Origin: Streptomyces sp. DG2A-72
GTDB lineage: Bacteria; Actinomycetota; Actinomycetes; Streptomycetales; Streptomycetaceae
Direction: 5' to 3'
Length of the DNA: 64,000 nt
Assembly: GCF_030499575.1 (NCBI RefSeq)
Contig: NZ_JASTLC010000001.1
Span: forward strand, 2,690,001-2,754,000
In this document: piece after piece, positions 1 through 64,000 of the stretch
Position numbering within the stretch: position 1 is the first letter of the stretch
Layout of the letters: each line of letters starts with the position of its first letter
The notes under the pieces: generated by a model
Told to the model about the DNA's origin: nothing
Seen by the model: the letters and a program-made list of their open reading frames with translations, nothing else
Databases searched by the model: none
Program-made: the position numbers and the translations under genes

Positions 1-1
1 G

Positions 2-2626
2 CAGGCCTCCCTGGACGCCGTCACCAAGGCTGCCGGGCCGCACCGTGCCGCGTATCTGATGCGCCGCACCCTGGAGCGCGCGGAGGGCAACGGCATCGCG
101 CTGCCGAAGCTCCTCGAGACCGACTACGTCAACACCATCCCCACCGCCGCCGAGCCCGCCGTACCGGGTGACGAGGCGATGGAGGCGCGGATCACCGCCT
201 GGAACCGCTGGAACGCGGCCGCGATGGTGACCCGGGGCAGCAAATACGGCGTCGGCGGCCACATCGCCACCTTCGCCTCCGCCGCCTGGCTGTACGAGAC
301 CGGCTTCAACCACTTCTTCAAGGGCAAGGAGGCCGACGGCTCGGGCGACCAGCTCTACATCCAGGGCCACGCCTCCCCCGGCATCTACGCCCGCGCCTTC
401 CTCGACGGCCGGCTGACCGAGCACCACCTCGACAACTTCCGCCGCGAGTCGGGCGGCAGCGGCCTCCCGTCGTACCCGCACCCGCGCCGGCTGCCCTGGC
501 TGTGGGAGTTCCCGACGGTGTCAATGGGCCTCGGTCCGCTCTCCGCCATCTATCAGGCGCGCTTCAACCGCTACCTCACCAACCGCTCCATCAAGGACGT
601 CTCCGCCTCCCACGTCTGGGCCTTCCTCGGCGACGGCGAGATGGACGAGCCCGAGTCGACGGCGGCCCTCGCGCTCGCCGCGCGTGAGGAGCTGGACAAC
701 CTCACCTTCGTCATCAACTGCAATCTGCAGCGCCTCGACGGCCCGGTCCGTGCGAACTTCAAGATCGTGCAGGAGCTGGAGGCCCAGTTCCGCGGCGCCG
801 GCTGGAATGTCATCAAGACGCTGTGGGGTTCGGCCTGGGACGAGCTGTTCCAGCTCGACACCACGGGCGCGCTGGTACGACGGCTGCGCGAGGTACCGGA
901 CGCGCAGGTGCAGACGTACCAGACCCGTGACGCCGCCTATATCCGCCAGGACTTCTTCGGCGCCGACCCGGCACTCGCCGAGATGGCGAAGCTGCTGGGC
1001 GACGACAAGATCCTGGAGCTCTTCCACCTGTCCCGCGGTGGTCACGAGGCGCGCAAGGTGTACGCCGCGTACAAGGCCGCCGTCGAGTTCAAGGGCGCGC
1101 CGACCGTGATCCTGGCCCAGACGGTCAAGGGCCACACCCTCGGTGAGGGCTTCGCGTCGAAGAACGCCAACCACCAGATGAAGAAGCTGACGGTGGACGA
1201 GTTCAAGCAGATGCGTGACCTGCTCGAACTCCCCATCCAGGACAGCGACTTCGTCGACGGTGTGGTGCCTTACGGCCACCCGGGCGCCGACTCCCCGGAG
1301 GTCCGCTACCTCCAGGAGCGCCGCGCGGCCCTCGGCGGTCCGGCCCCGGCCCGTCGTACGCACGCCGTCGCCCCACTGCCCGCGCCCGCCGAGAAGGCCT
1401 TCGCCTCCTTCGACAAGGGATCAGGCAGCCAGAACGTGGCCACCACCATGGCCTTCGTCCGGCTCGTCAAGGACCTGGTCCGCGACAAGGAGACGGGCAA
1501 GCGCTGGGTGCCGATCGTGCCCGACGAGGCGCGCACCTTCGGCATGGAGAGCCTCTTCCCGTCGCTCGGGATCTACTCCCCCAAGGGCCAGACGTACGAG
1601 CCGGTCGACCGTGACCAGCTGATGTACTACAAGGAGGCCAAGAACGGCCAGATCCTCAACGAGGGGATCACCGAGGCCGGTTCGATGGCCGACTTCATCG
1701 CCGCGTCGACGTCGTACTCGACGCACGGCGAGACGATGATCCCGTTCTACATCTTCTACTCGATGTTCGGCTGGCAGCGCACGGCCGACCAGATGTGGCA
1801 GCTCGGCGACCAGCTGGGCCGCGGCTTCCTGATCGGCGCGACGGCCGGTCGTACGACGCTGACGGGCGAGGGCCTGCAGCACGCGGACGGCCACTCGCCG
1901 GTGATCGCGGCGACCAACCCGGCGGCGCTGACGTACGACCCGGCCTTCGCGTACGAGGTCGCGGCGATCGTCAAGGACGGTCTGCGGCGGATGTACGGCG
2001 AGGCGGCGCCGGGTGAGGACCCGAACGTCTTCTACTACCTCACCGTCTACAACGAGCCGCTGCCGCAGCCCGCGAAGCCCTCCGGACTCGGCATCGACGA
2101 GGGCATCGTCAAGGGCCTGTACCGCTTCAACACGGCGGAGTCGGCGGGCCTGTCGCCGGTGGCCAATGCCCCGCGGATCCAGCTGCTGGGTTCCGGTACG
2201 GCGATCCACTGGGCGCTGAAGGCGCAGAAGCTGCTCGCCGAGGAGTGGGGTGTCGCCGCGGACATGTGGTCGGCGACGTCATGGAGCGAACTGCGGCGGG
2301 ACGCGCTGGAGGCCGACGCGGCGCTGCTGCGGGGCGAGGAGCGGGTGCCGTACGTCCGTCAGGCGCTGCACGGCGCCGAGGGGCCGGTGCTGGCGGTCTC
2401 CGACTACATGCGGCAGGTCCCGGACCAGATCGCGCAGTGGGTCGAGCAGGACTACTCCTCGCTGGGCGCCGACGGCTTCGGTCTCTCCGACACCCGCGAC
2501 GCCGCCCGCCGCCACTTCGGCGTCGACGCCGAGTCCATCGTCGTGGCCGCGCTGGCCCAGCTGGCGCGTCGCGGCGAGGTCAAGGCGACGGCGGTGAAGG
2601 AGGCCCGGGAGCGGTACGGGTTGTAA
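2..2626 (+). CDS. aceE: Pyruvate dehydrogenase E1 component (5' end outside window)
   Basis: This is the homodimeric-type E1 subunit of the pyruvate dehydrogenase complex. It is thiamine-diphosphate dependent, decarboxylates pyruvate and acetylates the lipoyl domains of E2. The reading frame is open from base 2, upstream of the first in-frame ATG at 59, and the residues before that ATG (ASLDAV, AAYLM) still fit the family. The gene is therefore cut by the window edge, with 874 codons visible and perhaps 20-40 missing. The thiamine-binding segment GDGEMDEPES lies near nt 629-660; the transketolase pyrimidine-binding domain follows (NEGITEAGSM near 1660), then the C-terminal domain. The lipoate synthesis genes lipB and lipA, whose cofactor the complex needs, lie 10 kb away. 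A dispersed repeat begins just after the stop. The call is firm. Confidence 0.97.
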   Translation, partial: QASLDAVTKAAGPHRAAYLMRRTLERAEGNGIALPKLLETDYVNTIPTAAEPAVPGDEAMEARITAWNRWNAAAMVTRGSKYGVGGHIATFASAAWLYETGFNHFFKGKEADGSGDQLYIQGHASPGIYARAFLDGRLTEHHLDNFRRESGGSGLPSYPHPRRLPWLWEFPTVSMGLGPLSAIYQARFNRYLTNRSIKDVSASHVWAFLGDGEMDEPESTAALALAAREELDNLTFVINCNLQRLDGPVRANFKIVQELEAQFRGAGWNVIKTLWGSAWDELFQLDTTGALVRRLREVPDAQVQTYQTRDAAYIRQDFFGADPALAEMAKLLGDDKILELFHLSRGGHEARKVYAAYKAAVEFKGAPTVILAQTVKGHTLGEGFASKNANHQMKKLTVDEFKQMRDLLELPIQDSDFVDGVVPYGHPGADSPEVRYLQERRAALGGPAPARRTHAVAPLPAPAEKAFASFDKGSGSQNVATTMAFVRLVKDLVRDKETGKRWVPIVPDEARTFGMESLFPSLGIYSPKGQTYEPVDRDQLMYYKEAKNGQILNEGITEAGSMADFIAASTSYSTHGETMIPFYIFYSMFGWQRTADQMWQLGDQLGRGFLIGATAGRTTLTGEGLQHADGHSPVIAATNPAALTYDPAFAYEVAAIVKDGLRRMYGEAAPGEDPNVFYYLTVYNEPLPQPAKPSGLGIDEGIVKGLYRFNTAESAGLSPVANAPRIQLLGSGTAIHWALKAQKLLAEEWGVAADMWSATSWSELRRDALEADAALLRGEERVPYVRQALHGAEGPVLAVSDYMRQVPDQIAQWVEQDYSSLGADGFGLSDTRDAARRHFGVDAESIVVAALAQLARRGEVKATAVKEARERYGL

Positions 2627-2639
2627 TTCGGCCGCGGGT

Positions 2640-2760
2640 GAGTGGGGGCTGGTCGCGCCCACGCGGCGGAGCCGCATATCGATACAGCCCCGCGCCCCTT
2701 AAAAGCAGGCCCGCCCAGGCGCGCCAGCTTGGGGGCGCGGGGAACTGCGCGACCAGCCAC
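2640..2760. repeat. Dispersed intergenic repeat, copy A (imperfect inverted pair)
   Basis: The right part (2731-2760) carries GGGGCGCGGGGAACTGCGCG followed by ACCAGCCAC. The left part begins with the opposite-strand GGGGCTGGTCGCGC and ends with CCCCGCGCCCCTT, so the two can fold on each other with a large interior. It lies between aceE and the WYL regulator gene. Related copies lie near 8170, 11320, 36100 and 59930. Confidence 0.75.
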
Positions 2761-2804
2761 ATCCGGACCCGCACCCGGCCGCAGAGCCCCGGCATCATGG
2801 ATCT

Positions 2805-3779
2805 ATGCGCGCTGCCCGTCTCATCAAAATGGTGCTGCTGCTCCAGTCCCGGCCCTCCATGACCGCCGCCGAGCTGGCGACGGAGCTGGAGGTGTCCGAG
2901 CGGACTGTCACCCGGGATGCGCAGGCGTTGTCGGAGGCGGGCGTTCCGGTGTACGCGGATCGGGGGCGGGCCGGCGGGTACCGGCTGATCGGCGGGTACC
3001 GGACGCGGCTGACGGGGCTGCACCGAAGTGAGGCGGAGGCGCTGTTCCTGTCCGGCGTGCCGGGTGCGCTGCGGGAGATGGGGCTGGAGGACGCGGCCTC
3101 GGCGGCCCGGCTGAAGGTGTCGGCGGCGTTGCTGCCCTCCCTGCGCGACGCCTCCCGCACGGCTGCGCAGCGGTTCCATCTGGACGCGCCGAACTGGTTC
3201 AAGGAGACCGAGACGCCCGCGCTGCTGCCGGTCGTCGCGGACGCGGTGTGGGACGACCGGCGGATCACCGCCCGCTACCGCAGGGACGGGGTCCTGGTCG
3301 AGCGGGAGCTGGAGCCGTACGGGCTCGTACTGAAGGCCGGCGTCTGGTACCTGTGCGCGCGAGCCGCCCCGCACGGCTCTCCCCGGGTCTACCGGATCGA
3401 CCGGTTCCAGGCCGTCGCGGCCGGTGCCGAGCGCTTCGTCCGCGACGAGGACTTCGATCTGCCCGGCTTCTGGGAGGAGCGGGCAGAGCAGTTCGCGCGG
3501 TCCATCCTGCGCGCCGAGGTCGTCGTACGGCTCTCCGCGGACGGCGTGCGCAGGCTGCCGCACGCCGTCGATCCGCTCGCCGCGCGGGAGGCGCTGGCGA
3601 ACGCGGACGCCCCGGACTCCGGCGGACGGGTGACGGTGACGCTCCCCGTGGAGTCCGAGGAGGTCGCCCACACCCAGCTGACGGCGCTCGGTCCGGAGGC
3701 CGAGGTGCTGGCTCCCGAGAGCCTGCGCGCGCGGTTCGCGGGGGACGCGGCGCGGTTGGCGGCGCTGTACGACCGATGA
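2805..3779 (+). CDS. HTH-WYL transcriptional regulator (YafY/DeoR-like)
   Basis: This 324-residue protein has the usual layout of a WYL-domain regulator. An N-terminal HTH_11 winged helix (residues about 5-60, with SERTVTRD in the recognition helix) is followed by a WYL domain at about 135-215 and a C-terminal WCX-like extension. WYL regulators act as transcription factors that sense nucleotides or small ligands, and many lie beside the genes they control. No obvious target adjoins this one: aceE is upstream across a repeat and a DUF4240 gene is downstream. The ATG at 2805 fits the start of the HTH domain, although the ribosome site is weak. The family call is firm; the regulated genes are unknown. 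Confidence 0.9.
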   Translation: MRAARLIKMVLLLQSRPSMTAAELATELEVSERTVTRDAQALSEAGVPVYADRGRAGGYRLIGGYRTRLTGLHRSEAEALFLSGVPGALREMGLEDAASAARLKVSAALLPSLRDASRTAAQRFHLDAPNWFKETETPALLPVVADAVWDDRRITARYRRDGVLVERELEPYGLVLKAGVWYLCARAAPHGSPRVYRIDRFQAVAAGAERFVRDEDFDLPGFWEERAEQFARSILRAEVVVRLSADGVRRLPHAVDPLAAREALANADAPDSGGRVTVTLPVESEEVAHTQLTALGPEAEVLAPESLRARFAGDAARLAALYDR

Positions 3780-3869
3780 CGCCGTACCACTCCTGACTCC
3801 GTCCCGCCCATAACAATCCGCCTCACTCCACGTGCGTCCCACCCCTCCAGGCACGATGCTTGACCCGTG

Positions 3870-4388
3870 ATGGACGAGACGGAGTTCTGGGAGCTGATCG
3901 ACGCCAGCCGCGAGGCCGCCGAGGGCGACCCCGAGGAGCAGGCCGACCTGCTTGTGGAGCGACTCCTGGCGCTGGACCCGGAGATGGTCGTGGACTTCGC
4001 CCGTCACTTCGAGGCGCGCTACAACCGCGCATACACCTGGGACCTGTGGGGCGCCGCCTGGGTGCTGCTCGACGGGGCGAGCGACGACGCGTTCGACTTC
4101 TTCCGGTGCTGGCTGATCGGCCAGGGCCGGGAGCTGTACGAGGGTGCCGTGCACGCTCCCGACTCGCTCGCCGATCTGCTGGACGACTTCGACGAGGAGC
4201 TCGACGGCGACGGCGAGGAGCTGGGCTACGCGGCCGACGAGGCCTACGAGCAGCTCACCGGGAGCGTCGCCCCGGACCTCGGCATCCCGCCCGCGCCCTC
4301 GGAGCCCGAGGGCAGGCCGATCGACTTCGAGGACGAGCGGGCGCTGGCCGAGCGGTATCCCAAGCTGTGGGAACGGTTCCGGGACTGA
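3870..4388 (+). CDS. DUF4240 domain protein
   Basis: A 172-residue acidic cytoplasmic protein of the DUF4240 family. The N-terminal half holds the family block (EFWELID near residue 5, then WDLWGAAWVLLDGASDD and FRCWLIGQG near 50-85). The C-terminal half is Asp/Glu-rich, with DDFDEELDGDGEE. The function of DUF4240 is unknown; such proteins are often found as lone genes in actinobacteria. A GTG at 3867 precedes the ATG at 3870 by one codon, and either could be the start. The gene ends 3 bp from the stop of a convergent small membrane-protein gene. Confidence 0.85.
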   Translation: MDETEFWELIDASREAAEGDPEEQADLLVERLLALDPEMVVDFARHFEARYNRAYTWDLWGAAWVLLDGASDDAFDFFRCWLIGQGRELYEGAVHAPDSLADLLDDFDEELDGDGEELGYAADEAYEQLTGSVAPDLGIPPAPSEPEGRPIDFEDERALAERYPKLWERFRD

Positions 4389-4391
4389 CGC

Positions 4392-4625
4392 TCACCCGGC
4401 GGTGCGCCGGCGTCCCGCGTCCGACGGGATGTACGCCTGCGTCTGCTGGTCCGCCTTCACCGCGTGGTGCATCGGGGCGGTGTTGGCCTGATCGAGCGCC
4501 GACGCGGTGACCGCGGCCGGTCCCAGGACGACGGCCACGACCGCGCAGACCACGGCCCAGGGTCCACGGGCGGTCCTGGCCCAGCCGCCGGTGTTCTCCC
4601 TGGCTTCGGTGTGACTGCTGTTCAT
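4392..4625 (-). CDS. Small single-span membrane protein, unknown function
   Basis: A 77-residue protein with one hydrophobic segment (about residues 22-44, WAVVCAVVAVVLGPAAVTAS) between a short polar N-terminus and a hydrophilic tail. No family recognised. It is credible as a gene because GGAGGTGGGG lies about 6-10 bases upstream of the ATG and because it fills the space between DUF4240 and the femX-like gene without conflict. The segment could be a membrane anchor or an uncleaved signal sequence with the tail outside. Confidence 0.65.
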   Translation of the reverse strand: MNSSHTEARENTGGWARTARGPWAVVCAVVAVVLGPAAVTASALDQANTAPMHHAVKADQQTQAYIPSDAGRRRTAG

Positions 4626-4783
4626 TTCTTCCCCACCTCCAGTCAGTGCGTGTGCATGACGATAGGAGGGCCGCCTCGGGGAGACCCTTGAGACGGCTAC
4701 GAGAAACCTGTGAGGGTCAGATCTTGACCCGGCCCGTGATCGCCTGCCTAGGGTGGCCCGTCCCGAAGAGGAGCACCCTGCCC

Positions 4784-5911
4784 ATGACCAGCCCCTACGT
4801 GCGCGAGATCACGCGCGAGGACCATCTCGCCCACCTTCGGCTGCACCCCGACGCGAGCCATCTCCAGATCCCCGAGTGGGCCGATGTGAAGCCCGGCTGG
4901 CTCGGGCAGAGCGTCGGCTGGTTCGAGGGCGAGTCGCTGGTCGCCACAGCGCTCGTGCTGTACCGCCCGCTGCCCGGCACCCGGCGCTTTCTCGCCTACC
5001 TCCCCGACGGGCCCGACATCGACTGGCGTACCCCGCGGCTGGAGCGCTGGCTGGACCCGCTCGTAGCGCATCTGGCGCGGGAGGGCGCGTTCGCGGTCCG
5101 GATCGGGCCGCCCGTCGTCGTACGGTGCTGGGATCCGTCCGTCGTCGCGGCGGGCGTCGCCGATCCCGCCGTACGGCATCTGCGGGAGCTGCCCGCGGCC
5201 GACATAGACGGGTTCGCGCTGGACGCCGGGGAGCGGCTGCGGCAGCTCGGGTGGCGGCGGTGCGAGGAGGACGAGGACAGCGGTTTCGGCCTCGGGCAGC
5301 CGCGGTTCGGCTGTCTGATACCGCTCCAGGAGCGCTCGGTGGACGATCTGCGCGCCGCCCTCGCGCCCCACTGGGAGCAGGCCCTGCAGACGGCCGAGTC
5401 GGCGGGCGTCCGGATCGTCACGGGCACCGGCGGCGACCTGCCCGAGTTCCACCGCCTGTACACCGCGACCGCCGCCCACGACGGCTTCAAGGCCCGCCCG
5501 CTGGACTACTTCCAGCGCATGTGGAAGGCCCTGAACGCGGAGGACGGCGACCGGGTGCGCCTCTACCTCGCGGAGTACGACGGGGAGGTCCTCTCCGCCG
5601 CGTTCATGATCAACGTCGGCTCCCGGTCCTGGCACTCGTATGCCGCCTCCGGCCGCCGGGGCCGTCAACTGCGGCCCAGCAGCGCGCTGTTGTGGCGGAT
5701 GCTGTACGACGCGTGGGCGGCGAACGCCGAGACGTACGACCTGCGCTCGATCACCCCCACCCTCACCGAGAGCCGACTGCTCGGCCGGCTGCTGTTCAAG
5801 ACGGGGGCGGGCGGCATGGCCGTGGAGTACCTCGGGGAGTGGGAGCGGCCGGTGGGCACCCAGGGCAAGGTGCTGCAGCGGGCGGTGAAGGCCTACCTGG
5901 GACGCAGGTGA
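4784..5911 (+). CDS. FemX/FemAB-family peptidyltransferase (peptidoglycan bridge)
   Basis: This 375-residue protein belongs to the FemABX family. These aminoacyl-tRNA dependent transferases add bridge amino acids to lipid II on the cytoplasmic face; in Streptomyces the bridge is a single glycine on LL-diaminopimelate. Two GNAT-like halves are visible: an N-terminal one (SHLQIPEWADVKP near residue 25) and a C-terminal one (LYTATAAHDGF, then RSWHSYAASG near 285). The ATG at 4784 was chosen because AAGAGGAG sits about 10 bases upstream. Streptomyces genomes carry several paralogues, so the primary FemX may lie elsewhere. The adjacent convergent amidase gene also acts on the wall. Confidence 0.85.
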   Translation: MTSPYVREITREDHLAHLRLHPDASHLQIPEWADVKPGWLGQSVGWFEGESLVATALVLYRPLPGTRRFLAYLPDGPDIDWRTPRLERWLDPLVAHLAREGAFAVRIGPPVVVRCWDPSVVAAGVADPAVRHLRELPAADIDGFALDAGERLRQLGWRRCEEDEDSGFGLGQPRFGCLIPLQERSVDDLRAALAPHWEQALQTAESAGVRIVTGTGGDLPEFHRLYTATAAHDGFKARPLDYFQRMWKALNAEDGDRVRLYLAEYDGEVLSAAFMINVGSRSWHSYAASGRRGRQLRPSSALLWRMLYDAWAANAETYDLRSITPTLTESRLLGRLLFKTGAGGMAVEYLGEWERPVGTQGKVLQRAVKAYLGRR

Positions 5912-5921
5912 ATCAAGCCAT

Positions 5922-6749
5922 TCATCTGCCCTGCAAGGAGGCCGCCGTCTGCCTGATCTGCGGGAGCAGGGCGCTGAGGGCGGCGCCCGGACAGTTCGTC
6001 ATGAAGCCGTCCTTGTGGCCCGCGAGGGCGGGGAGCCGGGCGGTCGTTCCGGCCGCGTACCGGCTCAGGCCGTTGCTGGAGACCAGGGGCACGTTCGCGC
6101 GGGGGTCGATTCCGGACAGGCCCAGTTTCCAGGCGGCGAGGCGGGCGATCGCGTCGGTCATGACTTGCGGCACGGACACGCCCGCCGTGAAGGTGCCGAG
6201 GGCGGCGATGCCGGTGGTGCCGTGGTTGAAGCCCTGGGTGTGGGCGCCGGTGACCGGGCGGTCGACGCCGCCCGCGCGGCCCTCGTATATCGTGCCGCAG
6301 CGGTCGACGAGGAAGTTGTAGCCGATGTCGTCCCATCGGCGGGAGCCGGTCTGGCCCGCGTACAGGTGGCGGATGATGCGGGGCGCGTCGGCGCAGGCGT
6401 AGCCGTTGGGCGAGTCCGTGTGGTGGACGAAGACGGCGACGACCTTGGGGTCGTAGCGCGGCGGCGGCTGAGTGCGCCGCGCGCTGCCGTCCAGCCAGGC
6501 CGACCTCGGCACGATGTGCGGCTTCGCCGCGGAGTACGGCGTGACGGCGGACCGGGCCGCGACCGGCCGTGCGGACGCGGCGCCGGTCCGCTCCACCCCA
6601 CTCGCGCACAGCGCCAGCGCGGCGACCGCGGCCAGCCCGGGCAGACAGCCGAGCAGCACCCGGACGGCAGCCGGTATGGGGACGGCGATGTGCGGTGTTC
6701 GTACGGCACGGCGTCTTCGCGACCCTCGCGCCCTTCGGAAGACACGCAT
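5922..6749 (-). CDS. Secreted/anchored N-acetylmuramoyl-L-alanine amidase (PGRP fold)
   Basis: A 275-residue amidase_2/PGRP-type enzyme predicted to cut the bond between MurNAc and L-alanine in peptidoglycan. Residues 1-25 are basic, followed by one hydrophobic segment (about 28-50) that is a signal peptide or anchor. The catalytic domain starts near 78 (IVPRSAW). Zinc ligands are visible: His in VHHTDSP (109-110), His in AGHKDG and Cys in NCPG near the C-terminus. The frame stays open further upstream, but the ATG at 6749 places the basic and hydrophobic signal at the N-terminus and is preferred. The gene is convergent with the FemX-like gene, 10 bp between stops. Confidence 0.88.
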   Translation of the reverse strand: MRVFRRARGSRRRRAVRTPHIAVPIPAAVRVLLGCLPGLAAVAALALCASGVERTGAASARPVAARSAVTPYSAAKPHIVPRSAWLDGSARRTQPPPRYDPKVVAVFVHHTDSPNGYACADAPRIIRHLYAGQTGSRRWDDIGYNFLVDRCGTIYEGRAGGVDRPVTGAHTQGFNHGTTGIAALGTFTAGVSVPQVMTDAIARLAAWKLGLSGIDPRANVPLVSSNGLSRYAAGTTARLPALAGHKDGFMTNCPGAALSALLPQIRQTAASLQGR

Positions 6750-6936
6750 GACCCCACTGTCGGCCGGATCCGTTCCGCCCGCGATGTGTGCTGTGCCACC
6801 TGGTGGAACCAACGTCATGGTCCGGGACGTTTTTACGGGTACACGCACGCGTGGCTGGTTCCGGATGCCACGCGCGCGTGGCTGATCACTGGGCTCCTCT
6901 TCCGCGTATTAGGGGGTCCGAGAGAAAGGCGGCCTG

Positions 6937-8121
6937 GTGGACCTGCTCGACATCCTGCTGTTGCTGCTGATCCTGGCCTACGCGGCGTCCGGCTACCGGC
7001 GCGGACTGGTGGCCGGCTGTGTCTCACTGGCCGGCTTCGTCGGCGGTGCGGTGATCGGCGTCTGGATCCTGCCGTGGATGGTGGACCTGGCGCCGCCGGG
7101 TACGACGGCGGCGACGGTGACCGCCGTGCTCACGGTGCTGGTGCCCGCGGTGGTGGGCCATGAACTGGCGGGCCGCCTCGCCCTGCGGCTGCGGCGGGAG
7201 CTGGACCAGGGGCCGCTGCGGGTGGCCGACGGAGTGGGCGGCGCCGTGGCGAACTCGGTGGCCGTACTGATCGTGGCGTGGGTGGCCGCCAGCGTCCTGG
7301 GCGCGTCCTCGTCCCCGCTGGTCACCACCGCGATCCGGGACTCCCGGCTGCTCGGGGCGGTGCAGGACACCATGCCCGAAACGACCCCGGCCTGGTTCTC
7401 CCGGGCCACGTCCGCGCTGACCGAGGCGGGCTTCCCGCAGGTCTTCAACCCGTTCGAGAGCGAGTCGACGGCCCAGGTCGCCGAGCCCTCCGGCGACAGC
7501 GTCACCGCCAGCGCCACCAACGCCGCCAAGCTCAGCACCGTGAAGATCGAGGGCGTCGCCGGTACCCAGGGCCGCGAGGGCAGCGGGTTCGTCTACGCGG
7601 ACGAGCATGTGATGACCAACGCGCATGTCGTGGCCGGCATCGACGACCCGAGCGTCCGGGTCGGCGGGGTCGGGCGGTCGTACGAGTCGCGCGTCGTGCT
7701 CTTCGATCCGGACAAGGACGTGGCCGTGCTGTACGTGCCCGATCTGCGCGCCCCCGTCCTGCGGTTCGACGACGAGGCCGCGCGCGGCGACGCGGCGGTG
7801 GTCGCGGGCTATCCGGAGGGCGGCGACCTCAACCTCCAGGCGGCGACCGTCGCCAACCGCGTTCAGGCGACCGGCCAGAACATCTACAACGACGACACGG
7901 TGACCCGTGAGATCTACTCGGTCCGCTCGACGGTCCGCCCCGGCAACTCCGGCGGCCCGCTGCTGACCACCGACGGCCGGGTGTACGGCGTCGTCTTCGC
8001 CCGCTCCACCTCGGACGCGCAGACGGGCTACGTCCTCACCGCCGACGAGGTCGCGGGGGACGCCCGGCGCGCGGCGGACGCGACGGCACCGGTGGACACG
8101 GGCGAGCTGGTCACGACGTAG
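6937..8121 (+). CDS. MarP-like membrane serine protease (CvpA + trypsin)
   Basis: A 394-residue protein combining a four-helix CvpA-type membrane domain (residues about 1-125) with a periplasmic trypsin-like domain (about 190-380). The triad is visible: His230 in MTNAHVV, Asp261 in DPDKDVAVL, Ser338 in PGNSGGPLL. This is the architecture of mycobacterial MarP (Rv3671c), a protease needed for acid and oxidative stress resistance that cleaves a wall hydrolase. That the neighbouring amidase could be a substrate or partner is only an inference from position. The start is GTG at 6937 with AGAAAGG about 10 bases upstream. Confidence 0.92.
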   Translation: MDLLDILLLLLILAYAASGYRRGLVAGCVSLAGFVGGAVIGVWILPWMVDLAPPGTTAATVTAVLTVLVPAVVGHELAGRLALRLRRELDQGPLRVADGVGGAVANSVAVLIVAWVAASVLGASSSPLVTTAIRDSRLLGAVQDTMPETTPAWFSRATSALTEAGFPQVFNPFESESTAQVAEPSGDSVTASATNAAKLSTVKIEGVAGTQGREGSGFVYADEHVMTNAHVVAGIDDPSVRVGGVGRSYESRVVLFDPDKDVAVLYVPDLRAPVLRFDDEAARGDAAVVAGYPEGGDLNLQAATVANRVQATGQNIYNDDTVTREIYSVRSTVRPGNSGGPLLTTDGRVYGVVFARSTSDAQTGYVLTADEVAGDARRAADATAPVDTGELVTT

Positions 8122-8159
8122 CGAAGCGCTCTGCGGGTAGTGCCGCGATTGGCCGTCGC

Positions 8160-8220
8160 TCGTCTGCGGGTCCGTCGTGGCTGGTCGCGCAGTTCCCCGC
8201 GCCCCTGACGGGGCGCTGCC
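8160..8220. repeat. Dispersed intergenic repeat, copy B
   Basis: Contains GGCTGGTCGCGCAGTTCCCC and then GCGCCCCtgacGGGGCGC, a short perfect stem with a 4-base loop. It lies between the stop of the MarP-like gene and the convergent GNAT gene, where a hairpin could end transcription on both sides. It is preceded by TCGTCTGCGG, which also flanks copy D. Confidence 0.75.
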
Positions 8221-8227
8221 GACAGGG

Positions 8228-8719
8228 CTACCTCAGGCTGCGCCCCATGCACACGTCGTCCACGTACTCGCCGTCCAGGAAGAACTCCTCCGGCAGCACG
8301 CCCTCCACCGCGAAGCCCTCCGACTCGTAGAGCTTGCGGGCCGCGGTGTTGTGGCCCAGGACGCGCAGGGTGATGCGGCGTGCCCCCTGCCGTCGTGCCT
8401 CGTCCTGCGCGGCCCGCAGCAGCGCCCGCGCGACTCCGGCGCCGCGTGCCTCCTCCGCGACCACGAGCCCTTGGATCTGGCGGACGTGGGAGTTGCACGC
8501 GAGCGGCGTCGGGAACCCCAGCCGGATATAGCCGACGACAGCCCCGTCGAGCTCGGCGACGAGATGGTCGCGCGGCCCGAACCGGTCGTTGTAGAAGGGC
8601 TCGTACGGCGGCTGGGGGCGCGGCTGGACGGCGTGCCGCGTCGACCAGGTGTCCCGGTCGAGGCGGCCGAGCGTCTCTTCGTCGTCGAGGGTCGCGTGGC
8701 GTATGTACGGGACAGGCAT
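8228..8719 (-). CDS. GNAT-family N-acetyltransferase
   Basis: A 163-residue GCN5-related acetyltransferase. Acetyl-CoA binding motif A is visible as LVVAEEARGAGVARALL near residues 93-109, and motif B as HNTAARKLYESEGF near 127-140. Substrate unknown; single-domain proteins of this kind acetylate small amines, antibiotics or protein N-termini. The reading frame stays open far upstream, but those residues have out-of-frame composition and overlap the divergent epimerase gene, so the ATG at 8719 is preferred. It is divergent from the TIGR01777 gene, with 88 bp between starts. Confidence 0.88.
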   Translation of the reverse strand: MPVPYIRHATLDDEETLGRLDRDTWSTRHAVQPRPQPPYEPFYNDRFGPRDHLVAELDGAVVGYIRLGFPTPLACNSHVRQIQGLVVAEEARGAGVARALLRAAQDEARRQGARRITLRVLGHNTAARKLYESEGFAVEGVLPEEFFLDGEYVDDVCMGRSLR

Positions 8720-8807
8720 GGCGGCCACCCTATGACGGCACCCCGATCCGGCTCTGCCCATGGCCCCGTCCGCGCTTTGTCGCACCCCTGCGGTCATGCT
8801 GGAGCCC

Positions 8808-9704
8808 ATGGAGCGTTCGCGAATCGCGGTGGCCGGTGCGTCCGGTCTGATCGGCAGTGCCCTGGTGCGGTCCCTGACCGCGGACGGACACGAGGTGGTA
8901 CGCCTGGTGCGCCGCGCGCCCCGGGCGAAGGACGAGGTCCGCTGGGACCCCGAGACACGGCGGGTGGACGCGGCCGGGCTCGCCGGGTGCGACGCCGTGG
9001 TCAACCTCGCGGGCGCCGGAGTCGGCAGCCGGCGCTGGACGGACGCGTACAAGACGAAGATCCGCCGCAGCCGGGTCCTCGGCACCTCGGCGCTTGCGGA
9101 GGCCATCGCCTCCCTGGACGATCCGCCGCGGGTCTTCGTCAACGGCAGCGCGATCGGCTTCTACGGCGAGACGGGCGACCGCCCGGTCGACGAGAGCGCC
9201 CCGCACGGCGAGGGTTTCCTGCCCGAGCTGTGCGTGGAGTGGGAGGGCGCCGCGGCCCCCGCGCAGCAGGCGGGCGTACGAACGGTGTTCCCGCGCACGG
9301 GACTTGTGGTGGCCCGCGAGGGCGGAGCCTGGGCCAAGCTGTTCCCGCTCTTCAAGGCCGGGCTCGGCGGGCGGATGGGCGACGGACGGCAGTACTGGTC
9401 GTTCGTCTCGCTGCACGACGAGGTGGCCGCGATCCGCCATCTCATCGACACCGACGGGCTGTCCGGGCCGTTCGACGTGACCGCCCCGGAGCCGCTGACG
9501 AACCGTGAGATCACCGCGGCGATGGGACGCGTGCTGCACCGGCCGACCCTGTTCACGGTGCCCGCGCCCGTGCTGCGGACCGTGCTCGGCGAGATGGCCG
9601 GGGATGTGCTGGGCAGCGCCCGGGTGCGGCCGACCCGGCTGCTGGAATCAGGCTTCACGTTCGCGTTCCCGGACATCGAGGGAGCGATCCGGGCCGCGCT
9701 GTAA
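8808..9704 (+). CDS. TIGR01777 family NAD(P)-dependent epimerase-like protein
   Basis: A 298-residue extended short-chain dehydrogenase/reductase of the TIGR01777 (YfcH/SulA-like) family. The Rossmann nucleotide-binding motif GASGLIGSALV is at residues 9-19; FVNGSAIGFYGETGD near 107-121 holds the Ser/Tyr active-site region; a DUF1731-type C-terminal domain is present at 245-295. The E. coli relative YfcH is poorly characterised, so the substrate is unknown. Starts at 8796 and 8808 are both possible; 8808 gives the usual N-terminus one residue group before the Rossmann strand. Confidence 0.88.
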   Translation: MERSRIAVAGASGLIGSALVRSLTADGHEVVRLVRRAPRAKDEVRWDPETRRVDAAGLAGCDAVVNLAGAGVGSRRWTDAYKTKIRRSRVLGTSALAEAIASLDDPPRVFVNGSAIGFYGETGDRPVDESAPHGEGFLPELCVEWEGAAAPAQQAGVRTVFPRTGLVVAREGGAWAKLFPLFKAGLGGRMGDGRQYWSFVSLHDEVAAIRHLIDTDGLSGPFDVTAPEPLTNREITAAMGRVLHRPTLFTVPAPVLRTVLGEMAGDVLGSARVRPTRLLESGFTFAFPDIEGAIRAAL

Positions 9705-9873
9705 GGCCTACGGCCCCTTGCCGGTCGTATGCGACCGTTGTGCGACCGTGCCCGGTCGATGCGCGACTTCATTTGGCCGATCAGCGCCCTAACCTCAAGC
9801 CGTACTCGGGTATCCCCGGAGTCTGTTGGGGGCATGACGTCTCCACCGGCCGCGCAACCTCGAGGAGGGGCAC

Positions 9874-11313
9874 GTGCTTGAGCCCGCGTACCAGGCGGAC
9901 GTCGTCATCGTGGGAGCCGGGGTCGCCGGCCTCTCGGCGGCTCATCGGCTGACCAGCGCAGGAGTAACGACCGCGGTCCTGGAGGCCGCCCCTTACGTCG
10001 GCGGCCGGATGTCGACCGAGAAGGTCGACGGATTCCGGCTCGACCGCGTCGGACAGCTGCTGTCCACGTCGTATCCAGAACTCGGCCTCACCCCGGGGCT
10101 CGACGCACTCGTCCTGCGCCCGTTCGCGCCGGGTGTCCTGCTGCACAGCGGCGGAGTGCGCCACCGCGCGGGCGCCCCGGCGAACGGAGGGGGCGCAAGG
10201 AGCGCACTCCACGCTGTGCGCGCCCTCGCAAGCGCCCCCTTGCCGAACTCCGTGCGCGCTCTGGCCGGTGGCCCCTTGCCGACGTCCGCGCCCCTGGGCC
10301 GCAGCGCACCGCCGGGCACCCCCCGCAGCCGTACGGCCGCCCCGCGCCCCCGGACCGGCGCCCCCCTCGGCACCGCCGTCGACCAGGCCCGCCTCGCCGC
10401 CTCGCTCGCCCGGCTCGCGGGCACGCCCGTCGAACGGCTGCTGTCCCGCCCCGAGTTGCCGGCCGGCGAGGCCCTCGCCGCCCGAGGCCTCCCCGCGCGC
10501 ACGATCGACGGCTTCCTGCGCCCGCTGCTCGCCGCCCTGCTCTACGACCCGGAGCTGACCACCTCCAGCCGCTGCGCGGACCTCGCCCTGCGCGCCTTCG
10601 CAAGCGGACGGCTGTGCGTACCGGAGGGCGGCGCCGAGATGCTGCCGGAACTGCTGGCCCGGACGCTGCCGCCAGGCACCGTGCACACCGGCGTGCGGGT
10701 CACGTCGGTCGCCACGACCTCGGTGACGACCGCCGAGCACGGCGAGTTCCCCTGCCGGGCCGTCCTGGTGGCCACCGACGCCCGCACCGCCGCCGACCTG
10801 CTGCCCGGCCTGCGCGTCCCCGGCTTCCACCCGGTCACGGTGGTCCACCACACCACGGACGAGCCACCGGGGACCGGCCCCTCCCTCCTCCTCGACGCCG
10901 ACCGCGGCGGCCCGGTGGCCCACACGGCGGTGGTCAGCGAGGTCGACCCCACCCGGGCCCCCGCAGGCCGCGCCCTGATCTCCTCGACGATCCTCGGCCC
11001 ACCCCCACCGGAAGCCGACACAGCCGTACGCATGCACCTCTCCCGCCTCTACGGCACCCCCACCACCCGCTGGGAAATCCTCGCCGTCCACCACACAGCC
11101 GAGGCCGTCCCCGCAATGAGCCCACCCCACGACCTACGCCGCCCCGTACGCCTCCTGGCAGGCCTGTACGTATGCGGCGACCACCGAGACACAAGCACAG
11201 TCCAGGGCGCCCTGCACTCAGGCCGCAGGGCATCGGCAGCAATCCTGACGGACCTGGGCGCGACAGGCTCAATGCACCAGGCGGACCCACACCCAACAAC
11301 ACAGGCCGCCTGA
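9874..11313 (+). CDS. FAD-dependent amine-oxidase-like oxidoreductase with internal low-complexity insert
   Basis: A 479-residue flavoprotein of the protoporphyrinogen-oxidase/phytoene-desaturase-like amine oxidase superfamily. The dinucleotide motif VGAGVAGLSAA is at residues 13-23, the second FAD motif LEAAPYVGGRM at about 36-46, and the C-terminal FAD block YVCGDHRDTSTVQGAL near 433-448. Substrate unknown. Residues about 97-170 form a Pro/Ala/Arg-rich stretch that interrupts the usual fold and contains a near-duplicate of 12 residues (VRALASAPLPNS, then VRALAGGPLPTS). The GTG at 9874 follows GAGGAGGGG by 3-4 bases, and the Rossmann motif begins 12 residues later. Confidence 0.85.
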   Translation: MLEPAYQADVVIVGAGVAGLSAAHRLTSAGVTTAVLEAAPYVGGRMSTEKVDGFRLDRVGQLLSTSYPELGLTPGLDALVLRPFAPGVLLHSGGVRHRAGAPANGGGARSALHAVRALASAPLPNSVRALAGGPLPTSAPLGRSAPPGTPRSRTAAPRPRTGAPLGTAVDQARLAASLARLAGTPVERLLSRPELPAGEALAARGLPARTIDGFLRPLLAALLYDPELTTSSRCADLALRAFASGRLCVPEGGAEMLPELLARTLPPGTVHTGVRVTSVATTSVTTAEHGEFPCRAVLVATDARTAADLLPGLRVPGFHPVTVVHHTTDEPPGTGPSLLLDADRGGPVAHTAVVSEVDPTRAPAGRALISSTILGPPPPEADTAVRMHLSRLYGTPTTRWEILAVHHTAEAVPAMSPPHDLRRPVRLLAGLYVCGDHRDTSTVQGALHSGRRASAAILTDLGATGSMHQADPHPTTQAA

Positions 11314-11315
11314 AA

Positions 11316-11368
11316 GCGCCCCGTCAGGGGCGCGGGGAACTGCGCGATCAACCACGACGGCGCCGCAC
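11316..11368. repeat. Dispersed intergenic repeat, copy C
   Basis: Begins GCGCCCCgtcaGGGGCGC, a short stem, and continues CGGGGAACTGCGCG. It then diverges slightly from the other copies (ATCAACC instead of ACCAGCC) before CACGACGGCGCCGCA. It lies just after the stop of the FAD oxidoreductase and before the convergent HTH-TPR gene, the same placement as copy B. Confidence 0.72.
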
Positions 11369-11403
11369 CAGGCACTCAACAGCCAGCCCTACGGCGATAC
11401 CCC

Positions 11404-12840
11404 CTACCCCAGCGCAGCGACCTTGTCCCGATACCCCCGAACCGGCGCCGCATCCTTATACGGCTCCAACCGCCGCTCAAAGTCCCGCACATACTCCACC
11501 GCCCGCACCGACCGCATCTCCGCCGCGGCCCCCGCCGCCTCCGCCCCCAACGTGCACGCCTGATCAAGCTCCCCCAGCCCAAGCCGCGCAGACGCCAGCA
11601 CCACCCGACAGAACAACCGACTGCGCGCATACGACGGCGCACGCAACTGCAACGACCGCTCCGCATGCTGAGCCGCCGCACGAAACTGCTGCAGATCCCG
11701 ATGGCAGTGCCCGAACTCATCGGCGAGCTGCGCCTCGTCGAAGAACCGCGCCCAGTGCGGAACCTCATCGCCGGGCCGAGCCGCCTCCAGCGCCCGTTCG
11801 GCCCGCACCAGCGACGCCGTGCAAGCCCGCACTTCGCCGAGCACCCCATGCCCACGCGCCTCGACCGCGTGCAGCAGCGCCTGCACGACGGGCGGCGCGG
11901 TCGTCCCGACCCCCTGCTGCGCCACCCGCGCCAGCTGAACGGCCTCCCGCCCGTGCCCGAGATACACGGCCTGCCGGCTCATGGTGACCAGCACGAACGA
12001 GCCGTACGCCCGGTCCGCCGCCGCCTGCGCCAGTCGCAGCGCCTGCACGAAATACCGCTGGGCGAGCCCGTGCGCGGCGATGTCGTACGACGTCCAGCCC
12101 GCGAGCCGGGTCAGATCGGCGGCGGCAGCGAACAGTCGGCGGCCGGTCTGCTCGCCGTATGTGCCGCGCAGCATCGGTTCGCACTCGTGCTCCAGATAGC
12201 GCACGAGGGCCTGCCGGGCGTGGCCGCCGCCGTACATGTCGTCCAGGGTGCGGAACAGCTCACCGACCGAGCGGAGGGCTGCGATGTCACCGCCGGTGAC
12301 CCGCTGGCCGGGGCCGCGATCGGCCTGGCCGCGCTGGCGGGGCAGCACCGGGCGGCCCTGCGCGGGCACCCGGGCGGGCTGCTCGCCGCGGGCCACCTTG
12401 TCGTCGGCGCGGCCGATCAGCCAGTCCCGGCTGGGCACGACGAGCCCGGCCGCGGTGAACGCGATCTTGCGCAGTTCGGTGTGGCTGCCGGAGTCCTTGC
12501 GCCACAGCCCGCTGACGATGTCGACGGCCTCCTCGGGGGTGCCGGCGAATTCCAGCCCGGCGTACACCGGCGCACAGGCGTCGAGGCCGAGATCCTGGGC
12601 GGTGAGCCGCCGCCCGAGCCGCCGGGTGAACACCTCGGCGATGAGTGCGGGCGTCGTCCCCCGGGGCTGCTGGCCGCGCAGCCACCGGGTCACGGATGTC
12701 TTGTCGTATCTGAGGTCCAGCCCGTGTTCGAGTCCGAGCTGGTCCACTCGACGGGCGAGACCCGCGTTGGAGAACCCCGCTTCTGCGATGAGCGCGGCGA
12801 GCTGTCGGTTGGGAGTGCGCTGCGCGGGTCGTTCCGTCAT
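11404..12840 (-). CDS. HTH regulator with C-terminal tetratricopeptide domain (NsdA/AfsR-helper-like)
   Basis: A 478-residue protein with a helix-turn-helix-like N-terminal domain (residues about 10-75, including TSVTRWLRGQQP) and a long helical C-terminal half made of TPR-like repeats (about 180-470). Streptomyces carry many such XRE/TPR proteins; NsdA and relatives affect development and antibiotic production. Binding site and partner are unknown here. The open frame runs upstream to 12963, but the ATG at 12840 places the HTH at the N-terminus and has GGAGA about 11 bases upstream. It is divergent from lipB with about 250 bp between starts, enough for promoters in both directions. Confidence 0.82.
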   Translation of the reverse strand: MTERPAQRTPNRQLAALIAEAGFSNAGLARRVDQLGLEHGLDLRYDKTSVTRWLRGQQPRGTTPALIAEVFTRRLGRRLTAQDLGLDACAPVYAGLEFAGTPEEAVDIVSGLWRKDSGSHTELRKIAFTAAGLVVPSRDWLIGRADDKVARGEQPARVPAQGRPVLPRQRGQADRGPGQRVTGGDIAALRSVGELFRTLDDMYGGGHARQALVRYLEHECEPMLRGTYGEQTGRRLFAAAADLTRLAGWTSYDIAAHGLAQRYFVQALRLAQAAADRAYGSFVLVTMSRQAVYLGHGREAVQLARVAQQGVGTTAPPVVQALLHAVEARGHGVLGEVRACTASLVRAERALEAARPGDEVPHWARFFDEAQLADEFGHCHRDLQQFRAAAQHAERSLQLRAPSYARSRLFCRVVLASARLGLGELDQACTLGAEAAGAAAEMRSVRAVEYVRDFERRLEPYKDAAPVRGYRDKVAALG

Positions 12841-13090
12841 CTGCGGTACGGTCTCCTGCCTTTCGGGCCTCGCGGAGGCCCTGCGCTGCCCGGAACGCCG
12901 GTGAGCAGCCTTTTTGGCCTCTGTGAACGGCGCGAATGTAGCGGAGAGTAAGCACGCAATCACACACTTCGCCGCCTATTCATCCGATCGTGTGAGGATT
13001 GCCCTCAGGACTGACGGGCATCGACCGGACGTACAGTGGCGTGGGCGCGTTACGTGCCTGACACAGCCGTCTTTGAGGGAGGCGCTTGCC

Positions 13091-13888
13091 GTGAGTGGGT
13101 TGCGGTTCGTCCGGATGGGATTCGGAGCGGACGCCGTCGAGTACCAGGAGGCGTGGGACGAGCAGCGCCGGGTGCACGCCGCGCGCTTCGCGGACGAGAT
13201 CCCCGACACCGTGCTGCTCCTGGAGCACCCCCCGGTGTATACGGCGGGCCGCCGCACGGCCGACGACGAACGCCCCCTCGACGGCACCCCGGTCATCGAC
13301 GTGGACCGCGGCGGCAAGATCACCTGGCACGGACCGGGCCAGCTGGTGGGCTACCCCATCCAGAAGCTCCCGCGTCCGGTGGACGTCGTGGCGCATGTAC
13401 GACGCCTGGAAGAGGCCCTGATCCGCACCTGTGCGGAGTTCGGGCTGGAGACCAGCCGGGTCGAGGGCCGCAGCGGAGTGTGGGTCCTCGGCGACCCGGT
13501 CGAGCAGCGCCCTGCCCTTGGCGGACTGTCCCTGGACTTCGACCCCCGGCTGCACGACGAGGAGTTCGACCCCCGTCTCAACGGCCCCGAGTACGCCCCC
13601 TCCAACGCCGGCCAGCGCCGCGAGGACCGCAAGATCGCCGCGATCGGCATCCGCGTGGCCAAGGGCGTGACGATGCATGGCTTCGCCCTGAACGTGAACC
13701 CGGACAACAAGTGGTTCGACCGCATCATCCCCTGTGGGATCCGGGACGCGGGCGTGGCCTCGCTGGCGAGCGAACTCGGGCGGGACGTGACGATCGCGGA
13801 GGTGCTGCCGGTCGTGGAACGGCACCTGAGGGACGTACTCGAGAACGCGGAGCTGAAGCCGCGGGAGATCGAGAAGGCGACCGTCTGA
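13091..13888 (+). CDS. lipB: Lipoyl(octanoyl) transferase
   Basis: LipB moves the octanoyl group from acyl carrier protein to the lipoyl domains of E2 and H proteins, the first step of lipoate synthesis. In this 265-residue protein the family signature [17 protein letters not shown] is at 73-89, Lys181 lies in [11 protein letters not shown] and the acyl-accepting Cys215 in IIPCGI. About 25 acidic residues at 147-172 form an insert before the catalytic lysine. The GTG at 13091 is preceded by GGGAGG at 13077-13082; earlier in-frame starts encode unlikely sequence. lipA follows on the same strand after 106 bp. The product serves pyruvate dehydrogenase, whose E1 gene opens the window. Confidence 0.96.
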
Positions 13889-13994
13889 GGCCGGGAATCA
13901 GCCCTGTGACGATGAGGTTGGCCTCAGAGCAGGGCTGAGTATGCACGGGCGTACGCTGGTGTACGCCGAAGAATCGAAGCTACAGGGAGCCGAC

Positions 13995-14960
13995 GTGTCC
14001 GCAGTCTCACCGGACGGACGCAAGATGCTGCGCCTGGAGGTCCGCAACAGCCAGACCCCCATCGAGCGCAAGCCCGAGTGGATCAAGACCCGGGCGAAAA
14101 TGGGCCCCGAGTACACGAAGATGCAGAGCCTCGTGAAGAGCGAGGGCCTGCACACGGTCTGCCAGGAAGCCGGCTGCCCCAACATCTACGAGTGCTGGGA
14201 GGACCGCGAGGCCACCTTCCTCATCGGCGGCGACCAGTGCACCCGGCGCTGCGACTTCTGCCAGATCGACACCGGCAAGCCCGAGGCCCTCGACCGTGAC
14301 GAGCCCCGCCGGGTCGGCGAGTCCGTGGTCACCATGGACCTCAACTACGCCACCATCACCGGCGTCGCCCGCGACGACCTGGAGGACGGCGGCGCCTGGC
14401 TGTACGCCGAGACGGTCCGCCAGATCCACGAGCAGACCGCCTCCCGCGAGGCCGGCCGCACCAAGGTCGAGCTGCTCGCCCCGGACTTCAACGCCGTACC
14501 GGAGCTGCTGGAGCAGGTCTTCGCCTCCCGCCCCGAGGTCTTCGCGCACAACGTCGAGACGGTCCCCCGGATCTTCAAGCGCATCCGCCCCGGCTTCCGC
14601 TACGAGCGCTCGCTCGCGGTCATCACCGCCGCCCGCGACTACGGCCTGGTCACCAAGTCGAACCTCATCCTCGGCATGGGCGAGACCCGCGAGGAGGTCA
14701 GCGAGGCGCTGCGGCAGCTGCACGACGCCGGCTGCGAGCTGGTCACGATCACGCAGTACCTGCGGCCGAGCGTCCGTCACCACCCGGTGGAGCGCTGGGT
14801 CAAGCCGATGGAGTTCGTGGAGCTGAAGGACGAGGCCGAGCAGATCGGCTTCTCGGGCGTCATGTCCGGCCCGCTGGTCCGCTCCTCGTACCGCGCCGGG
14901 CGGCTGTACCAGATGGCTGTCGAGAAGCGTGGCGCGTACGTCGCGTCGCAGGCTGTCTGA
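13995..14960 (+). CDS. lipA: Lipoyl synthase, radical SAM
   Basis: LipA inserts two sulfur atoms into the octanoyl chain on the lipoyl domain, using S-adenosylmethionine and two [4Fe-4S] clusters. In this 321-residue protein the auxiliary cluster cysteines are Cys56, Cys61 and Cys67 ([12 protein letters not shown]) and the radical-SAM cluster is Cys82, Cys86 and Cys89 (CTRRCDFC). The family tail RSSYRAG, which supplies a serine ligand, is present near 298. GTG at 13995 has AGGGAGC just upstream; an ATG at 13941 would add 18 atypical residues. It forms the lipBA pair with the preceding gene. Confidence 0.97.
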
Positions 14961-15233
14961 CACATCGTCACCTGCCTTGCCCCGTAAGGTGTGCGGCAAG
15001 CGTGTGAATTCGCGCACAAGAAACTACCCGCCGGTAGCGGCGGAATCGACGCGGCTCTGAACGTCCTCGCAGATGGAGGCGTACATCAGGGCCGCGTCAG
15101 GGTTTTTGGCCCTCGCATCAAGGTTTCATTGGCGTTTGACCGGTCGGTCACGCCCTGGTAACACCATTCAGTGACGCTCGACTCACGCCACGTACACCCG
15201 CATCCGCTGCCATACCGAGGGGGGACCTCCAAC

Positions 15234-15434
15234 ATGCAGGCCGCGCCCGTCCGCGCCACCGCCATCCCGTCCGTCACCGACGCACTCCGCGCCGTCGAGT
15301 CGCTGCTGATGAGCAGCGGCCAGCGCACCGCCCGTCGTAACGCCTGGACCTCCGTCCTGGAGGACCGCCGCCGCGCCAAGGACCGGGTCGAGGCGCAGCG
15401 CGTCCTGGAGCAGGCCCTCGCCGGGCGCTCCTGA
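15234..15434 (+). CDS. Small conserved-looking actinobacterial protein, unknown function
   Basis: A 66-residue soluble, helix-rich, basic protein (AVESLLMSSGQRTARRNAW in the centre, then alternating Arg/Ala/Glu). No domain recognised. The ATG at 15234 follows a G-rich ribosome site (GAGGGGGGAC). The coding reading is supported by its position in a 550-bp gap between lipA and the DUF4191 gene and by codon third positions that are almost all G or C. A length under 70 residues leaves some doubt. Confidence 0.65.
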   Translation: MQAAPVRATAIPSVTDALRAVESLLMSSGQRTARRNAWTSVLEDRRRAKDRVEAQRVLEQALAGRS

Positions 15435-15515
15435 CCCGGCACCCCCTGAAGCCCTCCCCCTTCGTTCCGGGCACTGCCGTCGTTCGCGCTCCCGGGGCCA
15501 CGTAGACTTCGTGGC

Positions 15516-16217
15516 ATGGCGAGGAAGGACACGGCAGCGGATGCTGCGAACCCCGGGCGACTGAAGCAGATCGCTCTGACCTACAAGATGACCCGCAGGG
15601 CCGACAAGAAGATCGGTCTTGTACTCGCGGCAGTCGGAATCGTCACCCTCGGTGTCTTCCTCGCGATCGGTTTCTTGATCGGTCACCCCATTTACCTCGG
15701 CATCCTGGGCTTCTTGCTCGCCTTCCTCGCGATGGCGATCGTGTTCGGGCGCCGGGCCGAGCGGGCCGCCTTCGGGCAGATGGAGGGACAGCCGGGCGCT
15801 GCCGCGGCGGTGCTGGACAACGTCGGCCGGGGGTGGACGACGACCCCCGCGGTGGCGATGAACCGCAGCCAGGACGTGGTGCACCGGGCCGTCGGCAAGG
15901 CCGGCATCGTGCTGGTCGCCGAGGGCAACCCGAACCGGGTGAAGGGCCTGCTGGCCGCCGAGAAGAAGAAGATGAACCGCATCGTCGCGGACGTGCCGGT
16001 GCACGACATCATCGTCGGCACGGGCGAGGGCCAGGTCGAGCTGAAGAAGGTGCGCACCACCATGCTGAAGCTGCCGCGCGTGCTGACCGGCCCGCAGGTG
16101 ACGGCCACCAACGACCGGCTGCGCGCCATGGGCGACCTGATGAGCAACATGCCGATGCCGAAGGGTCCGATGCCGAAGGGCATGAAGCTGCCGAAGGGCG
16201 GCCCGAAGGCCCGTTGA
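15516..16217 (+). CDS. DUF4191 integral membrane protein
   Basis: A 233-residue DUF4191 protein, a family confined to actinobacteria as far as I know and usually found near lipA. A basic N-terminus precedes two adjacent membrane helices (about residues 33-55 and 58-77). A cytoplasmic-looking domain then leads to a basic Met/Pro/Lys-rich tail with a short repeat (MPKG PMPKG MKLPKG). Function unknown. The placement directly after lipBA is typical for streptomycetes from memory, and hints at a link with envelope or lipoate metabolism but does not prove one. Confidence 0.88.
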   Translation: MARKDTAADAANPGRLKQIALTYKMTRRADKKIGLVLAAVGIVTLGVFLAIGFLIGHPIYLGILGFLLAFLAMAIVFGRRAERAAFGQMEGQPGAAAAVLDNVGRGWTTTPAVAMNRSQDVVHRAVGKAGIVLVAEGNPNRVKGLLAAEKKKMNRIVADVPVHDIIVGTGEGQVELKKVRTTMLKLPRVLTGPQVTATNDRLRAMGDLMSNMPMPKGPMPKGMKLPKGGPKAR

Positions 16218-16229
16218 TGTCCGAGGGGG

Positions 16230-16772
16230 TCAGGCCAGCGTCCTGAAGTCCCGGTCGTAGTAGACCATCGGGGATCCCTCACCCAGCCGTACACCCGTCA
16301 CCCGGCCGATCAGGACCGTATGGTCCCCGGCCGGGTGACGTGCGTGTGCCTCGCAGTCCAGCTCGGACAGGGCCTGCCTGACCGTCGGCAGTCCGCCGGG
16401 GCTGAGCCACATCCCGCCGGCCGCGAACTTGTCGGTGCCCTTGGTGGCGAAGCGCAGGGCGAGCGGCTGGTGGACCGGGGTCAGCACGCTCACCGCGAAA
16501 CGGTCGCAGCGCGCGAACGACCACGCCGAGTCGGCCGAGTTCGCCAGGCACACCAGGACCATCGGCGGCTCCAGCGACACCGAGCAGAAGGAACTGGCGG
16601 TGAATCCGCGCGGGGTGCCGTCCTGGCACCGGGTGGTCACCACCACGACGCCAGAGGCAAAGCGGGCCATCGCGGCCCGGAACTCCTCGGGCGCCACCAG
16701 CGCTTCCGCCAGGGCTACGTCATCCGGTATGGCCATGTCATCCGGTATGGCTATGTCCTGCTGCTCCGTCAT
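16230..16772 (-). CDS. Flavin reductase (HpaC/ActVB-like), partner of the upstream oxygenase
   Basis: A 180-residue flavin-reductase-like protein. The FMN-binding split-barrel core is visible from FRAAMARFASGVVVVT (about residue 30) through GFTASSFCSVSLEPPMVLVCL to HTVLIGRV near 157. Such proteins reduce free FMN with NAD(P)H and supply FMNH2 to a separate oxygenase; the gene just upstream on the same strand encodes such an oxygenase-like protein, so they probably form one two-component system. The N-terminus contains an exact-looking 6-residue duplication (IPDDMA / IPDDVA) from an 18-bp tandem repeat near 16729-16764. ATG 16772 is preferred; GTG 16811 is an alternative. Confidence 0.85.
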   Translation of the reverse strand: MTEQQDIAIPDDMAIPDDVALAEALVAPEEFRAAMARFASGVVVVTTRCQDGTPRGFTASSFCSVSLEPPMVLVCLANSADSAWSFARCDRFAVSVLTPVHQPLALRFATKGTDKFAAGGMWLSPGGLPTVRQALSELDCEAHARHPAGDHTVLIGRVTGVRLGEGSPMVYYDRDFRTLA

Positions 16773-16900
16773 GCGGCCGCACCACCTGTTGGCCTCGGCG
16801 ACGACTCTCACTGACCGTGTTCAAGTGGCTATGTGATCGTCACCCGCGTTCAAGGTCGACTATGACGCCGCCACCCCTGCCCAGCAACCGGACGACGGCG

Positions 16901-18067
16901 TCAGACGGGCTCGGTCCGCCCGTCGCCGGACAGCGCCCAGGCGCCGTAGGCCGCACCGGTCGACTCGAAGGAGAGCGCCACATGGGAGGCGGCGCTGTTC
17001 ACGTCCCGCCAGAAGCGCTGCACGGGGTCGGTGGCGGACTGTCCGGACGTCCCGCTGGTGCGGAAGACCCGGCCGACCGCCGAGACCAGCAGCTCCACCG
17101 CCAACGCGAGATCCCGGGCCCCACGGACCGCCGCCTCGCCCTCCGGCGGGCTCTCCATACCGTCGGCGACCGCCGCGGTACGCCGCACGAGGAGTTCCGC
17201 GGCGTCCACCTCGGCGGCCGAGCGGGCCAGGGAGACCTGCGTCGAGGGCATCTCACGGACGGCCCGGCCCCGCCGGTCGACGCGGGAGGCGGTCCGCTCG
17301 ACCCAGGCGCGCATCGCGCCCCGCACCGCGCCGACCAGCGGGGCGGCGAACGGCAGTGAGTTCACGGCGTACATCGGCACGATGTGGCAGCGCGCGTCCG
17401 ACGCGGGGGCCCGCCCGGCATGGACGGCGGAGCGTGCCAGGGTGCGGTGCTCGGGCACGTGGACGTCGGCCAGGACCAGGGTGTCGCTGCCGGTGCCGCG
17501 CATGCCCACGGAGAACCAGCTGTCGGTGATGGTGAAGTCGGTCTTCGGCACCGCGAAGTACCGCACTTCGGGCCGCCCCTCGGGGTCCGCGGAACGCTCC
17601 TGAGGTACGGCCGCGCAGGCGAGCGCCCAGTCGGCGAAGTGCACCCCGCTGATGTACTTCCACTCACCGCTGAGCCGCCAGCCGCCGGCCACGCGCTCCG
17701 CCGTGCCGGACGGCATGAGCGCGGCGGCCACCAGGGCGTCCGGACCGTCCGCCCAGATCTCCGCCTGGCCCTCGGCGGGCAGGAACGCCGCGTACCGTCC
17801 CGCGTAGGCGGCCAGCGACGCCGCCCAGGCCGCCGACGTACAGCCCTGTCCGACCACGAAGACCGCCGAGGTCAGCTCGGTGAAACCGCCGGCCGTGCCG
17901 CCGTGTGCCACCGGTACGAAGTGCCGCGCGAAACCGGCGTCCCGCACCGCGTGGACCACCTGCGGCGAGAGGCGCCGGGCGGCCTCCGCCTCCTGCGTGT
18001 GCCGGGCCGCGATGTCGGCGACCTGGGACGCCCGAGCCACGATCGTCGACATGTTGTCGTACGACAT
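16901..18067 (-). CDS. Acyl-CoA-dehydrogenase-fold flavin monooxygenase (group D, HpaB/ActVA-ORF5-like)
   Basis: About 388 residues with the acyl-CoA dehydrogenase fold as used by two-component flavin-dependent hydroxylases. An N-terminal helical domain (VHAVRDAGFARHFVP near 40-55) is followed by a beta domain with GGWRLSGEWKYISGVHFADW near 128-147 and a C-terminal helical dimerisation domain. The catalytic Glu of true acyl-CoA dehydrogenases is not evident, which fits the hydroxylase branch. The reductase gene lies downstream, so substrate oxygenation with FMNH2 and O2 is the likely reaction; the substrate is unknown. ATG 18067 is used; TTG 18076 is possible. Its promoter region has two palindromes. 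Confidence 0.8.
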   Translation of the reverse strand: MSYDNMSTIVARASQVADIAARHTQEAEAARRLSPQVVHAVRDAGFARHFVPVAHGGTAGGFTELTSAVFVVGQGCTSAAWAASLAAYAGRYAAFLPAEGQAEIWADGPDALVAAALMPSGTAERVAGGWRLSGEWKYISGVHFADWALACAAVPQERSADPEGRPEVRYFAVPKTDFTITDSWFSVGMRGTGSDTLVLADVHVPEHRTLARSAVHAGRAPASDARCHIVPMYAVNSLPFAAPLVGAVRGAMRAWVERTASRVDRRGRAVREMPSTQVSLARSAAEVDAAELLVRRTAAVADGMESPPEGEAAVRGARDLALAVELLVSAVGRVFRTSGTSGQSATDPVQRFWRDVNSAASHVALSFESTGAAYGAWALSGDGRTEPV

Positions 18068-18082
18068 ATTGTCCAACCACCT

Positions 18083-18119
18083 CCGCCGATATGGCGGCAG
18101 TGTTCCGAACGCGGTTCGG
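18083..18119. promoter_or_regulatory. Two adjacent palindromes upstream of the monooxygenase operon
   Basis: CCGCC-gatat-GGCGG (18083-18097) and CCGAAC-GCG-GTTCGG (18105-18119) are perfect inverted repeats 7 bp apart. They lie 16-50 bp upstream of the monooxygenase start, where an operator would be expected. No regulator gene adjoins them, so the cognate protein would be encoded elsewhere. Confidence 0.45.
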
Positions 18120-18201
18120 CGTGGACGGGACCCCGGGCCGTGGCCGGTCCGGCCGTCACCCGACCGGCGTCACAGAGGACGACCGGAGCGGCTGCGGTGA
18201 C

Positions 18202-18669
18202 TCAGATCCGTACCTCGACCGTGCGCGCCAGCCGGTCGTGCAGCCCCCGGCCGTCGCGGTCCCAGATCAGGGCCGGGATGGCCACGCAGAGGAGGGCCGA
18301 GCGCAGCAGGGCGCGCACCGGGTTGGCCATGCCGGTGTCCAGGTGGACGACGCGCAGGCCGAAGAGGCGCTTGCCGGGGGTGAACCCGATCGTGCCGACG
18401 GTCAGGACGCTCATGACGAAGAAGATGAGCAGGGCCCAGTTTCCGGTCGCCTGCTGGTAGCCGTCCGTGATGAGGCCGTATGCGATCAAGAGGCTCAGCG
18501 CCCAGTCCACGGCGAGGGCGCCGAGGCGGCGGCCGGGGCGGGCGATCGAGCCGGGCCCCTCCTCCGGGAGACCGAGCTGCTCCCCCCGGTATCCGAAGTC
18601 GGCACCAGCCTCTTCCATGGCCGCGCGGGGGCCGGAAAGCCACGATCCGATTGCTTGCCTCTTGTCCAC
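18202..18669 (-). CDS. RDD family membrane protein
   Basis: A 155-residue RDD-domain protein. The domain spans about residues 43-150 with the diagnostic arginine and aspartates ([14 protein letters not shown] near the start, [13 protein letters not shown] in the middle, [20 protein letters not shown] tail). Two to three membrane helices are visible (about 50-70, 76-95, 120-137). RDD proteins are of largely unknown role; some bacterial members act as Na+/H+ antiporters. Start GTG at 18669. It is divergent from glnA, with the GlnR boxes lying between the two starts. Confidence 0.88.
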
Positions 18670-18743
18670 CCGTACACGGTACTGCGGCCTTGCCCGACCA
18701 GGGCACGGCGGGGTGTTTCCGAGCTACGGTGGAACCCGGGCCG

Positions 18744-18782
18744 GTTAACTTGTGCGAAACAAATGGGTCACGCCCGAGAAAT
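18744..18782. promoter_or_regulatory. GlnR-type binding array upstream of glnA
   Basis: Four half-sites at exact 11-bp spacing: TTAAC (18745-18749), GAAAC (18756-18760), GTCAC (18767-18771) and GAAAT (18778-18782). This alternation of gTnAC and GaAAc with 6-bp gaps is the published GlnR box of Streptomyces. GlnR is the OmpR-type nitrogen regulator that activates glnA in nitrogen limitation. The array ends 96 bp before the glnA ATG, a suitable place for activation. Confidence 0.85.
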
Positions 18783-18878
18783 CACGCGTCCCTAGGGTCG
18801 AGGTCAGCGTGTGCCACCGCACTGGCAGCACGAACGAACTACCACCCCGGCGGGACGGTCGGGAGTAGGAGGAGCTGG

Positions 18879-20288
18879 ATGTTCCAGAACGCCGACGAGG
18901 CCAAGAAGTTCATCGCGGACGAGGACGTCAAGTTCATCGACGTCCGCTTCTGCGACCTCCCGGGCGTCATGCAGCACTTCACGGTGCCTGTCGATGCGTT
19001 CGACCCGGATGACGAGCTGGCGTTCGACGGCTCCTCGATCCGTGGCTTCCAGGCCATCCACGAGTCCGACATGGCGCTGCGCGCGGACCTGTCGACCGCC
19101 CGGGTCGACGCCTTCCGCCGTGACAAGACGCTGAACATCAACTTCTTCATCCACGACCCGATCACCGGCGAGCAGTACAGCCGTGACCCGCGCAACGTGG
19201 CGAAGAAGGCCGAGGCGTACCTCGCGTCCACGGGGATCGCCGACACCGCGTACTTCGGTCCCGAGGCCGAGTTCTACGTCTTCGACAGCGTCCGCTTCGC
19301 GACCAGCGCGAACGAGTCCTTCTACCACATCGACTCCGAGGCCGGCGCCTGGAACACCGGTGCCATCGAGGAAAACCGCGGCTACAAGGTCCGCTACAAG
19401 GGCGGCTACTTCCCGGTCCCGCCGGTCGACCACTTCGCCGACCTGCGTGCCGAGATCTCCCTGGAGCTGGGCAAGGCCGGTCTCCAGGTCGAGCGCCAGC
19501 ACCACGAGGTGGGCACCGCCGGCCAGGCCGAGATCAACTACAAGTTCAACACGCTGCTCGCCGCGGCCGACGACCTCCAGCTCTTCAAGTACATCGTGAA
19601 GAACGTCGCCTGGCGCAACGGCAAGACCGCGACCTTCATGCCGAAGCCGATCTTCGGTGACAACGGCTCGGGCATGCATGTCCACCAGTCACTGTGGACG
19701 GCCGGTTCCCCGCTCTTCTACGACGAGGCCGGCTACGCGGGCCTGTCGGACACCGCCCGCTACTACATCGGCGGCATCCTCAAGCACGCCCCGTCGCTGC
19801 TGGCCTTCACCAACCCGACGGTGAACTCGTACCACCGCCTGGTCCCGGGCTTCGAGGCGCCGGTCAACCTGGTGTACTCGCAGCGCAACCGCTCCGCCGC
19901 GATGCGTATCCCGATCACGGGCTCCAACCCGAAGGCCAAGCGCGTCGAGTTCCGCGCGCCCGACTCCTCCGGCAACCCGTACCTCGCCTTCTCGGCCCTG
20001 CTCCTCGCGGGCCTGGACGGCATCAAGAACAAGATCGAGCCGGCCGAGCCGATCGACAAGGACCTGTACGAGCTGGCTCCCGAGGAGCACGCGGGCGTCC
20101 CGCAGGTCCCGACCTCCCTCCCGGCCGTCCTCGACTCCCTCGAGCGCGACCACGAGTTCCTCCTCCAGGGCGACGTGTTCACCTCCGACCTGATCGAGAC
20201 GTGGATCGACTTCAAGCGCACGAACGAGATCGCGCCGCTGCAGCTGCGTCCGCACCCGCACGAGTTCGAGCTGTACTTCGACGTGTGA
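18879..20288 (+). CDS. glnA: Glutamine synthetase type I
   Basis: This 469-residue GSI-beta subunit makes glutamine from glutamate, ammonia and ATP as a dodecamer. Visible signatures: DGSSIRGF near residues 50-57 (latch), metal ligands in [11 protein letters not shown] at 126-136, the GMHVHQS loop at 265-271, and NRSAAMRIP at 337-345. Tyr397 in the segment [11 protein letters not shown] sits at the classical adenylylation position, so activity can be switched off by GlnE. AGGAGGAG precedes the ATG at 18879; longer upstream starts run through the promoter. Transcription is probably driven by GlnR, whose boxes lie upstream. Confidence 0.98.
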
Positions 20289-20387
20289 TCGACGCCTGTG
20301 CCTCCGGCGGCGCCCCCGTTCCTGGTTCCCCAGGGCGGGGGCGCCGTCGTATGTTGGGGGTACGACTGTTCGAGGAAGGTAACGGGG

Positions 20388-20675
20388 ATGTCCGAACGGC
20401 ACGACGGGGAGCGGGAGTTCGACCTGAGATGGGCGGACTCGGCCGAGCACAAGGAGCCCTCGGCGCGGGCCCGGATGCTGGCCGCGCGGTGGAAGGAGAA
20501 TCCGCCGGGACCCGTGCCGTTCCGTGCCGACCCGGGTCCGGTGCGCAGCCGTCGCCGCTCGCCCCGGATGCGGAGCACTCGCCACTCGTCCTGGATATCG
20601 ACGGCGATCGTGCTCGGCTCCGTGGCCGCGATCATCGTGCTCCTCGGGTACCTGAACTTCCGGCCGACCTACTGA
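20388..20675 (+). CDS. Small C-terminal-anchored membrane protein, unknown function
   Basis: A 95-residue protein with a long hydrophilic, Arg/Glu/Pro-rich N-terminal part and one hydrophobic helix near the C-terminus (about residues 70-91, STAIVLGSVAAIIVLLGYL). This looks like a tail-anchored protein facing the cytoplasm. No family recognised. AGGAAGG lies about 10 bases before the ATG at 20388. It follows glnA by 100 bp on the same strand, but nothing in its sequence ties it to nitrogen metabolism. Confidence 0.72.
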   Translation: MSERHDGEREFDLRWADSAEHKEPSARARMLAARWKENPPGPVPFRADPGPVRSRRRSPRMRSTRHSSWISTAIVLGSVAAIIVLLGYLNFRPTY

Positions 20676-20785
20676 GGACGCTCACAGCTTCCCTTTGCAG
20701 GTCCTAGAACTGATCACAACCGCGTCATGGCGTGGCCGGGTGCACACTGGCAGTGGGGCGAGTGCCTGACTGCGAGGTGATGCAG

Positions 20786-21703
20786 ATGCAGAGCCGATTC
20801 CGGAGTGACCGGGGCCTGACCGCGCGGATGACGGTCACGCTTTTCCTGCTGGGATTGCTGTACGTGGCCTTTGTCGCGGCGCTGATCGTGCTGCTGAAGT
20901 CCTGGGTGCTGGTCGTGGTGGTCGCGGCGGCGTTCCTCGGGGCGCAGTACTGGTTCTCCGACCGGATCGCGCTGTTCGCGATGCGCGGGCGGGTCGTGGA
21001 ACGCGAGGAGTATCCGGAGCTGCACGCGGTGATCGACCGGCTGTGCACGCTGGCGGATCTGCCCAAGCCGACGGTCGCCGTGTCCGATATGGACATGCCG
21101 AACGCGTTCGCCACCGGGCGCAATGCGGACAAGTCGGTGATCTGCGTGACCACCGGTCTGCTACGGCGTCTGGAGCCGGCCGAGCTGGAGGGTGTGCTGG
21201 CGCACGAGCTGTCGCATGTGGCGCACAAGGACGTCGCCGTGATCACGATCGCGTCGTTCCTCGGCGTGATCGCCGGGCTGATCGTGCGGTTCGCGTTCTA
21301 CTCGCAGCTCTTCGGCGGCGGGCGCCGGGACCAGAACACCGCGGTGGTCTTCATGGCGGTGATGGGTGTCTCCGCGGCCGTCTACGCGATCAGCTTCCTG
21401 CTGATCCGGGCCCTGTCCCGGTACCGGGAGCTGGCGGCGGACCGGGCGGCGGCGCTGCTGACCGGCCGTCCCTCGACCCTGGCGTCCGCGCTGACCAAGG
21501 TGTCGGGCGACATCGCCCGGATCCCGACCAAGGATCTGCGCACGGCCCAGGCCTTCAACGCCTTCTACTTCACCCCGGCCCTGGGCAAGGAGCCCGGCAT
21601 CGCCCGGTACTTCTCCACCCACCCCAGCCTGGAGCAGCGGCTCGACCAACTGGCGCGGATCTCCGCCGAGTTGGGTGAGGCCGCGGCTCCCGGAAAGGCG
21701 TGA
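20786..21703 (+). CDS. htpX: M48 zinc metalloprotease, HtpX-like
   Basis: A 305-residue membrane protease of the M48B family, which degrades damaged membrane proteins with its active site facing the cytoplasm. Two membrane helices open the protein (about 15-36 and 38-56). The zinc site is HELSH at 140-144, with the third ligand Glu in the RYRELAADR segment, and two more helices lie between them. ATG 20786 is 8 bases after GAGG; ATG 20780 and earlier starts are less well placed. The next gene, pspAB, begins within 3 bp of its stop, and the pair is a recognised actinobacterial arrangement tied to PspA-type membrane stress response. Confidence 0.92.
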   Translation: MQSRFRSDRGLTARMTVTLFLLGLLYVAFVAALIVLLKSWVLVVVVAAAFLGAQYWFSDRIALFAMRGRVVEREEYPELHAVIDRLCTLADLPKPTVAVSDMDMPNAFATGRNADKSVICVTTGLLRRLEPAELEGVLAHELSHVAHKDVAVITIASFLGVIAGLIVRFAFYSQLFGGGRRDQNTAVVFMAVMGVSAAVYAISFLLIRALSRYRELAADRAAALLTGRPSTLASALTKVSGDIARIPTKDLRTAQAFNAFYFTPALGKEPGIARYFSTHPSLEQRLDQLARISAELGEAAAPGKA

Positions 21704-21705
21704 GC

Positions 21706-22290
21706 ATGGGATTGCTGGACATCCTGCTCGGTCGTACGAAGCCGGCCGCGCCCGACCTCGACCAGCTCTTCGCCCTGCCGTCGGCGGCGGTGACGCTCCA
21801 GGCGGCGGCCTCCTTCACACCGACCGGGCGGGGGGCGGTGTGCTTCGCCACGGTCGAGGGCGCGGCCTTCGAGCAGACGCACCGCGAGGTCCAGGCACTG
21901 CTGGACGCGGACGCCGACCGCGACGGCCCGCCGGTGGAGTTGCGGCGCGACAAGTACGGCTACTCCTGGCTGGTCTCCCACCGCGGCCCCGACGAGCTGC
22001 CGCTCCTGGTCAACGACCTGCATGCGGTGAACAGCTCGATGGAGGTCAACGGCTTCGGCCCCCAGCTGCTGTGCTCACTCGCCGGCTTCCAGGACGAGCA
22101 GGACAGACGGCTGGCGCTGGTCTACCTCTACAAGCGGGGCACCTTCTACCCGTTCGCGCCGCTGCCCGGTGAGGGGCAGCGGCGCGACAACGCGCTGGAA
22201 CTGCGGGTGAAGGCGGCCCTCGGCGACGACCTGCGGATCGAGCAGGACCTCAGCCGCTGGTTCCCGGTGTGGGGCGCCCCCGGTCTGTGA
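21706..22290 (+). CDS. pspAB: PspA-associated protein PspAB
   Basis: A 194-residue soluble protein that matches the actinobacterial PspAB family by its start (MGLLDILLGRTKP), central SLVSHRGPDELP-like block (WLVSHRGPDEL near 92) and C-terminal FPVWGAPGL. The family is defined mostly by its linkage with htpX and PspA-type genes; its biochemical role is unknown. GGAAAGG lies 7 bases before the ATG at 21706. A GTG at 21700 overlapping the htpX stop is an alternative start. Tight coupling with htpX suggests co-expression; no pspA gene is in the window. Confidence 0.82.
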   Translation: MGLLDILLGRTKPAAPDLDQLFALPSAAVTLQAAASFTPTGRGAVCFATVEGAAFEQTHREVQALLDADADRDGPPVELRRDKYGYSWLVSHRGPDELPLLVNDLHAVNSSMEVNGFGPQLLCSLAGFQDEQDRRLALVYLYKRGTFYPFAPLPGEGQRRDNALELRVKAALGDDLRIEQDLSRWFPVWGAPGL

Positions 22291-22315
22291 CCGGCGGCGC
22301 TCACCACTCCGGGTC

Positions 22316-22597
22316 TCACTTGCTCTTCTGGCCCTTCTCGCGCTCCTGGCGGCGCGACTCGAAGGGGCGCTCGCGGCGGTAGCGGCGCTCCCACTTGGCC
22401 TGCTTGTCGCGGCGATCGCGATACGAACGGTAGTCGGACGGCACTGGGCCGGACCCACCCGAGGGGGAGGTCGGCGAGGAGCCGCGTCCGTACTGCACGT
22501 ACAGGAAGAGCACCGCGACGGCGGCGAGCCAGTAGAGGTGGTTTCCGAACCCCAGAACGACCAGGACCGCGGTCCCGGAAAGGATGATGGTGCCCAT
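22316..22597 (-). CDS. Small membrane protein with charged tail, unknown function
   Basis: A 93-residue protein with two short hydrophobic stretches at the N-terminus (about residues 3-18 and 21-36), then a Gly/Ser/Pro linker. The strongly basic-acidic C-terminal tail is rich in Arg, Glu and Lys (DRRDKQAKWERRYRRERP). No domain recognised. A GGAGG ribosome site lies 7-8 bases before the ATG. It is convergent with pspAB across 25 bp. The charged tail suggests a cytoplasmic interaction, possibly with nucleic acid or another protein; that is only inference. Confidence 0.68.
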   Translation of the reverse strand: MGTIILSGTAVLVVLGFGNHLYWLAAVAVLFLYVQYGRGSSPTSPSGGSGPVPSDYRSYRDRRDKQAKWERRYRRERPFESRRQEREKGQKSK

Positions 22598-22841
22598 GAC
22601 GGGCCTCCGTGGGCGTGGGTGATCAGTGAGCGGTGATGAGGTGTTCCGACGGGGCGCTGGGGGTGGGCGTCCGGCCGTCGGTGCGTAGAGAGTAGCCCCA
22701 CGTCCGCAAGGTGGTGCCAGTCCTGCGGCAAGCGATGGTGGGCAGCTCCGCTATGCGTGTCCAGCGTAGGGAAGCGGTCACGCGGCGTGCATCTCCTTTT
22801 CGAAGGCGGGGTCCAAGGCCTGAGGGAGACGTGCCCCATGA

Positions 22842-23645
22842 ATGAATGGGCGCATGACTGAGCCTTCCTCGCCTTCCTCGCCTTCCTCCTTCTCGCCCTT
22901 CGTCGACGAGTACGACGGTGAACTCCTCAGAGGGGTCTACGGCGGTGACGGCGACGGTGACCCCGACGAGCGGGCCACCGTCGTTCTGCTGCACGGCGCG
23001 GGCGTACTCGGCAGCAAGGAGCGGCTGCTCCCGCTGCTCGGCGAGTTCGTCGCCCGCGGCTGCCGAGGCCTCGCCTTCGACTTCTCGGGACACGGCGAAA
23101 GCACCGGCGAGCTGAGGGAGTTGAGTCTGCGCCGGCGCTTCGAACAGGCGGTGTCCGTGATCGACACGCGCGCGTGCGGCCCGCTGGTGCTGGTCGGGTT
23201 CAGCATGAGCGGCCAGACGGTGGCCGACCTCGCCCGGCACTACGGCGAACGGGTCGTGGCCCTCGGCCTGTGCGCACCCGCCGTATACGCGGCCGAGGCG
23301 TGGGACGTGCCGTTCGGGGAGGGCGACGGCCGGTTCAGCGAGATCATCCGTACGCCGGACAGCTGGCGCGCCTCCCCCGCGCTGGACGCGCTTCGGGCGT
23401 ACGAGGGCCGGGCGGTTCTCGCGGTGCCCGGCACGGACGCGGTCATCCCGCCCGCCGTGACGGAGGCGGTCCAGACGGCGCTGACCACACGCGCGCGGTT
23501 CACGCGCTTCGAACTGCCCGAGGCGGATCACATGCTGGGCCAGTGGTTCCGCGAACACGCGGACGACCGGGGGAGGTTCGTGGACACCGTGCTGACGGCG
23601 ACCCGACTGTCAGTGGCGTCCGCGAAGATGCACTCACGGATGTGA
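22842..23645 (+). CDS. Alpha/beta hydrolase
   Basis: A 267-residue alpha/beta-hydrolase-fold protein. The oxyanion segment LLHGAGVLGSKERL is near residue 48, the nucleophile elbow GFSMSG near 117-122, a catalytic Asp in VPGTDAV near 198 and the catalytic His in EADHM near 230. A DFSGHGEST block near 80 is typical of dienelactone-hydrolase or serine-aminopeptidase-like members. A Ser/Pro-rich low-complexity run opens the protein. Substrate unknown. The reading frame ends 20 bp before the next gene on the same strand, so the two are probably co-transcribed. Starts at 22842 and 22854 are both possible. Confidence 0.82.
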   Translation: MNGRMTEPSSPSSPSSFSPFVDEYDGELLRGVYGGDGDGDPDERATVVLLHGAGVLGSKERLLPLLGEFVARGCRGLAFDFSGHGESTGELRELSLRRRFEQAVSVIDTRACGPLVLVGFSMSGQTVADLARHYGERVVALGLCAPAVYAAEAWDVPFGEGDGRFSEIIRTPDSWRASPALDALRAYEGRAVLAVPGTDAVIPPAVTEAVQTALTTRARFTRFELPEADHMLGQWFREHADDRGRFVDTVLTATRLSVASAKMHSRM

Positions 23646-23665
23646 CGCGGCGGGTGGAGGTCGGT

Positions 23666-24850
23666 ATGGGTGACGGGCGGCGGTATGTCGACGTGGCGGA
23701 GCGGCGGGCGCGGGTGGGGTTGCGGCATCGGCTGGCGGGTACGGCGCGGGCGGCGACGCCGGAGGAGATCGCCCGCTCACTGGTCGCGCTGCATGGCACC
23801 GATCCGGCGACGGTTCATCTGGCGGTGGGCGCGCGGCTCGGGGATGCGGCACGGACGGTGACCGAGACCGAGCGGGCGTTGTACGAGGACGGCAGCCTGG
23901 TCCGTATGCATGGGATGCGCAACACCGTGTTCGTGTTCCCGACGGACCTGACGGCGGTCGTGCACGCCTCCACGGGCATCACCGTCGCCGCCCGCGAGCG
24001 CGCCAACCTGCTCAAGCAGATGGCGGCGGCCGGGGCGCCGGACGCGGCCTGGCTCAAGGAGGTCGAGGAGGCCACGCTGGCCGTGCTGGAGCGCCGGGGG
24101 CAGGCGACGGCGGCCGAACTGGCCCAGGACGAGCCGCGGTTGAGAGAGCAGTTCCTGTACGGAGCCGGGAAGAGCTACGAGGGGCTGCACACCGTCTCGA
24201 CACGGCTGCTGCGCCTGCTGGGCCAGGAGGGCAAGGTCGTACGCGGCCGGCCGCTCGGCTCCTGGACGTCGTCCCAGTTCCGCTGGGCGCCTGCCCCCGC
24301 GCATCCCGAACTGGACATCGCCGACGCCCAGGCCGCCCTCCTCGACCGCTGGCTGACGGCCTGCGGCCCCGCCACCGAGGCCGACCTCAAGTGGTGGACC
24401 GGCTGGAAGGTGACCGATGTGCGCCGGGCCCTCAAGGCGACCGGCGCGGAAGAGGTGCGGCTCGACGAGGGCACCGGCTACGTCGCCGCCGGTGACACCG
24501 ACCCCGTGACCGAGCCCCCCGCCCCCTGGGCCGCCCTGCTGTCCGCCCTCGACCCGACGGCGATGGGCTGGCAGTACCGCGACTGGTACCTCTCCCCCGA
24601 CCTGCGCCCCGCCCTCTTCGACCGCAGCGGCAACGTGGGCCCGACGGTGTGGTGGAACGGCCATGTGATCGGGGGGTGGGCCCAGCGGGCCGACGGCGAG
24701 ATCGTGTGGCGCGTGCTGGACGGGGAGGGCGTCGGCAGCGAGGCGGAGGCCGCGATCGTGGCCGAGGCGGAGCGGTTGCGCGGGTGGGTGGGGTCGACGC
24801 GGATCACGCCGCGGTTCCGGACGCCGTTGGAGAGGGAGTTGGCGGGGTAG
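23666..24850 (+). CDS. Winged-helix DNA-binding domain protein (HTH_42 / YcaQ-AlkX-like)
   Basis: A 394-residue member of the HTH_42 (formerly DUF1006-like) family. The family shows several winged-helix modules across the chain. Relatives such as YcaQ/AlkX are DNA glycosylases acting on interstrand crosslinks and alkylated bases, and actinobacterial members adjoin DNA damage or resistance genes. Visible markers are LVALHGTDPATVHLAV near 34-50 and MRNTVFVFPTDL near 84-95. Whether this copy has glycosylase activity cannot be told from motifs. ATG 23666 is 5 bases after GGAGG; the frame extends upstream into the hydrolase gene without coding character. Confidence 0.78.
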   Translation: MGDGRRYVDVAERRARVGLRHRLAGTARAATPEEIARSLVALHGTDPATVHLAVGARLGDAARTVTETERALYEDGSLVRMHGMRNTVFVFPTDLTAVVHASTGITVAARERANLLKQMAAAGAPDAAWLKEVEEATLAVLERRGQATAAELAQDEPRLREQFLYGAGKSYEGLHTVSTRLLRLLGQEGKVVRGRPLGSWTSSQFRWAPAPAHPELDIADAQAALLDRWLTACGPATEADLKWWTGWKVTDVRRALKATGAEEVRLDEGTGYVAAGDTDPVTEPPAPWAALLSALDPTAMGWQYRDWYLSPDLRPALFDRSGNVGPTVWWNGHVIGGWAQRADGEIVWRVLDGEGVGSEAEAAIVAEAERLRGWVGSTRITPRFRTPLERELAG

Positions 24851-25042
24851 GGCGGGAATGCGGGGGCCGGGGGATGACGCAGCCCGTTCGGTTTCAGCGC
24901 CGGTCCGCATCATCCAACCCGTCGTGGGGGTCCACCCGCCCGAGCGAAGCCGGTTCGAGCGTAGGGGAGTCGGCGAGTGACGACAACGCGGCAGATGTGC
25001 GTGCCAGGGCCCGCGATGCCGGGCGGATCCAAACGACAGGCC

Positions 25043-26038
25043 CTATGGGCCGCCGAGGATCTTCGCCTCCACCTCCGGATCGAGCCCGACCGGAGGCCGG
25101 TCCGGGCGCTGAGGGGCTGTTCCTCCGACGCCGTTCAGCCACGTCCAGGTGTCGGTGACCGTCTCGGCTACTGGACGGCAGACAAGACCCGTCGCGAGCG
25201 CACGGGACACGTCGGCGCCGTGCAGGGCGGCGTGCAGCTCGCTGCCCGGCGGCACCCACACCGGCAGCTGGGTCCACGGCTCGACGCCCGCGCCGAGGAC
25301 GACGTCCGGATCGGTCCAGCGCAGCTCGGCCGCCGCTCCGGTCGCCCTCAGGCACGCCTCCAGCAGTCCTGCCGTCGTCGTATGACCCTGTGGACCGATC
25401 AGGTTGTACGGACCGCTCAGCTCCCTCTCCACCGCACCGAGGATCCACTCGGCGAGATCGCGGACGTCGATGAACTGCAGCGGCAGATCCTTCGGACCGG
25501 GCGCCAGGACGGGACCGCCCCGCGCCATCCGGGTCAGCCACCACGGCAGCCGCCCGATGTTCTCGTACGGCCCCAGGATCAGCCCCGAGCGCACGAGCAG
25601 CGACCGGTCCGCACCGAACCCCGCCACGGCCGCCAGCTCGCCGCCCCGCTTGTCACGGGCGTACTCGGTGGCCTCCGCCTCGGCCGAGGCGCCCTCGACC
25701 AGGGGCGCGTCCTCGGTGTACCCGGCGGCGGGCGGCCAGGCGTACACCGAGCAGCTCGACACGTACACATACCGCCCGGCGCGGCCCCGCAGCAGCCGCG
25801 CCGAGTCCCGTACGGCACGTGGCGCCGACGACCAGGTGTCGACGACGGCGTCCCACTCGCCCTCCGCGAGGGCGGCGAGCCCGCCGGGTGCGGTGCGGTC
25901 GCCGTGCAGCGACCGCACACCGGGAGGCGGTGCGTGCCGGCCCCGGTGGAAGACCGTCACCTCCCAGCCCCGACCGAGCGCCGCCTCCACGACGGCCCGC
26001 CCCGCGAACTCCGTACCACCCAGCACCAGAAGTCTCAT
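25043..26038 (-). CDS. NAD-dependent epimerase/dehydratase family protein
   Basis: A 331-residue extended short-chain dehydrogenase. The Rossmann motif is GGTEFAG at residues 7-13; a reductase-like strand carries YVYVSSCSVYAWP near 90-102. The Tyr-xxx-Lys pair is seen as YARDKRGGE near 126-134. Members of this kind (Rv-type atypical SDRs) act on nucleotide sugars or isoflavone-like substrates; the substrate here is unknown. The start ATG at 26038 sits directly before the Rossmann fold. It is convergent with the HTH_42 gene, with a 190-bp gap in which I see no further gene or hairpin. Confidence 0.86.
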   Translation of the reverse strand: MRLLVLGGTEFAGRAVVEAALGRGWEVTVFHRGRHAPPPGVRSLHGDRTAPGGLAALAEGEWDAVVDTWSSAPRAVRDSARLLRGRAGRYVYVSSCSVYAWPPAAGYTEDAPLVEGASAEAEATEYARDKRGGELAAVAGFGADRSLLVRSGLILGPYENIGRLPWWLTRMARGGPVLAPGPKDLPLQFIDVRDLAEWILGAVERELSGPYNLIGPQGHTTTAGLLEACLRATGAAAELRWTDPDVVLGAGVEPWTQLPVWVPPGSELHAALHGADVSRALATGLVCRPVAETVTDTWTWLNGVGGTAPQRPDRPPVGLDPEVEAKILGGP

Positions 26039-26098
26039 GACCTCGACTCTGCCGGGCCGGGCCGCGGGACGGAACGGGAATCTGCCGTCAGCAGAGGA

Positions 26099-26638
26099 TC
26101 AACGCCCGGTCGGCGGCACGTACTTGTACCCGACCCGCCGTACCGTCTGAATCGCCCCACGGTGCTCCGCGCCCAGCTTGCGGCGCAGCCGGGCGATATG
26201 GACGTCGACGGTGCGGCCGTCGCCGACGTGTCCGTACCCCCAGACGGAGGTGACCAGCTGGTCGCGGGTGTGCACTCGGTTCGGGCGGGCGACGAGGTGG
26301 GCGAGCAGCTCAAACTCCAGGTAGGTGAGGTCGAGTTCGCGTCCGTCCACCTCGGCGGTGCGCCGGTCGGTGTCGACGCGGACGAGCTGATCGCCGTCGG
26401 GCTCCTGCGGCAGCGGCGGCTGCCGGTCGGCCGGGACGAGCACCAGGTAGCCGATCATGGGCGGCTGTCCCGGCAGGGTGGGCAAGGAGTGCTGGGGAGC
26501 GGGCAGCCAGGTGGCGCCCGGCGGCAGGAGGTCCGCGACGTCGATCACCTCGTCCCGGTCCACGGCACGCAGATGATGCCGGGAACCGGTGGAGGAGTCG
26601 AGCGTGGCGGCGGAGGACAGAGAACGAGTGTTCGCCAT
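26099..26638 (-). CDS. OmpR-type winged-helix protein without a receiver domain
   Basis: A 179-residue protein whose C-terminal 95 residues form a clear OmpR/PhoB winged-helix DNA-binding domain (LDLTYLEFELLAHLVARP, VWGYGHVGDGRTVDVH, VRRVGYKYV). The first 80 residues are Pro-rich, lack the acidic pocket and phospho-Asp of a receiver, and match no domain I know, so control by phosphorylation is unlikely. GlnR also belongs to the OmpR class and lacks normal phosphotransfer, but this protein is much shorter and lacks GlnR's receiver-like half. It lies 300 bp downstream of glnII on the same strand. A role in nitrogen control is only a guess from position. Confidence 0.83.
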   Translation of the reverse strand: MANTRSLSSAATLDSSTGSRHHLRAVDRDEVIDVADLLPPGATWLPAPQHSLPTLPGQPPMIGYLVLVPADRQPPLPQEPDGDQLVRVDTDRRTAEVDGRELDLTYLEFELLAHLVARPNRVHTRDQLVTSVWGYGHVGDGRTVDVHIARLRRKLGAEHRGAIQTVRRVGYKYVPPTGR

Positions 26639-26880
26639 GAGAGGTCAGCTCTTTCGCGCGAGAAGGTCGTCGGAGAGACGTACATCGACTGCGCGCTGGC
26701 CGAAGGCCGGACGGGTGTTCGGCTTTAGAGGGCCCGCGCGTTCATCGCGCGACAACACACCCGGTCGAAGTCGTGGTGCTGACGGGAAGGCCAGAAGGGC
26801 TCGAGGTCATGGCGACCCGTCGCGGTGTGCTTCTGGAAGCCGGCCATGGGCCCATTGAAGCAGAGACGGGTGTACGACGC

Positions 26881-26914
26881 GAAGGGGCGCCCACCGTGCG
26901 GCGGGCGCCCCTTC
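26881..26914 (-). terminator. Hairpin after glnII
   Basis: Perfect 12-bp arms GAAGGGGCGCCC (26881-26892) and GGGCGCCCCTTC (26903-26914) with a 10-base loop begin 20 bp past the glnII stop. No U-run follows on the minus strand, as is usual for streptomycete terminators. Confidence 0.8.
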
Positions 26915-26934
26915 CTGGAGCTCTGTGGCGGGGA

Positions 26935-27963
26935 TCAGACCTGGCCGGCCTTCTCCAGGGCGGAGCAGCAGGTGTCGACGATCAGGCGGGTCACCACGTA
27001 CGGGTCGACGTTGGCGTTCGGGCGGCGGTCCTCGATGTAGCCCTTGCCGTCCTTCTCGACCTGCCACGGGATACGCACGGAGGCACCGCGGTTGGAGACG
27101 CCGTAGGAGTACTTGTCCCACGGGGCGGTCTCGTGCAGACCGGTCAGGCGGTCGTCGATGCCGGCGCCGTAGTTCTTGACGTGGTCGAGCGGCTTGGAGC
27201 CCTCACCGAGCGACTCGCAGGCGGTGATGATCGCGTCGTAGCCCTCGCGCATCGCCTTGGTGGAGAAGTTGGTGTGCGCGCCGGCGCCGTTCCAGTCGCC
27301 CTTGACCGGCTTCGGGTCGAGGGTGGCGGCGACGCCGAAGTCCTCGGCGGTGCGGTAGAGCAGCCAGCGGGCCACCCACAGGTGGTCGGAGACCTCCAGC
27401 GGGGAGACCGGGCCGACCTGGAACTCCCACTGGCCGGGCATGACCTCGGCGTTGATGCCGGAGATCGCGAGACCCGCCTTCAGGCAGTTGTCGAGGTGGG
27501 CCTCGACGACGTCACGGCCGAAGATCTCGTCGGCGCCGACACCGCAGTAGTAGCCGCCCTGCGGGGCCGGGAAGCCGCCCTTCGGGAAGCCGAGCGGGTA
27601 GCCGTCCTTGAAGAACGTGTACTCCTGCTCGATGCCGAAGATCGGCTCCTGGGCGGCGAACTTCTCGGCGACCTCGGTCAGCGCGGCGCGGGTGTTCGTG
27701 GCGTGCGGGGTGAGGTCGATGTTCAGGACCTCGCACATCACCAGGATGTCGTCGCCGCCGCGGATCGGGTCCGGGCAGGAGAAGACCGGCTTGAGCACGC
27801 AGTCCGAGGCGTGGCCCTCGGCCTGGTTCGTGGAGGACCCGTCGAAGCCCCAGATCGGCAGCTCGGCACCCTTGGCGTCGTCGGCCATGATCTTGGTCTT
27901 CGAACGCAGCTTGGCCGTCGGCTCGGTGCCGTCGATCCAGATGTACTCAGCCTTGAAGCTCAC
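26935..27963 (-). CDS. glnII: Glutamine synthetase type II (eukaryotic-type)
   Basis: A 342-residue GSII subunit, the octameric/decameric eukaryotic-like glutamine synthetase that streptomycetes hold in addition to GSI. Visible: DGSSTNQAEG near residue 39-48, active-site acids in FGIEQEYTFF near 109-118, AGLAISGINAEVMPGQWEFQ near 160-180, and the nucleotide-binding WNGAGAHTNFST near 224-236. GSII is not adenylylated in the GSI manner. GTG 27963 is chosen because it starts SFKAEYIWID as in relatives and has GAAGGATG upstream; the frame extends further. The array of GlnR half-sites upstream indicates nitrogen-responsive control together with glnA. Confidence 0.97.
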   Translation of the reverse strand: MSFKAEYIWIDGTEPTAKLRSKTKIMADDAKGAELPIWGFDGSSTNQAEGHASDCVLKPVFSCPDPIRGGDDILVMCEVLNIDLTPHATNTRAALTEVAEKFAAQEPIFGIEQEYTFFKDGYPLGFPKGGFPAPQGGYYCGVGADEIFGRDVVEAHLDNCLKAGLAISGINAEVMPGQWEFQVGPVSPLEVSDHLWVARWLLYRTAEDFGVAATLDPKPVKGDWNGAGAHTNFSTKAMREGYDAIITACESLGEGSKPLDHVKNYGAGIDDRLTGLHETAPWDKYSYGVSNRGASVRIPWQVEKDGKGYIEDRRPNANVDPYVVTRLIVDTCCSALEKAGQV

Positions 27964-28054
27964 GGGCCACATCCTTCGGGGTGGGTCTCTAGGCGCACTT
28001 GCGGGTGCTGCGGCGCTGCGGCACTGGGGCGCCGCTCTTGTTGCCCGCGAGCCT

Positions 28055-28103
28055 GTCAACAGGCGATTTCCCGATCATTGCTCGAATGTGAACCCCGTGT
28101 TAC
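28055..28103. promoter_or_regulatory. Candidate GlnR binding array upstream of glnII
   Basis: Read on the minus strand, half-sites occur at 11-bp steps: GTAAC (28099-28103), TTCAC (28088-28092), GCAAT (28077-28081), GAAAT (28066-28070) and TTGAC (28055-28059). Three fit the gTnAC/GaAAc pattern well and two are degenerate. The array begins about 90 bp upstream of the glnII start. It is less perfect than the glnA box but has the same periodicity. Confidence 0.65.
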
Positions 28104-28206
28104 CTGGTAGTGCTGTGATACGACACACGGTGTGAGGGCGCCCGCGCGCGGCAGGGCGCCGCGGGCGGGGCTCGTATGTGATGGGGTTGAGCAGTGCCAC
28201 GACGGT

Positions 28207-28656
28207 TCACTCGTCGCCGGCCGCCGCGTCCCGTACCGCGCCGAGAAACCCCTTGATCGCGGCCCGTTCCCCCTCGTCGTACGCCTGGAGCAGCTCCACC
28301 GCCCGGTCGATCAGTGGTCCGAAGAAGGCCCACCCGAGCTCGACCGCCCGCTCGTCCACCTCGACGACCACCTTGCGCCGGTCCTCCCGGCCGCGCACCC
28401 GCCGCACATGGCCGGCCCGCTCCAGCCGGTCGATGAGGGCCGTCGTCCCCGCCGAGTTCAGCCCGAGCGCGGCACCCAGCCGCCCGGCCGTCATCTCCTC
28501 GTCCGCCCGCGACGCGTCCATGAGGGCGATCAGGGCGCGCACATCGGTGGGGTGCATGCCGTTGCCGTGGGCGAACCGGGCACTGTGCAGCCCGAGTTCG
28601 ACAGCCACCGCGCGCAGCAGGTGGACGATCTCCATCTCGCCGCCCTGGTCCGTCAT
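28207..28656 (-). CDS. MarR-family transcriptional regulator
   Basis: A 149-residue MarR-type repressor. The winged helix spans about residues 30-100 (MTAGRLGAALGLNSAGTTAL recognition region, wing with RGREDRRKVVVEV), flanked by dimerisation helices at both ends. Such proteins bind palindromes as dimers and release on ligand binding. A strong AT-rich inverted repeat lies between this gene and the divergent alpha/beta hydrolase gene. Autoregulation and control of the hydrolase are therefore likely. ATG 28656 is 7 bases after GGAGGGG; the longer upstream frame would run into the divergent gene. Confidence 0.9.
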   Translation of the reverse strand: MTDQGGEMEIVHLLRAVAVELGLHSARFAHGNGMHPTDVRALIALMDASRADEEMTAGRLGAALGLNSAGTTALIDRLERAGHVRRVRGREDRRKVVVEVDERAVELGWAFFGPLIDRAVELLQAYDEGERAAIKGFLGAVRDAAAGDE

Positions 28657-28669
28657 ACGTCCCCTCCGG

Positions 28670-28712
28670 CTATTATCTCGCTCAACGATAATCTCGCTAA
28701 ACGAGATAATAG
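28670..28712. promoter_or_regulatory. MarR-type operator between divergent genes
   Basis: Perfect 11-bp outer arms CTATTATCTCG (28670-28680) and CGAGATAATAG (28702-28712) flank a third related half-site (ATAATCTCG near 28688-28696), giving overlapping inverted and direct repeats. AT-rich sequence here stands out in a GC-rich genome. It covers the gap between the MarR start and the hydrolase ribosome site, so one bound dimer pair could block both promoters. Confidence 0.75.
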
Positions 28713-28720
28713 GGGGTCTC

Positions 28721-29578
28721 ATGAGTGCCGCGTACGACAGGGACGGCTTCCTGGCGGCGTACGACAAGGTCATCGCCAAGTGGCCCGCCGAGCGGGAGGC
28801 GGTGACGGTGCCGACGCCGTACGGCATGACGTACGTCAACCTGTGCGGCCCGCGTGACGCTCCCCCGCTCGTGCTCCTGCCGGGCGGCGGGGGAGCGACC
28901 TCCGCATCCTGGTTCGCCCAGGTCGTCGACCTCGCACGCACACGGCGGGTCTGCGCCGTCGACCTGATCGGCGCCCCGGGCCGCAGTACGGCGGACGGCG
29001 ACCGTCGCCTTCGCACGGTCGACGACCTCGAGGCCTGGCTGCACGCCCTGCTCGACGGCTTGGGGATCGAGGAGGCCGACCTCGGCGGCCATTCGTACGG
29101 CGCCTGGATCGCCCTGCACTACGCTCTGCGCGCGCCGGTCCGCGTACGCCGTCTGTTCCTCCTCGACCCGACCGGCTGCTTCGCCGGGTTCAAGGCGGCG
29201 TATCTGCTGAAGGCGCTGCCGATGCTGCTACGGCCCACACCGCGCCGAGTGCGCGCCTTCCTGGACTGGGAGACCGGGGGTGTACCGCTCGACCCCGACT
29301 GGCTGCGCCTCCAAGAGACGGCCGCCGGCTTCCCCTCCGTGAAGCCGGTGAGCGGTCCGCGTCCGGCGAAGGACGCGCTGCGGGGTCTCGACATGCCGGT
29401 CCTGCTGCTCCTGGCCGGGAGCAGCAGGACCCATGACACGTACGAAGTGGCGGAGCGGGCGGGTGCGGTGCTGCCGCGCGCTGAGACGGAGGTGCTGAGC
29501 GATGTCTCGCATCACGCGCTGCCGCAGGCGGCACCCGCCGAACTGGTCCGCCGCCTCACCGAATTCCTGCGCTCCTGA
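28721..29578 (+). CDS. Alpha/beta hydrolase, probable MarR target
   Basis: A 285-residue alpha/beta-hydrolase. The oxyanion-hole block LLPGGGGATSASWF is near residue 51, the nucleophile elbow GGHSYGAW near 122-129, a catalytic Asp in the late strand region near 235 and the catalytic His in SDVSHHALP near 260. Relatives include haloalkane-dehalogenase-like and epoxide-hydrolase-like enzymes and carboxylesterases; the substrate is unknown. AGGGGG lies 5 bases before the ATG. It is divergent from the MarR gene across a palindromic operator, which suggests induction by a small, perhaps toxic, compound. Confidence 0.86.
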   Translation: MSAAYDRDGFLAAYDKVIAKWPAEREAVTVPTPYGMTYVNLCGPRDAPPLVLLPGGGGATSASWFAQVVDLARTRRVCAVDLIGAPGRSTADGDRRLRTVDDLEAWLHALLDGLGIEEADLGGHSYGAWIALHYALRAPVRVRRLFLLDPTGCFAGFKAAYLLKALPMLLRPTPRRVRAFLDWETGGVPLDPDWLRLQETAAGFPSVKPVSGPRPAKDALRGLDMPVLLLLAGSSRTHDTYEVAERAGAVLPRAETEVLSDVSHHALPQAAPAELVRRLTEFLRS

Positions 29579-29581
29579 GCA

Positions 29582-30103
29582 TCACCCCACCTTCTCGATC
29601 ACGGCCCGGCGGATCGGGAACTTGCCGGGCTCGCGCACCTGCTCGAACGCCGCGTTGTTCAGCAGCGCACAGCTGCCGGAGACCGAAGTGACCTCCACCG
29701 TCGTGGACTTGTTGTTGTCCAGGCTGGTGACCTTCAGCCTCGTACCCGCCGGGAACTGATTGCTGGACGCGGCCGGGGCACCGCCCTCGCCGGACAAGGT
29801 GACCGTGGAGCCGTTGCCCACCTGCTCGCCGGATGCGGCGGCGCGGCCACCGGCGTTGCCTGCGGGTGCGGTCGCGGTCTGCGAGGGTTGCGCGTTCTGC
29901 TGACCGTTCTGCGCCGGCTGCGTCGCCTGGGAGCCCTGAGCCGACTCCCCAACGACACAGCCCGACGCCTCCTGCTGCACCTTGATCTGCGCGATGAACC
30001 GCTCGTTGTCGCCGAGGGCGGTGGCGAGACCCTGACAGACACCCGATTCGGCGGCGGTCTGCGCGTCGTTCGAGGCGCTCGCCAGAGTTCTCCTACGCGA
30101 CAT
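29582..30103 (-). CDS. Protein with Gln/Ala/Ser-rich linker and RlpA-like double-psi beta-barrel C-terminus
   Basis: A 173-residue protein. The first 55 residues include CQGLATALGDNERF and one later cysteine. Residues about 57-105 are a low-complexity Gln/Ala/Gly/Ser/Thr linker. The C-terminal 70 residues (FPAGTRLKVTSLDNNKS, VEVTSVSGSCALLNNAAFEQ, KFPIRRAVIEKVG) look like the RlpA/expansin double-psi beta barrel, in which the order VxVxDRGP normally appears; the catalytic Asp is not evident. No signal peptide is visible from this start, which is odd for an RlpA-like protein. AGGAGG precedes the ATG at 30103. Stops of this gene and the hydrolase gene are 3 bp apart. Confidence 0.68.
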   Translation of the reverse strand: MSRRRTLASASNDAQTAAESGVCQGLATALGDNERFIAQIKVQQEASGCVVGESAQGSQATQPAQNGQQNAQPSQTATAPAGNAGGRAAASGEQVGNGSTVTLSGEGGAPAASSNQFPAGTRLKVTSLDNNKSTTVEVTSVSGSCALLNNAAFEQVREPGKFPIRRAVIEKVG

Positions 30104-30240
30104 ACGCGCCTCCTGAAGCGGTCGGGGAGCGTACGTCGCTATGTACGAGATACCGAACGATGTCACTCAGTAGTTACAGGAGCCAGCTGAAGTAACCTAC
30201 GTCACACCGGAGTTGGGACGATCCGGCGGTGAAATCGGGC

Positions 30241-30609
30241 CTAGCGGGACAGGGCGTCACGTACGGCGTCGTCCGTGCGGGCGACGACCGCCGTGCCGTC
30301 GTCCGCCGTGATGATCGGCCGCTGGATCAGCTTGGGATGCTCGGCCAGTGCCGTGATCCAGCGGTCGCGTGAAGTCTCGTCCCGCGCCCACTCCTTGAGG
30401 CCCAGCTCCTTGCCGACGGCCTCCTGGGTGCGGGTGATGTCCCAGGGTTCCAGACCGAGACGGGTAAGTACGGCCTTGATCTCGTCCTCGCTCGGTACGT
30501 CCTCCAGGTAGCGGCGGACGGTGTATTCGGCGCCCTCGTCGTCGAGCAGTTTCACGGCGCTGCGGCACTTCGAGCAGGCGGGGTTGATCCAGATCTCCAT
30601 GGGCCCCAC
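30241..30609 (-). CDS. ArsC/Spx-family thioredoxin-fold protein
   Basis: A 122-residue ArsC-family protein. The motif INPACSKCRSAVKLL near residues 8-22 holds the reactive cysteine (Cys12) and a second cysteine at 15 (CxxC), and LIQRPIITADDG near 94-105 contains the conserved Arg-Pro. Glutaredoxin-coupled arsenate reductases and the redox regulator Spx share this fold, so arsenate reduction is possible but not certain; no ars genes adjoin. GTG 30609 is favoured because GGAGGAG is 5 bases upstream; ATG 30600 is the usual annotated position in relatives. Confidence 0.85.
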   Translation of the reverse strand: MGPMEIWINPACSKCRSAVKLLDDEGAEYTVRRYLEDVPSEDEIKAVLTRLGLEPWDITRTQEAVGKELGLKEWARDETSRDRWITALAEHPKLIQRPIITADDGTAVVARTDDAVRDALSR

Positions 30610-30788
30610 GGTAGCTCCTCCGAGTGCCCGGAAAACCCGTCTTCCACCTGCGTCACAGCACCACCGAAAGCCCTTGTGGCCAGGGGCTTTTGTCAGTGGC
30701 AGACGCTAGAATAGAAGCAGTGTTCGAGGGTGTCGCCGAGGCCGCCGAAGTCCCCGGACGAGACCCTGACCGCGACAGGAGGATGCCT

Positions 30789-31097
30789 GTGCCCGCTGCC
30801 GCACTGAAGCCGAAGCCGACGCAGTCCACTGCGAAGCGCCCCGTCCTGCTCGACCTGCCGTACGAACCCGTGGAGAAGCGCCCGTTGCCGCCGGGCCGTC
30901 CCCGCGAGTGGTATGTCACACACAACCGCCGCCTCAAGGCCATGCGCCTCGCCATCGCCCTGCTCGACTCGGGTGTGTATATGCCGAACCAGGCCCGCAA
31001 CGAGACGATACGGAGCACCGCGGAACTCATCGGCGTCCACCCGCCGTCGGACACGACGTGCCATATGGTCCGGGCGTTCATGCGTTACTCGAGGTGA
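30789..31097 (+). CDS. Small conserved-looking protein, unknown function
   Basis: About 102 residues, with a Pro/Lys-rich N-terminal third and a compact C-terminal part (REWYVTHNRRLKAMRLAIAL, then IRSTAELIGVHPPSDTTCHM) that resembles a small helical, possibly nucleic-acid-related domain. Charge is net basic. No family recognised. AGGAGG is 6 bases before GTG 30789; the ATG at 30783 is too close to the ribosome site. It lies divergent from the ArsC-like gene with 179 bp between starts. Codon use fits the neighbours. Confidence 0.72.
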   Translation: MPAAALKPKPTQSTAKRPVLLDLPYEPVEKRPLPPGRPREWYVTHNRRLKAMRLAIALLDSGVYMPNQARNETIRSTAELIGVHPPSDTTCHMVRAFMRYSR

Positions 31098-31414
31098 GCC
31101 CTCGCGCCGGGTGCCGTGTGCTGTTCGGCGCCCGGCGTTGGGCTTGCCGTCTGGGGAGCTGCCGCCCCCAGGCCCCCGCTTCGGCCTGAACGACCTCGTC
31201 CTCAAACTCCCCCCACTATCGGCTTCGCTCGGCTCGCGCGGGAGGTACCTCCATCGCCCCCGCTCGGCTCGGCTCGGCCGAAAGGCACTGCACCTCACCA
31301 GCCGGCCTGATCCAAACGCCAGGGCCCAGCCCACGCAGGTGTACCTGGCACCACCTCCCGGTCCGGGCCCTTACCCCAGTGACCGGCCCTGTCCGCTCGG
31401 CCAGACTGACAGGC
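31098..31414. other. 317-bp intergenic stretch with degenerate repeat-like segments
   Basis: No gene is supported here. Two stretches look like remnants of dispersed streptomycete intergenic sequence: GTCTGGGGAGCTGCCGCCCC near 31150 followed by CGCTTCGGCCTGAACGACCTC, and a region of CTCGGCTCGGCTCGGC with CTCGGCTTCG near 31215-31275. Short direct repeats of CTCGG make it low in complexity. The promoter of the sensor kinase gene should lie at its right end, but I cannot place -10/-35 boxes. Confidence 0.45.
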
Positions 31415-32686
31415 ATGGACATCGACACGAGCACGACGAATGATGCCGCGCGCTCTGGGGCGCGGGGCATGGGACTGGCGGCGGTGCGGGGGCTCGGGCT
31501 CTCGCTGGTGGTGTTGCCGGGGGCGATCCTCTGTTACGTGCTGGCCGTGGTGTCCATCGCGCTCATCCCGATCGGGGTCGGCATCGTCACCACGCCCTGG
31601 GTGCTCACCGGAGTGCGGGCCTTCGCGGACTGGCGGCGCGTTCTGGCGGCAAAGTGGTGCGGGGTGCGGATCCCGTCGGCGTACCGGCCGGTCCCGAAGG
31701 ACGCCAATCCGTGGACCCGTACCTTCACGATGCTCCGGGACCCGGCGACCTGGCGGGACCTGCTGTGGCTGAACGTCGACATGACCGCGGGCTACATCAC
31801 CGCGTTCCTGCCGGCCGCGCTGCTCATCTACCCCCTGGAGGGACTCGCCGTGGCGGCCGGGCTGTGGCGAGTGCTCCCCGACGGCTACTGGTACGGATTC
31901 GTACAGGTCACCGGGCAGGCCTCCGCACTCGGCGCGGGCGTACTGGGCCTCGTCCTCCTCTTCTTCGCCCACTTCTTCAACACGCGGCTGCTGACGGTCC
32001 ACTTCCGGCTCACCCGGGCCGTCCTCGCCCCCAACGAGGGCGAACTCGCCGAGCGGGTCCGGGTTCTCACCGAGACCCGGCGTGACGCCGTCGACACCTC
32101 CGCCGCCGAACTGCGCCGCATCGAGCGCGATCTGCACGACGGGGCGCAGGCCCGGCTGGTCGCCATGGGCATGGACCTGGGCACGATCGAGATGCTGCTC
32201 GACAAGGACCCGGAGCAGGCCAGGCAACTCCTCGCGCAGGCCCGCAAGTCCTCCGTCGAGGCCCTCGCCGAACTGCGCGACCTGGTCCGCGGCATCCATC
32301 CGCCGGTGCTGGCCGAGCGCGGCCTCGGCGACGCCGTACGGGCTCTGGCGCTGCGGCTGCCGGTGCCGACCGAGGTGACGGTGGAGCTGCCCGGGCGGGC
32401 GGACGAACCCGTCGAGTCGGCGGCCTACTTCGCGATCAGCGAGGTGCTCACCAACGCGGTCAAGCACGCCGACGCCGACCGGATCTATGTCGACCTCCAC
32501 CACACCGACGGCATGCTGCGGACCTCGGTCACCGACAACGGCAAGGGCGGCGCGATCATCGGCGCCGGTTCGGGTCTGGCCGGAGTGGAGCGCCGACTGG
32601 GTACATTCGACGGCGTCCTGGCCGTCAGCAGTCCCGCGGGCGGTCCCACCATGGTCACCATGGAGATCCCTTGCGCGTTGTCCTAG
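31415..32686 (+). CDS. NarL-type sensor histidine kinase with four-helix membrane sensor
   Basis: A 423-residue kinase. Residues 1-200 hold a conserved streptomycete sensor module with about four membrane helices (30-62, 122-150, 165-187 are clear). The HisKA_3 dimerisation segment has phospho-accepting His241 in RRIERDLHDGAQARLVAMG. The ATPase domain follows, with NAVKHADA (N box), DNGKGG (G1) and GSGLAGVERRL (G2). It forms an operon with the response regulator, whose TTG start lies inside its 3' end (16-bp overlap). Signal unknown; membrane or wall stress is common for this class. Confidence 0.92.
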   Translation: MDIDTSTTNDAARSGARGMGLAAVRGLGLSLVVLPGAILCYVLAVVSIALIPIGVGIVTTPWVLTGVRAFADWRRVLAAKWCGVRIPSAYRPVPKDANPWTRTFTMLRDPATWRDLLWLNVDMTAGYITAFLPAALLIYPLEGLAVAAGLWRVLPDGYWYGFVQVTGQASALGAGVLGLVLLFFAHFFNTRLLTVHFRLTRAVLAPNEGELAERVRVLTETRRDAVDTSAAELRRIERDLHDGAQARLVAMGMDLGTIEMLLDKDPEQARQLLAQARKSSVEALAELRDLVRGIHPPVLAERGLGDAVRALALRLPVPTEVTVELPGRADEPVESAAYFAISEVLTNAVKHADADRIYVDLHHTDGMLRTSVTDNGKGGAIIGAGSGLAGVERRLGTFDGVLAVSSPAGGPTMVTMEIPCALS

Positions 32687-33324
32687 CCGAAGACCTGTTC
32701 CTGCTGCGCGACGGACTGGTCCGGCTGTTGCAGGCCTACGACTTCGAGATCGCCGCGGCCGTCGAGACGGGCCCCGAGCTGGCCCGCGCGCTGGCCGAGC
32801 TGGAGCCGGACGTCGCCGTCGTCGACGTACGCCTGCCGCCGACCCACACCGACGAGGGCCTGCAGTGCGCGCTCCAGGCCCGGCGGGACAGACCCGGGCT
32901 GCCGGTGCTGGTGCTCTCCCAGCACGTGGAGCAGCTGTACGCGCGTGAGCTGCTCGCCGACGGCAGCGGCGCGGTCGGGTATCTGCTGAAGGACCGGGTG
33001 TTCGACGCGGATCAGTTCGTGGACGCCGTACGACGGGTCGCGGCGGGCGGTACGGCGATGGACCCGCAGGTGATCCAGCAGCTGCTGTCGCGGCGGGAGG
33101 CCGACGACCGGCCGCTGGGGCGGCTCACGGCCCGTGAGCGGGAGGTGCTGGAGCTGATGGCGCAGGGCCGCTCGAACGCGGCGATCGCGGCGCAGCTCGT
33201 GGTGACCGAGCGGGCGATCGCCAAACACACCTCAAATATCTTCGCGAAGCTGGGACTCGAGGTTTCGGACGACGACAACCGCCGTGTCCTGGCGGTTCTC
33301 GCCTATCTGGACCACGGACACTGA
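32671..33324 (+). CDS. LuxR/NarL-type response regulator
   Basis: A 217-residue regulator with a receiver (1-120) and a LuxR helix-turn-helix (about 145-205). The acidic pair is Glu7-Asp8, phospho-acceptor Asp52 lies in AVVDVRLPP, and Lys107 in YLLKDRV matches the conserved lysine. The DNA-binding part reads [22 protein letters not shown], a textbook signature. The TTG start at 32671, 5 bases after GGAG, overlaps the kinase gene and implies translational coupling. Its cognate partner is the upstream kinase. A hairpin follows 14 bp after the stop, closing the operon. Confidence 0.94.
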
Positions 33325-33337
33325 TCCTGGGCGATCA

Positions 33338-33364
33338 CAACTCCCGCGCTTTGTGGGGGAGTTG
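33338..33364 (+). terminator. Hairpin after the two-component operon
   Basis: Perfect 8-bp arms CAACTCCC (33338-33345) and GGGAGTTG (33357-33364) with an 11-base loop, 14 bp after the response regulator stop and before the DUF1996 gene. Confidence 0.7.
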
Positions 33365-33499
33365 AGGGCGAATTGTCTCTTCAGTCTCTCATCAATTCCT
33401 GAGACGGCTGAACACTCCTGGGACCTCCTGCGTATGGATGGGAGCCGCTTCACTCCTGTCGGGCGTCTCGCTGCCCCGCAAGGAAGTCAGAGGAGTTCC

Positions 33500-35053
33500 A
33501 TGGGACGCAACACACGAAAACGCCGTACGCCGCTGGCCACCAAGGCCATAGCCGCATCGGCGGCCCTAGCGCTCGGTGGGGGCGGGCTGATCTGGGCCAA
33601 CTTCTATGCCTCTGCGCATGAGGAGAACTCATACGGAAACCAGACCAGGTCGGCCGGCGCCCAAGTCGCGACGATCAACTGCCCTGACGTCGGTCAGGAG
33701 CTGAACGACGTGCCCGAGGGTGCGCGCTCCGGCGTCGCCAAGGAGCTGGCGCTGCTCGACCAGCAGATCACGGACGCCTACTCGCGTCTCGCCTCGACGC
33801 GCCAGGCCCAGGCAGGGGACACGGGCTTCGTCAACAACGCCATCCTCGGCCCGCTGAAGTCCAAGCGGGTCGCCACGCTCGACCGGATCGGCATCAACAT
33901 CAACCGCGTCGGCGGCAAGGCTCCGCAGGGTCTCGACCAGCTCGCCGAGTGCCAGGGCGTCCCGGCCGAACAGCCGGAGACCAACGACGGCAACGGCGGG
34001 GACCAGAACAACGACGGTCAGGACCAGGGCCAGGACCAGGGCGACGGTCAGGACCAAGGTGATGGTCAGGACCAGGGCCAGGACAACGGTCTGGACCCGG
34101 TACCCGAGGGCAACGGAGGTCAGGCCGGCAACGGCCCGGTGGCCGACGACTTCGTCAACATCGAGGACGTCCAACCGGGCTCCCGCAACCTGCCGAACGG
34201 TCTGGCCGCGAACGGGGACACCGGTTCCACCGGTACCTTCACTACAGAGTGCGGTACCAACGCGAACAACCTGTTCAACAGCGACAACATCATCGTCGCC
34301 CCAGGTGTCGACAACGGCGCGCACCACACGCACGACTACGTCGGCAACCAGGGCAACAACGCCTTCGCCAGCGACGATGACCTGGCCAACGCCGAAACCA
34401 CGTGCCAGAACCAGGCCGACAAGTCCACCTACTACTGGCCGGTGCTCAGGCTCCAGGACGGCACCGACGAGTTCGACGCCAACGACGCGGGCGGTGGCGC
34501 CGAAGGCAACGTTGGCACGATCCTGGAGGCCAGCCAGGCGGAGATCAAGTTCGTCGGCAACAAGCAGAGCGACGTCGTCGCGATGCCGAAGTTCCTGCGC
34601 ATCATCACCGGTGACGCCAAGGCCTTCACCAACGGTCTCGCGAACGCCAACACCTCGTTCAGCTGCACCGGCTTCGAGGACCGGCAGGCGACGGACAAGT
34701 ACGTGATCTGCCCCGAGGGCAGCTCGGTCGTGCGGACGTCCAACTTCCAGAGCTGCTGGGACGGCCAGAACATCGACAGCGCCAACCACCGTGACCACGT
34801 GGCGTTCGTCCAGGAAGACGGCAGCTGCGCGAACGGCTTCCAGGCCATCCCACAGCTCCAGATCCGCCTGGTGTACGACGTGCCGGCCCCGACCGTCGAG
34901 AACGGTCAGGTGCAGAACGCGTACGCGGTGGACGGGTTCCCGGAGCAGTTGCACAAGCCGATCACCGACCACAACGACTTCATCAACGTCATGGACGAGG
35001 ACTTGATGAACCAGGTGGTCGAGTGCATCAACTCCGGCCAGGAATGCCAGTAG
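33500..35053 (+). CDS. Secreted DUF1996 domain protein
   Basis: A 517-residue exported protein. A basic start ([10 protein letters not shown]) and hydrophobic segment (about 14-34) form a signal peptide or anchor. A helical region with a [13 protein letters not shown] segment follows. A striking Asp/Gln/Gly linker (about 165-205) repeats [13 protein letters not shown] units. The DUF1996 domain (about 215-515) contains HHTHDYVGN near 275, a His cluster that suggests metal binding, and several cysteine pairs. DUF1996 is common in fungi and streptomycetes and has no settled function. GAGGAG is 5 bases before the ATG at 33500. A strong hairpin follows the stop. Confidence 0.87.
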
Positions 35054-35079
35054 CACTCAGCCGGTAACGCCTCATCAGG

Positions 35080-35111
35080 AAGCCGGCGGTGGGAGATCCC
35101 ACCGCCGGCTT
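35080..35111. terminator. Bidirectional hairpin between DUF1996 and lipoprotein genes
   Basis: Perfect 15-bp arms AAGCCGGCGGTGGGA (35080-35094) and TCCCACCGCCGGCTT (35097-35111), followed by TTTCG on the plus strand. It serves two convergent genes (stops at 35053 and 35148). Confidence 0.88.
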
Positions 35112-35147
35112 TCGCATGCCCGAGTCTGTTGCCCGAGTCTGTGCGGG

Positions 35148-35573
35148 TCAGCCTTTGTGGGAGGCGGAGTGGCCGTCCGAATGACCGGAGTGGTCGGTAC
35201 CTATCTCTATGTCGCCGCCCAGATCGCCCTGCAGCGACGTCATGACGTCCTCGTGGCCGACGGCGACCCACTTGCGGCCGACGAGGTAGTAGCCGCCGTA
35301 GTCCTTGGCCGTGTTGATCCACTCGCGCTGGCCGCGGTCGGTGGCGAAGGTGGCGAGGACGTACTTCTCCTTGCCGGTCTTGCACAGGGCCTGGCGGATC
35401 TCGTCGGCGTCCGTCTGCATGTCCGGCTTGCACTTCACCTCGGCGGCCAGGTGCTCCAGGCTCCCGGTCGCCGTCTCCGGTACGGCCGCCTGGTCATCGC
35501 CGGAGCCGCAGCCCGTCAGCGCCAGTGCCGCCGCCGCGCCGACGAGCGCGAGCATCGGTCGGGTCAACCTCAT
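35148..35573 (-). CDS. Putative lipoprotein, unknown function
   Basis: A 141-residue precursor with a lipoprotein signal peptide: MRLTRPMLALVGAAAALAL followed by the lipobox LTGC, so the mature protein would start at the acylated Cys near residue 22. The remaining 120 residues are acidic to neutral, with a pair of Cys (VKCKPDMQTD, ALCKTGKEKY) and an FATDRGQREWINTAKDYGG block. The His-rich tail DHSGHSDGHSASHKG could bind metal. No domain recognised. GGAGGAACAG lies upstream of the ATG. It is convergent with the DUF1996 gene and divergent from the TPR gene. Confidence 0.8.
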   Translation of the reverse strand: MRLTRPMLALVGAAAALALTGCGSGDDQAAVPETATGSLEHLAAEVKCKPDMQTDADEIRQALCKTGKEKYVLATFATDRGQREWINTAKDYGGYYLVGRKWVAVGHEDVMTSLQGDLGGDIEIGTDHSGHSDGHSASHKG

Positions 35574-35690
35574 CTGTTCCTCCGGTACGGGCATAGGTAG
35601 GGCACATGCCGAAGTCGGATACGGCTCCCGCGTGCGAAGCACTCAAAATGATCGGTGCCACACCGGACACACCTGTGCGAAGGTATGCCG

Positions 35691-36032
35691 ATGACCGAGG
35701 ACTGGGAAGAGCGTGTGGCCGCCGCCTGGGCCACCTTCGACGACTACCCCGAAGACCGGGCCGCGGATTTCCGGTCCGTGATCGACACGCTCGTCGCCGA
35801 GCTTCCCGCCGGAAGCCCGCTGGGCCCCTTCGAGCGGGCCTGCGCCTGGGACTCCACCGGCCACTCGGACCAGGCGGTGCCGCTGTACCGGGAGGCGCTG
35901 GCCCTCGGGCTCACCGGCTACAAGGGCCGTCGCGCGAAGATCCAGCTGTCCAGTTCGCTGCGGAACACCGGACAGCCGGAGGAGGGCGTCAAGCTGCTGA
36001 CGCCGGAACTGGATGCGGCGGCGCTCCGCTAG
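35691..36032 (+). CDS. Tetratricopeptide-repeat protein, apparently truncated at the C-terminus
   Basis: A 113-residue protein whose body matches the TPR_5 group (WEERVAAAWATFDDYPED at the start; FERACAWDSTGHSDQAVPLY near 60; AKIQLSSSLRNTGQPEEGVKLL near 90). Members usually continue for another 40-50 residues through a further helix pair, but this frame stops at LDAAALR. The stop is 10-30 bp before the dispersed repeat (copy D). The gene may therefore have lost its 3' end when the repeat arrived. GAAGGT precedes the ATG at 35691. Function unknown. Confidence 0.7.
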   Translation: MTEDWEERVAAAWATFDDYPEDRAADFRSVIDTLVAELPAGSPLGPFERACAWDSTGHSDQAVPLYREALALGLTGYKGRRAKIQLSSSLRNTGQPEEGVKLLTPELDAAALR

Positions 36033-36040
36033 GGGTGCGG

Positions 36041-36176
36041 TGATTCGTCTGCGGGTCGGTGGGGGCTGGTCGCGCAGTTCCCCGCGCCCCTTCGGGGCGC
36101 TGCCGACGTCCGGTGCGGATTGCGCCCTTAAGGGGCGCGGGGAACTGCGCGACCAGCCACGACGGCGCCGCAGACA
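36041..36176. repeat. Dispersed repeat, copy D: perfect 29-bp inverted repeat
   Basis: Left arm 36064-36092 and right arm 36130-36158 are perfect reverse complements over 29 bp around a 37-bp centre. Both contain the core GGGGCGCGGGGAACTGCGCG on one strand or the other. TCTGCGG lies just outside the left arm and CCGCAGA outside the right, extending the symmetry. The element fills the space between the truncated TPR gene and the sigma-like membrane protein. It is the most complete copy in the window. Confidence 0.85.
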
Positions 36177-36251
36177 AACGAGGGCATATCGCGGCACCCC
36201 CAGCGGAACGCTTGGCGGTAACCAGCCGTTGATTCGCTCGTTTTACTGAAC

Positions 36252-38177
36252 GTGCAGTCACAGGATGTCGCCCCGCGCCCCACCCCCGCCGCCTCGTCCG
36301 ACGGGCCCGCCGTCGATGTCGAGCAGGCCGAGGCCGCGCTCGTCGAGCACTATCCGCGGCTGGTCCGCCTCGCCTACCTGGTGCTGCCGCCGAGTCTCGG
36401 CCGCAACCGGCGCGTCCTGACCGCCCACGCCCTCACCCAGCGCACCCTCCCCCGGGGCCGCGCCTCGGCGTCCGTGATCCCGGCCCAGTCGACGGGACGG
36501 GACGGCGACCCGGGCTACTCCTTCGTCCGCCTTCAGGTGCTGCGTACGGCGCTGGAGGCGGGCCTGCCGCTCACCTTCAAGGCGTGGCCCAAGCGCTCCC
36601 AGCTGCCCCCGCTGCTCCCCCAGGTATGGGGCCTGCGCCTGTTCCCCCGCTCGGGCGGCGCCGACGAACTCGCCCTGGACCAGCGGCTGTCGGCCCTGTC
36701 CGCCCCGGCCCGCGCCGCGTACGTACTGCGCGGCCTGGAGCGGCTCGCTGACGGCGACGTACACAAGGTGCTGACCGCGGCCGGCGTCACCGACCCGGAC
36801 ACCGCGCTGGCCGAGGCCGACGGCCTACCGGCGCAGAACGCGCTGCTCGACTCCCCCGAGTTCGACCCCTGCTCGCTCCAGGCCCGGCCCACCGATCTGA
36901 TGCGGCGCAGGCAGCACGGCAAGGCCGCGGTCGTCGCGGCGGTGGCGCTCGCCGTGTGCGGGGTGCTGCTCGGGCTGCCCGGCGACGGCTGGGGCCCCGA
37001 CGGCGCCGCCGCACCGTCGTACGCGCAGAACCCGTCCGCGCAGGCCGCACTCGACCCGGCCAAGCTGACGAAGGTCGCCCCGACGGCCTGGCAGTCCTCC
37101 TCGCGCACCGACTTCACCGTCTGGCCCGCACGCGGCGACCGCACCGACGACAGCGCGCTCCTGCGCCGCGCCCTCGCCGTCTGGGCCCGCCCCGGCGAGT
37201 CCGTCCGCGTCTCGGCCACCCCCGCCACCCCGACCGGCGGCCCCGCCGGACCGCCCCAGCTCCTCTACGCCGGAACCGTCGACACCGCGCACGTTGTGCT
37301 CCTCTACGACGGTCTGCGCGTCGTCCGGTACGCCGAGCCGAAGGACGGCACGAGCGGCGCCGCCCTCGACTTCGGGCGGGCCGACGGTGCGACCCGCGCG
37401 GAGGCCGGCGCGGTGGTGCTCGCGCGGACCGACGGCAACGTCCGCTATCTGACGGCTCCTTGGGTGACCAAGGCGGTCGAGCGGGACCTGATGCAGCCGC
37501 GCTCGGGGGCGATGGACCTCGGCCTGACCGACGGCGTGACCGCACCGCTGGCGAGCCCGGGCGGGCAGAACGGCGCGTGCACGTCGTGGAACGTGCTGCA
37601 GGTGACGGACGGTTCGGGCACCCGGCTGATGACCGACCTCGGCGAGCTGGTCCCGGCCCATCTGACCACCGGGAAGCCCGGGTACACGAAGGAGGCGTCC
37701 GGTGCCCAGGCGCTGCGCACCTGGTCGCCGATGGCGTGCTCGCTGCAGGCGGTGCGGTCGCAGGGGGTGCGGTCGGTGAACGCCTGGGAGTATGCGCGGC
37801 AGTCGCTGCCTGCTCCGGGCGGCTCGGCCGCGTGGGTGTGCACGCGGGCCGAGACGTGGCGGGGTGGCGGGGCCCGGGTGCTGGCGCAGTTCCACACCCC
37901 GGGCGGGAAGTACGGGGCGGTGGCGGCGAAGGCCGAGAACTCTCCGGCGTGCGGCCCCCGCGACCCCCACGTGCTGGCCGGGGTGTTGTGGCGGTCGGAT
38001 GCGGGGACCTGGTACCTGCTGGCCGCGGGCAGCAGGGACACCGCTTCCATCAATGTGTCCGGCGGGGTGAGCGGTTCCGCGAAGGGCTACCTGCTGGCGG
38101 CGGAGGCGAAGCAGGGCGCTCAGGCCAGGCTGAAGGGGACGCTGCACGACGGACGGACGATCGACGGCCTGCACTGA
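36252..38177 (+). CDS. Membrane protein with ECF-sigma-like cytoplasmic half and extracytoplasmic domain
   Basis: A 641-residue protein in three parts. Residues about 22-45 (AEAALVEHYPRLVRLAYLVL) resemble sigma region 2. Residues about 141-190 (LDQRLSALSAPARAAYVLRG, then DVHKVLTAAGVTDPDTA) resemble sigma region 4, although the helix-turn-helix is degenerate. A single membrane helix follows (about 223-242), then a 400-residue part that is probably outside and carries several cysteines. This looks like a sigma-related protein tethered to the membrane. Function unknown; DNA binding may be lost. GTG 36252 is used; no clear ribosome site is seen. Confidence 0.7.
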   Translation: MQSQDVAPRPTPAASSDGPAVDVEQAEAALVEHYPRLVRLAYLVLPPSLGRNRRVLTAHALTQRTLPRGRASASVIPAQSTGRDGDPGYSFVRLQVLRTALEAGLPLTFKAWPKRSQLPPLLPQVWGLRLFPRSGGADELALDQRLSALSAPARAAYVLRGLERLADGDVHKVLTAAGVTDPDTALAEADGLPAQNALLDSPEFDPCSLQARPTDLMRRRQHGKAAVVAAVALAVCGVLLGLPGDGWGPDGAAAPSYAQNPSAQAALDPAKLTKVAPTAWQSSSRTDFTVWPARGDRTDDSALLRRALAVWARPGESVRVSATPATPTGGPAGPPQLLYAGTVDTAHVVLLYDGLRVVRYAEPKDGTSGAALDFGRADGATRAEAGAVVLARTDGNVRYLTAPWVTKAVERDLMQPRSGAMDLGLTDGVTAPLASPGGQNGACTSWNVLQVTDGSGTRLMTDLGELVPAHLTTGKPGYTKEASGAQALRTWSPMACSLQAVRSQGVRSVNAWEYARQSLPAPGGSAAWVCTRAETWRGGGARVLAQFHTPGGKYGAVAAKAENSPACGPRDPHVLAGVLWRSDAGTWYLLAAGSRDTASINVSGGVSGSAKGYLLAAEAKQGAQARLKGTLHDGRTIDGLH

Positions 38178-38243
38178 CACGCACGTCGACCGCGCCGGCT
38201 GACACTCGCGTCAACAAGTCGCCTGCATCTGCTGCTGCCCGCC

Positions 38244-39110
38244 AGTGGCGAAGCCGCGGACCCTCGCCGTCGTCACCGCGCCGCGCTGCTCGCCCGGCGG
38301 ACCCTGCGGCACCGCGTGCGGGCCTCGCCGCTGTGGCCGATGCCCGCCCTGGAGGAACCGGTCTCCGGGCGGCCCCGGTCGCGGGCGCTGCGGCTGCGGG
38401 TGGTGTCGTATCAGACCGTCGCCGAGGGCGTCGTACAACTGCGGCTGGAAGGGCGGGAGTTGCCGCGCTGGGAGCCCGGGGCACATCTCGATCTGGTACT
38501 GCCCTCGGGGCTGGTCCGGCAGTACTCGCTGTGCGGGGATCCGGAGGACACCTCGTCGTACACCGTCGCGACGCGGCTGGTGCCGGACGGGCGGGGCGGT
38601 TCGCTTGAGGTGCATGAACAGGTGTGGGAGGGCGGGGAGTTGGAGGTACGGGGGCCGCGCAACCGTTTCCCGCTCGTCCAGGCGGACTCGTATGTGTTCG
38701 TCGCGGGCGGCAGCGTGATCACGCCGGACCTGCCGATGGTGCGGACCGGGTGACCGTGGTGGAGGGGCAGCCCGATCTGGATCCGGTGTTCGCGAACGTG
38801 CGTGAGGGCGCCGAGCGGTTCGCGCCGCGCGTCCCGGCCGACGGCAACTGCTCCTTCGAGGTCGAACTCCGGTGCAATGGAAGGGCGTTGACCGTGGTCG
38901 CGGACAGTACTGTCCTGGCCGCCGTACGGGCCGAGTTGCCGTGACACGCCGTACACGTGCGAGCAGGGGGTTCTGCGGGACCTGCCAACAGCGGGTGCTG
39001 GAGGGCGAGGTGGAGCACCGGGACGAACTGCTGACGGATGCGGAGCGCGGAACTCGATGCTGATCTGTGTGTCGCGGGCCCGAAGTGATCGGCTGGTGCT
39101 GGACATGTGA
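38244..39110 (+). pseudogene. Decayed PDR/VanB-family oxidoreductase (FNR domain + 2Fe-2S ferredoxin)
   Basis: Pieces of one phthalate-dioxygenase-reductase-like protein appear in order in different frames. The first frame gives the FMN/FAD barrel (ALRLRVVSYQTVAEGVVQLR to SYVFVAGG, ending at a stop at 38751). A second frame gives VTVVEGQPDLDPVFANV and [15 protein letters not shown] (stop at 38942). A third gives the ferredoxin part [23 protein letters not shown], and a last frame the usual tail [17 protein letters not shown] ending at 39110. Segments of the NAD-binding domain are missing between pieces, so there are deletions as well as frameshifts. The gene cannot make a working reductase. 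Confidence 0.85.
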
Positions 39111-39177
39111 GGGTTCATGTGAACACGGCGGTCGGTCCAGTCGGTTCGGGGCCGGATACGATCGGTAAGGTGTTCGT

Positions 39178-39867
39178 ATGAGTACCGGGGTACGTCGCAG
39201 AATGGACGTCGAGGAGCGGCGGCAGCAGCTGATCGGGGTCGCTCTCGAACTCTTCAGCAGCCGCTCGCCCGACGAGGTGTCCATCGACGAGATCGCGTCG
39301 GCCGCGGGCATCTCACGGCCGCTGGTCTACCACTACTTTCCCGGCAAACTCAGCCTGTACGAGGCCGCGTTGAGGCGGGCCTCGGACGAACTGGCGGGCC
39401 GGTTCGTCGAACCGAAGGAGGGTCCGCTGGGGGACCGGCTGCTGCGGGTGATGCGCCGATTCTTCGACTTCGTGGAGGACCACGGGCCCGGTTTCTCGGC
39501 GTTGATGCGCGGCGGCCCGGCGGTCGGCTCGTCCACGACGAACGCGCTCATCGACTCCGTACGGCAGGCCGCGTATGTCCAAATCCTTTCGCATCTACGC
39601 GTAGAGGATCCGCCCGCGCGACTGGAACTGGTCATCCGGTCCTGGATCTCGCTCGCCGAGTCGACGGCCCTGATCTGGCTGGACGGCCGGCGCATTCCGC
39701 GGGCCGAGCTGGAAGCGCAACTCGTCCACGACTTCGCCGCGCTGGCCGCCGTGAGCGCCGCCTACGACGAGGAGATGGGCATGCTGCTACGCCGCATGCT
39801 CAAGGACGAACCGACCGACGGCCCCTTCAGCGACCTGGCCGCCCGCCTGATCGCACTGGCTTCTTAA
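39178..39867 (+). CDS. TetR-family transcriptional regulator
   Basis: A 229-residue TetR-type repressor. The N-terminal DNA-binding domain spans residues about 12-60 (RQQLIGVALELFSSRSPDEV, IDEIASAAGISRPLVYHYFP is the recognition region). The rest is the helical ligand-binding and dimerisation domain. It starts 67 bp after the decayed oxidoreductase on the same strand, which may have been its target or partner. The start ATG at 39178 has AAGG upstream. Its stop overlaps by 2 bp the stop of the convergent tautomerase gene. Ligand and present targets are unknown. Confidence 0.92.
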   Translation: MSTGVRRRMDVEERRQQLIGVALELFSSRSPDEVSIDEIASAAGISRPLVYHYFPGKLSLYEAALRRASDELAGRFVEPKEGPLGDRLLRVMRRFFDFVEDHGPGFSALMRGGPAVGSSTTNALIDSVRQAAYVQILSHLRVEDPPARLELVIRSWISLAESTALIWLDGRRIPRAELEAQLVHDFAALAAVSAAYDEEMGMLLRRMLKDEPTDGPFSDLAARLIALAS

Positions 39868-40220
39868 CTGTCGAACTTGCGGTACGACGGGTCGAGGTCA
39901 CGCACCTCCGCGGAGGCGTGCAGCGCCAAACCCTCCGCGGGCTTCACATACTGCTTCAGCAACTCCAGGACCGTTTCGGTGAGTTGGGCCTTCGTGGCGT
40001 CCGTGCGCCCGGCCAGCAGACCGAGGGTGACATGGACGACCGCGTGCCCGTCGGCGTCGGGGCCGACCGTGGTGGCCTCGGTGCGGCGGAACTGCGTCTT
40101 GCACGCCGGCGGCTTCGCGGCCGCGATCTCGACCACGGCGGTGTGCAGCGCCTGAGCGAAACCGGGGCGGTCGAAGTTGTCCGCGAGCTGCTCCGAGTAG
40201 TCGACGGTGATCTGCGGCAT
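39864..40220 (-). CDS. Tautomerase-superfamily protein (5-carboxymethyl-2-hydroxymuconate isomerase-like)
   Basis: A 118-residue CHMI-like member of the tautomerase superfamily. The first residues are MPQITVDYSEQL; removal of Met would expose the catalytic N-terminal proline, which supports ATG 40220 (the ATG at 40226 would add MP in front of MPQ). The CHMI fold pattern AQALHTAVVEIAAAK near 24-38 and TEATTVGPDADGHAVVHVTLGLLAGR near 47-72 is visible. In E. coli the enzyme HpaF works in homoprotocatechuate breakdown; no other hpa genes lie here, so the physiological substrate is open. AGGAGTG precedes the start. Confidence 0.83.
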   Translation of the reverse strand: MPQITVDYSEQLADNFDRPGFAQALHTAVVEIAAAKPPACKTQFRRTEATTVGPDADGHAVVHVTLGLLAGRTDATKAQLTETVLELLKQYVKPAEGLALHASAEVRDLDPSYRKFDS

Positions 40221-40248
40221 GGGCACTCCTGTTCTGGGTCGGCAGGGC

Positions 40249-41868
40249 TCACCCTAGCCGCAGCGCCAGCATGGCGATGTCGTCCTCGTGGTCGTGGCCG
40301 AAGCAGGCCAGGAGGGTGTCGCACAGGGCGTCCAGGCCGGGCGGGGCGCCGGCGGCGGCTGCGCGGAGCTGTTCCATCGAGGCCTCCAGGTCGATGCCCC
40401 GGGTCTCGATCAGGCCGTCGGTGACCATGAGGAGCCGGTCGTCCGGGTCGAGGATCAGCTCGGTCGGCGGCGGGTGGTGCAGGCCCACGCCGAGCAGCGG
40501 GCCGGACGCCTTGGCGTAGTCGGTGCTGTCGTTGTCCCGGATGATCAGCGGCGGGATGTGGCCCGCGTTGGCGATCCAGGTGCGCCCGGTGCCCGGGTCG
40601 ATCAGGACCAGGCAGACCGTGGCCGTGACCTCGGGGTGGTAGTGCTGGAGCATCCGGTCGAGGCGCTCGGCGAGCACGGCGGGGTCGCTCTCCTCGACGC
40701 AGTAGGCGCGCAGCGCGTGCCGGATCTCGACCATCACCGTGGCCGCGTCCAGCGAGTGCCCGACGACATCGCCGACGGCGGTCAGCATGCCGTCCCCGGT
40801 GCCCAGTGCGGCGTAGAAGTCGCCGCCGATCTCGGTCTGCCGGGACGCGGGCACATAGCGGACCTCGACGTCGATGCCGGGCAGCTTGGGCAGCCGGTGC
40901 GGCTGGGGCAGGAAGCTGTGCTGGAGAGTGAGGGCGACATGCCGCTCGACCTGGTACATCAGCAGCGGCTCGGCGGCGAGCGCGGTGGCCTGGGCGAGCC
41001 GGGCCACCAGGGTCTCGTCGGCCGGGTTCACCCTGTTCATCCCGCGAGTGGGCATGGCCAGGCAGACCGCGGCCTTGCCGTCCTGGGTGCGGATCAGCGC
41101 CAGCCGGGCGTCGTGCTGCACGCCGGGCCGGAAGAACCCGGCGGGCCACAGCGGCGCGGGCACGGTGGTGATCCGTACGCCGTCCTGTCCCCGGGTGAGC
41201 CGCCGCAGCAGTGCGGCCACGGTCCGGTGGGCGCCCTCGTCCGGCAGTGCGAGGGCGGTGCGGTCCCGGGAGGTGGCGCGGTACAGGTCGTCGTCCGGGC
41301 CGAGGACGAACACGGCGGCGGGCGAGCCGGTGAACCGTGCGGTGCCGTCGGCGGCGGCGTCGGCGAGTTCCTGCAGGGAGCGGGCCGCCTGGATGGTGAC
41401 GATCGTCTCCGACAGCATCATCAGCCGCCTGGCCTGCGCCTGGTCGTCGGCCCGCAGCCGCGCCGCGCGCACCGCGGCCCGGATCACCGCGTCGATCTCC
41501 TCGGGCTCGGCGGGCACCGTCACATACGCCTCCCCGCCCACCTCGAGGCCCCGGCAGCGATCCTCCATGGAGCCGGCGGTGGCCGAGAAGTGCACCACGG
41601 GCAGGCCGGCCATGTGCGGGCGGGCCTTGATCCGGCGGCACAGCTCGAAGCCGCTCATGTCCGGCAGGTCCACGTCGATCAGGGCCACACCGGGAAGGAT
41701 CCCCTTGCGCCGCCGTACGTCCAGTTCGACGAGCGCCTCGTTGCCGGTGGCGGCCGAGACGACCTGGTGACCGGCGCGGCGCAGCATGGCGCCCATGGCG
41801 TACCGGCTGGCCGCGACGTCGTCGACGACCAGCACGGTGGTGTCGGTTCGCTTGTCGTTGACGTCCAT
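40249..41868 (-). CDS. Receiver - GAF - PP2C (SpoIIE-type) phosphatase
   Basis: A 539-residue signalling protein. The N-terminal receiver (about 11-135) has the acid pair Asp16-Asp17 and phospho-acceptor Asp65 in ALIDVDLPDMSGFE. A GAF-like domain follows at about 145-315. The C-terminal PP2C/SpoIIE serine-threonine phosphatase (about 330-535) shows the metal-binding acids in TEIGGDFYAAL, VGDVVGHSLDAA and HEDDIAML. This architecture controls anti-sigma antagonists in streptomycetes: a histidine kinase phosphorylates the receiver, and the phosphatase then acts on a STAS protein. No kinase or STAS gene adjoins. It starts 73 bp after the pullulanase gene, across a strong hairpin. Confidence 0.92.
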   Translation of the reverse strand: MDVNDKRTDTTVLVVDDVAASRYAMGAMLRRAGHQVVSAATGNEALVELDVRRRKGILPGVALIDVDLPDMSGFELCRRIKARPHMAGLPVVHFSATAGSMEDRCRGLEVGGEAYVTVPAEPEEIDAVIRAAVRAARLRADDQAQARRLMMLSETIVTIQAARSLQELADAAADGTARFTGSPAAVFVLGPDDDLYRATSRDRTALALPDEGAHRTVAALLRRLTRGQDGVRITTVPAPLWPAGFFRPGVQHDARLALIRTQDGKAAVCLAMPTRGMNRVNPADETLVARLAQATALAAEPLLMYQVERHVALTLQHSFLPQPHRLPKLPGIDVEVRYVPASRQTEIGGDFYAALGTGDGMLTAVGDVVGHSLDAATVMVEIRHALRAYCVEESDPAVLAERLDRMLQHYHPEVTATVCLVLIDPGTGRTWIANAGHIPPLIIRDNDSTDYAKASGPLLGVGLHHPPPTELILDPDDRLLMVTDGLIETRGIDLEASMEQLRAAAAGAPPGLDALCDTLLACFGHDHEDDIAMLALRLG

Positions 41869-41890
41869 GTGTCAGCCCTTGGGACAGCAC

Positions 41891-41927
41891 TGGTGGGGCA
41901 GACCAGGATGCACGGTCTGCCCCACCA
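41891..41927 (-). terminator. Hairpin after the pullulanase gene
   Basis: Perfect 14-bp arms TGGTGGGGCAGACC (41891-41904) and GGTCTGCCCCACCA (41914-41927) with a 9-base loop, 15 bp past the pullulanase stop. It separates that gene from the PP2C gene on the same strand. Confidence 0.88.
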
Positions 41928-41941
41928 AGGTAATGCCCTTG

Positions 41942-44900
41942 TCAGGAAGTCCGGGTAAATACCGCAACGGTCCGACCCGGAACGGCGAAGGTGCCCGAAA
42001 TCCGCTCGAAGGAAGCCGACTTGGCGATAGGGTCCCCTCCCGACGCCTGCACCGGGTGCAGCCGGTAGCCGGTCCCGGCCGACGACTCGATCCGCTGCTT
42101 CTGCTCCTCGGGCGTCGCGTTGAACACGACGACCAGATCACCGAGCACCATGGTGATCACGCCGGGCGTCTCGTCCTTCCCCGACAGCGGGAAGGAGAGC
42201 GTCGACTGCACCTGGCCGGCGGTGTCGAGGGAGAAGGCCTTCTTGGTCGTACGGATCTTCAGCAGATCCCGGTACGCCGCCGCCGCCCCCTCGATCTGCT
42301 CGCAGCCGACCTTCACCGTGCCCAACAGTGGTTTGGCGTACGGCCACTTGGACTCGTTGTCGGCCGCCATCGGCAGCCCGCGCCCGAAGCCGTTGCCGTC
42401 CGCGCAGTTCCAGTGGACGGCGTTGAACCAGTCGCCGCTGTCGTACGAGTTGCGGTCCAGGGACTTGGAGCGCAGCAGGTCGGTGCCCGCCTGGGAGAGC
42501 GCCGGGCCCTGCGAGAGGGTGGCCGTGGCCATGGCGAGGACCTGCATCCGGGCGCGGTCGGCCGCGCTCGTCGTGGCGGGCAACTTGAAGGCCAGCGCGT
42601 CGAACAGGGACTCGTTGTCGTGCGCGTCGGCGTAGGCGAGAGCGTCACCGGGCGCGTCCGCGTAGCCGGCGGGCGAGCCGTTGTAGTCGACGTCGGCGCC
42701 GGTGACCTCCTTGCCGCTGGTGTCGGTGAAGGTGAACCGGGCGAGATTTCCGCTGAGCCCCACCTTGATCAGGTCCTGGTAGTGCAGCAGACGCGCCTTC
42801 TGCTCCGCCGTACTCCCGTTGCTCTCCGAGGAGTTGGGGTCCGTGTACAGCCCCGACGCGAAGCCCTGGACGCCGGGGTCCTCGTCGAAGGGGCCACCGC
42901 CGCGTACGGCGTCCCGCGCCCGGTCGGAGAAGGTCGCGATCCCTGTCCCCGCCATGTTCTTCTGCGTGGCCTGCACGAAGCGCGTGTCGTCGGCGACCTC
43001 GCCGAAGTTCCAGCCCTCGCCGTACAGGATGATCTTCTTGCCGTCGACGCCGTCCTTGGCGAGGGTCAGCGCGTCGAGGGCCTTCCTGACCGCCAGGATG
43101 TTGGCCTTCGGGTGGTGGCCCATCAGGTCGAAGCGGAAGCCGTCGACCTTGTACTCCTTGGCCCACGTGACGATCGAGTCGACGACGAGCTTGCCCATCA
43201 TGGCGTTCTCGGTGGCCGTGTTGGCACAGCAGGTGCTGTTCGCGACCGAGCCGTCCGCGAGAAGCCGCTGGTAGTAGCCGGGCACGATCCGGTCGAGGAC
43301 GCTCGTCCCCGCCTGACCGCTCGCCGCCGTGTGGTTGTAGACGACGTCCATGACGACCCGCAGGCCGTCCTCGTTCAGCGCCTTGACCATCTTGCGGAAC
43401 TCGACCGTACGGCCGGTGCCGTCCGGGTCGGTGGCGTACGAGCCCTCGGGGACCGTGTAGTGGTAGGGGTCGTAGCCCCAGTTGTAGGCGTCCTTCGCGG
43501 CGATCTTCCCGATGCACTCCTGCTGCTTGTCGGAGTCGGCCGGGTAGGAGGCCAGGTCGCAGTCGGCGGTCGCCTGGTCGGATCGCTTCTCCGGAATGGT
43601 GGCGATGTCGAAGGCGGGCAGCAGATGCACATACGACGTCCCGGACTCGGCCAGCCGCTTGAGGTGCCGGGAGCCGTCGCTCGCCTTGTCGGTGAAGGCG
43701 AGGTAGGTGCCGGGGTGCTCGGACGTCCTGTCCTCCACCGAGAAGTCGCGGATGTGCAGCTCCTGGATCTGGGCGTCCTTGAGCGGTACGGCCTTCGGCT
43801 TTTTCAGTGACGTCCAGCCGCTGGGCGCGAGGGACTTGTCGGCGAGGTCGACGACGAGGCTGCGCTCGGAGTCGGCGGTGAGGGCGAGTGAGTAGGGGTC
43901 GGTGACCTTGTTGGTGACGACCTTCCGAACGCTGGGCGCCCAGACCTTCACGACGTACCGATAGGGCTTGTTCTGCCAGGACTTGGGGCCGGTGACGGAC
44001 CAGACGCCGGTGGTGTCGTCGCGGCGCATCCGCTGGAGCGAGCCGTCCAGCTCGACGGCGACCGACTGCGCGGTCGGCGCCCAGACGGCCAGCGTGGGAC
44101 GGCCCTTGTCGAAGGTCGGGCCGAGGTCGGCCGTCGTGGCGGTGGAGTAGAGATCGTCGAGCACTCCGGCGATCTGGACACCGGTCGCCGCCAGGACCGC
44201 TCCGTTCGCGGCCCGCTGGGAGGCGACGACCTGGCCGCGCAGCGCCTCGCGCACCCGGTCGCGGTCGCGGGGGTCGACGGACCAGGCGGTGTAGTCCTTC
44301 AGGTGCGGGAACCTGGCCTTCTGGGCTTCGGTGAGGGTGGACTTGGTGAGTCGGAGCCAGCGCTGGTCGTCGCCGGTCAGGGCGCCGTCCTCGACGGTGA
44401 TCGAGCCGGTGCGGGAGTACAGCAGCTGGGTGGAGGCGGCCGCGTCGGAGCCGTTCCAGGCGACCGTGTTCCGGTCGATCCAGACCGCCTTGGAGGTGGT
44501 CAGGTCGAGCGCGGCTGCGGAGCCGGCCGGCTGCGGGAGCAGGTACTTCTCCTGGCCGTTCAACAGCCACACCTCATGGCCGTTCGCCCTGAGGTCCAGC
44601 GACTGGTCGGCGGCGAGGTCCTTCTCGTCGCCCTTGTGGATGATGTAGCTGAGGCTGCCGGCACCCTCGGTGAGCGGCACCTCGAAGACCGCGCCATAGG
44701 AATCAGTCTTCACCGGCTCGAGGGGGTTCGACCAGTCGGTGGGGTTCGCTGCACCCGTCCAGGTGTGCAGGCCCCAGCCGTCGTAGTTCCCGTCGGCGCG
44801 GTGGTAGTGCAGGACGGCCTTGGTCTTGTCCTGCGCCGGATACTCGGGCCGCTCCGTCTGTACGGCCTCCTTGCCCTGCTCGATCCAGACCTCGCCGGTC

Positions 44901-47299
44901 TTGGTGACGTCGATGGTCCGGTCGGCGGAGACGTCCTTGTTGCCGTCCTTGTCGATCACCAGGAAGCCGACACTGGAGGCGCCCGGCTTCAGCTTGACGT
45001 AGGCGAAGGCGCCGTAGGCGTCCCGGCCGATGAAGGGGTGGCGCTCGCCCTCGGCGTGCAGGCCCCAGTTCTCGTAGTCGCCGTCGGTGCGCTTGTAGTG
45101 GACGATCGCGTAGTCGCGGGAGGAGGCGGTGGGGGGCTCGGGAGCGGGCGGGGTGCCGGTGGTGGAGGCCGCTGTGGCGCTCGCCGTACGGCCCGCCGAG
45201 TCGATCACAACCGCCTTGTAGCGCAAGGCAGTTCCGGGCTGTACGTCCTTGCCGATGGTCTGGGTGACCTTGTACGGGGCGTGGTCGGCGGAGCCGAGGG
45301 TCTGCCACTTGCCGTTGCCGGTCTGCGCGGCGAAGACGACGCGGTTGAGCTGTCCGCCGTCGGCTTCGGCGATGACGGCCACTGTGCCGGTGGCGCCGGT
45401 GGCCGGGGCGTCGAGGGTGATGACCGGCTTCGAAGCGGGCTTGGCCAGGGGGCCTGCTGCCTTGAGGACGACGGCGGATCCGGCCGGGACGGTGACGGTG
45501 AGCTTCTTGTCGGCGCGGGAAGTAACGTGCGCGTCACTGCCGTAGATCCCGTGGAAGGCCATGCCCGCCGAACCGGTCGCGAAGGTCGCCGACTTGGCGT
45601 CGGCGGCGTTGTTGAAGGCGACGACGTACTCGATACCTGCCCGAGTGCGCGAAAAGGCATAGATTCCGGGCCCCTCGGCCGCGTACCGCTCGGTCTGGAC
45701 GCCGTCCGTGAGGGCCGGGTTGGCCTTGCGGAGCTTGGCGAGAGCACTGATCTGCTGGTAGAGCGGTGCTCTCGTGTCGTAGGCGTCGCTCGCGTGGGTG
45801 CGGTCGGTGCCGAGCTGGTCGTCGTCGAGGTAGTCGGCGGTGGTGGACGCGAACATCGACTGGCGGGCGTCCTTGTCGCCGCCGGAGCCGGTGAAGCCCT
45901 GTTCGTCGCCGTAGTAGACCACCGGGTTGCCACGGCTGAGGAACATCAGCTCGTTGGCGAGCCTGTCCTTGGCGAGCAGTTCGGCGTCGGTGGCCTTCGG
46001 GTTGTCCTGGTTCAGGAAGTACCCGATGCGGCCCATGTCGTGGTTGCCGAGGAAGGTGACCTGCTCGTACGCGTTGGCCTTGTCGGTCGTGTACTTGTAG
46101 TCGTCGCCGAAGACGGAGGCCAGCTTCTGCGCGCTGCCGCCCTGGGAGACGTACTGTCGGGCCGCCTCCTGGAAGGGGAAGTCGAGCGTGGAGTCGAGGC
46201 GGCCCTGGGTGACGTACGGCGAAGTGATGTCGGTGTCGGCCGAGTAGACCTCGCCGAACATGAAGAAGTCGTCGCGGCCCTGCTTCTTCGCATACGCGTC
46301 GAGGGCTGTGGCCCACTGGGTCCAGAACTCCGTGTTGACGTGCTTCACGGTGTCGATGCGGAAGCCGTCGATGTCGAAGTCCCTGACCCACCGCTGGTAG
46401 ATCTTCTCCATGCCGCGCACGACCTCGGGACGCTCGGTCCACAGGTCGTCGAGGCCGCCGAAGTCGCCATACGTGGAACTCTCGCCGGCGAAGGTGGAGT
46501 CGCCGCGGTTGTGGTACATCGTCGGGTCGTTGAGCCACGACGGGACCTTGGTGTTCTTCGTGGCCTTGGGGGTGCGGGGGAAGGAGTTCTCGCCCACGGC
46601 CGGGAAGTCCTTGGTGCCGTCCGCGTAGTCCGCGTCGTCGAAGGGTTCGCCGTCCTTCGTCAGGTACGGGAAGGCGCCCTTGGAGAGGTAGTCGTAGGAC
46701 TTCTCCTCGTAGTCGACGACGTCCGCCGTGTGGTTGGTGATGACGTCGAAGAAGACCTTCATGCCCTTGGCGTGGGCCTTGGAGATGAGGGTTTCCAGGT
46801 CCTTGTTGGTGCCGAAGTGCGGGTCGACCTGGGTGAAGTCGGTGATCCAGTAACCGTGGTAGCCGGCCGAGGCGTTGGTGCCGGTGCCCTGCACGGGCCG
46901 GTTCTTGAAGATCGGGGCCATCCAGACGGAGGTGGTGCCCAGGCCCTTGATGTAGTCGAGCTTCTTCGTCAGGCCCTTGAGGTCGCCGCCCTGGTAGAAG
47001 CCCTTGTTGGTGGGGTCGTGGCCGGTGGAGAGCCTCGAACCGGTCAGCCCGCCCTTGTCGTTGCCGGTGTCGCCGTTGGCGAAGCGGTCCGGCAGGACGA
47101 AGTAGAACTGCTCGCGGGTGAGGTCGTGGCGGGCCGCGGCTTTCGCCAGCGCCGCGTCCGACGGCGGCGGAGGCGGGGTGTCGGCGCGGGCGGCGAGGGG
47201 CTGGACGAGCGCTGCGGCCAGCGCGGCAACGGTGACCGCGGCGACCCGTCGGGTGTGCTTGGTGCGGCGCCTCGACGGCACCGGCCATCTCGGTATCAA
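41942..47299 (-). CDS. pulA: Secreted bifunctional alpha-amylase / pullulanase
   Basis: A 1785-residue exported enzyme with two GH13 catalytic units. After a signal peptide (1-40, cleavage near ARADT), the first unit (about 55-620) has catalytic Asp316 (DGFRID), Glu350 (MFGEVY) and Asp421 (GNHDMG), as in alpha-amylases. Next come pullulanase-type PUD/CBM41-like modules (about 745-940, two copies with YHRADGNYDGWGLH), an N2/CBM48-like region, and a type I pullulanase unit with Asp1391 (DGFRFD), Glu1428 (YGEGW) and the AHDN motif near 1560. Together they cut alpha-1,4 and alpha-1,6 bonds outside the cell. The start is TTG 47299 with AAGGAG about 10 bases upstream. A MalR-type site lies upstream. 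Confidence 0.95.
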   Translation of the reverse strand: MIPRWPVPSRRRTKHTRRVAAVTVAALAAALVQPLAARADTPPPPPSDAALAKAAARHDLTREQFYFVLPDRFANGDTGNDKGGLTGSRLSTGHDPTNKGFYQGGDLKGLTKKLDYIKGLGTTSVWMAPIFKNRPVQGTGTNASAGYHGYWITDFTQVDPHFGTNKDLETLISKAHAKGMKVFFDVITNHTADVVDYEEKSYDYLSKGAFPYLTKDGEPFDDADYADGTKDFPAVGENSFPRTPKATKNTKVPSWLNDPTMYHNRGDSTFAGESSTYGDFGGLDDLWTERPEVVRGMEKIYQRWVRDFDIDGFRIDTVKHVNTEFWTQWATALDAYAKKQGRDDFFMFGEVYSADTDITSPYVTQGRLDSTLDFPFQEAARQYVSQGGSAQKLASVFGDDYKYTTDKANAYEQVTFLGNHDMGRIGYFLNQDNPKATDAELLAKDRLANELMFLSRGNPVVYYGDEQGFTGSGGDKDARQSMFASTTADYLDDDQLGTDRTHASDAYDTRAPLYQQISALAKLRKANPALTDGVQTERYAAEGPGIYAFSRTRAGIEYVVAFNNAADAKSATFATGSAGMAFHGIYGSDAHVTSRADKKLTVTVPAGSAVVLKAAGPLAKPASKPVITLDAPATGATGTVAVIAEADGGQLNRVVFAAQTGNGKWQTLGSADHAPYKVTQTIGKDVQPGTALRYKAVVIDSAGRTASATAASTTGTPPAPEPPTASSRDYAIVHYKRTDGDYENWGLHAEGERHPFIGRDAYGAFAYVKLKPGASSVGFLVIDKDGNKDVSADRTIDVTKTGEVWIEQGKEAVQTERPEYPAQDKTKAVLHYHRADGNYDGWGLHTWTGAANPTDWSNPLEPVKTDSYGAVFEVPLTEGAGSLSYIIHKGDEKDLAADQSLDLRANGHEVWLLNGQEKYLLPQPAGSAAALDLTTSKAVWIDRNTVAWNGSDAAASTQLLYSRTGSITVEDGALTGDDQRWLRLTKSTLTEAQKARFPHLKDYTAWSVDPRDRDRVREALRGQVVASQRAANGAVLAATGVQIAGVLDDLYSTATTADLGPTFDKGRPTLAVWAPTAQSVAVELDGSLQRMRRDDTTGVWSVTGPKSWQNKPYRYVVKVWAPSVRKVVTNKVTDPYSLALTADSERSLVVDLADKSLAPSGWTSLKKPKAVPLKDAQIQELHIRDFSVEDRTSEHPGTYLAFTDKASDGSRHLKRLAESGTSYVHLLPAFDIATIPEKRSDQATADCDLASYPADSDKQQECIGKIAAKDAYNWGYDPYHYTVPEGSYATDPDGTGRTVEFRKMVKALNEDGLRVVMDVVYNHTAASGQAGTSVLDRIVPGYYQRLLADGSVANSTCCANTATENAMMGKLVVDSIVTWAKEYKVDGFRFDLMGHHPKANILAVRKALDALTLAKDGVDGKKIILYGEGWNFGEVADDTRFVQATQKNMAGTGIATFSDRARDAVRGGGPFDEDPGVQGFASGLYTDPNSSESNGSTAEQKARLLHYQDLIKVGLSGNLARFTFTDTSGKEVTGADVDYNGSPAGYADAPGDALAYADAHDNESLFDALAFKLPATTSAADRARMQVLAMATATLSQGPALSQAGTDLLRSKSLDRNSYDSGDWFNAVHWNCADGNGFGRGLPMAADNESKWPYAKPLLGTVKVGCEQIEGAAAAYRDLLKIRTTKKAFSLDTAGQVQSTLSFPLSGKDETPGVITMVLGDLVVVFNATPEEQKQRIESSAGTGYRLHPVQASGGDPIAKSASFERISGTFAVPGRTVAVFTRTS

Positions 47300-47369
47300 G
47301 ATGTGGACTCCTTGCGGCGTTACGGCTCTTCGGGTCCGACCCCGCGCGACCGTATCGCCGCCGAAATGA

Positions 47370-47390
47370 TTTCAGCAAGAGTCCTGAAAC
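47370..47390. promoter_or_regulatory. MalR-type operator candidate upstream of pulA
   Basis: TTTCAG (47370-47375) and CTGAAA (47384-47389) form an inverted repeat around CAAGAGTC. Read on the minus strand the core is GACTCTTGCTG, which shares ACTCTTGC with sites upstream of the amylase gene and malE. It lies 70-90 bp upstream of the pulA start. Confidence 0.6.
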
Positions 47391-47405
47391 GACCGGAAAG
47401 AACTT

Positions 47406-48455
47406 TCAGCAGGGGGAGTTGGTCTGCATCAGCAACCCCAGCCGCCAGGGCAGGGTGCTGTACGGACCGCTCGCCGCGGGGTCCATGCCCTGGTAGAGGA
47501 ACTGCAGGCGGCACGGGTTGATGGTGAGGGTCTGGTTGTTGGAGTGGCGGACCATCTCGCCGTGACTGATGTCCCGGGTCCAGGGGGTGCCGCTGAAGGC
47601 GACATTGCTCGACCGCGCGAACGGGTTGGACTCGGTGTCGGCCAGCGGGGTCCAGCTGCCGTTGATGCTGCTCGACGTCCAGGACCGGAAGTACCGCTTG
47701 CCGCCGCTGCCGATCGCCTCGTTGAGCAGCAGGTAGGTGTTGGAGTCCTTGAGCTTGTAGACGTTGGCCGCCTCCCAGAGGCGGTACCTGTTGGAGTCCT
47801 GGAGCGCGATGACGGTGTTGGTGAAGCCGTTCGGGAAGTTGGCCACCGTGGTCTCCGACCGATAGAGGTGCCCGTTGTCGGCGGAGGAGAACAGGTAGCA
47901 CTTGGAGCTGTCGCAGACGTTCCAGAAGTCGACCCAGTGGCCGCTGCCGATGTTGTCCCGGATGATCTGCGGCATGCCGTTCGCGTACATCTTCTTCGGG
48001 GCGGTCCACGACCTGGGGTTGGCGATGTCCGAGGTGGTCGAGTACGCCGCGTTGTCCCCGGTCTGGTAGATCAGGTACCACAGCTTGCGCGGCTCGAAGT
48101 AGAACACCTGCGGCGCCGCCTTGTACCCGGCACCGATCGCGGTCCGGTCCAGGTAGTGATGCTGCGCGGAGCCGGCCGTCTGCCAACTGGTGAAGTTCAG
48201 GTACACCATGCTGTAGCTGCCGTTGGTGGTCGTGGTGGTGGCGAACACGTGCCACCGGCCGTTGTGGTACACGACCGATGGGTCCTTGATCGCGCTGAGC
48301 TGGTGACTCGCGTCGGACTTCGGGGAGATGAGCACGCCGCTGGAGTTCCACTGGAAGCTGCCCGGTAAGGCGGCCGCCGACGACGGCGACGCCATCACAC
48401 CGAGCAACAGGGCCAGCCCGGCCGCCAGTACTCCGAGCATTCTTGTCACGCGCAT
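47406..48455 (-). CDS. Secreted GH62 alpha-L-arabinofuranosidase
   Basis: A 349-residue exported enzyme. A signal peptide (MRVTRMLGVLAAGLALLLG, cleavage near SSAAA, residue 30) is followed by one GH62 domain that fills the rest. Family marks: FQWNSSGVLISPKSD, IKDPSVVYHNGRWHVFAT with the catalytic Asp, WVDFWNVCDSSKCYLFSSADNG, LWEAANVYKL with the catalytic Glu, and NPCRLQFLYQG near the end. GH62 enzymes remove arabinose from arabinoxylan. Many Streptomyces relatives carry an extra CBM2 or CBM13; none is present here. ATG 48455 has AGGAG upstream, inside a decayed GH30 gene whose promoter, with its CebR-type box, probably drives this gene. Confidence 0.93.
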   Translation of the reverse strand: MRVTRMLGVLAAGLALLLGVMASPSSAAALPGSFQWNSSGVLISPKSDASHQLSAIKDPSVVYHNGRWHVFATTTTTNGSYSMVYLNFTSWQTAGSAQHHYLDRTAIGAGYKAAPQVFYFEPRKLWYLIYQTGDNAAYSTTSDIANPRSWTAPKKMYANGMPQIIRDNIGSGHWVDFWNVCDSSKCYLFSSADNGHLYRSETTVANFPNGFTNTVIALQDSNRYRLWEAANVYKLKDSNTYLLLNEAIGSGGKRYFRSWTSSSINGSWTPLADTESNPFARSSNVAFSGTPWTRDISHGEMVRHSNNQTLTINPCRLQFLYQGMDPAASGPYSTLPWRLGLLMQTNSPC

Positions 48456-49453
<998 letters not shown>

Positions 49454-49544
49454 TCAAAGCATTCCTTCACAGGCGCCCTCGCGGCATATTTTCGCAGCTC
49501 AGGATGGTCGCGCGCCCGGCATAAGGCAGCAAAGAAGGTGCATT

Positions 49545-49949
49545 ATGTCCCTACACCCACCGCCAAACGACAGTTTTTACCCGCCTCCTCCACCAAACGT
49601 TGAACCTGTAAGTCCGGAGTCGATACACAACTCTCCTGAATTCCATTCAATGCGCAGCGCACACCGCTCCTTCGGCACAGCGGCGACGCTCGTCTCGGTG
49701 GGCGGATTCCTCACATACGTCCTGCTGTCGAGTTTCGCCGCCGGCCTGATGAACCAGTCGCTGATCGGCCATCTGACGATCGGGCTGGCCCTGGGCCTTG
49801 GCCAGTTCCTCCTCATGGGCACGACGATCTGGCTCTACGTCCGGCACATGGACCGGCGGATCGACCCGGTCACCCACCGCCTGCGGGCCCACATACGGGC
49901 CCAGGCACAGCGCCCCGCCCCCTCGGCAAGGCGGTCCGGCACGTGGTGA
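49545..49949 (+). CDS. DUF485 small membrane protein, partner of the symporter
   Basis: A 134-residue DUF485 (YjcH-type) protein with a Pro-rich N-terminus (residues 1-22) and two membrane helices (about 47-68 and 75-99), followed by a basic tail. YjcH is always found with the acetate permease ActP, and the same order is kept here: the symporter start codon overlaps this stop (GTGA at 49946-49949). The role of DUF485 is unknown, perhaps folding or regulation of the symporter. The ATG at 49545 is about 10 bases after GAAGG. Confidence 0.88.
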   Translation: MSLHPPPNDSFYPPPPPNVEPVSPESIHNSPEFHSMRSAHRSFGTAATLVSVGGFLTYVLLSSFAAGLMNQSLIGHLTIGLALGLGQFLLMGTTIWLYVRHMDRRIDPVTHRLRAHIRAQAQRPAPSARRSGTW

Positions 49950-51565
49950 CGCAGGCGGCCGGTCAACTGGTGCATCACGCAGCGGGTGTCACCGACGAGA
50001 CCACTCAGAAGCTGACGCTCGTCCTGTTCATGTCTGTCGCCGTGGTCACCCTGTTCACGGTGCTGCTGACGGCCCCGCAGCGGGACGAGATCAGCGAGTT
50101 CTACCTCGGCAACCGTGACATGTCGCCGCTGCGCAACGGGCTCGCCATGTGCGGTGACTACCTGTCGGCCGCGACACTGCTGGGCAGTACCGGAATCGTC
50201 GCGCTGACCGGCTACGACGGTCTGCTCTACCTGGGCGGCACGGTGGTCGCCTGGATGATGGCGCTGCTGCTGATCGCGGAACCACTGCGCAACTCCGGCA
50301 AGTTCACGCTGGGCGACAACCTGGCGCTGCGGCTGTCGCAGGGACAGCGATCGGTCCGGCTGGCGCTCGTGCTGTGCACACTGGTCGTGTGCCTGCTGTA
50401 CCTGGTCGCCCAACTCGTGGGCAGCATAGCCCTGTTGGCGCAGTTCATCGGCACCCCGAGCGGGACGGTCCGGACCATGTGCGTGGTGGTCATCGGCTCC
50501 ATGGTCGTCGTGTACGCGGCGATCGGCGGTATGCCGGGTGCCACGGTCATCCAGGTGGTCAAGGCCGTGATGCTGGTCGTCGGGGTGGGGTTCACCGCCA
50601 TCCTGGTGCTGCACCACTTCAGCTGGAACGTCGACAAACTGCTGTCGTCCGCCGCCGGCAACAGCGCCCTGGGCGACCGCTTCCTCGGCCCCGGACTGCG
50701 ATACGGCGGGACCACCACCAACAAGCTGGACTTCTTCAGCCTGCAACTGGCCATCGTGCTCGGGCTGGCCGCACTGCCGCACATCATGATGCGGCTGCTC
50801 GCCCCGCGCACGACGCGTGTGCTGCGCGGCTCGGTGGTATGGGCCGTGGGGCTGATCGGCTTCGTGTGTCTGATGGCGGGCGTGCTGGGCCTGGGCGCCA
50901 CGGCGATCGTGGGCCGGGGGGAGATCGCGAACGTCGACCCCAAGGGCGATGCCGCGGTGCTTCTGCTCGGGTACGAGCTCGGCGGCCCCATACTCACAGC
51001 GCTCCTGTCCAGCCTGGCCTTCGTCACGCTGCTCGGAGTGGCCGGCGGACTCACCCTCGCCGGGGCCTCCTCGATCGCCCACGACCTCTACGGCGCAGTG
51101 ATCCGCAAGGGGAAGGCGACACAGACGCAAGAGGTGATCGTCGCCCGGCTCGCCGCTGCCGCCATCGGCATCATGGGCATGATGCTGGCCCTGCTGTCCT
51201 GGGGCACCAGCACCGCGACGCTGGCCTTCCTGGCCTTCGCGATCGCGGCGTCCGCCATTCTGCCGACGATCGTCTACAGCCTGTTCTGGCGGCGCTTCAC
51301 CGCACGCGGCGCGCTGCTGAGCCTGTACGGCGGTCTGATCTGCTCGGTGCTCCTGGTGGTGTTCTCCCCGATCGTCTCCTCCACCCCCGACTCGATCTAC
51401 CCCGGTGCCGACTTCGCCTGGTTCCCGCTGCAGAACCCCGGCATCGTGTCGATCCCGGCGGGCTTCCTGCTGGGCTGGCTCGGCTCCGTGCTGAGCCAGC
51501 CTCAGGAACCGCAGGTCTTCGAGGAGTTCGAGGTCCGGGCGCTGGTCGGCGCCGACGAACGGTGA
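49943..51565 (+). CDS. Sodium:solute symporter of the ActP (acetate) type
   Basis: A 540-residue membrane transporter of the SSS family with about 13 predicted helices. Family marks are FYLGNRDMSPLRNGLAMCGDYLS near 53-75, GYDGLLYLGGTVVAW near 90-104 and LALPHIMMR-like segment AALPHIMMRLLAP near 275-287. ActP takes up acetate and other short monocarboxylates with Na+. Gene pairing with DUF485 supports this substrate class. GTG starts at 49943 and 49946 are both possible. Its position among starch enzymes may be chance, or it may recover overflow acetate. A hairpin separates it from the convergent amylase gene. Confidence 0.9.
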   Translation: MVTQAAGQLVHHAAGVTDETTQKLTLVLFMSVAVVTLFTVLLTAPQRDEISEFYLGNRDMSPLRNGLAMCGDYLSAATLLGSTGIVALTGYDGLLYLGGTVVAWMMALLLIAEPLRNSGKFTLGDNLALRLSQGQRSVRLALVLCTLVVCLLYLVAQLVGSIALLAQFIGTPSGTVRTMCVVVIGSMVVVYAAIGGMPGATVIQVVKAVMLVVGVGFTAILVLHHFSWNVDKLLSSAAGNSALGDRFLGPGLRYGGTTTNKLDFFSLQLAIVLGLAALPHIMMRLLAPRTTRVLRGSVVWAVGLIGFVCLMAGVLGLGATAIVGRGEIANVDPKGDAAVLLLGYELGGPILTALLSSLAFVTLLGVAGGLTLAGASSIAHDLYGAVIRKGKATQTQEVIVARLAAAAIGIMGMMLALLSWGTSTATLAFLAFAIAASAILPTIVYSLFWRRFTARGALLSLYGGLICSVLLVVFSPIVSSTPDSIYPGADFAWFPLQNPGIVSIPAGFLLGWLGSVLSQPQEPQVFEEFEVRALVGADER

Positions 51566-51568
51566 TTC

Positions 51569-51599
51569 GTCCGGAGGTCCTTGTCAAGGGCCTCCGGAC
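51569..51599. terminator. Bidirectional hairpin between symporter and amylase genes
   Basis: Arms GTCCGGAGGTCC (51569-51580) and GGGCCTCCGGAC (51588-51599) pair over 12 bp with one G-U wobble and a 7-base loop. It lies 4 bp past the symporter stop and 20 bp before the amylase stop. Confidence 0.8.
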
Positions 51600-51618
51600 C
51601 CGCACCGACGTGCGGCGT

Positions 51619-52998
51619 TCAGCAGTTGGACTTACCCGCGTAGATCGCGAGGGCCGTGTTGGCGCCGAGCGTGGCGGTGAACTGCCCACCGGAGTTCACC
51701 GCCACGGTCGTGTTGCTCTGCACATTGCAGTACGTCCCCGCCGGCAGCGACGTCTGATACGTCCGGCTCAGACTGCCGGACTCGTGGTTGATGGCGACGT
51801 AGCCCTTGGCACCCCGCCCGAAGGCGATCGCGTCGGCGCCGTTGTCCCACCAGTTGGTGACGGCCTCACCACGCGTGGCGTTACGGAAGGCGACCATCGA
51901 CTTGATCTCGGGCCAGTTGTGCTGACACTTCCAGCCGTCCTGCCAACAGGCGCCCACCGTACCGCCGTTGGGCGGGCCCGCGTCCGTGTCGGAGAACTCG
52001 TAGCCGGAGTTGATGTCGGGGGCGCCGTAGGGCCAGGCCAGCATGAAGACGTTGGCCAGCGTGTAGTCGGCGCCGTCCTTGTAGTTGAGCGTGCTGCCGT
52101 TGCGCTCGGTGTCGTGGTTGTCGACGAAGACACCGGAGACACCGCCGCTCATGTAACCCCAGTCCTCGCCGTAGTTCTTCAGATAGGCGAGGTTCTCGCT
52201 GTTGAAGACGCGCTTGAGGTCGTAGGCGTAGCGGAACTCCTGGACGTCCCCGTTGCCGGTGTACTCCGTCGGCTGCACGGCCTCCCCGCTGCCGTGGATG
52301 ACCTCCTGCTTCCAGTACACCGACGGGTTGCTCAGCCGGGACTTGATGTTGGCGAGGTCGGCGGCCGGCATGTGCTTGGCCGCGTCGATGCGGAAGCCGT
52401 CGACGCCGAGTGACAGCAGGTCGTTCATGTAGCCGGCGATGGCGCCGCGGACGTAGGACTCCCCGGTGTCCAGGTCGGCGAGGCCCACCAGTTCGCAGTG
52501 CTGGACGTTCCAGCGGTCCTGGTAGTCGGTGATCTGACCGGTGCAGTCGTCGAAGTCGGGGGACGAGTACAGGCCCGGGTAGTTGTACTTCGTGTACACC
52601 GAGCCGCCGGTGCCGGTGCCGCTGCCCGCCGACATGTGGTTGATGACCGTGTCGACGACGACCTTCACACCGGCCGCGTGGCAGGCGCTGACCATGTCCC
52701 GGAAGGCCGCGCGGTCACCGAGCCGACCGGCGATCTTGTAGCTGACGGGCTGGTACGACGTCCACCACTGCGCTCCCTGTATGTGCTCGGCGGGTGGGGA
52801 GACCTGGACGTAGCCGTAGCCGGCGGGGCCGAGGGTGTTGGCGCACTCCTTGGCGACCGAGGCGAAGTTCCACTCGAACATCACCGCGGTGACGTCCTTG
52901 GTGCCGGGCGGGGAGGCCTGCGCGGGAGTCGCGGGGGCTATGAGGGCCGCCGATGTGGCGGCGAGCGCGGTCGCGGTGACGGACCATCTCAATATCAC
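51619..52998 (-). CDS. amlA: Secreted alpha-amylase, GH13, without starch-binding domain
   Basis: A 459-residue exported endo-amylase that cuts internal alpha-1,4 bonds of starch. Signal peptide of about 28 residues (cleavage after AQA), catalytic barrel with Asp205 ([10 protein letters not shown]), Glu232 (WKQEVIHG) and Asp296 (VDNHDTER), and a C-terminal beta domain ending [15 protein letters not shown]. Other streptomycete amylases of this class often run to about 560 residues with a CBM20 starch-binding module; here the chain ends at the C domain. GTG 52998 has AAGGAG about 9 bases upstream. A MalR-type site lies 73-94 bp further up. The gene symbol follows common usage for streptomycete amylases. 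Confidence 0.95.
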
Positions 52999-53070
52999 AG
53001 GCGTCAACTCCTTGCGATGACGGCCAGGCGTCGTTGCCGGGCGCCGGCGTGACCGTACCGCCACGAAAGA

Positions 53071-53092
53071 TCTGCAGCAAGAGAGTTGAAAC
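53071..53092. promoter_or_regulatory. MalR-type operator candidate upstream of the amylase gene
   Basis: Plus strand GCAGCAAGAGAGTTGAAAC (53074-53092). On the coding strand this reads GTTTCAACTCTCTTGCTGC. It shares GTTTCA and CTCTTGCTG with the pulA site. A further half-site GCAAGAGTCC occurs at 53315-53324. Confidence 0.6.
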
Positions 53093-53349
53093 CCATAGTA
53101 AGTTCTTTCATCCGTGGCCTTGACGTGCCCTCCTCAACTCACCATCGCAGCCTGGGGCGACAACCCCGAGCGCGTAACCAGCGGGCCCGCTTCGCCAAAC
53201 TCTGTGGCGTCGCACCAGCCAGGGCGCGACGAGCGGGTGATGGCCGAAGGTCCTTCCCGGCGGAGTGACCTCCTGCTTCTCGGAGTGTGGAAGCGCCCCG
53301 CGGCCGACGCTCTCGCAAGAGTCCGAGGTCAAGTTGACACTCCCCGACG
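53093..53349. other. Intergenic stretch upstream of the amylase gene
   Basis: Part of a 340-bp gap between the amylase operator and the I36-like gene. I find no supported gene. Short open frames here lack ribosome sites and family features. The GCAAGAGTCC match to the MalR-type sites at 53315-53324 is the only notable feature before the terminator. Confidence 0.5.
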
Positions 53350-53387
53350 CCTTGCGGGGATGCCATGAGAGAGGCATCCCCGCAAGG
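53350..53387 (-). terminator. Hairpin after the I36-like gene
   Basis: Perfect 15-bp arms CCTTGCGGGGATGCC (53350-53364) and GGCATCCCCGCAAGG (53373-53387) with an 8-base loop, about 50 bp past the stop of the minus-strand I36-like gene. Confidence 0.9.
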
Positions 53388-53434
53388 GACAGGCCGTGAC
53401 AGGCCCGTCCGCCTCGGCTACGCGGAAGGGGGGA

Positions 53435-53887
53435 TCAGGTCGCCCACCTGTCGCAGGTGCTGGCGCCCACCCAGCGGTGCGAGCTGATGGAGTTGTTGGC
53501 CGAGTAGCCGCTGGTGAAGTAGTTGTTGGTGAGGTCGGAGGCGTAGTGCTCGCTGCGGGCGAGGCAGGTGTGGCCGCCGGTCCAGCCCGTGCCGGTTCCG
53601 TTGAAGAACTGGACCTCTTGGTGGTTGCCCTTGTTGAGGATGGACGACGCCTTGTTGGTGTCGCTGCCCCGGAACTGATGCGAGCTGTCGCCCCAGTTCG
53701 AGTCGTTGGCATCGTCCCTGCCGAGCGGCCCGACGCAGTCGACATAGTCGTAGGCGTACATGTAACCGCTGGCCGCGTTCCTGTAGTTGTCGGCGCAGCT
53801 CTCGACGGCGTGCGCGGAGGAGACGGGGATGACGGTTCCGAGAGCAGCCATGCCCAGGACGGTCAGGGCGGCGGGCAGTTTTCTCAT
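53435..53887 (-). CDS. Small secreted protein, peptidase-inhibitor I36 / beta-gamma-crystallin-like
   Basis: A 150-residue precursor. The signal peptide (MRKLPAALTVLGMAALGTVI, cleavage near AHA, residue 27) leaves a mature protein of about 123 residues with four cysteines. The pattern GSDTNKASSILNKGN, VQFFNGTG, CLARSEHYASDL and NNSISSHRW resembles the repeats of the I36 / beta-gamma-crystallin-like family, in which secreted streptomycete inhibitors of metalloproteases are known. The match is one of pattern, not firm homology. It lies upstream of the amylase gene on the same strand, separated by a terminator. GAGGAG precedes the ATG. Confidence 0.7.
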   Translation of the reverse strand: MRKLPAALTVLGMAALGTVIPVSSAHAVESCADNYRNAASGYMYAYDYVDCVGPLGRDDANDSNWGDSSHQFRGSDTNKASSILNKGNHQEVQFFNGTGTGWTGGHTCLARSEHYASDLTNNYFTSGYSANNSISSHRWVGASTCDRWAT

Positions 53888-53959
53888 GGGTGTAACTCCT
53901 CGATCATCTGATGGGTGGGGCTCCCCGCGGCCATGACGCCACGGAAATCTTCGGCGCAC

Positions 53960-54889
53960 CTAACGGCTTTCGAGGTTCCTGGCCCGGGAAAGGGCGGACA
54001 TCCTCATCTGCCGATAGGTCGCAAATTCTTCGGGGTAATCACGCAGCGTCTTATCTCTGTATTCACCTTCGAGAGAACGCGCGGTCTCCCCGAGGGATGT
54101 TCTGCGGGCACACTCGGCCTCGGCCACAGCCAATTTCACTTCGGCGCTCTGGGCTTGGGATGCATTCATCCCCTCGACCAGGGAGTCCCGTTTCTGACGT
54201 ATCTCGTCCGGACTCCTGAAGGGGTTTTCCGACTCGTTCATGCATCGGGACCATGCCTTGACCGCGGTGACCAGGCGCTCGTCGCGGAGAATCCGCGGAA
54301 CATACAGCGGAGTCAGCCCTGTCACGGTCTTCTTGACCCGGAACCAGGTCGGATAGTCGCCGTAGAGCCGCTCCCGTGCTTCGGCGTAACAGCCCTCGCG
54401 TGGTGTCCGAGTGGCGCCGCCGGCCGGCAGCTCGGCGGATATGACGTCGTCGAAATCGCCGTCGAGCGCGCGGGAGTAGCGGATGCGCTCCTGCTCAGGA
54501 AGTGAGTTGGGGTAGGTGACGCTGGGATGACTGCGGCGTGCCTCCGCGGCCGCGATGTCGAAGGTGCGACCGTAGCCGTACCGGCGAGCCCAGTCGACGT
54601 CGTCCACCACGTACGCCCCAGCCTTGCGTTCCGCGATGCCCGCCACCGGCGCCGGCCAGTAGGGGTGGCCCTGGCGCTCCATGCACTTCTCGACAAGTCT
54701 TTCTTCCGCGCGGTCGACCTCGACCTCTTCCGCGACGGTCAGGTCTCTGACCTGATTTCCCGCCACGCCGACCGCTTCGCCTTTCTGCGGCCGTTCCCTG
54801 TCCTCAGGGTTTCCGCTCTCGGCCGTGCAGCCGACCAGCAGGCAGGCGATAAAAGCAGCGGAAACGAGAACGGCGGATTTTTCCCTCAC
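53960..54889 (-). CDS. Lipoprotein divergent from a sensor-kinase operon, unknown function
   Basis: A 309-residue lipoprotein. The signal VREKSAVLVSAAFIACLL with lipobox LVGC puts the acylated Cys near residue 21. The mature part is helical and charged, with Cys near EKCMERQGHPYW and two further cysteines (EGCYAEA, SRCMNES, AECARR), and aromatic-rich segments (DYPTWFRVKK). No known domain was recognised. It is divergent from three signalling genes with 281 bp between starts, and two inverted repeats lie in that gap. A part in sensing for that system is a reasonable guess. GTG 54889 is used; longer frames lack a ribosome site. Confidence 0.75.
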   Translation of the reverse strand: MREKSAVLVSAAFIACLLVGCTAESGNPEDRERPQKGEAVGVAGNQVRDLTVAEEVEVDRAEERLVEKCMERQGHPYWPAPVAGIAERKAGAYVVDDVDWARRYGYGRTFDIAAAEARRSHPSVTYPNSLPEQERIRYSRALDGDFDDVISAELPAGGATRTPREGCYAEARERLYGDYPTWFRVKKTVTGLTPLYVPRILRDERLVTAVKAWSRCMNESENPFRSPDEIRQKRDSLVEGMNASQAQSAEVKLAVAEAECARRTSLGETARSLEGEYRDKTLRDYPEEFATYRQMRMSALSRARNLESR

Positions 54890-54961
54890 TTGACACGCCC
54901 CCTTGGCGTCTTCTTGTCCACCGGCTCCGCCCCCGTGTTCTCCGATGTTTTCCCCTCGGGC

Positions 54962-55022
54962 GGTCCAGTACGGAAGATTACGTGGCGGACTGGACCAAGA
55001 CATGTCACGCGAACGCGTGACA
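54962..55022. promoter_or_regulatory. Two inverted repeats in the lipoprotein / kinase divergent region
   Basis: GGTCCAGT (54962-54969) pairs with ACTGGACC (54989-54996). TGTCACGCG (55003-55011) and CGCGTGACA (55014-55022) form a 20-bp near-perfect palindrome around AA. Both are perfect in their arms and lie between divergent genes, so they are candidates for operators of the linked response regulator. Confidence 0.55.
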
Positions 55023-55170
55023 ACGCTTCGCACGCGCCGTCTGTCGGCCGCGCTCGCGTTCACGTAAGTTGGGAGCGGGTGTCATCGGCGTACGGGGGAA
55101 ACACTGTGAGGAATGCGGTCGAATCCGCCCCTTTCTTGGCGGAGGCGGGAATTCCTCTAGTGGAGGCGGC

Positions 55171-56319
55171 GTGCTGACGCAGGGACCCGCCCAACTTCAG
55201 CTTCGGCGCAAGTCCGCACGCCTGTCGGCTGTCCTGAGGGCAGCGAGTGCTGTCGGAGCGGCCCTGGTCGCCGTGGTCGGTTTCGCACCGCCCGCACGCT
55301 CCGTCTGGGTGGCCGTCGCGGTCGTCGGACTCCTTCTGTGGAGCGGTCTGTTCATCGTGCTGATGTTCAGGCCGGAACCTCGTTCCTGGCTCTGTGCCGG
55401 TGACACCGCTGTCGTCGTGGTGCTCTGCCTGGCGCACGGCAACCTCGTCCCGGCCGAGGTCCTGGGAGCGAGCGCGGGCAGCGGATGGATCGACATGGTC
55501 GCCGGCAGCGGCATCTTCATCGCCCAGTTCGGTCTACGGCAGCCCCTGGCGATGGCGGCGGCGATCGCCATCGCGGCGGCTTACGCGGTGGGCGCTCCCG
55601 GCATCCGGGACGCCCCCCTGATCATGGTGCTCCAGGGACTGCTCGGCGCCACTGTCGTGTTCCTGCTGCGACACGGAGCGCGCAGGGCGGACCTCGCGCT
55701 GTCCGAGGAGGCGGCCGCGCGCGCGTCGGCGCGGGCCCGGTCCGCCGCCCGCACCGACGAACTGGACCAGCAGCGACTGCTGCACGACACGGTGCTCGCC
55801 ACGCTCACCATCGTGGGCACCGGCAGCATCACCCGTGATTCCGCCGCGCTGACGGAACGGGCCGCGGCCGACCTGGCCGTCATCGCGGACCTGCGGGCGC
55901 ATCCCGGCGTGGCACGCGACGCGGCGCACGAGCCGGCACCGCTGGATGTCGCGCTGCGCACCGTCGTACTGACGCGCCGCGTCGGCCTCCCGTCACTGGA
56001 CATCGAGTTCGACGTGCCGCCGCTGGATCTTCCCCACGAGGTCGTGGAAGCCCTCTCGCAAGCGATCGCCGAGGCCCTGACCAACGTGGCCCAGCACGCG
56101 GACACCCGCGCTGCCGGGGTCACGGCCCGACGTGCCGGGGAGGGCGTCACCGTCGAAGTCTGCGACAGCGGACGCGGGTTCGACCCCGCGGCTGTTCCCT
56201 CCCACCGGCGCGGCCTGCGGGAATCGGTCTACGGCCGGATGCGTGCCGTGGGCGGCAGCGCCCGGGCGGTCTCGTCCCCCGGCGCCGGCACCCGGGTCGT
56301 GCTGAGGTGGGAACCCTGA
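55171..56319 (+). CDS. Membrane sensor histidine kinase (NarL-type, atypical)
   Basis: A 382-residue kinase with four to five membrane helices in the first 170 residues (about 21-40, 45-66, 77-92, 125-143, 150-168). A helical linker leads to His205 in QQRLLHDTVLATLTIV, the probable phospho-acceptor. The ATPase domain shows EALTNVAQHADT (N box), VEVCDSGRGFDP (G1) and a degenerate G2 (RRGLRESVYGRM), ending in GAGTRVVLRW. It is the first of three coupled genes. GTG 55171 is 4-5 bases after GGAGG; the frame is open to 55069. The next gene starts inside its 3' end. Confidence 0.85.
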   Translation: MLTQGPAQLQLRRKSARLSAVLRAASAVGAALVAVVGFAPPARSVWVAVAVVGLLLWSGLFIVLMFRPEPRSWLCAGDTAVVVVLCLAHGNLVPAEVLGASAGSGWIDMVAGSGIFIAQFGLRQPLAMAAAIAIAAAYAVGAPGIRDAPLIMVLQGLLGATVVFLLRHGARRADLALSEEAAARASARARSAARTDELDQQRLLHDTVLATLTIVGTGSITRDSAALTERAAADLAVIADLRAHPGVARDAAHEPAPLDVALRTVVLTRRVGLPSLDIEFDVPPLDLPHEVVEALSQAIAEALTNVAQHADTRAAGVTARRAGEGVTVEVCDSGRGFDPAAVPSHRRGLRESVYGRMRAVGGSARAVSSPGAGTRVVLRWEP

Positions 56320-57437
56320 CCGCCGGCGTCGCCAGGGGAATGGTCGCCACCCGTTTCGCCATGGCCGTCAATATCGGGCTGGTGGCGATCGTCGGCGTCT
56401 GGCACCTGGGTCTGGACACCCTGCTGGTGCTCAGGGGCTGGCCGGTGTACGAGCCGCAGGCCGCCGCCGCGGGCTCCTGGCTGGCCCTCACGGTCATCCA
56501 GACGGTCGGGTCGGTCCTGCTGCTGCGTTCGGCGCTCAGCGGGCCCACCGCGCGGTGGCTCGCGGGGGCGGCGCTGGTCACCGGCGTCGTCGCCACCGCC
56601 ACGTACCCGACGGGCGGGATGATCAGCGACGTGAGCTGGGCGTGGAACACCGTGGGCTGGTTCGGCGTGCTGCTTCTGACGCAGCGTCCGCTGTGGGAGC
56701 TGGTCGCCCTGCTCGGCGCCAACACGGCTGTCACGGTGGCCTTCCTGGCCGCCCACGACGCGCTCGACCATGTCATGGTCGCCCGTCTGCTGGCCGTGAC
56801 GTGCACCACCGCCGGTGTCCAGTTGACCCTCGCGTATCTGGCACGGCAGCTCAACGACGGTGCGAGGGAAGCCACCGAGATCGCTGCCGGCCAGGCCGAG
56901 CGCCTCGCCCGTGCCACCGCCGACGAGACCGTGCACGCCGAGCGCCAGCGTCGTTACGAGTACCTGCGCAGCACAGTGGAACCGCTGCTGCGTGGTCTGG
57001 CAGAACATCAACTGGACCCGGGGGACACCGTCGTACGCCGGCGCGCCGCCGTGGAGGCGGCACGCCTGCGGAGGCTGTTCGTGGAGACGGACGACACCCC
57101 GCACCCGCTCCTGCACGAACTGCGGGCCTGCGCCGATGTCGCCGAGCGGCGTGGCGTACGCGTGGCCCTGCTGGGCTACGGCGACCTGCCCGACCTGCCG
57201 TCATCCGTCCGCCGGGAACTGGCGGAAGGGGCCCTGCTGGTCCTGGCCACCGCCGCCACCCGAGCGCGGGTGACCGTGGTGGCGACGCCCGAGGACGTTG
57301 TGGTGAGCGTGGTGGCCGACGCCCCGCCGCAGACGCTCGTCGAATCGCCGGGCCCTCTCACCGTGTCCGCCCAATACGACCAGGAGGAGGATCAGCTGTG
57401 GTGGGAAACCCGATGGCCGCTACGACCGGCCCCCTGA
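56307..57437 (+). CDS. Degenerate sensor-kinase-like membrane protein (pseudokinase candidate)
   Basis: A 376-residue protein that mirrors the preceding kinase: four to five membrane helices in the first 175 residues, a helical linker (QAERLARATADETVHAERQR), then a C-terminal part with kinase-like order. In place of the phospho-His segment it reads RYEYLRSTVEPLLRGL, with no histidine at the expected position. The ATPase part has no clear N, G1 or G2 box (VRRELAEGALLVLATAATRA, VVVSVVADAPPQ). It is therefore probably not an active kinase but may dimerise with or modulate one. GTG 56307 overlaps the kinase gene by 13 bp and the regulator gene starts inside its end. Confidence 0.72.
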   Translation: MGTLTAGVARGMVATRFAMAVNIGLVAIVGVWHLGLDTLLVLRGWPVYEPQAAAAGSWLALTVIQTVGSVLLLRSALSGPTARWLAGAALVTGVVATATYPTGGMISDVSWAWNTVGWFGVLLLTQRPLWELVALLGANTAVTVAFLAAHDALDHVMVARLLAVTCTTAGVQLTLAYLARQLNDGAREATEIAAGQAERLARATADETVHAERQRRYEYLRSTVEPLLRGLAEHQLDPGDTVVRRRAAVEAARLRRLFVETDDTPHPLLHELRACADVAERRGVRVALLGYGDLPDLPSSVRRELAEGALLVLATAATRARVTVVATPEDVVVSVVADAPPQTLVESPGPLTVSAQYDQEEDQLWWETRWPLRPAP

Positions 57438-58087
57438 CCGTCGCCATCGTCGACGATCACCCTGTCGTCATCGAAGGCATCCAGACCTGGCTGTCCGAGG
57501 AGCCGCGCATCTCGGTGGGGCACACCGGCGAAACCACGGATGTGGAGCCCGGCGTCGCGGATGTCCTCATACTCGATCTGAATCTGCACGGCAGACTCGT
57601 CATCGGCGACATCGCCACGCTGGCCGCCGCGGGCCAACGGGTCATCGCCTTCTCGCAGTTCACCGAGCAGCGGGTGGTGCTCGAATCGCTGGAGGCCGGA
57701 GCATGCGAGTTCGTCGCGAAGAACGAAGGACGGGCCCACCTGGTGAACGCGGTGCTGGCCGCGGCGGGAGACAGACCCTACGTCACGCCGACAGCCGCCG
57801 GAGTCCTGGTAGGTGACCGCGGCGCGAGCAGACCCAAGCTGTCCGCACAGGAACGCACCGCGCTGCTGTGGTGGTTCCAGTCCATGTCGAAGGCTTCGGT
57901 CGCCCGGCGCATGGGTGTGTCGGTTCACACCGTGGACGTGTACATCCGTCGGGCGAGAGTCAAGTACGCGCAGGTCGGCAGGACCGCACCGACAAAGGCA
58001 GACATGCTGGCTCGGGCGATCGAGGACGGCCTCGTGACGCCCGACGACATCACGGGCTACGAGTCGGCGGCGGTCAGCGGGAGTTGA
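57398..58087 (+). CDS. LuxR-type response regulator of the kinase / pseudokinase operon
   Basis: A 229-residue regulator. The receiver (about 13-130) has acid pair Asp19-Asp20, phospho-acceptor Asp60 in VLILDLNLHG and a conserved Lys in FVAKNEG. The C-terminal DNA-binding domain (about 150-215) is a somewhat diverged LuxR type (LSAQERTALLWWFQSMSKAS, RRMGVSVHTVDVYIRRARVK). GTG 57398 lies 7 bases after AGGAGGAGG and overlaps the preceding gene by 40 bp, so the three genes are probably translated together; ATG 57413 is an alternative. A hairpin begins inside its stop codon region. Confidence 0.85.
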   Translation: MVGNPMAATTGPLTVAIVDDHPVVIEGIQTWLSEEPRISVGHTGETTDVEPGVADVLILDLNLHGRLVIGDIATLAAAGQRVIAFSQFTEQRVVLESLEAGACEFVAKNEGRAHLVNAVLAAAGDRPYVTPTAAGVLVGDRGASRPKLSAQERTALLWWFQSMSKASVARRMGVSVHTVDVYIRRARVKYAQVGRTAPTKADMLARAIEDGLVTPDDITGYESAAVSGS

Positions 58088-58114
58088 TGCCGCGACGTGT
58101 ACGGTCGCGGCATC
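58086..58114. terminator. Hairpin overlapping the response regulator stop
   Basis: Perfect 11-bp arms GATGCCGCGAC (58086-58096) and GTCGCGGCATC (58104-58114) with a 7-base loop. It serves the signalling operon and the convergent aglA gene, whose stop is at 58130. Confidence 0.85.
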
Positions 58115-58129
58115 GGGCGGCGATTCCTC

Positions 58130-59794
58130 TCAGGCCGTGGTCCACCACACCGTCGTGTCGGCCGGCACCTTCGCCTCGCCGTCCGCCTCCGTCACCTCAC
58201 CGCTGGCAAGCAGCACGCGACCATGCGCGGGCACCGTCACCGACTCACCGCCGGTGTTGGCCACGCACACGAACTCCCCGCGCCGGAAGGCCAGGACGCC
58301 CTCGGGAGCGCGCAGCCACTCCACCGCGTTGCCCGCGCCCAGGCCGGGCTGCTCGCGGCGGACGGCGAGCGCGGTGCGGTACAGCTCCAGCGTCGAGTCG
58401 GCGTCGCCCGTCTGGGCCTCGATGCTCAACTCGCCCCATCCATCGGGCTGGGGCAGCCAGCTGCCGCCCGTGCCGAAGCCGTACGACGGTCCCGTGCGCG
58501 TCCACGGGATCGGCACCCGGCACCCGTCGCGGAAGCCGTCCTGGCCGGCGCCCCGGAAGTACGCCGGGTCCTGGCGGACCTCGTCCGGCAGGTCGACGAC
58601 GTCCAGAAGGCCCAGCTCCTCGCCCTGGTAGACGTATGCCGAGCCGGGCAGCGCCAGCATCAGCAGGGTGGCGGCGCGGGCGCGGCGCAGGCCCAGTTCG
58701 CGGTCGCCCGCCGAGCGGATCTGCGTGCCGAGACCCGGGGGGTTGGCGAAGCGGGTCGCATGGCGGGTGACGTCGTGGTTGGACAGCACCCAGGTGGCGG
58801 GGGCGCCCACCGGGCGCATCGCCTCCAGGGTGCGGTCGATGACCGTGCGCAGTTCCTCGGCGTCCCAACTCGTGCTGAGATACTGGAAATTGAAGGCCTG
58901 GTGCAGCTCGTCCGGGCGGACGTAGTTGGCGGTGCGCTCGACGGTCGGCGTCCAGGCTTCGGCGACGAAGATCCTCTCCCCCGCGTACTCGTCCAGGATC
59001 GTCCGCCACTGGCGGTAGATCACATGCACGCCGTCCTGGTCGAAGAACGGCATGACATCGTTGCCCAGCAGCTTGAGTTGGTCATGAGCACCCAGGTCCG
59101 GCAGTCCGTCCGCCTTCACCAGTCCGTGCGCCACGTCGATACGGAAGCCGTCGACGCCCATGTCCAGCCAGAACCGCAGGATCGAGCGGAACTCGTCCCC
59201 GACGGCCGGGTGCTCCCAGTTGAAGTCGGGCTGCTCCGGCGCGAAGAGATGCAGATACCACTCGCCGTCGGGCACCCTCGTCCACGCGGGCCCACCGAAG
59301 ATCGACTCCCAGTCGTTGGGCGGGAGTTCCCCGTTCTCCCCCTTGCCCGGCCGGAAGTGGTACCGGTCCCGGAGCGGCGAACCCGCCCCCTCCGCGACCG
59401 CCCGCTTGAACCACTCGTGCTGGTCGGACGAGTGATTGGGCACCAGGTCCACGATGATCCTCAGACCCAGCTCATGCGCGTCGCGGATCAGCGCATCGGC
59501 ATCGAGCAGATTGCCGAACATCGGGTCCACGGCCCGGTAATCGGCGACGTCGTATCCGGCGTCGGCCTGCGGGGAAGCATAGAAGGGGCTCAACCACACG
59601 GCATCGATACCGAGGTCCCGCAGATACGGCAGCCGGGACCGTACGCCTTCCAGATCCCCCATGCCGTCACCGTTGCTGTCGGCGAAGCTGCGCGGATAGA
59701 CCTGGTAGATCACCGCATCCCGCCACCAGTCGCGGCGCTGGGCGACGGTGGCGAGAGCGGAGTTGACGGCCGGGTCGGCGGAGTGCTGGCTCAT
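58130..59794 (-). CDS. aglA: Intracellular alpha-glucosidase, GH13 (maltodextrin utilisation)
   Basis: A 554-residue cytoplasmic GH13 exo-glucosidase with no signal peptide. It releases glucose from imported maltose and maltodextrins. Active-site residues are Asp220 ([12 protein letters not shown]), Glu279 (FVAEAW) and Asp341 (LSNHDVTRH); the family start RDWWRDAVIYQVYPRSF at 21-37 is complete. ATG 59794 is favoured because AAGGA lies 4 bases upstream; ATG 59821 is possible. It is the last gene of the mal cluster but is separated from malG by 179 bp holding a copy of the dispersed repeat, so it may have its own promoter or be read through. Confidence 0.95.
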   Translation of the reverse strand: MSQHSADPAVNSALATVAQRRDWWRDAVIYQVYPRSFADSNGDGMGDLEGVRSRLPYLRDLGIDAVWLSPFYASPQADAGYDVADYRAVDPMFGNLLDADALIRDAHELGLRIIVDLVPNHSSDQHEWFKRAVAEGAGSPLRDRYHFRPGKGENGELPPNDWESIFGGPAWTRVPDGEWYLHLFAPEQPDFNWEHPAVGDEFRSILRFWLDMGVDGFRIDVAHGLVKADGLPDLGAHDQLKLLGNDVMPFFDQDGVHVIYRQWRTILDEYAGERIFVAEAWTPTVERTANYVRPDELHQAFNFQYLSTSWDAEELRTVIDRTLEAMRPVGAPATWVLSNHDVTRHATRFANPPGLGTQIRSAGDRELGLRRARAATLLMLALPGSAYVYQGEELGLLDVVDLPDEVRQDPAYFRGAGQDGFRDGCRVPIPWTRTGPSYGFGTGGSWLPQPDGWGELSIEAQTGDADSTLELYRTALAVRREQPGLGAGNAVEWLRAPEGVLAFRRGEFVCVANTGGESVTVPAHGRVLLASGEVTEADGEAKVPADTTVWWTTA

Positions 59795-59900
59795 GGCGTC
59801 CTTGATGAATAACGGGGTCATCGGGCGTGTAAGACGAGACGGCCGCGGTGGAGCGGGGTCGGATGACCACCGCGACCGCCTCGAGTTTTCAGGAAGGGAA

Positions 59901-59966
59901 GGACAGCGCCCTGCTTTTAGGGGCGCGGGGAACTGCGCGACCAGCCACGACGGCGCCGCAGCCGAA
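59901..59966. repeat. Dispersed repeat, copy E
   Basis: GGGGCGCGGGGAACTGCGCG followed by ACCAGCCACGACGGCGCCG, the longest single-arm match to copy D's right half. It begins 8 bp before the malG stop (59974) on the upstream side and fills most of the gap to aglA, in the middle of an operon that is usually contiguous. Confidence 0.78.
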
Positions 59967-59973
59967 ACACAAC

Positions 59974-60882
59974 TCACCCCTTGGTTCCACCGGCGGTAAG
60001 CCCTGTCACCAAGTTCCTCTGCACGAGATAGAAGAACCCAGCCGCAGGTATCGCGATCAACACTGCCGTCGCAGCCATCAGGTTCCGCTGAGCGTCATGC
60101 TCACTCACAAAGCTCTGCAACCCGACCGCCAGCGTGTACTTCGTGTCGGACAGCATGAACGTGGAGGCGAACGCGACCTCACCGAACGCGGTGATGAAGC
60201 TGTAGAACGCGGCCACGGCCAGCCCAGGCCTCGCGAGCGGCAGGATCAGCCGCGCGAACGTGCCGAAGGGGGTCAGCCCGTCGACGCGCCCGGCCTCGTC
60301 GATCTCGAACGGGATGGTGTCGAAGTAGCCCTTGAGCAGCCACGCACAGTACGGCACCGCCGTCGAGCAGTAGACGAGGATGAGGCCACCGTAGCTGTCG
60401 ATGAGCTTCAGCTCCGACAGGATCTGGTACATCGGCACCATGAGTACGGCTACCGGGAACATCTGGGTGACCAGTAGCACCCACATGAACTTCCTGTAGC
60501 CGGGGAAGCGCATCCGGGAGACCGCGTATCCGGTGGTGGCGGCGACGAGCACACCGATCACCGTGGCACCCAGCGAGACGATCAGCGAACTCTTCAGCCA
60601 GTCGAAGAAGTTCGTGTCCGACAGGACGAACGAGTAGTTGTCGAACGTCATCTTCCCCCAGATCCCTCCGGGGTGCAGATAGTCGTCCTTGTCCGGGCCG
60701 AGGGAGAGGAAGACCAGCCAGGCGATCGGGAAGAGCGCGATCAGGCTCGCGGCGATCAGGATGCCGTGGGACGCGAGGGACGCGCCGGGGCCGCGCTCGC
60801 CGCGCCGGCGCACCTTGCGGGGTGCGTCGGACGCGGGGGGCTGATCGGCGGGAGCGGACGTCTTGACGGTCGTATTGCTCAT
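59974..60882 (-). CDS. malG: Maltose/maltodextrin ABC transporter permease
   Basis: A 302-residue inner-membrane permease of the MalG type. An unusually polar 30-residue N-terminus is followed by six membrane helices. The cytoplasmic EAA loop, which contacts the ATPase, is seen as EIDEAGRVDGLTPFGTFARL near residues 195-215. With MalF it forms the channel that receives sugar from the binding protein MalE. The ATPase is not encoded here; streptomycetes use the shared MsiK. GGAG lies 6-7 bases before ATG 60882. It begins 14 bp after malF. Confidence 0.95.
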   Translation of the reverse strand: MSNTTVKTSAPADQPPASDAPRKVRRRGERGPGASLASHGILIAASLIALFPIAWLVFLSLGPDKDDYLHPGGIWGKMTFDNYSFVLSDTNFFDWLKSSLIVSLGATVIGVLVAATTGYAVSRMRFPGYRKFMWVLLVTQMFPVAVLMVPMYQILSELKLIDSYGGLILVYCSTAVPYCAWLLKGYFDTIPFEIDEAGRVDGLTPFGTFARLILPLARPGLAVAAFYSFITAFGEVAFASTFMLSDTKYTLAVGLQSFVSEHDAQRNLMAATAVLIAIPAAGFFYLVQRNLVTGLTAGGTKG

Positions 60883-60895
60883 GGGGGCTCCTGCC

Positions 60896-61846
60896 TCAGA
60901 TCGCGAGCTGCTGGTCGTTGCGGTTCAGCCAGCGGCGGTAGAAGGAGGTGAAGACGATCAGGATGGCCAGCAGCAGCATGCCGTAGGCCGCCGACTGCGC
61001 GAAGTCGCGCGGCTGCTGTCCGAAGCCGAGGTAGTAGGCCCAGGTGACGAGGATCTGGGCGTCCGGGGCGGTGTCGCCGAACAGCAGGAAGATGATGGCG
61101 AACTGGTTGAAGGTCCAGATGATGCCGAGCAGTACGACGGTGGAGCTGACGGACCTCAGGCCGGGCAGCGTCACGTACCGGAACCGCTGCCAGGGGGTGG
61201 CGCCGTCCATCTCCGCGGCCTCGTACAGCGTCGAGTCGATCGACTGCAGACCACCCAGCAGCGAGACCATCATGAACGGCACCCCGCACCACGTGTTGAC
61301 CATGATCGCGGCGAACCGCTGCCAGAAGGTGTCCTCCAGCCACAGCGGCGTCGGCAGATGGAGCGTCTCCAGCGCGGAGTTGATGATGCCGCCGTCCGCG
61401 AGCATGAACCGCCAGCCGAAGACGGTGACGAAGGTGGGCACCGCCCAGGGCAGGACCAGGATCAGCCGGTAGAAGGTGCGGCCGCGCAGCTTCTGGTTGA
61501 GCAGCAGCGCCAGGCCCAGACCGATGCAGTAGTGCAGGGCGACACAGGCCGCCGTCCAGAACACCGTCCAGATGAAGTGCGACCAGAAGCGGTCGTAGGC
61601 GGTCTCGCCCCACAGGATGTCGGCGTAGTTGTCGAAGCCGATGAACTTGTAGGTGGCCTCGATCTCGTTGACGCCGATCGTGCGACCGGTGTTGAGGCTG
61701 TTGGCGTCCGTGAGCGTCAGGTAGAAACCGTACGCGAGCGGATACAGCACGAGGACGCCGAGCACGATGACCACGGGGGCGATCATGGCGTAGGCGTACC
61801 AGTACTTCTGGTAGCTGTGCTTCAGGCGCTGGACGGCGACTGTCAT
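60896..61846 (-). CDS. malF: Maltose/maltodextrin ABC transporter permease
   Basis: A 316-residue permease with six clear membrane helices. The EAA loop reads EAAEMDGATPWQRFRYVTLP near residues 222-241. It pairs with MalG and shares the MsiK-type ATPase. Compared with E. coli MalF (514 residues) it lacks the large periplasmic loop, as is normal for Gram-positive members. AAGGTG precedes ATG 61846. Its leader contains a run of AGATCGA-like repeats, and a hairpin separates it from malE, so it is probably expressed below malE. Confidence 0.95.
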   Translation of the reverse strand: MTVAVQRLKHSYQKYWYAYAMIAPVVIVLGVLVLYPLAYGFYLTLTDANSLNTGRTIGVNEIEATYKFIGFDNYADILWGETAYDRFWSHFIWTVFWTAACVALHYCIGLGLALLLNQKLRGRTFYRLILVLPWAVPTFVTVFGWRFMLADGGIINSALETLHLPTPLWLEDTFWQRFAAIMVNTWCGVPFMMVSLLGGLQSIDSTLYEAAEMDGATPWQRFRYVTLPGLRSVSSTVVLLGIIWTFNQFAIIFLLFGDTAPDAQILVTWAYYLGFGQQPRDFAQSAAYGMLLLAILIVFTSFYRRWLNRNDQQLAI

Positions 61847-61915
61847 GGTTCGACACCTTCTGGAAGATCAAGAAGATCGAAGATCGAAGATCAAGGGGTA
61901 CGGCTGCGCAGGCCG

Positions 61916-61962
61916 ATGGCCGCCGGATCCTTCCCCCCAATTCAGGAGGATCCGACGGCCAT
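61916..61962 (-). promoter_or_regulatory. Intercistronic hairpin between malE and malF
   Basis: ATGGCCGCCGGATCC (61916-61930) pairs with GGATCCGACGGCCAT (61948-61962), 15 bp with one wobble and a 17-base loop. It begins 7 bp past the malE stop. Such hairpins stabilise the upstream message or partly stop transcription, giving more binding protein than permease. Confidence 0.7.
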
Positions 61963-61968
61963 GCGGGG

Positions 61969-63240
61969 TCACTTGCTGAAGTCCGGCACCAGCTTGGCGA
62001 TCGCGGTCTCAGCGTTGCGCAGGCCGTCGTCCAGGGACGCCTTGCCACCGGCGATGCCGTTCAGCTCGGTGTCGAGCGGGGTCCACAGGGAGCTGTACTC
62101 GGGCAGTGCCGGGCGCGGCTGGGCTACGGACAGGACACCCTGGTAGCCGGCGATGCCCGGGTCGGCCTTGACCTCGGCGGTGTAGGCGTCGTCGCGGGTG
62201 GGCAGCGTGGAGTTCTTCAGGGCGATGGTCTCCTGGGACTTCGCCGAGGTCATGAACTTCACGAACTTCAGCGCGGCCTGCTGCTTCGACTCGTCGGAGC
62301 CGGCGTACACGGAGAGGTTGTGGCCGCCGGTCGGGGCGCCCGCCTTGCCGGTGGAGCCGGCCGGGACGGTGGTGATGCCGAGGTTGGCCTTGTCCTTGAA
62401 CGCGGAGCCCTTGTAGAAGTTGGTGATCTCCCATGGGCCCTGGATGATCGCGGCGACCTTGCCGCTGACGAACGCGTCCTGGATGTGGGCGTAGGCGTCG
62501 GCGGTGGTGTCGGCCTTGTGCAGGCCCTTGCCGTCGAAGAGGTCCAGCCAGGTGCCGTACGCCTTCTTGGCCTCGGCCGAGTTGACGGTGATCTTCTTGG
62601 CGTCGGCGTCGACGGTGTCGGTGCCCTCGCCATAGAGGAAGGGCTGGGCGTAGTAGCCCGCGGTGGAGCCCCAGTAGCCGTCGACGCCGGTCTTGTCCTT
62701 GATCGTGGCAGCGGCCTTCTTCAGGTCGTCCCAGGTCTTCGGGGCCTCGACGCCGGCCTTGTCGAAGAGTTCCTTGTTGTAGACCAGCGCGAGGGTGTCG
62801 GTGACGAGCGGCACGCCGTAGGTCTTGTCCTCGTACTTGGCCTGCTCGATCAGGCTGGGCTGGAACTTGCTCTCGTCGGCGAGGGCCTCGGTGCCGTCCA
62901 GCGGAAGGAAGAAGCCCTTCTTGGCGAAGGCGGGCGTCCAGCCGACCTCGGAGCGCAGCACGTCCGGGGCGCCGCTGGCACCGGCGGCGGTGTCGAACTT
63001 GTTCTGCGCCTGGTCGAAGGGGACGTTGACGTAGTTGACCTTGATGTCCTTGTTGGCGGCCTCGAACTCCTTGACCAGGGCCTGGTACGTCGGCGCCTCA
63101 TTCGTGGCGTTGGAGGTGTCCCACCAGGTGATGGTGACCGGACCGTCGGCCTTGTCGCCGCTGTCGCTGTCTGAGCCGCAGGCCGTCGCCGCGAGAGCGA
63201 GGGACGCCACCAGCGCGGTGGCCGCTATGCCACGCCGCAT
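61969..63240 (-). CDS. malE: Maltose/maltodextrin-binding lipoprotein
   Basis: A 423-residue lipoprotein with signal MRRGIAATALVASLALA and lipobox ATAC (acylated Cys21). It captures maltose and maltodextrins outside the membrane and delivers them to MalFG. The solute-binding fold is complete: WWDTSNATNEAPTYQAL near 39-55, NYVNVPFDQAQNKFDTAAGA near 69-88, and the mid-chain IIQGPWEITNFYKGS. AAGGAG is 6-7 bases before the ATG. It is divergent from malR across a 380-bp region with two GCAAG-type inverted repeats, and is the first gene of the mal operon. Confidence 0.96.
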   Translation of the reverse strand: MRRGIAATALVASLALAATACGSDSDSGDKADGPVTITWWDTSNATNEAPTYQALVKEFEAANKDIKVNYVNVPFDQAQNKFDTAAGASGAPDVLRSEVGWTPAFAKKGFFLPLDGTEALADESKFQPSLIEQAKYEDKTYGVPLVTDTLALVYNKELFDKAGVEAPKTWDDLKKAAATIKDKTGVDGYWGSTAGYYAQPFLYGEGTDTVDADAKKITVNSAEAKKAYGTWLDLFDGKGLHKADTTADAYAHIQDAFVSGKVAAIIQGPWEITNFYKGSAFKDKANLGITTVPAGSTGKAGAPTGGHNLSVYAGSDESKQQAALKFVKFMTSAKSQETIALKNSTLPTRDDAYTAEVKADPGIAGYQGVLSVAQPRPALPEYSSLWTPLDTELNGIAGGKASLDDGLRNAETAIAKLVPDFSK

Positions 63241-63373
63241 GAGTTCTCCTTGAGGGTTAAAGCCCGAGTGGTGCAGGGGGCGGTCCCGTCGTCCGTCCCT
63301 GCGACTTGCCGACTGCGCCGTTGCGGCGGCCGGGCGTCGAGAACGTAACAGCGATGTAAGCATCGCGAAAGTC

Positions 63374-63394
63374 CTTGCAGCAAAAATGCGCAAG
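63374..63394. promoter_or_regulatory. MalR operator candidate 1 upstream of malE
   Basis: CTTGC (63374-63378) and GCAAG (63390-63394) are inverted around an A-rich centre. It lies about 134 bp upstream of the malE start. CTTGCAG-type repeats are the known binding sequence of streptomycete MalR/Reg1. Confidence 0.6.
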
Positions 63395-63482
63395 ACGTCT
63401 CTGAAGTTATCCGGGCGTGACCTGTCGTCGACCGCTGTGAGACCGTTGTTCTGCGGGGTTGAGCGGGCATGGACGGTGCTGT

Positions 63483-63504
63483 GCAAGACTCTGCAAACTC
63501 TTGC
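63483..63504. promoter_or_regulatory. MalR operator candidate 2 near the malR start
   Basis: GCAAGA (63483-63488) and TCTTGC (63499-63504) are perfect inverted arms around CTCTGCAAAC. The right half, ACTCTTGCCG, is shared with the pulA and amylase sites. It lies 24-45 bp before an ATG at 63528 and fits autoregulation of malR. Confidence 0.62.
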
Positions 63505-63620
63505 CGTTCGTTTCCCGAGGGGACGCCATGCCGCAGCAACCCGCACCGCGCAGGTCAACCACCCGCGCCCGGCGTCCGGTCGGTGTGCAAGGCGTGGGAC
63601 GGCCGGTACAGTCCAACCCC

Positions 63621-64000
63621 GTGACCACACGGCTTGCCGACATCGCTGCTCAGGCGGGGGTGAGCGAAGCGACCGTCAGCCGCGTCCTCAACGGGAAGCC
63701 GGGCGTCGCCGCCACCACCCGCCAGTCCGTGCTGGCCGCGCTGGACGTGCTCGGCTACGAGCGCCCCGTGCGGCTGCGGCAGCGCAGCGAGGGCCTGGTG
63801 GGCCTGATCACCCCGGAGCTGGAGAACCCGATATTCCCGGCGCTGGCCCAGGTGATCGGCCAGGCGCTGACGCGGCAGGGCTACACACCGGTGCTGGCCA
63901 CCCAGACCCCGGGCGGTTCGACGGAGGACGAGCTGACCGAGATGCTCGTCGACCGGGGCGTCGCCGGGATCATCTACGTCTCCGGACTGCACGCCGACAC
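63621..64000 (+). CDS. malR: LacI-family maltose repressor (3' end outside window)
   Basis: The first 126 codons of a LacI/GalR-type repressor. The helix-turn-helix is TRLADIAAQAGVSEATVSRV, followed by the hinge region and the start of the sugar-binding domain (GLVGLITPELENPIFPAL, then ELTEMLVDRGVAGIIYVSG). In Streptomyces MalR (Reg1) represses malEFG and secreted amylase genes, with release by maltodextrins. GTG 63621 gives the N-terminus known for the family and lies 9 bases after TACAGT, possibly a leaderless -10 box. An in-frame ATG at 63528 with GAGGGGA upstream is a real alternative. The gene runs off the window. Confidence 0.92.
   Translation, partial: MTTRLADIAAQAGVSEATVSRVLNGKPGVAATTRQSVLAALDVLGYERPVRLRQRSEGLVGLITPELENPIFPALAQVIGQALTRQGYTPVLATQTPGGSTEDELTEMLVDRGVAGIIYVSGLHAD

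Follow-up and report, generated by a model that had tools for sequence, protein, structure and literature searches.

A conserved pairing of active-looking and degenerate histidine kinases, with a probable link to exchangeable exported proteins, at a Streptomyces locus

Organization of the locus

The window, a stretch of 64,000 nucleotides (G000:C1:2690001-2754000) from a 10.6 Mb Streptomyces genome, contains plus-strand genes for a membrane sensor kinase (HK), a kinase homolog (HK2), and a response regulator (RR), together with a divergent lipoprotein gene and, downstream of the latter, a gene for a small secreted protein (Table 1). An ORF check placed the HK stop at 56319 and the HK2 GTG at 56307, an overlap of 13 bp, and the HK2 stop at 57437 and the RR GTG at 57398, an overlap of 40 bp (25 bp with the RR ATG at 57413). 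The original prediction is borne out for ORFs, strands, and overlaps, as well as for the minus-strand position of the lipoprotein and its lack of a known family, since neither Pfam nor NCBIfam searches assigned it to one. The start of HK is best placed, from sequence features, at GTG 55171 rather than TTG 55069; GGAGG lies four bases upstream, and the reading is conserved from there.

Table 1. Coordinates of genes and candidate regulatory elements in the window
Feature	Position	Strand	Remarks
Small secreted protein	53435..53887	-	150 aa; downstream of lipoprotein; second proposed output
Lipoprotein	53960..54889	-	lipobox LVGC; 309 aa from GTG; proposed output, not sensor
TAATCT, -10-like hexamer towards lipoprotein	54975..54980	-	22 nt from candidate operator
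Candidate operator, palindromic, TGTCACGCG-AA-CGCGTGACA	55003..55022		kept in close loci
HK, active-looking membrane sensor kinase	55171..56319	+	382 aa from GTG 55171; 416 aa from TTG 55069
HK catalytic codons	55783-55785; 56083-56085; 56164-56166	+	phospho-acceptor His; N-box Asn; G1 Asp
HK2, pseudokinase	56307..57437	+	376 aa; full-length HK homolog
RR, NarL/LuxR-type response regulator	57398..58087	+	229 aa, or from ATG 57413
RR phospho-acceptor D60	57575-57577	+	codon

The three signaling genes and their exported cargo lie between aglA and amy in the window, L072, and L032, the last with other secreted genes alongside. Among 19 examined loci of relatives that do not have the triad, amy directly follows aglA in six (L214, L215, L217-L220), is further off in two, and elsewhere is not within the 1.5-kb flank. 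As the triad and cargo thus separate genes that are adjacent in some triad-less relatives, they are, judging from gene order, a unit inserted between aglA and amy.

The active-looking kinase and the response regulator

Pfam profile searches matched HK to HATPase_c (E 7.7e-9; 36.4 bits against a cut-off of 26.4) and to no HisKA-type model. The phospho-acceptor His is present in 68 of 72 aligned HKs, the remainder being three gaps and one frameshifted row, and the N-box Asn and the G1 Asp and Gly are present in all 72. HK therefore combines a HATPase_c domain, N and G1 boxes, and a phospho-acceptor His, the features of a catalytic histidine kinase, and the original reading of the first gene as a kinase with phospho-His and ATPase motifs holds. 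RR matched both Response_reg and GerE above the gathering score, and D60 and K108 occur in 73 of 73 RRs; the receiver and GerE-type helix-turn-helix place it, as originally proposed, among NarL/LuxR-type regulators.

The phosphatase motif of the class to which HK belongs is DxxxQ, in which Gln at His+5 is needed for phosphatase action. This Gln is found in none of the 69 HKs whose alignment row has a residue at that position; among the 72 aligned sequences the residue is A in 49, S in eight, T in six, H in five, and P in one, with three gaps. The window HK has A, and so does not carry the HisKA_3 DxxxQ motif; the five HKs with His would fit DxxxH. Dephosphorylation of RR may consequently be handled differently in this family, which leaves room for an action of HK2 on RR.

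A predicted kinase fold that does not retain the catalytic residues

HK2 has R221 (codon 56967-56969) at the phospho-His position, and residue tallies show neither the N-box Asn nor the G-box Gly. A Pfam search at E<=10 gave no kinase match, its sole, sub-threshold hit being DUF6589 (E 0.17), and none of 38 HK2 family members had a HATPase or HisKA match at E<=0.01. Phospho-acceptor His, N box, G boxes, and profile match, the marks of a catalytic histidine kinase, are thus all absent. An HK2-to-HK profile alignment nonetheless extends over 317 columns (probability 97.8) and runs through the membrane part. These results agree with the description of the second protein as one that has the membrane layout of the first and is devoid of its His and ATP boxes; a normal HisKA/HATPase match, named at the outset as the outcome that would count against it, did not appear.

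The predicted structure of HK2 (pLDDT 90.1) matches the CA domain of DosS/DesK and the DHp plus CA region of DesK, and on this model HK2 would have the DHp helices and CA domain of the HPK7, or DesK-type, fold. An entry for RetS, a histidine kinase pseudokinase, also appears in the fold comparison. The pair departs from DesK/DosS-type kinases in that HK2 does not have the catalytic His, Asn, and Gly, and HK does not have the His+5 Gln.

Among 76 HK2s, the column aligned with the phospho-site is variable (His in seven) and the G1 Asp is retained in 61, while R255 and R256 are present in every sequence. Estimates of dN/dS between the window and 12 close loci span 0.24-0.70 for HK2 and 0.24-0.57 for HK. 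Constraint like that on HK, together with invariant residues of its own, indicates that the HK2 gene is not decaying.

The triad across actinomycetes

Searches with HK2 returned 186 relatives at E<=1e-3, of which the best 120 are considered here; at the same threshold 46 of 392 Streptomyces genomes contain a match. Scanning with HK2 gave at least 44 loci in named genomes. Among the matches listed these belong to Streptomyces, Actinomadura, Micromonospora, Rhizocola, Asanoa, Catenuloplanes, Virgisporangium, Actinokineospora, Nonomuraea, Planobispora, Herbidospora, Acrocarpospora, and Gordonia, as well as to unclassified bins; the closest named relative among them is from Streptomyces sp. GESEQ-4 (96%). 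HK2 (>=150 bits) was found in 76 of 78 non-duplicate loci, and these 76 include a recognizable HK (>=60 bits) in 72 cases and RR (>=90 bits) in 73. Absent partners are explained in part by contig ends (L089 and L107 for HK; L051 and L057 for RR), while L112 and L094 each have one partner absent without that excuse; in L068, which may be a further, separate HK-HK2 fusion, HK was found only by BLAST.

HK directly adjoins HK2 in 57 of 61 unfused pairs, and RR is adjacent but on the opposite strand in five loci. In 11 loci the gene caller reports HK and HK2 as one open frame of 777-814 aa; these fused loci make up one side of a single branch of the HK2 tree (support 100/98) within Streptomyces, and no fusion of RR to either protein occurs in the loci seen. 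Pairwise distances over 64 loci are correlated at 0.98 for HK-HK2, 0.93 for HK-RR, and 0.94 for HK2-RR. Taken together, the distribution across genera, the fusion clade, and the distance correlation argue for a physical HK-HK2 partnership, which fits these sequence data though it is unproven by them.

By these comparisons, the triad is an old family and a conserved unit. The same four-gene order as in the window, including the lipoprotein, was found in three other loci (L037, L072, and L075), so that neither the triad nor the gene order is unique to this genome; the further statement that no characterized streptomycete system has exactly this order agrees with the literature passages compared. 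Loss also occurs: an HK gene has decayed in the window genome (L132), and HK/HK2 have been deleted in L069. One genome (G266) carries HK2 copies near both chromosome ends.

An alternative for HK2 is that it acts on RR as an inactive membrane-bound decoy, sequestering the regulator or assisting its dephosphorylation, with no mixed dimers. This would give a place to another protein that dephosphorylates RR, given the 69 HKs without the His+5 Gln, and HK2 is modeled to retain the DHp and CA fold on which response regulators dock. We nevertheless consider it unlikely: HK2 sequences vary at the phospho-site, HK2 distances track those of HK more closely than those of RR, and the fusions join HK2 to HK and never, in the loci seen, to RR. 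Physical pairing of HK with HK2 is the reading that we prefer.

Exchangeable exported genes behind a shared palindrome

Between HK and the divergent gene lies a 20-bp palindrome of 9-WW-9 layout, TGTCACGCGAACGCGTGACA (55003-55022), which is kept in all 15 close loci (14-16 of 16 core positions) despite their differing divergent genes. A family search with the lipoprotein gave 70 proteins, its own sequence included, and relatives occupy the divergent position in four close loci: the window, L037, L072, and L075. The small secreted protein, with a signal peptide both by eye and by a simple rule and no Pfam family, accompanies it in L037 and L072. In the other 11 close loci a different exported protein takes its place behind the same palindrome; these include lipase-like proteins (PGAP1/DUF676/Lipase_2 matches), an NlpC/P60 protein (L079), and secreted proteins without a Pfam family. 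More distant Streptomyces loci have a phospholipase A2 (L049), peptidoglycan (PG)-binding proteins (L053, L065), a YkuD protein (L050), an S37 peptidase (L083), or a DUF4333 lipoprotein (L059). An upstream gene was called at 43 Streptomyces loci; it is divergent at 37 of them and, by a simple signal-peptide rule, both divergent and exported at 27, a rule that 143 of 751 other genes from these regions pass as well. Outside Streptomyces (26 loci) the corresponding figures are 16 and five.

The lipoprotein might instead be an input, a CseA-like accessory sensor that contacts HK/HK2, its divergent position reflecting joint function. Some two-component systems of Streptomyces are described as having lipoproteins for accessory factors, such as CseA and AfsQ3 (in the relevant passages of PMC9739842), and the gene order is common to four loci. 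However, the fixed linkage to a two-component system that such a role implies is not seen, given the other exported proteins in 11 of 15 close loci. Relatives of the lipoprotein also lie behind the fused-type operator described below (L197, 62.5% identity; L207, 48.6%), one of them in a genome with no detected HK2 or triad (G121). An input role is accordingly quite improbable. With other exported proteins behind the same palindrome and its own relatives behind a related operator, the lipoprotein looks, on sequence grounds, like a regulated output rather than a sensor or a fixed fourth part. The four-part signaling unit originally proposed is therefore retained for the active kinase, degenerate kinase, and single regulator, which are conserved together, and given up for the lipoprotein.

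Clade-specific candidate operators

A TA...T hexamer resembling TAATCT lies towards the exported gene 22 nt on from the palindrome in 16 of 19 close-type sites and 23 nt on in three, a spacing that places the centre of the candidate operator near -44, which we infer to be an activator position. At <=1 mismatch the window genome has two further sites, each 22 nt before TAATCT and preceding a secreted lipase-like gene; a remnant of a second HK gene adjoins one of them. The close motif occurs at this stringency in 12 of 392 Streptomyces genomes: 10 with close triads, G172, and G037. In G172 an intact RR remains beside deleted HK/HK2, and the close-type site is on another contig, in front of a lipase-like gene, while the site in G037 we judge to be due to chance. 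The motif is thus found in 11 of 11 genomes with a close triad or RR remnant versus 1 of 381 others.

The fused clade has its own operator type, TGTGNCGGTYGTTYGCCCCACA, present at <=1 mismatch in 15 of 392 Streptomyces genomes: 11 of 12 with a fused triad of the clade (G366 being counted from an 829-aa open frame) versus 4 of 380 others. The exception among fused triads at this stringency is G192 (L045); in L056 and L063 the element is absent directly upstream of HK. A TA...T hexamer follows exactly 19 nt on in 29 of 30 examined sites (30 of the 34 listed). An exported ORF lies within 420 bp of 21 of these 30 sites and of none of the other nine, by a permissive scan that also passes 317 of 868 control genes, so that the families of the targets matter more than the number of sites; for L182, counted among the 21, a membrane protein is the likelier identity. 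The families comprise lipase-like and PG-binding-like proteins, lipoproteins similar to that of L059, and the two relatives of the window lipoprotein. Every one of the 12 places with a lipase-like relative of at least 45% identity has an upstream operator of the close or the fused type, while neither operator precedes any of the eight examined at <=42%.

Operators of several clades fit TGN5CG-WW-CGN5CA. The exact pattern occurs in 24 of 70 upstream regions versus 7 of 1344 control windows, and in 4 of 31 upstream regions left out when it was drawn, the loci being related and the counts not independent; in 32 of the 70 loci no such motif lies upstream even when one mismatch is allowed, with six arm positions paired. 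RR recognition helices vary along with operator type, and while operators differ by triad clade, the target families are common to both types.

It might be argued that the palindrome serves some regulator of exported proteins unrelated to the triad, which merely lies beside such genes. Fused-type operators do occur in four genomes without a detected HK2 (G326, G356, G121, and G389), and in G356, which has four such sites, the best RR relative is at 34% and thus not close; either another protein could use these sites or the triad has been lost there. We give this alternative little probability, in view of the near-exclusive occurrence of the close operator with close triads or an RR remnant, the change of operator with triad clade while target families are shared, the differing RR recognition helices, and a 9-WW-9 layout that, by analogy, would suit a dimer of a LuxR-type RR.

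Proposed mechanism

These observations probably reflect an obligate kinase/pseudokinase pair that drives an RR activating swappable exported proteins. HK and HK2 would descend from a common membrane kinase, of which HK would have retained catalysis and HK2 lost the phospho-acceptor His and ATP site, keeping the membrane part, DHp helices, and CA fold. Because the catalytic residues lie in HK alone and both proteins have the membrane part, a mixed receptor is the simplest model, most likely an obligate heterodimer, of which the fused proteins would be a covalent version. HK2 would sense or gate, and only HK would autophosphorylate and pass phosphate to RR. A dimer of phosphorylated RR would bind at about -44, to the 9-WW-9 palindrome, activating the divergent lipoprotein and small secreted protein genes and, in the window genome, also the two unlinked secreted lipase-like genes. 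That HK2 is instead a relic on its way out, kept solely by overlap with its neighbors, is scarcely credible: its catalytic motifs are lost and triads do decay (the HK gene of L132, the HK/HK2 deletion of L069), yet its frames are open over several orders, its constraint resembles that of HK, and it has invariant residues of its own and a fusion clade.

A broader version of the obligate-pair model stands, in our estimation, at about even odds. In it the cassette is widespread, the dead kinase being an obligate co-receptor of the active one and, in one clade, fused to it; 9-WW-9 operators specific to each clade would connect the cassette to exported effectors that are interchangeable. Units of operator and effector would be swapped, duplicated, and dispersed while the triad stays constant, and could outlive the triad.

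Observations that we counted against the best explanation are operators in genomes with no detected triad, G356 being the foremost case, triads that have no motif upstream, targets that are not exported, RR on the other strand in the five loci noted, and the HK2s that keep His (7/76) or the G1 Asp (61/76).

Comparison with known systems

DivL and a laboratory-evolved ChrS are described as having the histidine kinase fold and a signaling role without catalysis of their own (excerpts of PMC9491836 and PMC4211667). Unlike DivL, RetS, and ChrS, the dead kinase here is, in many genera, the dedicated neighbor of a single HK and a single RR, and natural fusions occur. Histidine kinase pseudokinases in the literature passages compared are single cases; the present family is old and natural, and has a fixed active partner, a single regulator, and fusions. 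With predicted operators and targets, the role of a dead histidine kinase becomes testable with three genes and one promoter. Rv0600c and Rv0601c divide a kinase between them, one protein having the His and the other the ATP site, whereas HK here has both and HK2 neither. As reported in one passage of PMC9274095, these two HK proteins of Mycobacterium tuberculosis act with one RR, TcrA.

AbrC1/AbrC2/AbrC3 (SCO4598/97/96) of Streptomyces coelicolor likewise comprises two HK genes and one NarL-type RR (passages of PMC9739842 and PMC4428217). Both AbrC kinases autophosphorylate, as tested with His-to-Ala variants (PMC4428217, in part). By these published descriptions HK2 differs in having neither the His nor the ATP site, and an AbrC-type triad of two catalytically competent HKs was rejected on the absence of the HK2 motifs. 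MacS/MacR (SCO2121/20) is described as one kinase and one RR, with MacR targets that include membrane proteins and lipoproteins (in the same passages of PMC9739842), as against HK, HK2, and RR here. The best NCBIfam model for HK is in fact MacS; at 73.9 bits the score is far below the equivalog cut-off of 300, and a MacRS identity was rejected.

The DosR box, for a LuxR-family RR, is given as a 20-bp palindrome of 9-WW-9 layout, TTSGGGACTWWAGTCCCSAA (excerpt of PMC2275270). On that description the layout equals that of the palindrome here, whereas the half-site sequence differs and the predicted targets here are exported proteins. Those targets, lipase-like, peptidoglycan-binding, and unknown exported proteins, make RR a candidate regulator for unnamed secreted proteins of Streptomyces.

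Insertion site and rearrangement of the triad

The triad in the window (sensor kinase HK, pseudokinase HK2, and NarL/LuxR-type regulator RR) and its cargo of divergent exported-protein genes occupy ~5 kb flanked by an alpha-amylase-like gene and an aglA-like gene. These flanking genes are directly adjacent in six relatives without the triad, and this adjoining pair is the empty site.

The window's own genome retains a remnant of a second HK gene (locus L132), adjoining a candidate operator (a palindrome predicted to be an RR site) and a secreted lipase-like gene; this is a second triad, now decayed. An 88-aa remnant is all that is left of HK and HK2 in genome G172; an intact RR lies behind it, and a candidate operator and lipase-like gene sit on a different contig. 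Genome G266 carries two equally scoring copies of HK2, candidate operator, and lipase-like gene, one set near each chromosome end, as expected for terminal inverted repeats; HK in the left copy reads split over two frames. Finally, one 1218-aa open frame (L068) contains both HK motifs and HK2, possibly representing a second HK-HK2 fusion of independent origin.

Coordinates of triad loci, remnants, and candidate operators
Feature	Location	Position
Triad, cargo, and flanking genes	Window	51619-59821
HK phospho-acceptor His to His+5	Window	55783-55800
HK remnant	L132 (own genome, C1 near 8586500)	5463-5729
HK/HK2 remnant and RR	L069 (G172)	8444-9357
HK-HK2 open frame	L068	5837-9490
HK2, candidate operator, lipase-like gene	G266:C1	about 42-46 kb; 11.495-11.498 Mb
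Fused-type candidate operators	G356:C1	1152358; 4283273; 4822675; 4824064

Kinase motif

A DxxxQ motif, with Gln five residues after the phospho-acceptor His, is typical of the kinase class to which HK belongs. The HK family differs from its own class in this respect: Gln occurs at this position in none of 72 aligned HKs (three of them gaps there), while 49 of the 72 have Ala.

Candidate operators and neighboring genes

Four candidate operators of the type associated with fused HK-HK2 triads precede genes for exported or membrane proteins in G356, a genome in which no close relative of the triad RR was found; these sites could constitute an orphan regulon or be used by another regulator. In two fused-triad genomes, G143 and G148 (L056, L063, L191, L203), the candidate operator precedes a regulator-like gene rather than an exported-protein gene, and this regulator-like gene adjoins a nonribosomal-peptide-like cluster (named by eye). 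Elsewhere, the triad adjoins ABC transporter and lasso-peptide-maturation-like genes (PqqD-like and B2-like, also named by eye; L042 and L043).

In loci from genera other than Streptomyces, a small protein of 71-100 aa is often the product of the divergent gene (L091, L093, L103; L099, L108, L110, L115). These products resemble each other within Herbidospora/Acrocarpospora, and likewise within Actinokineospora.
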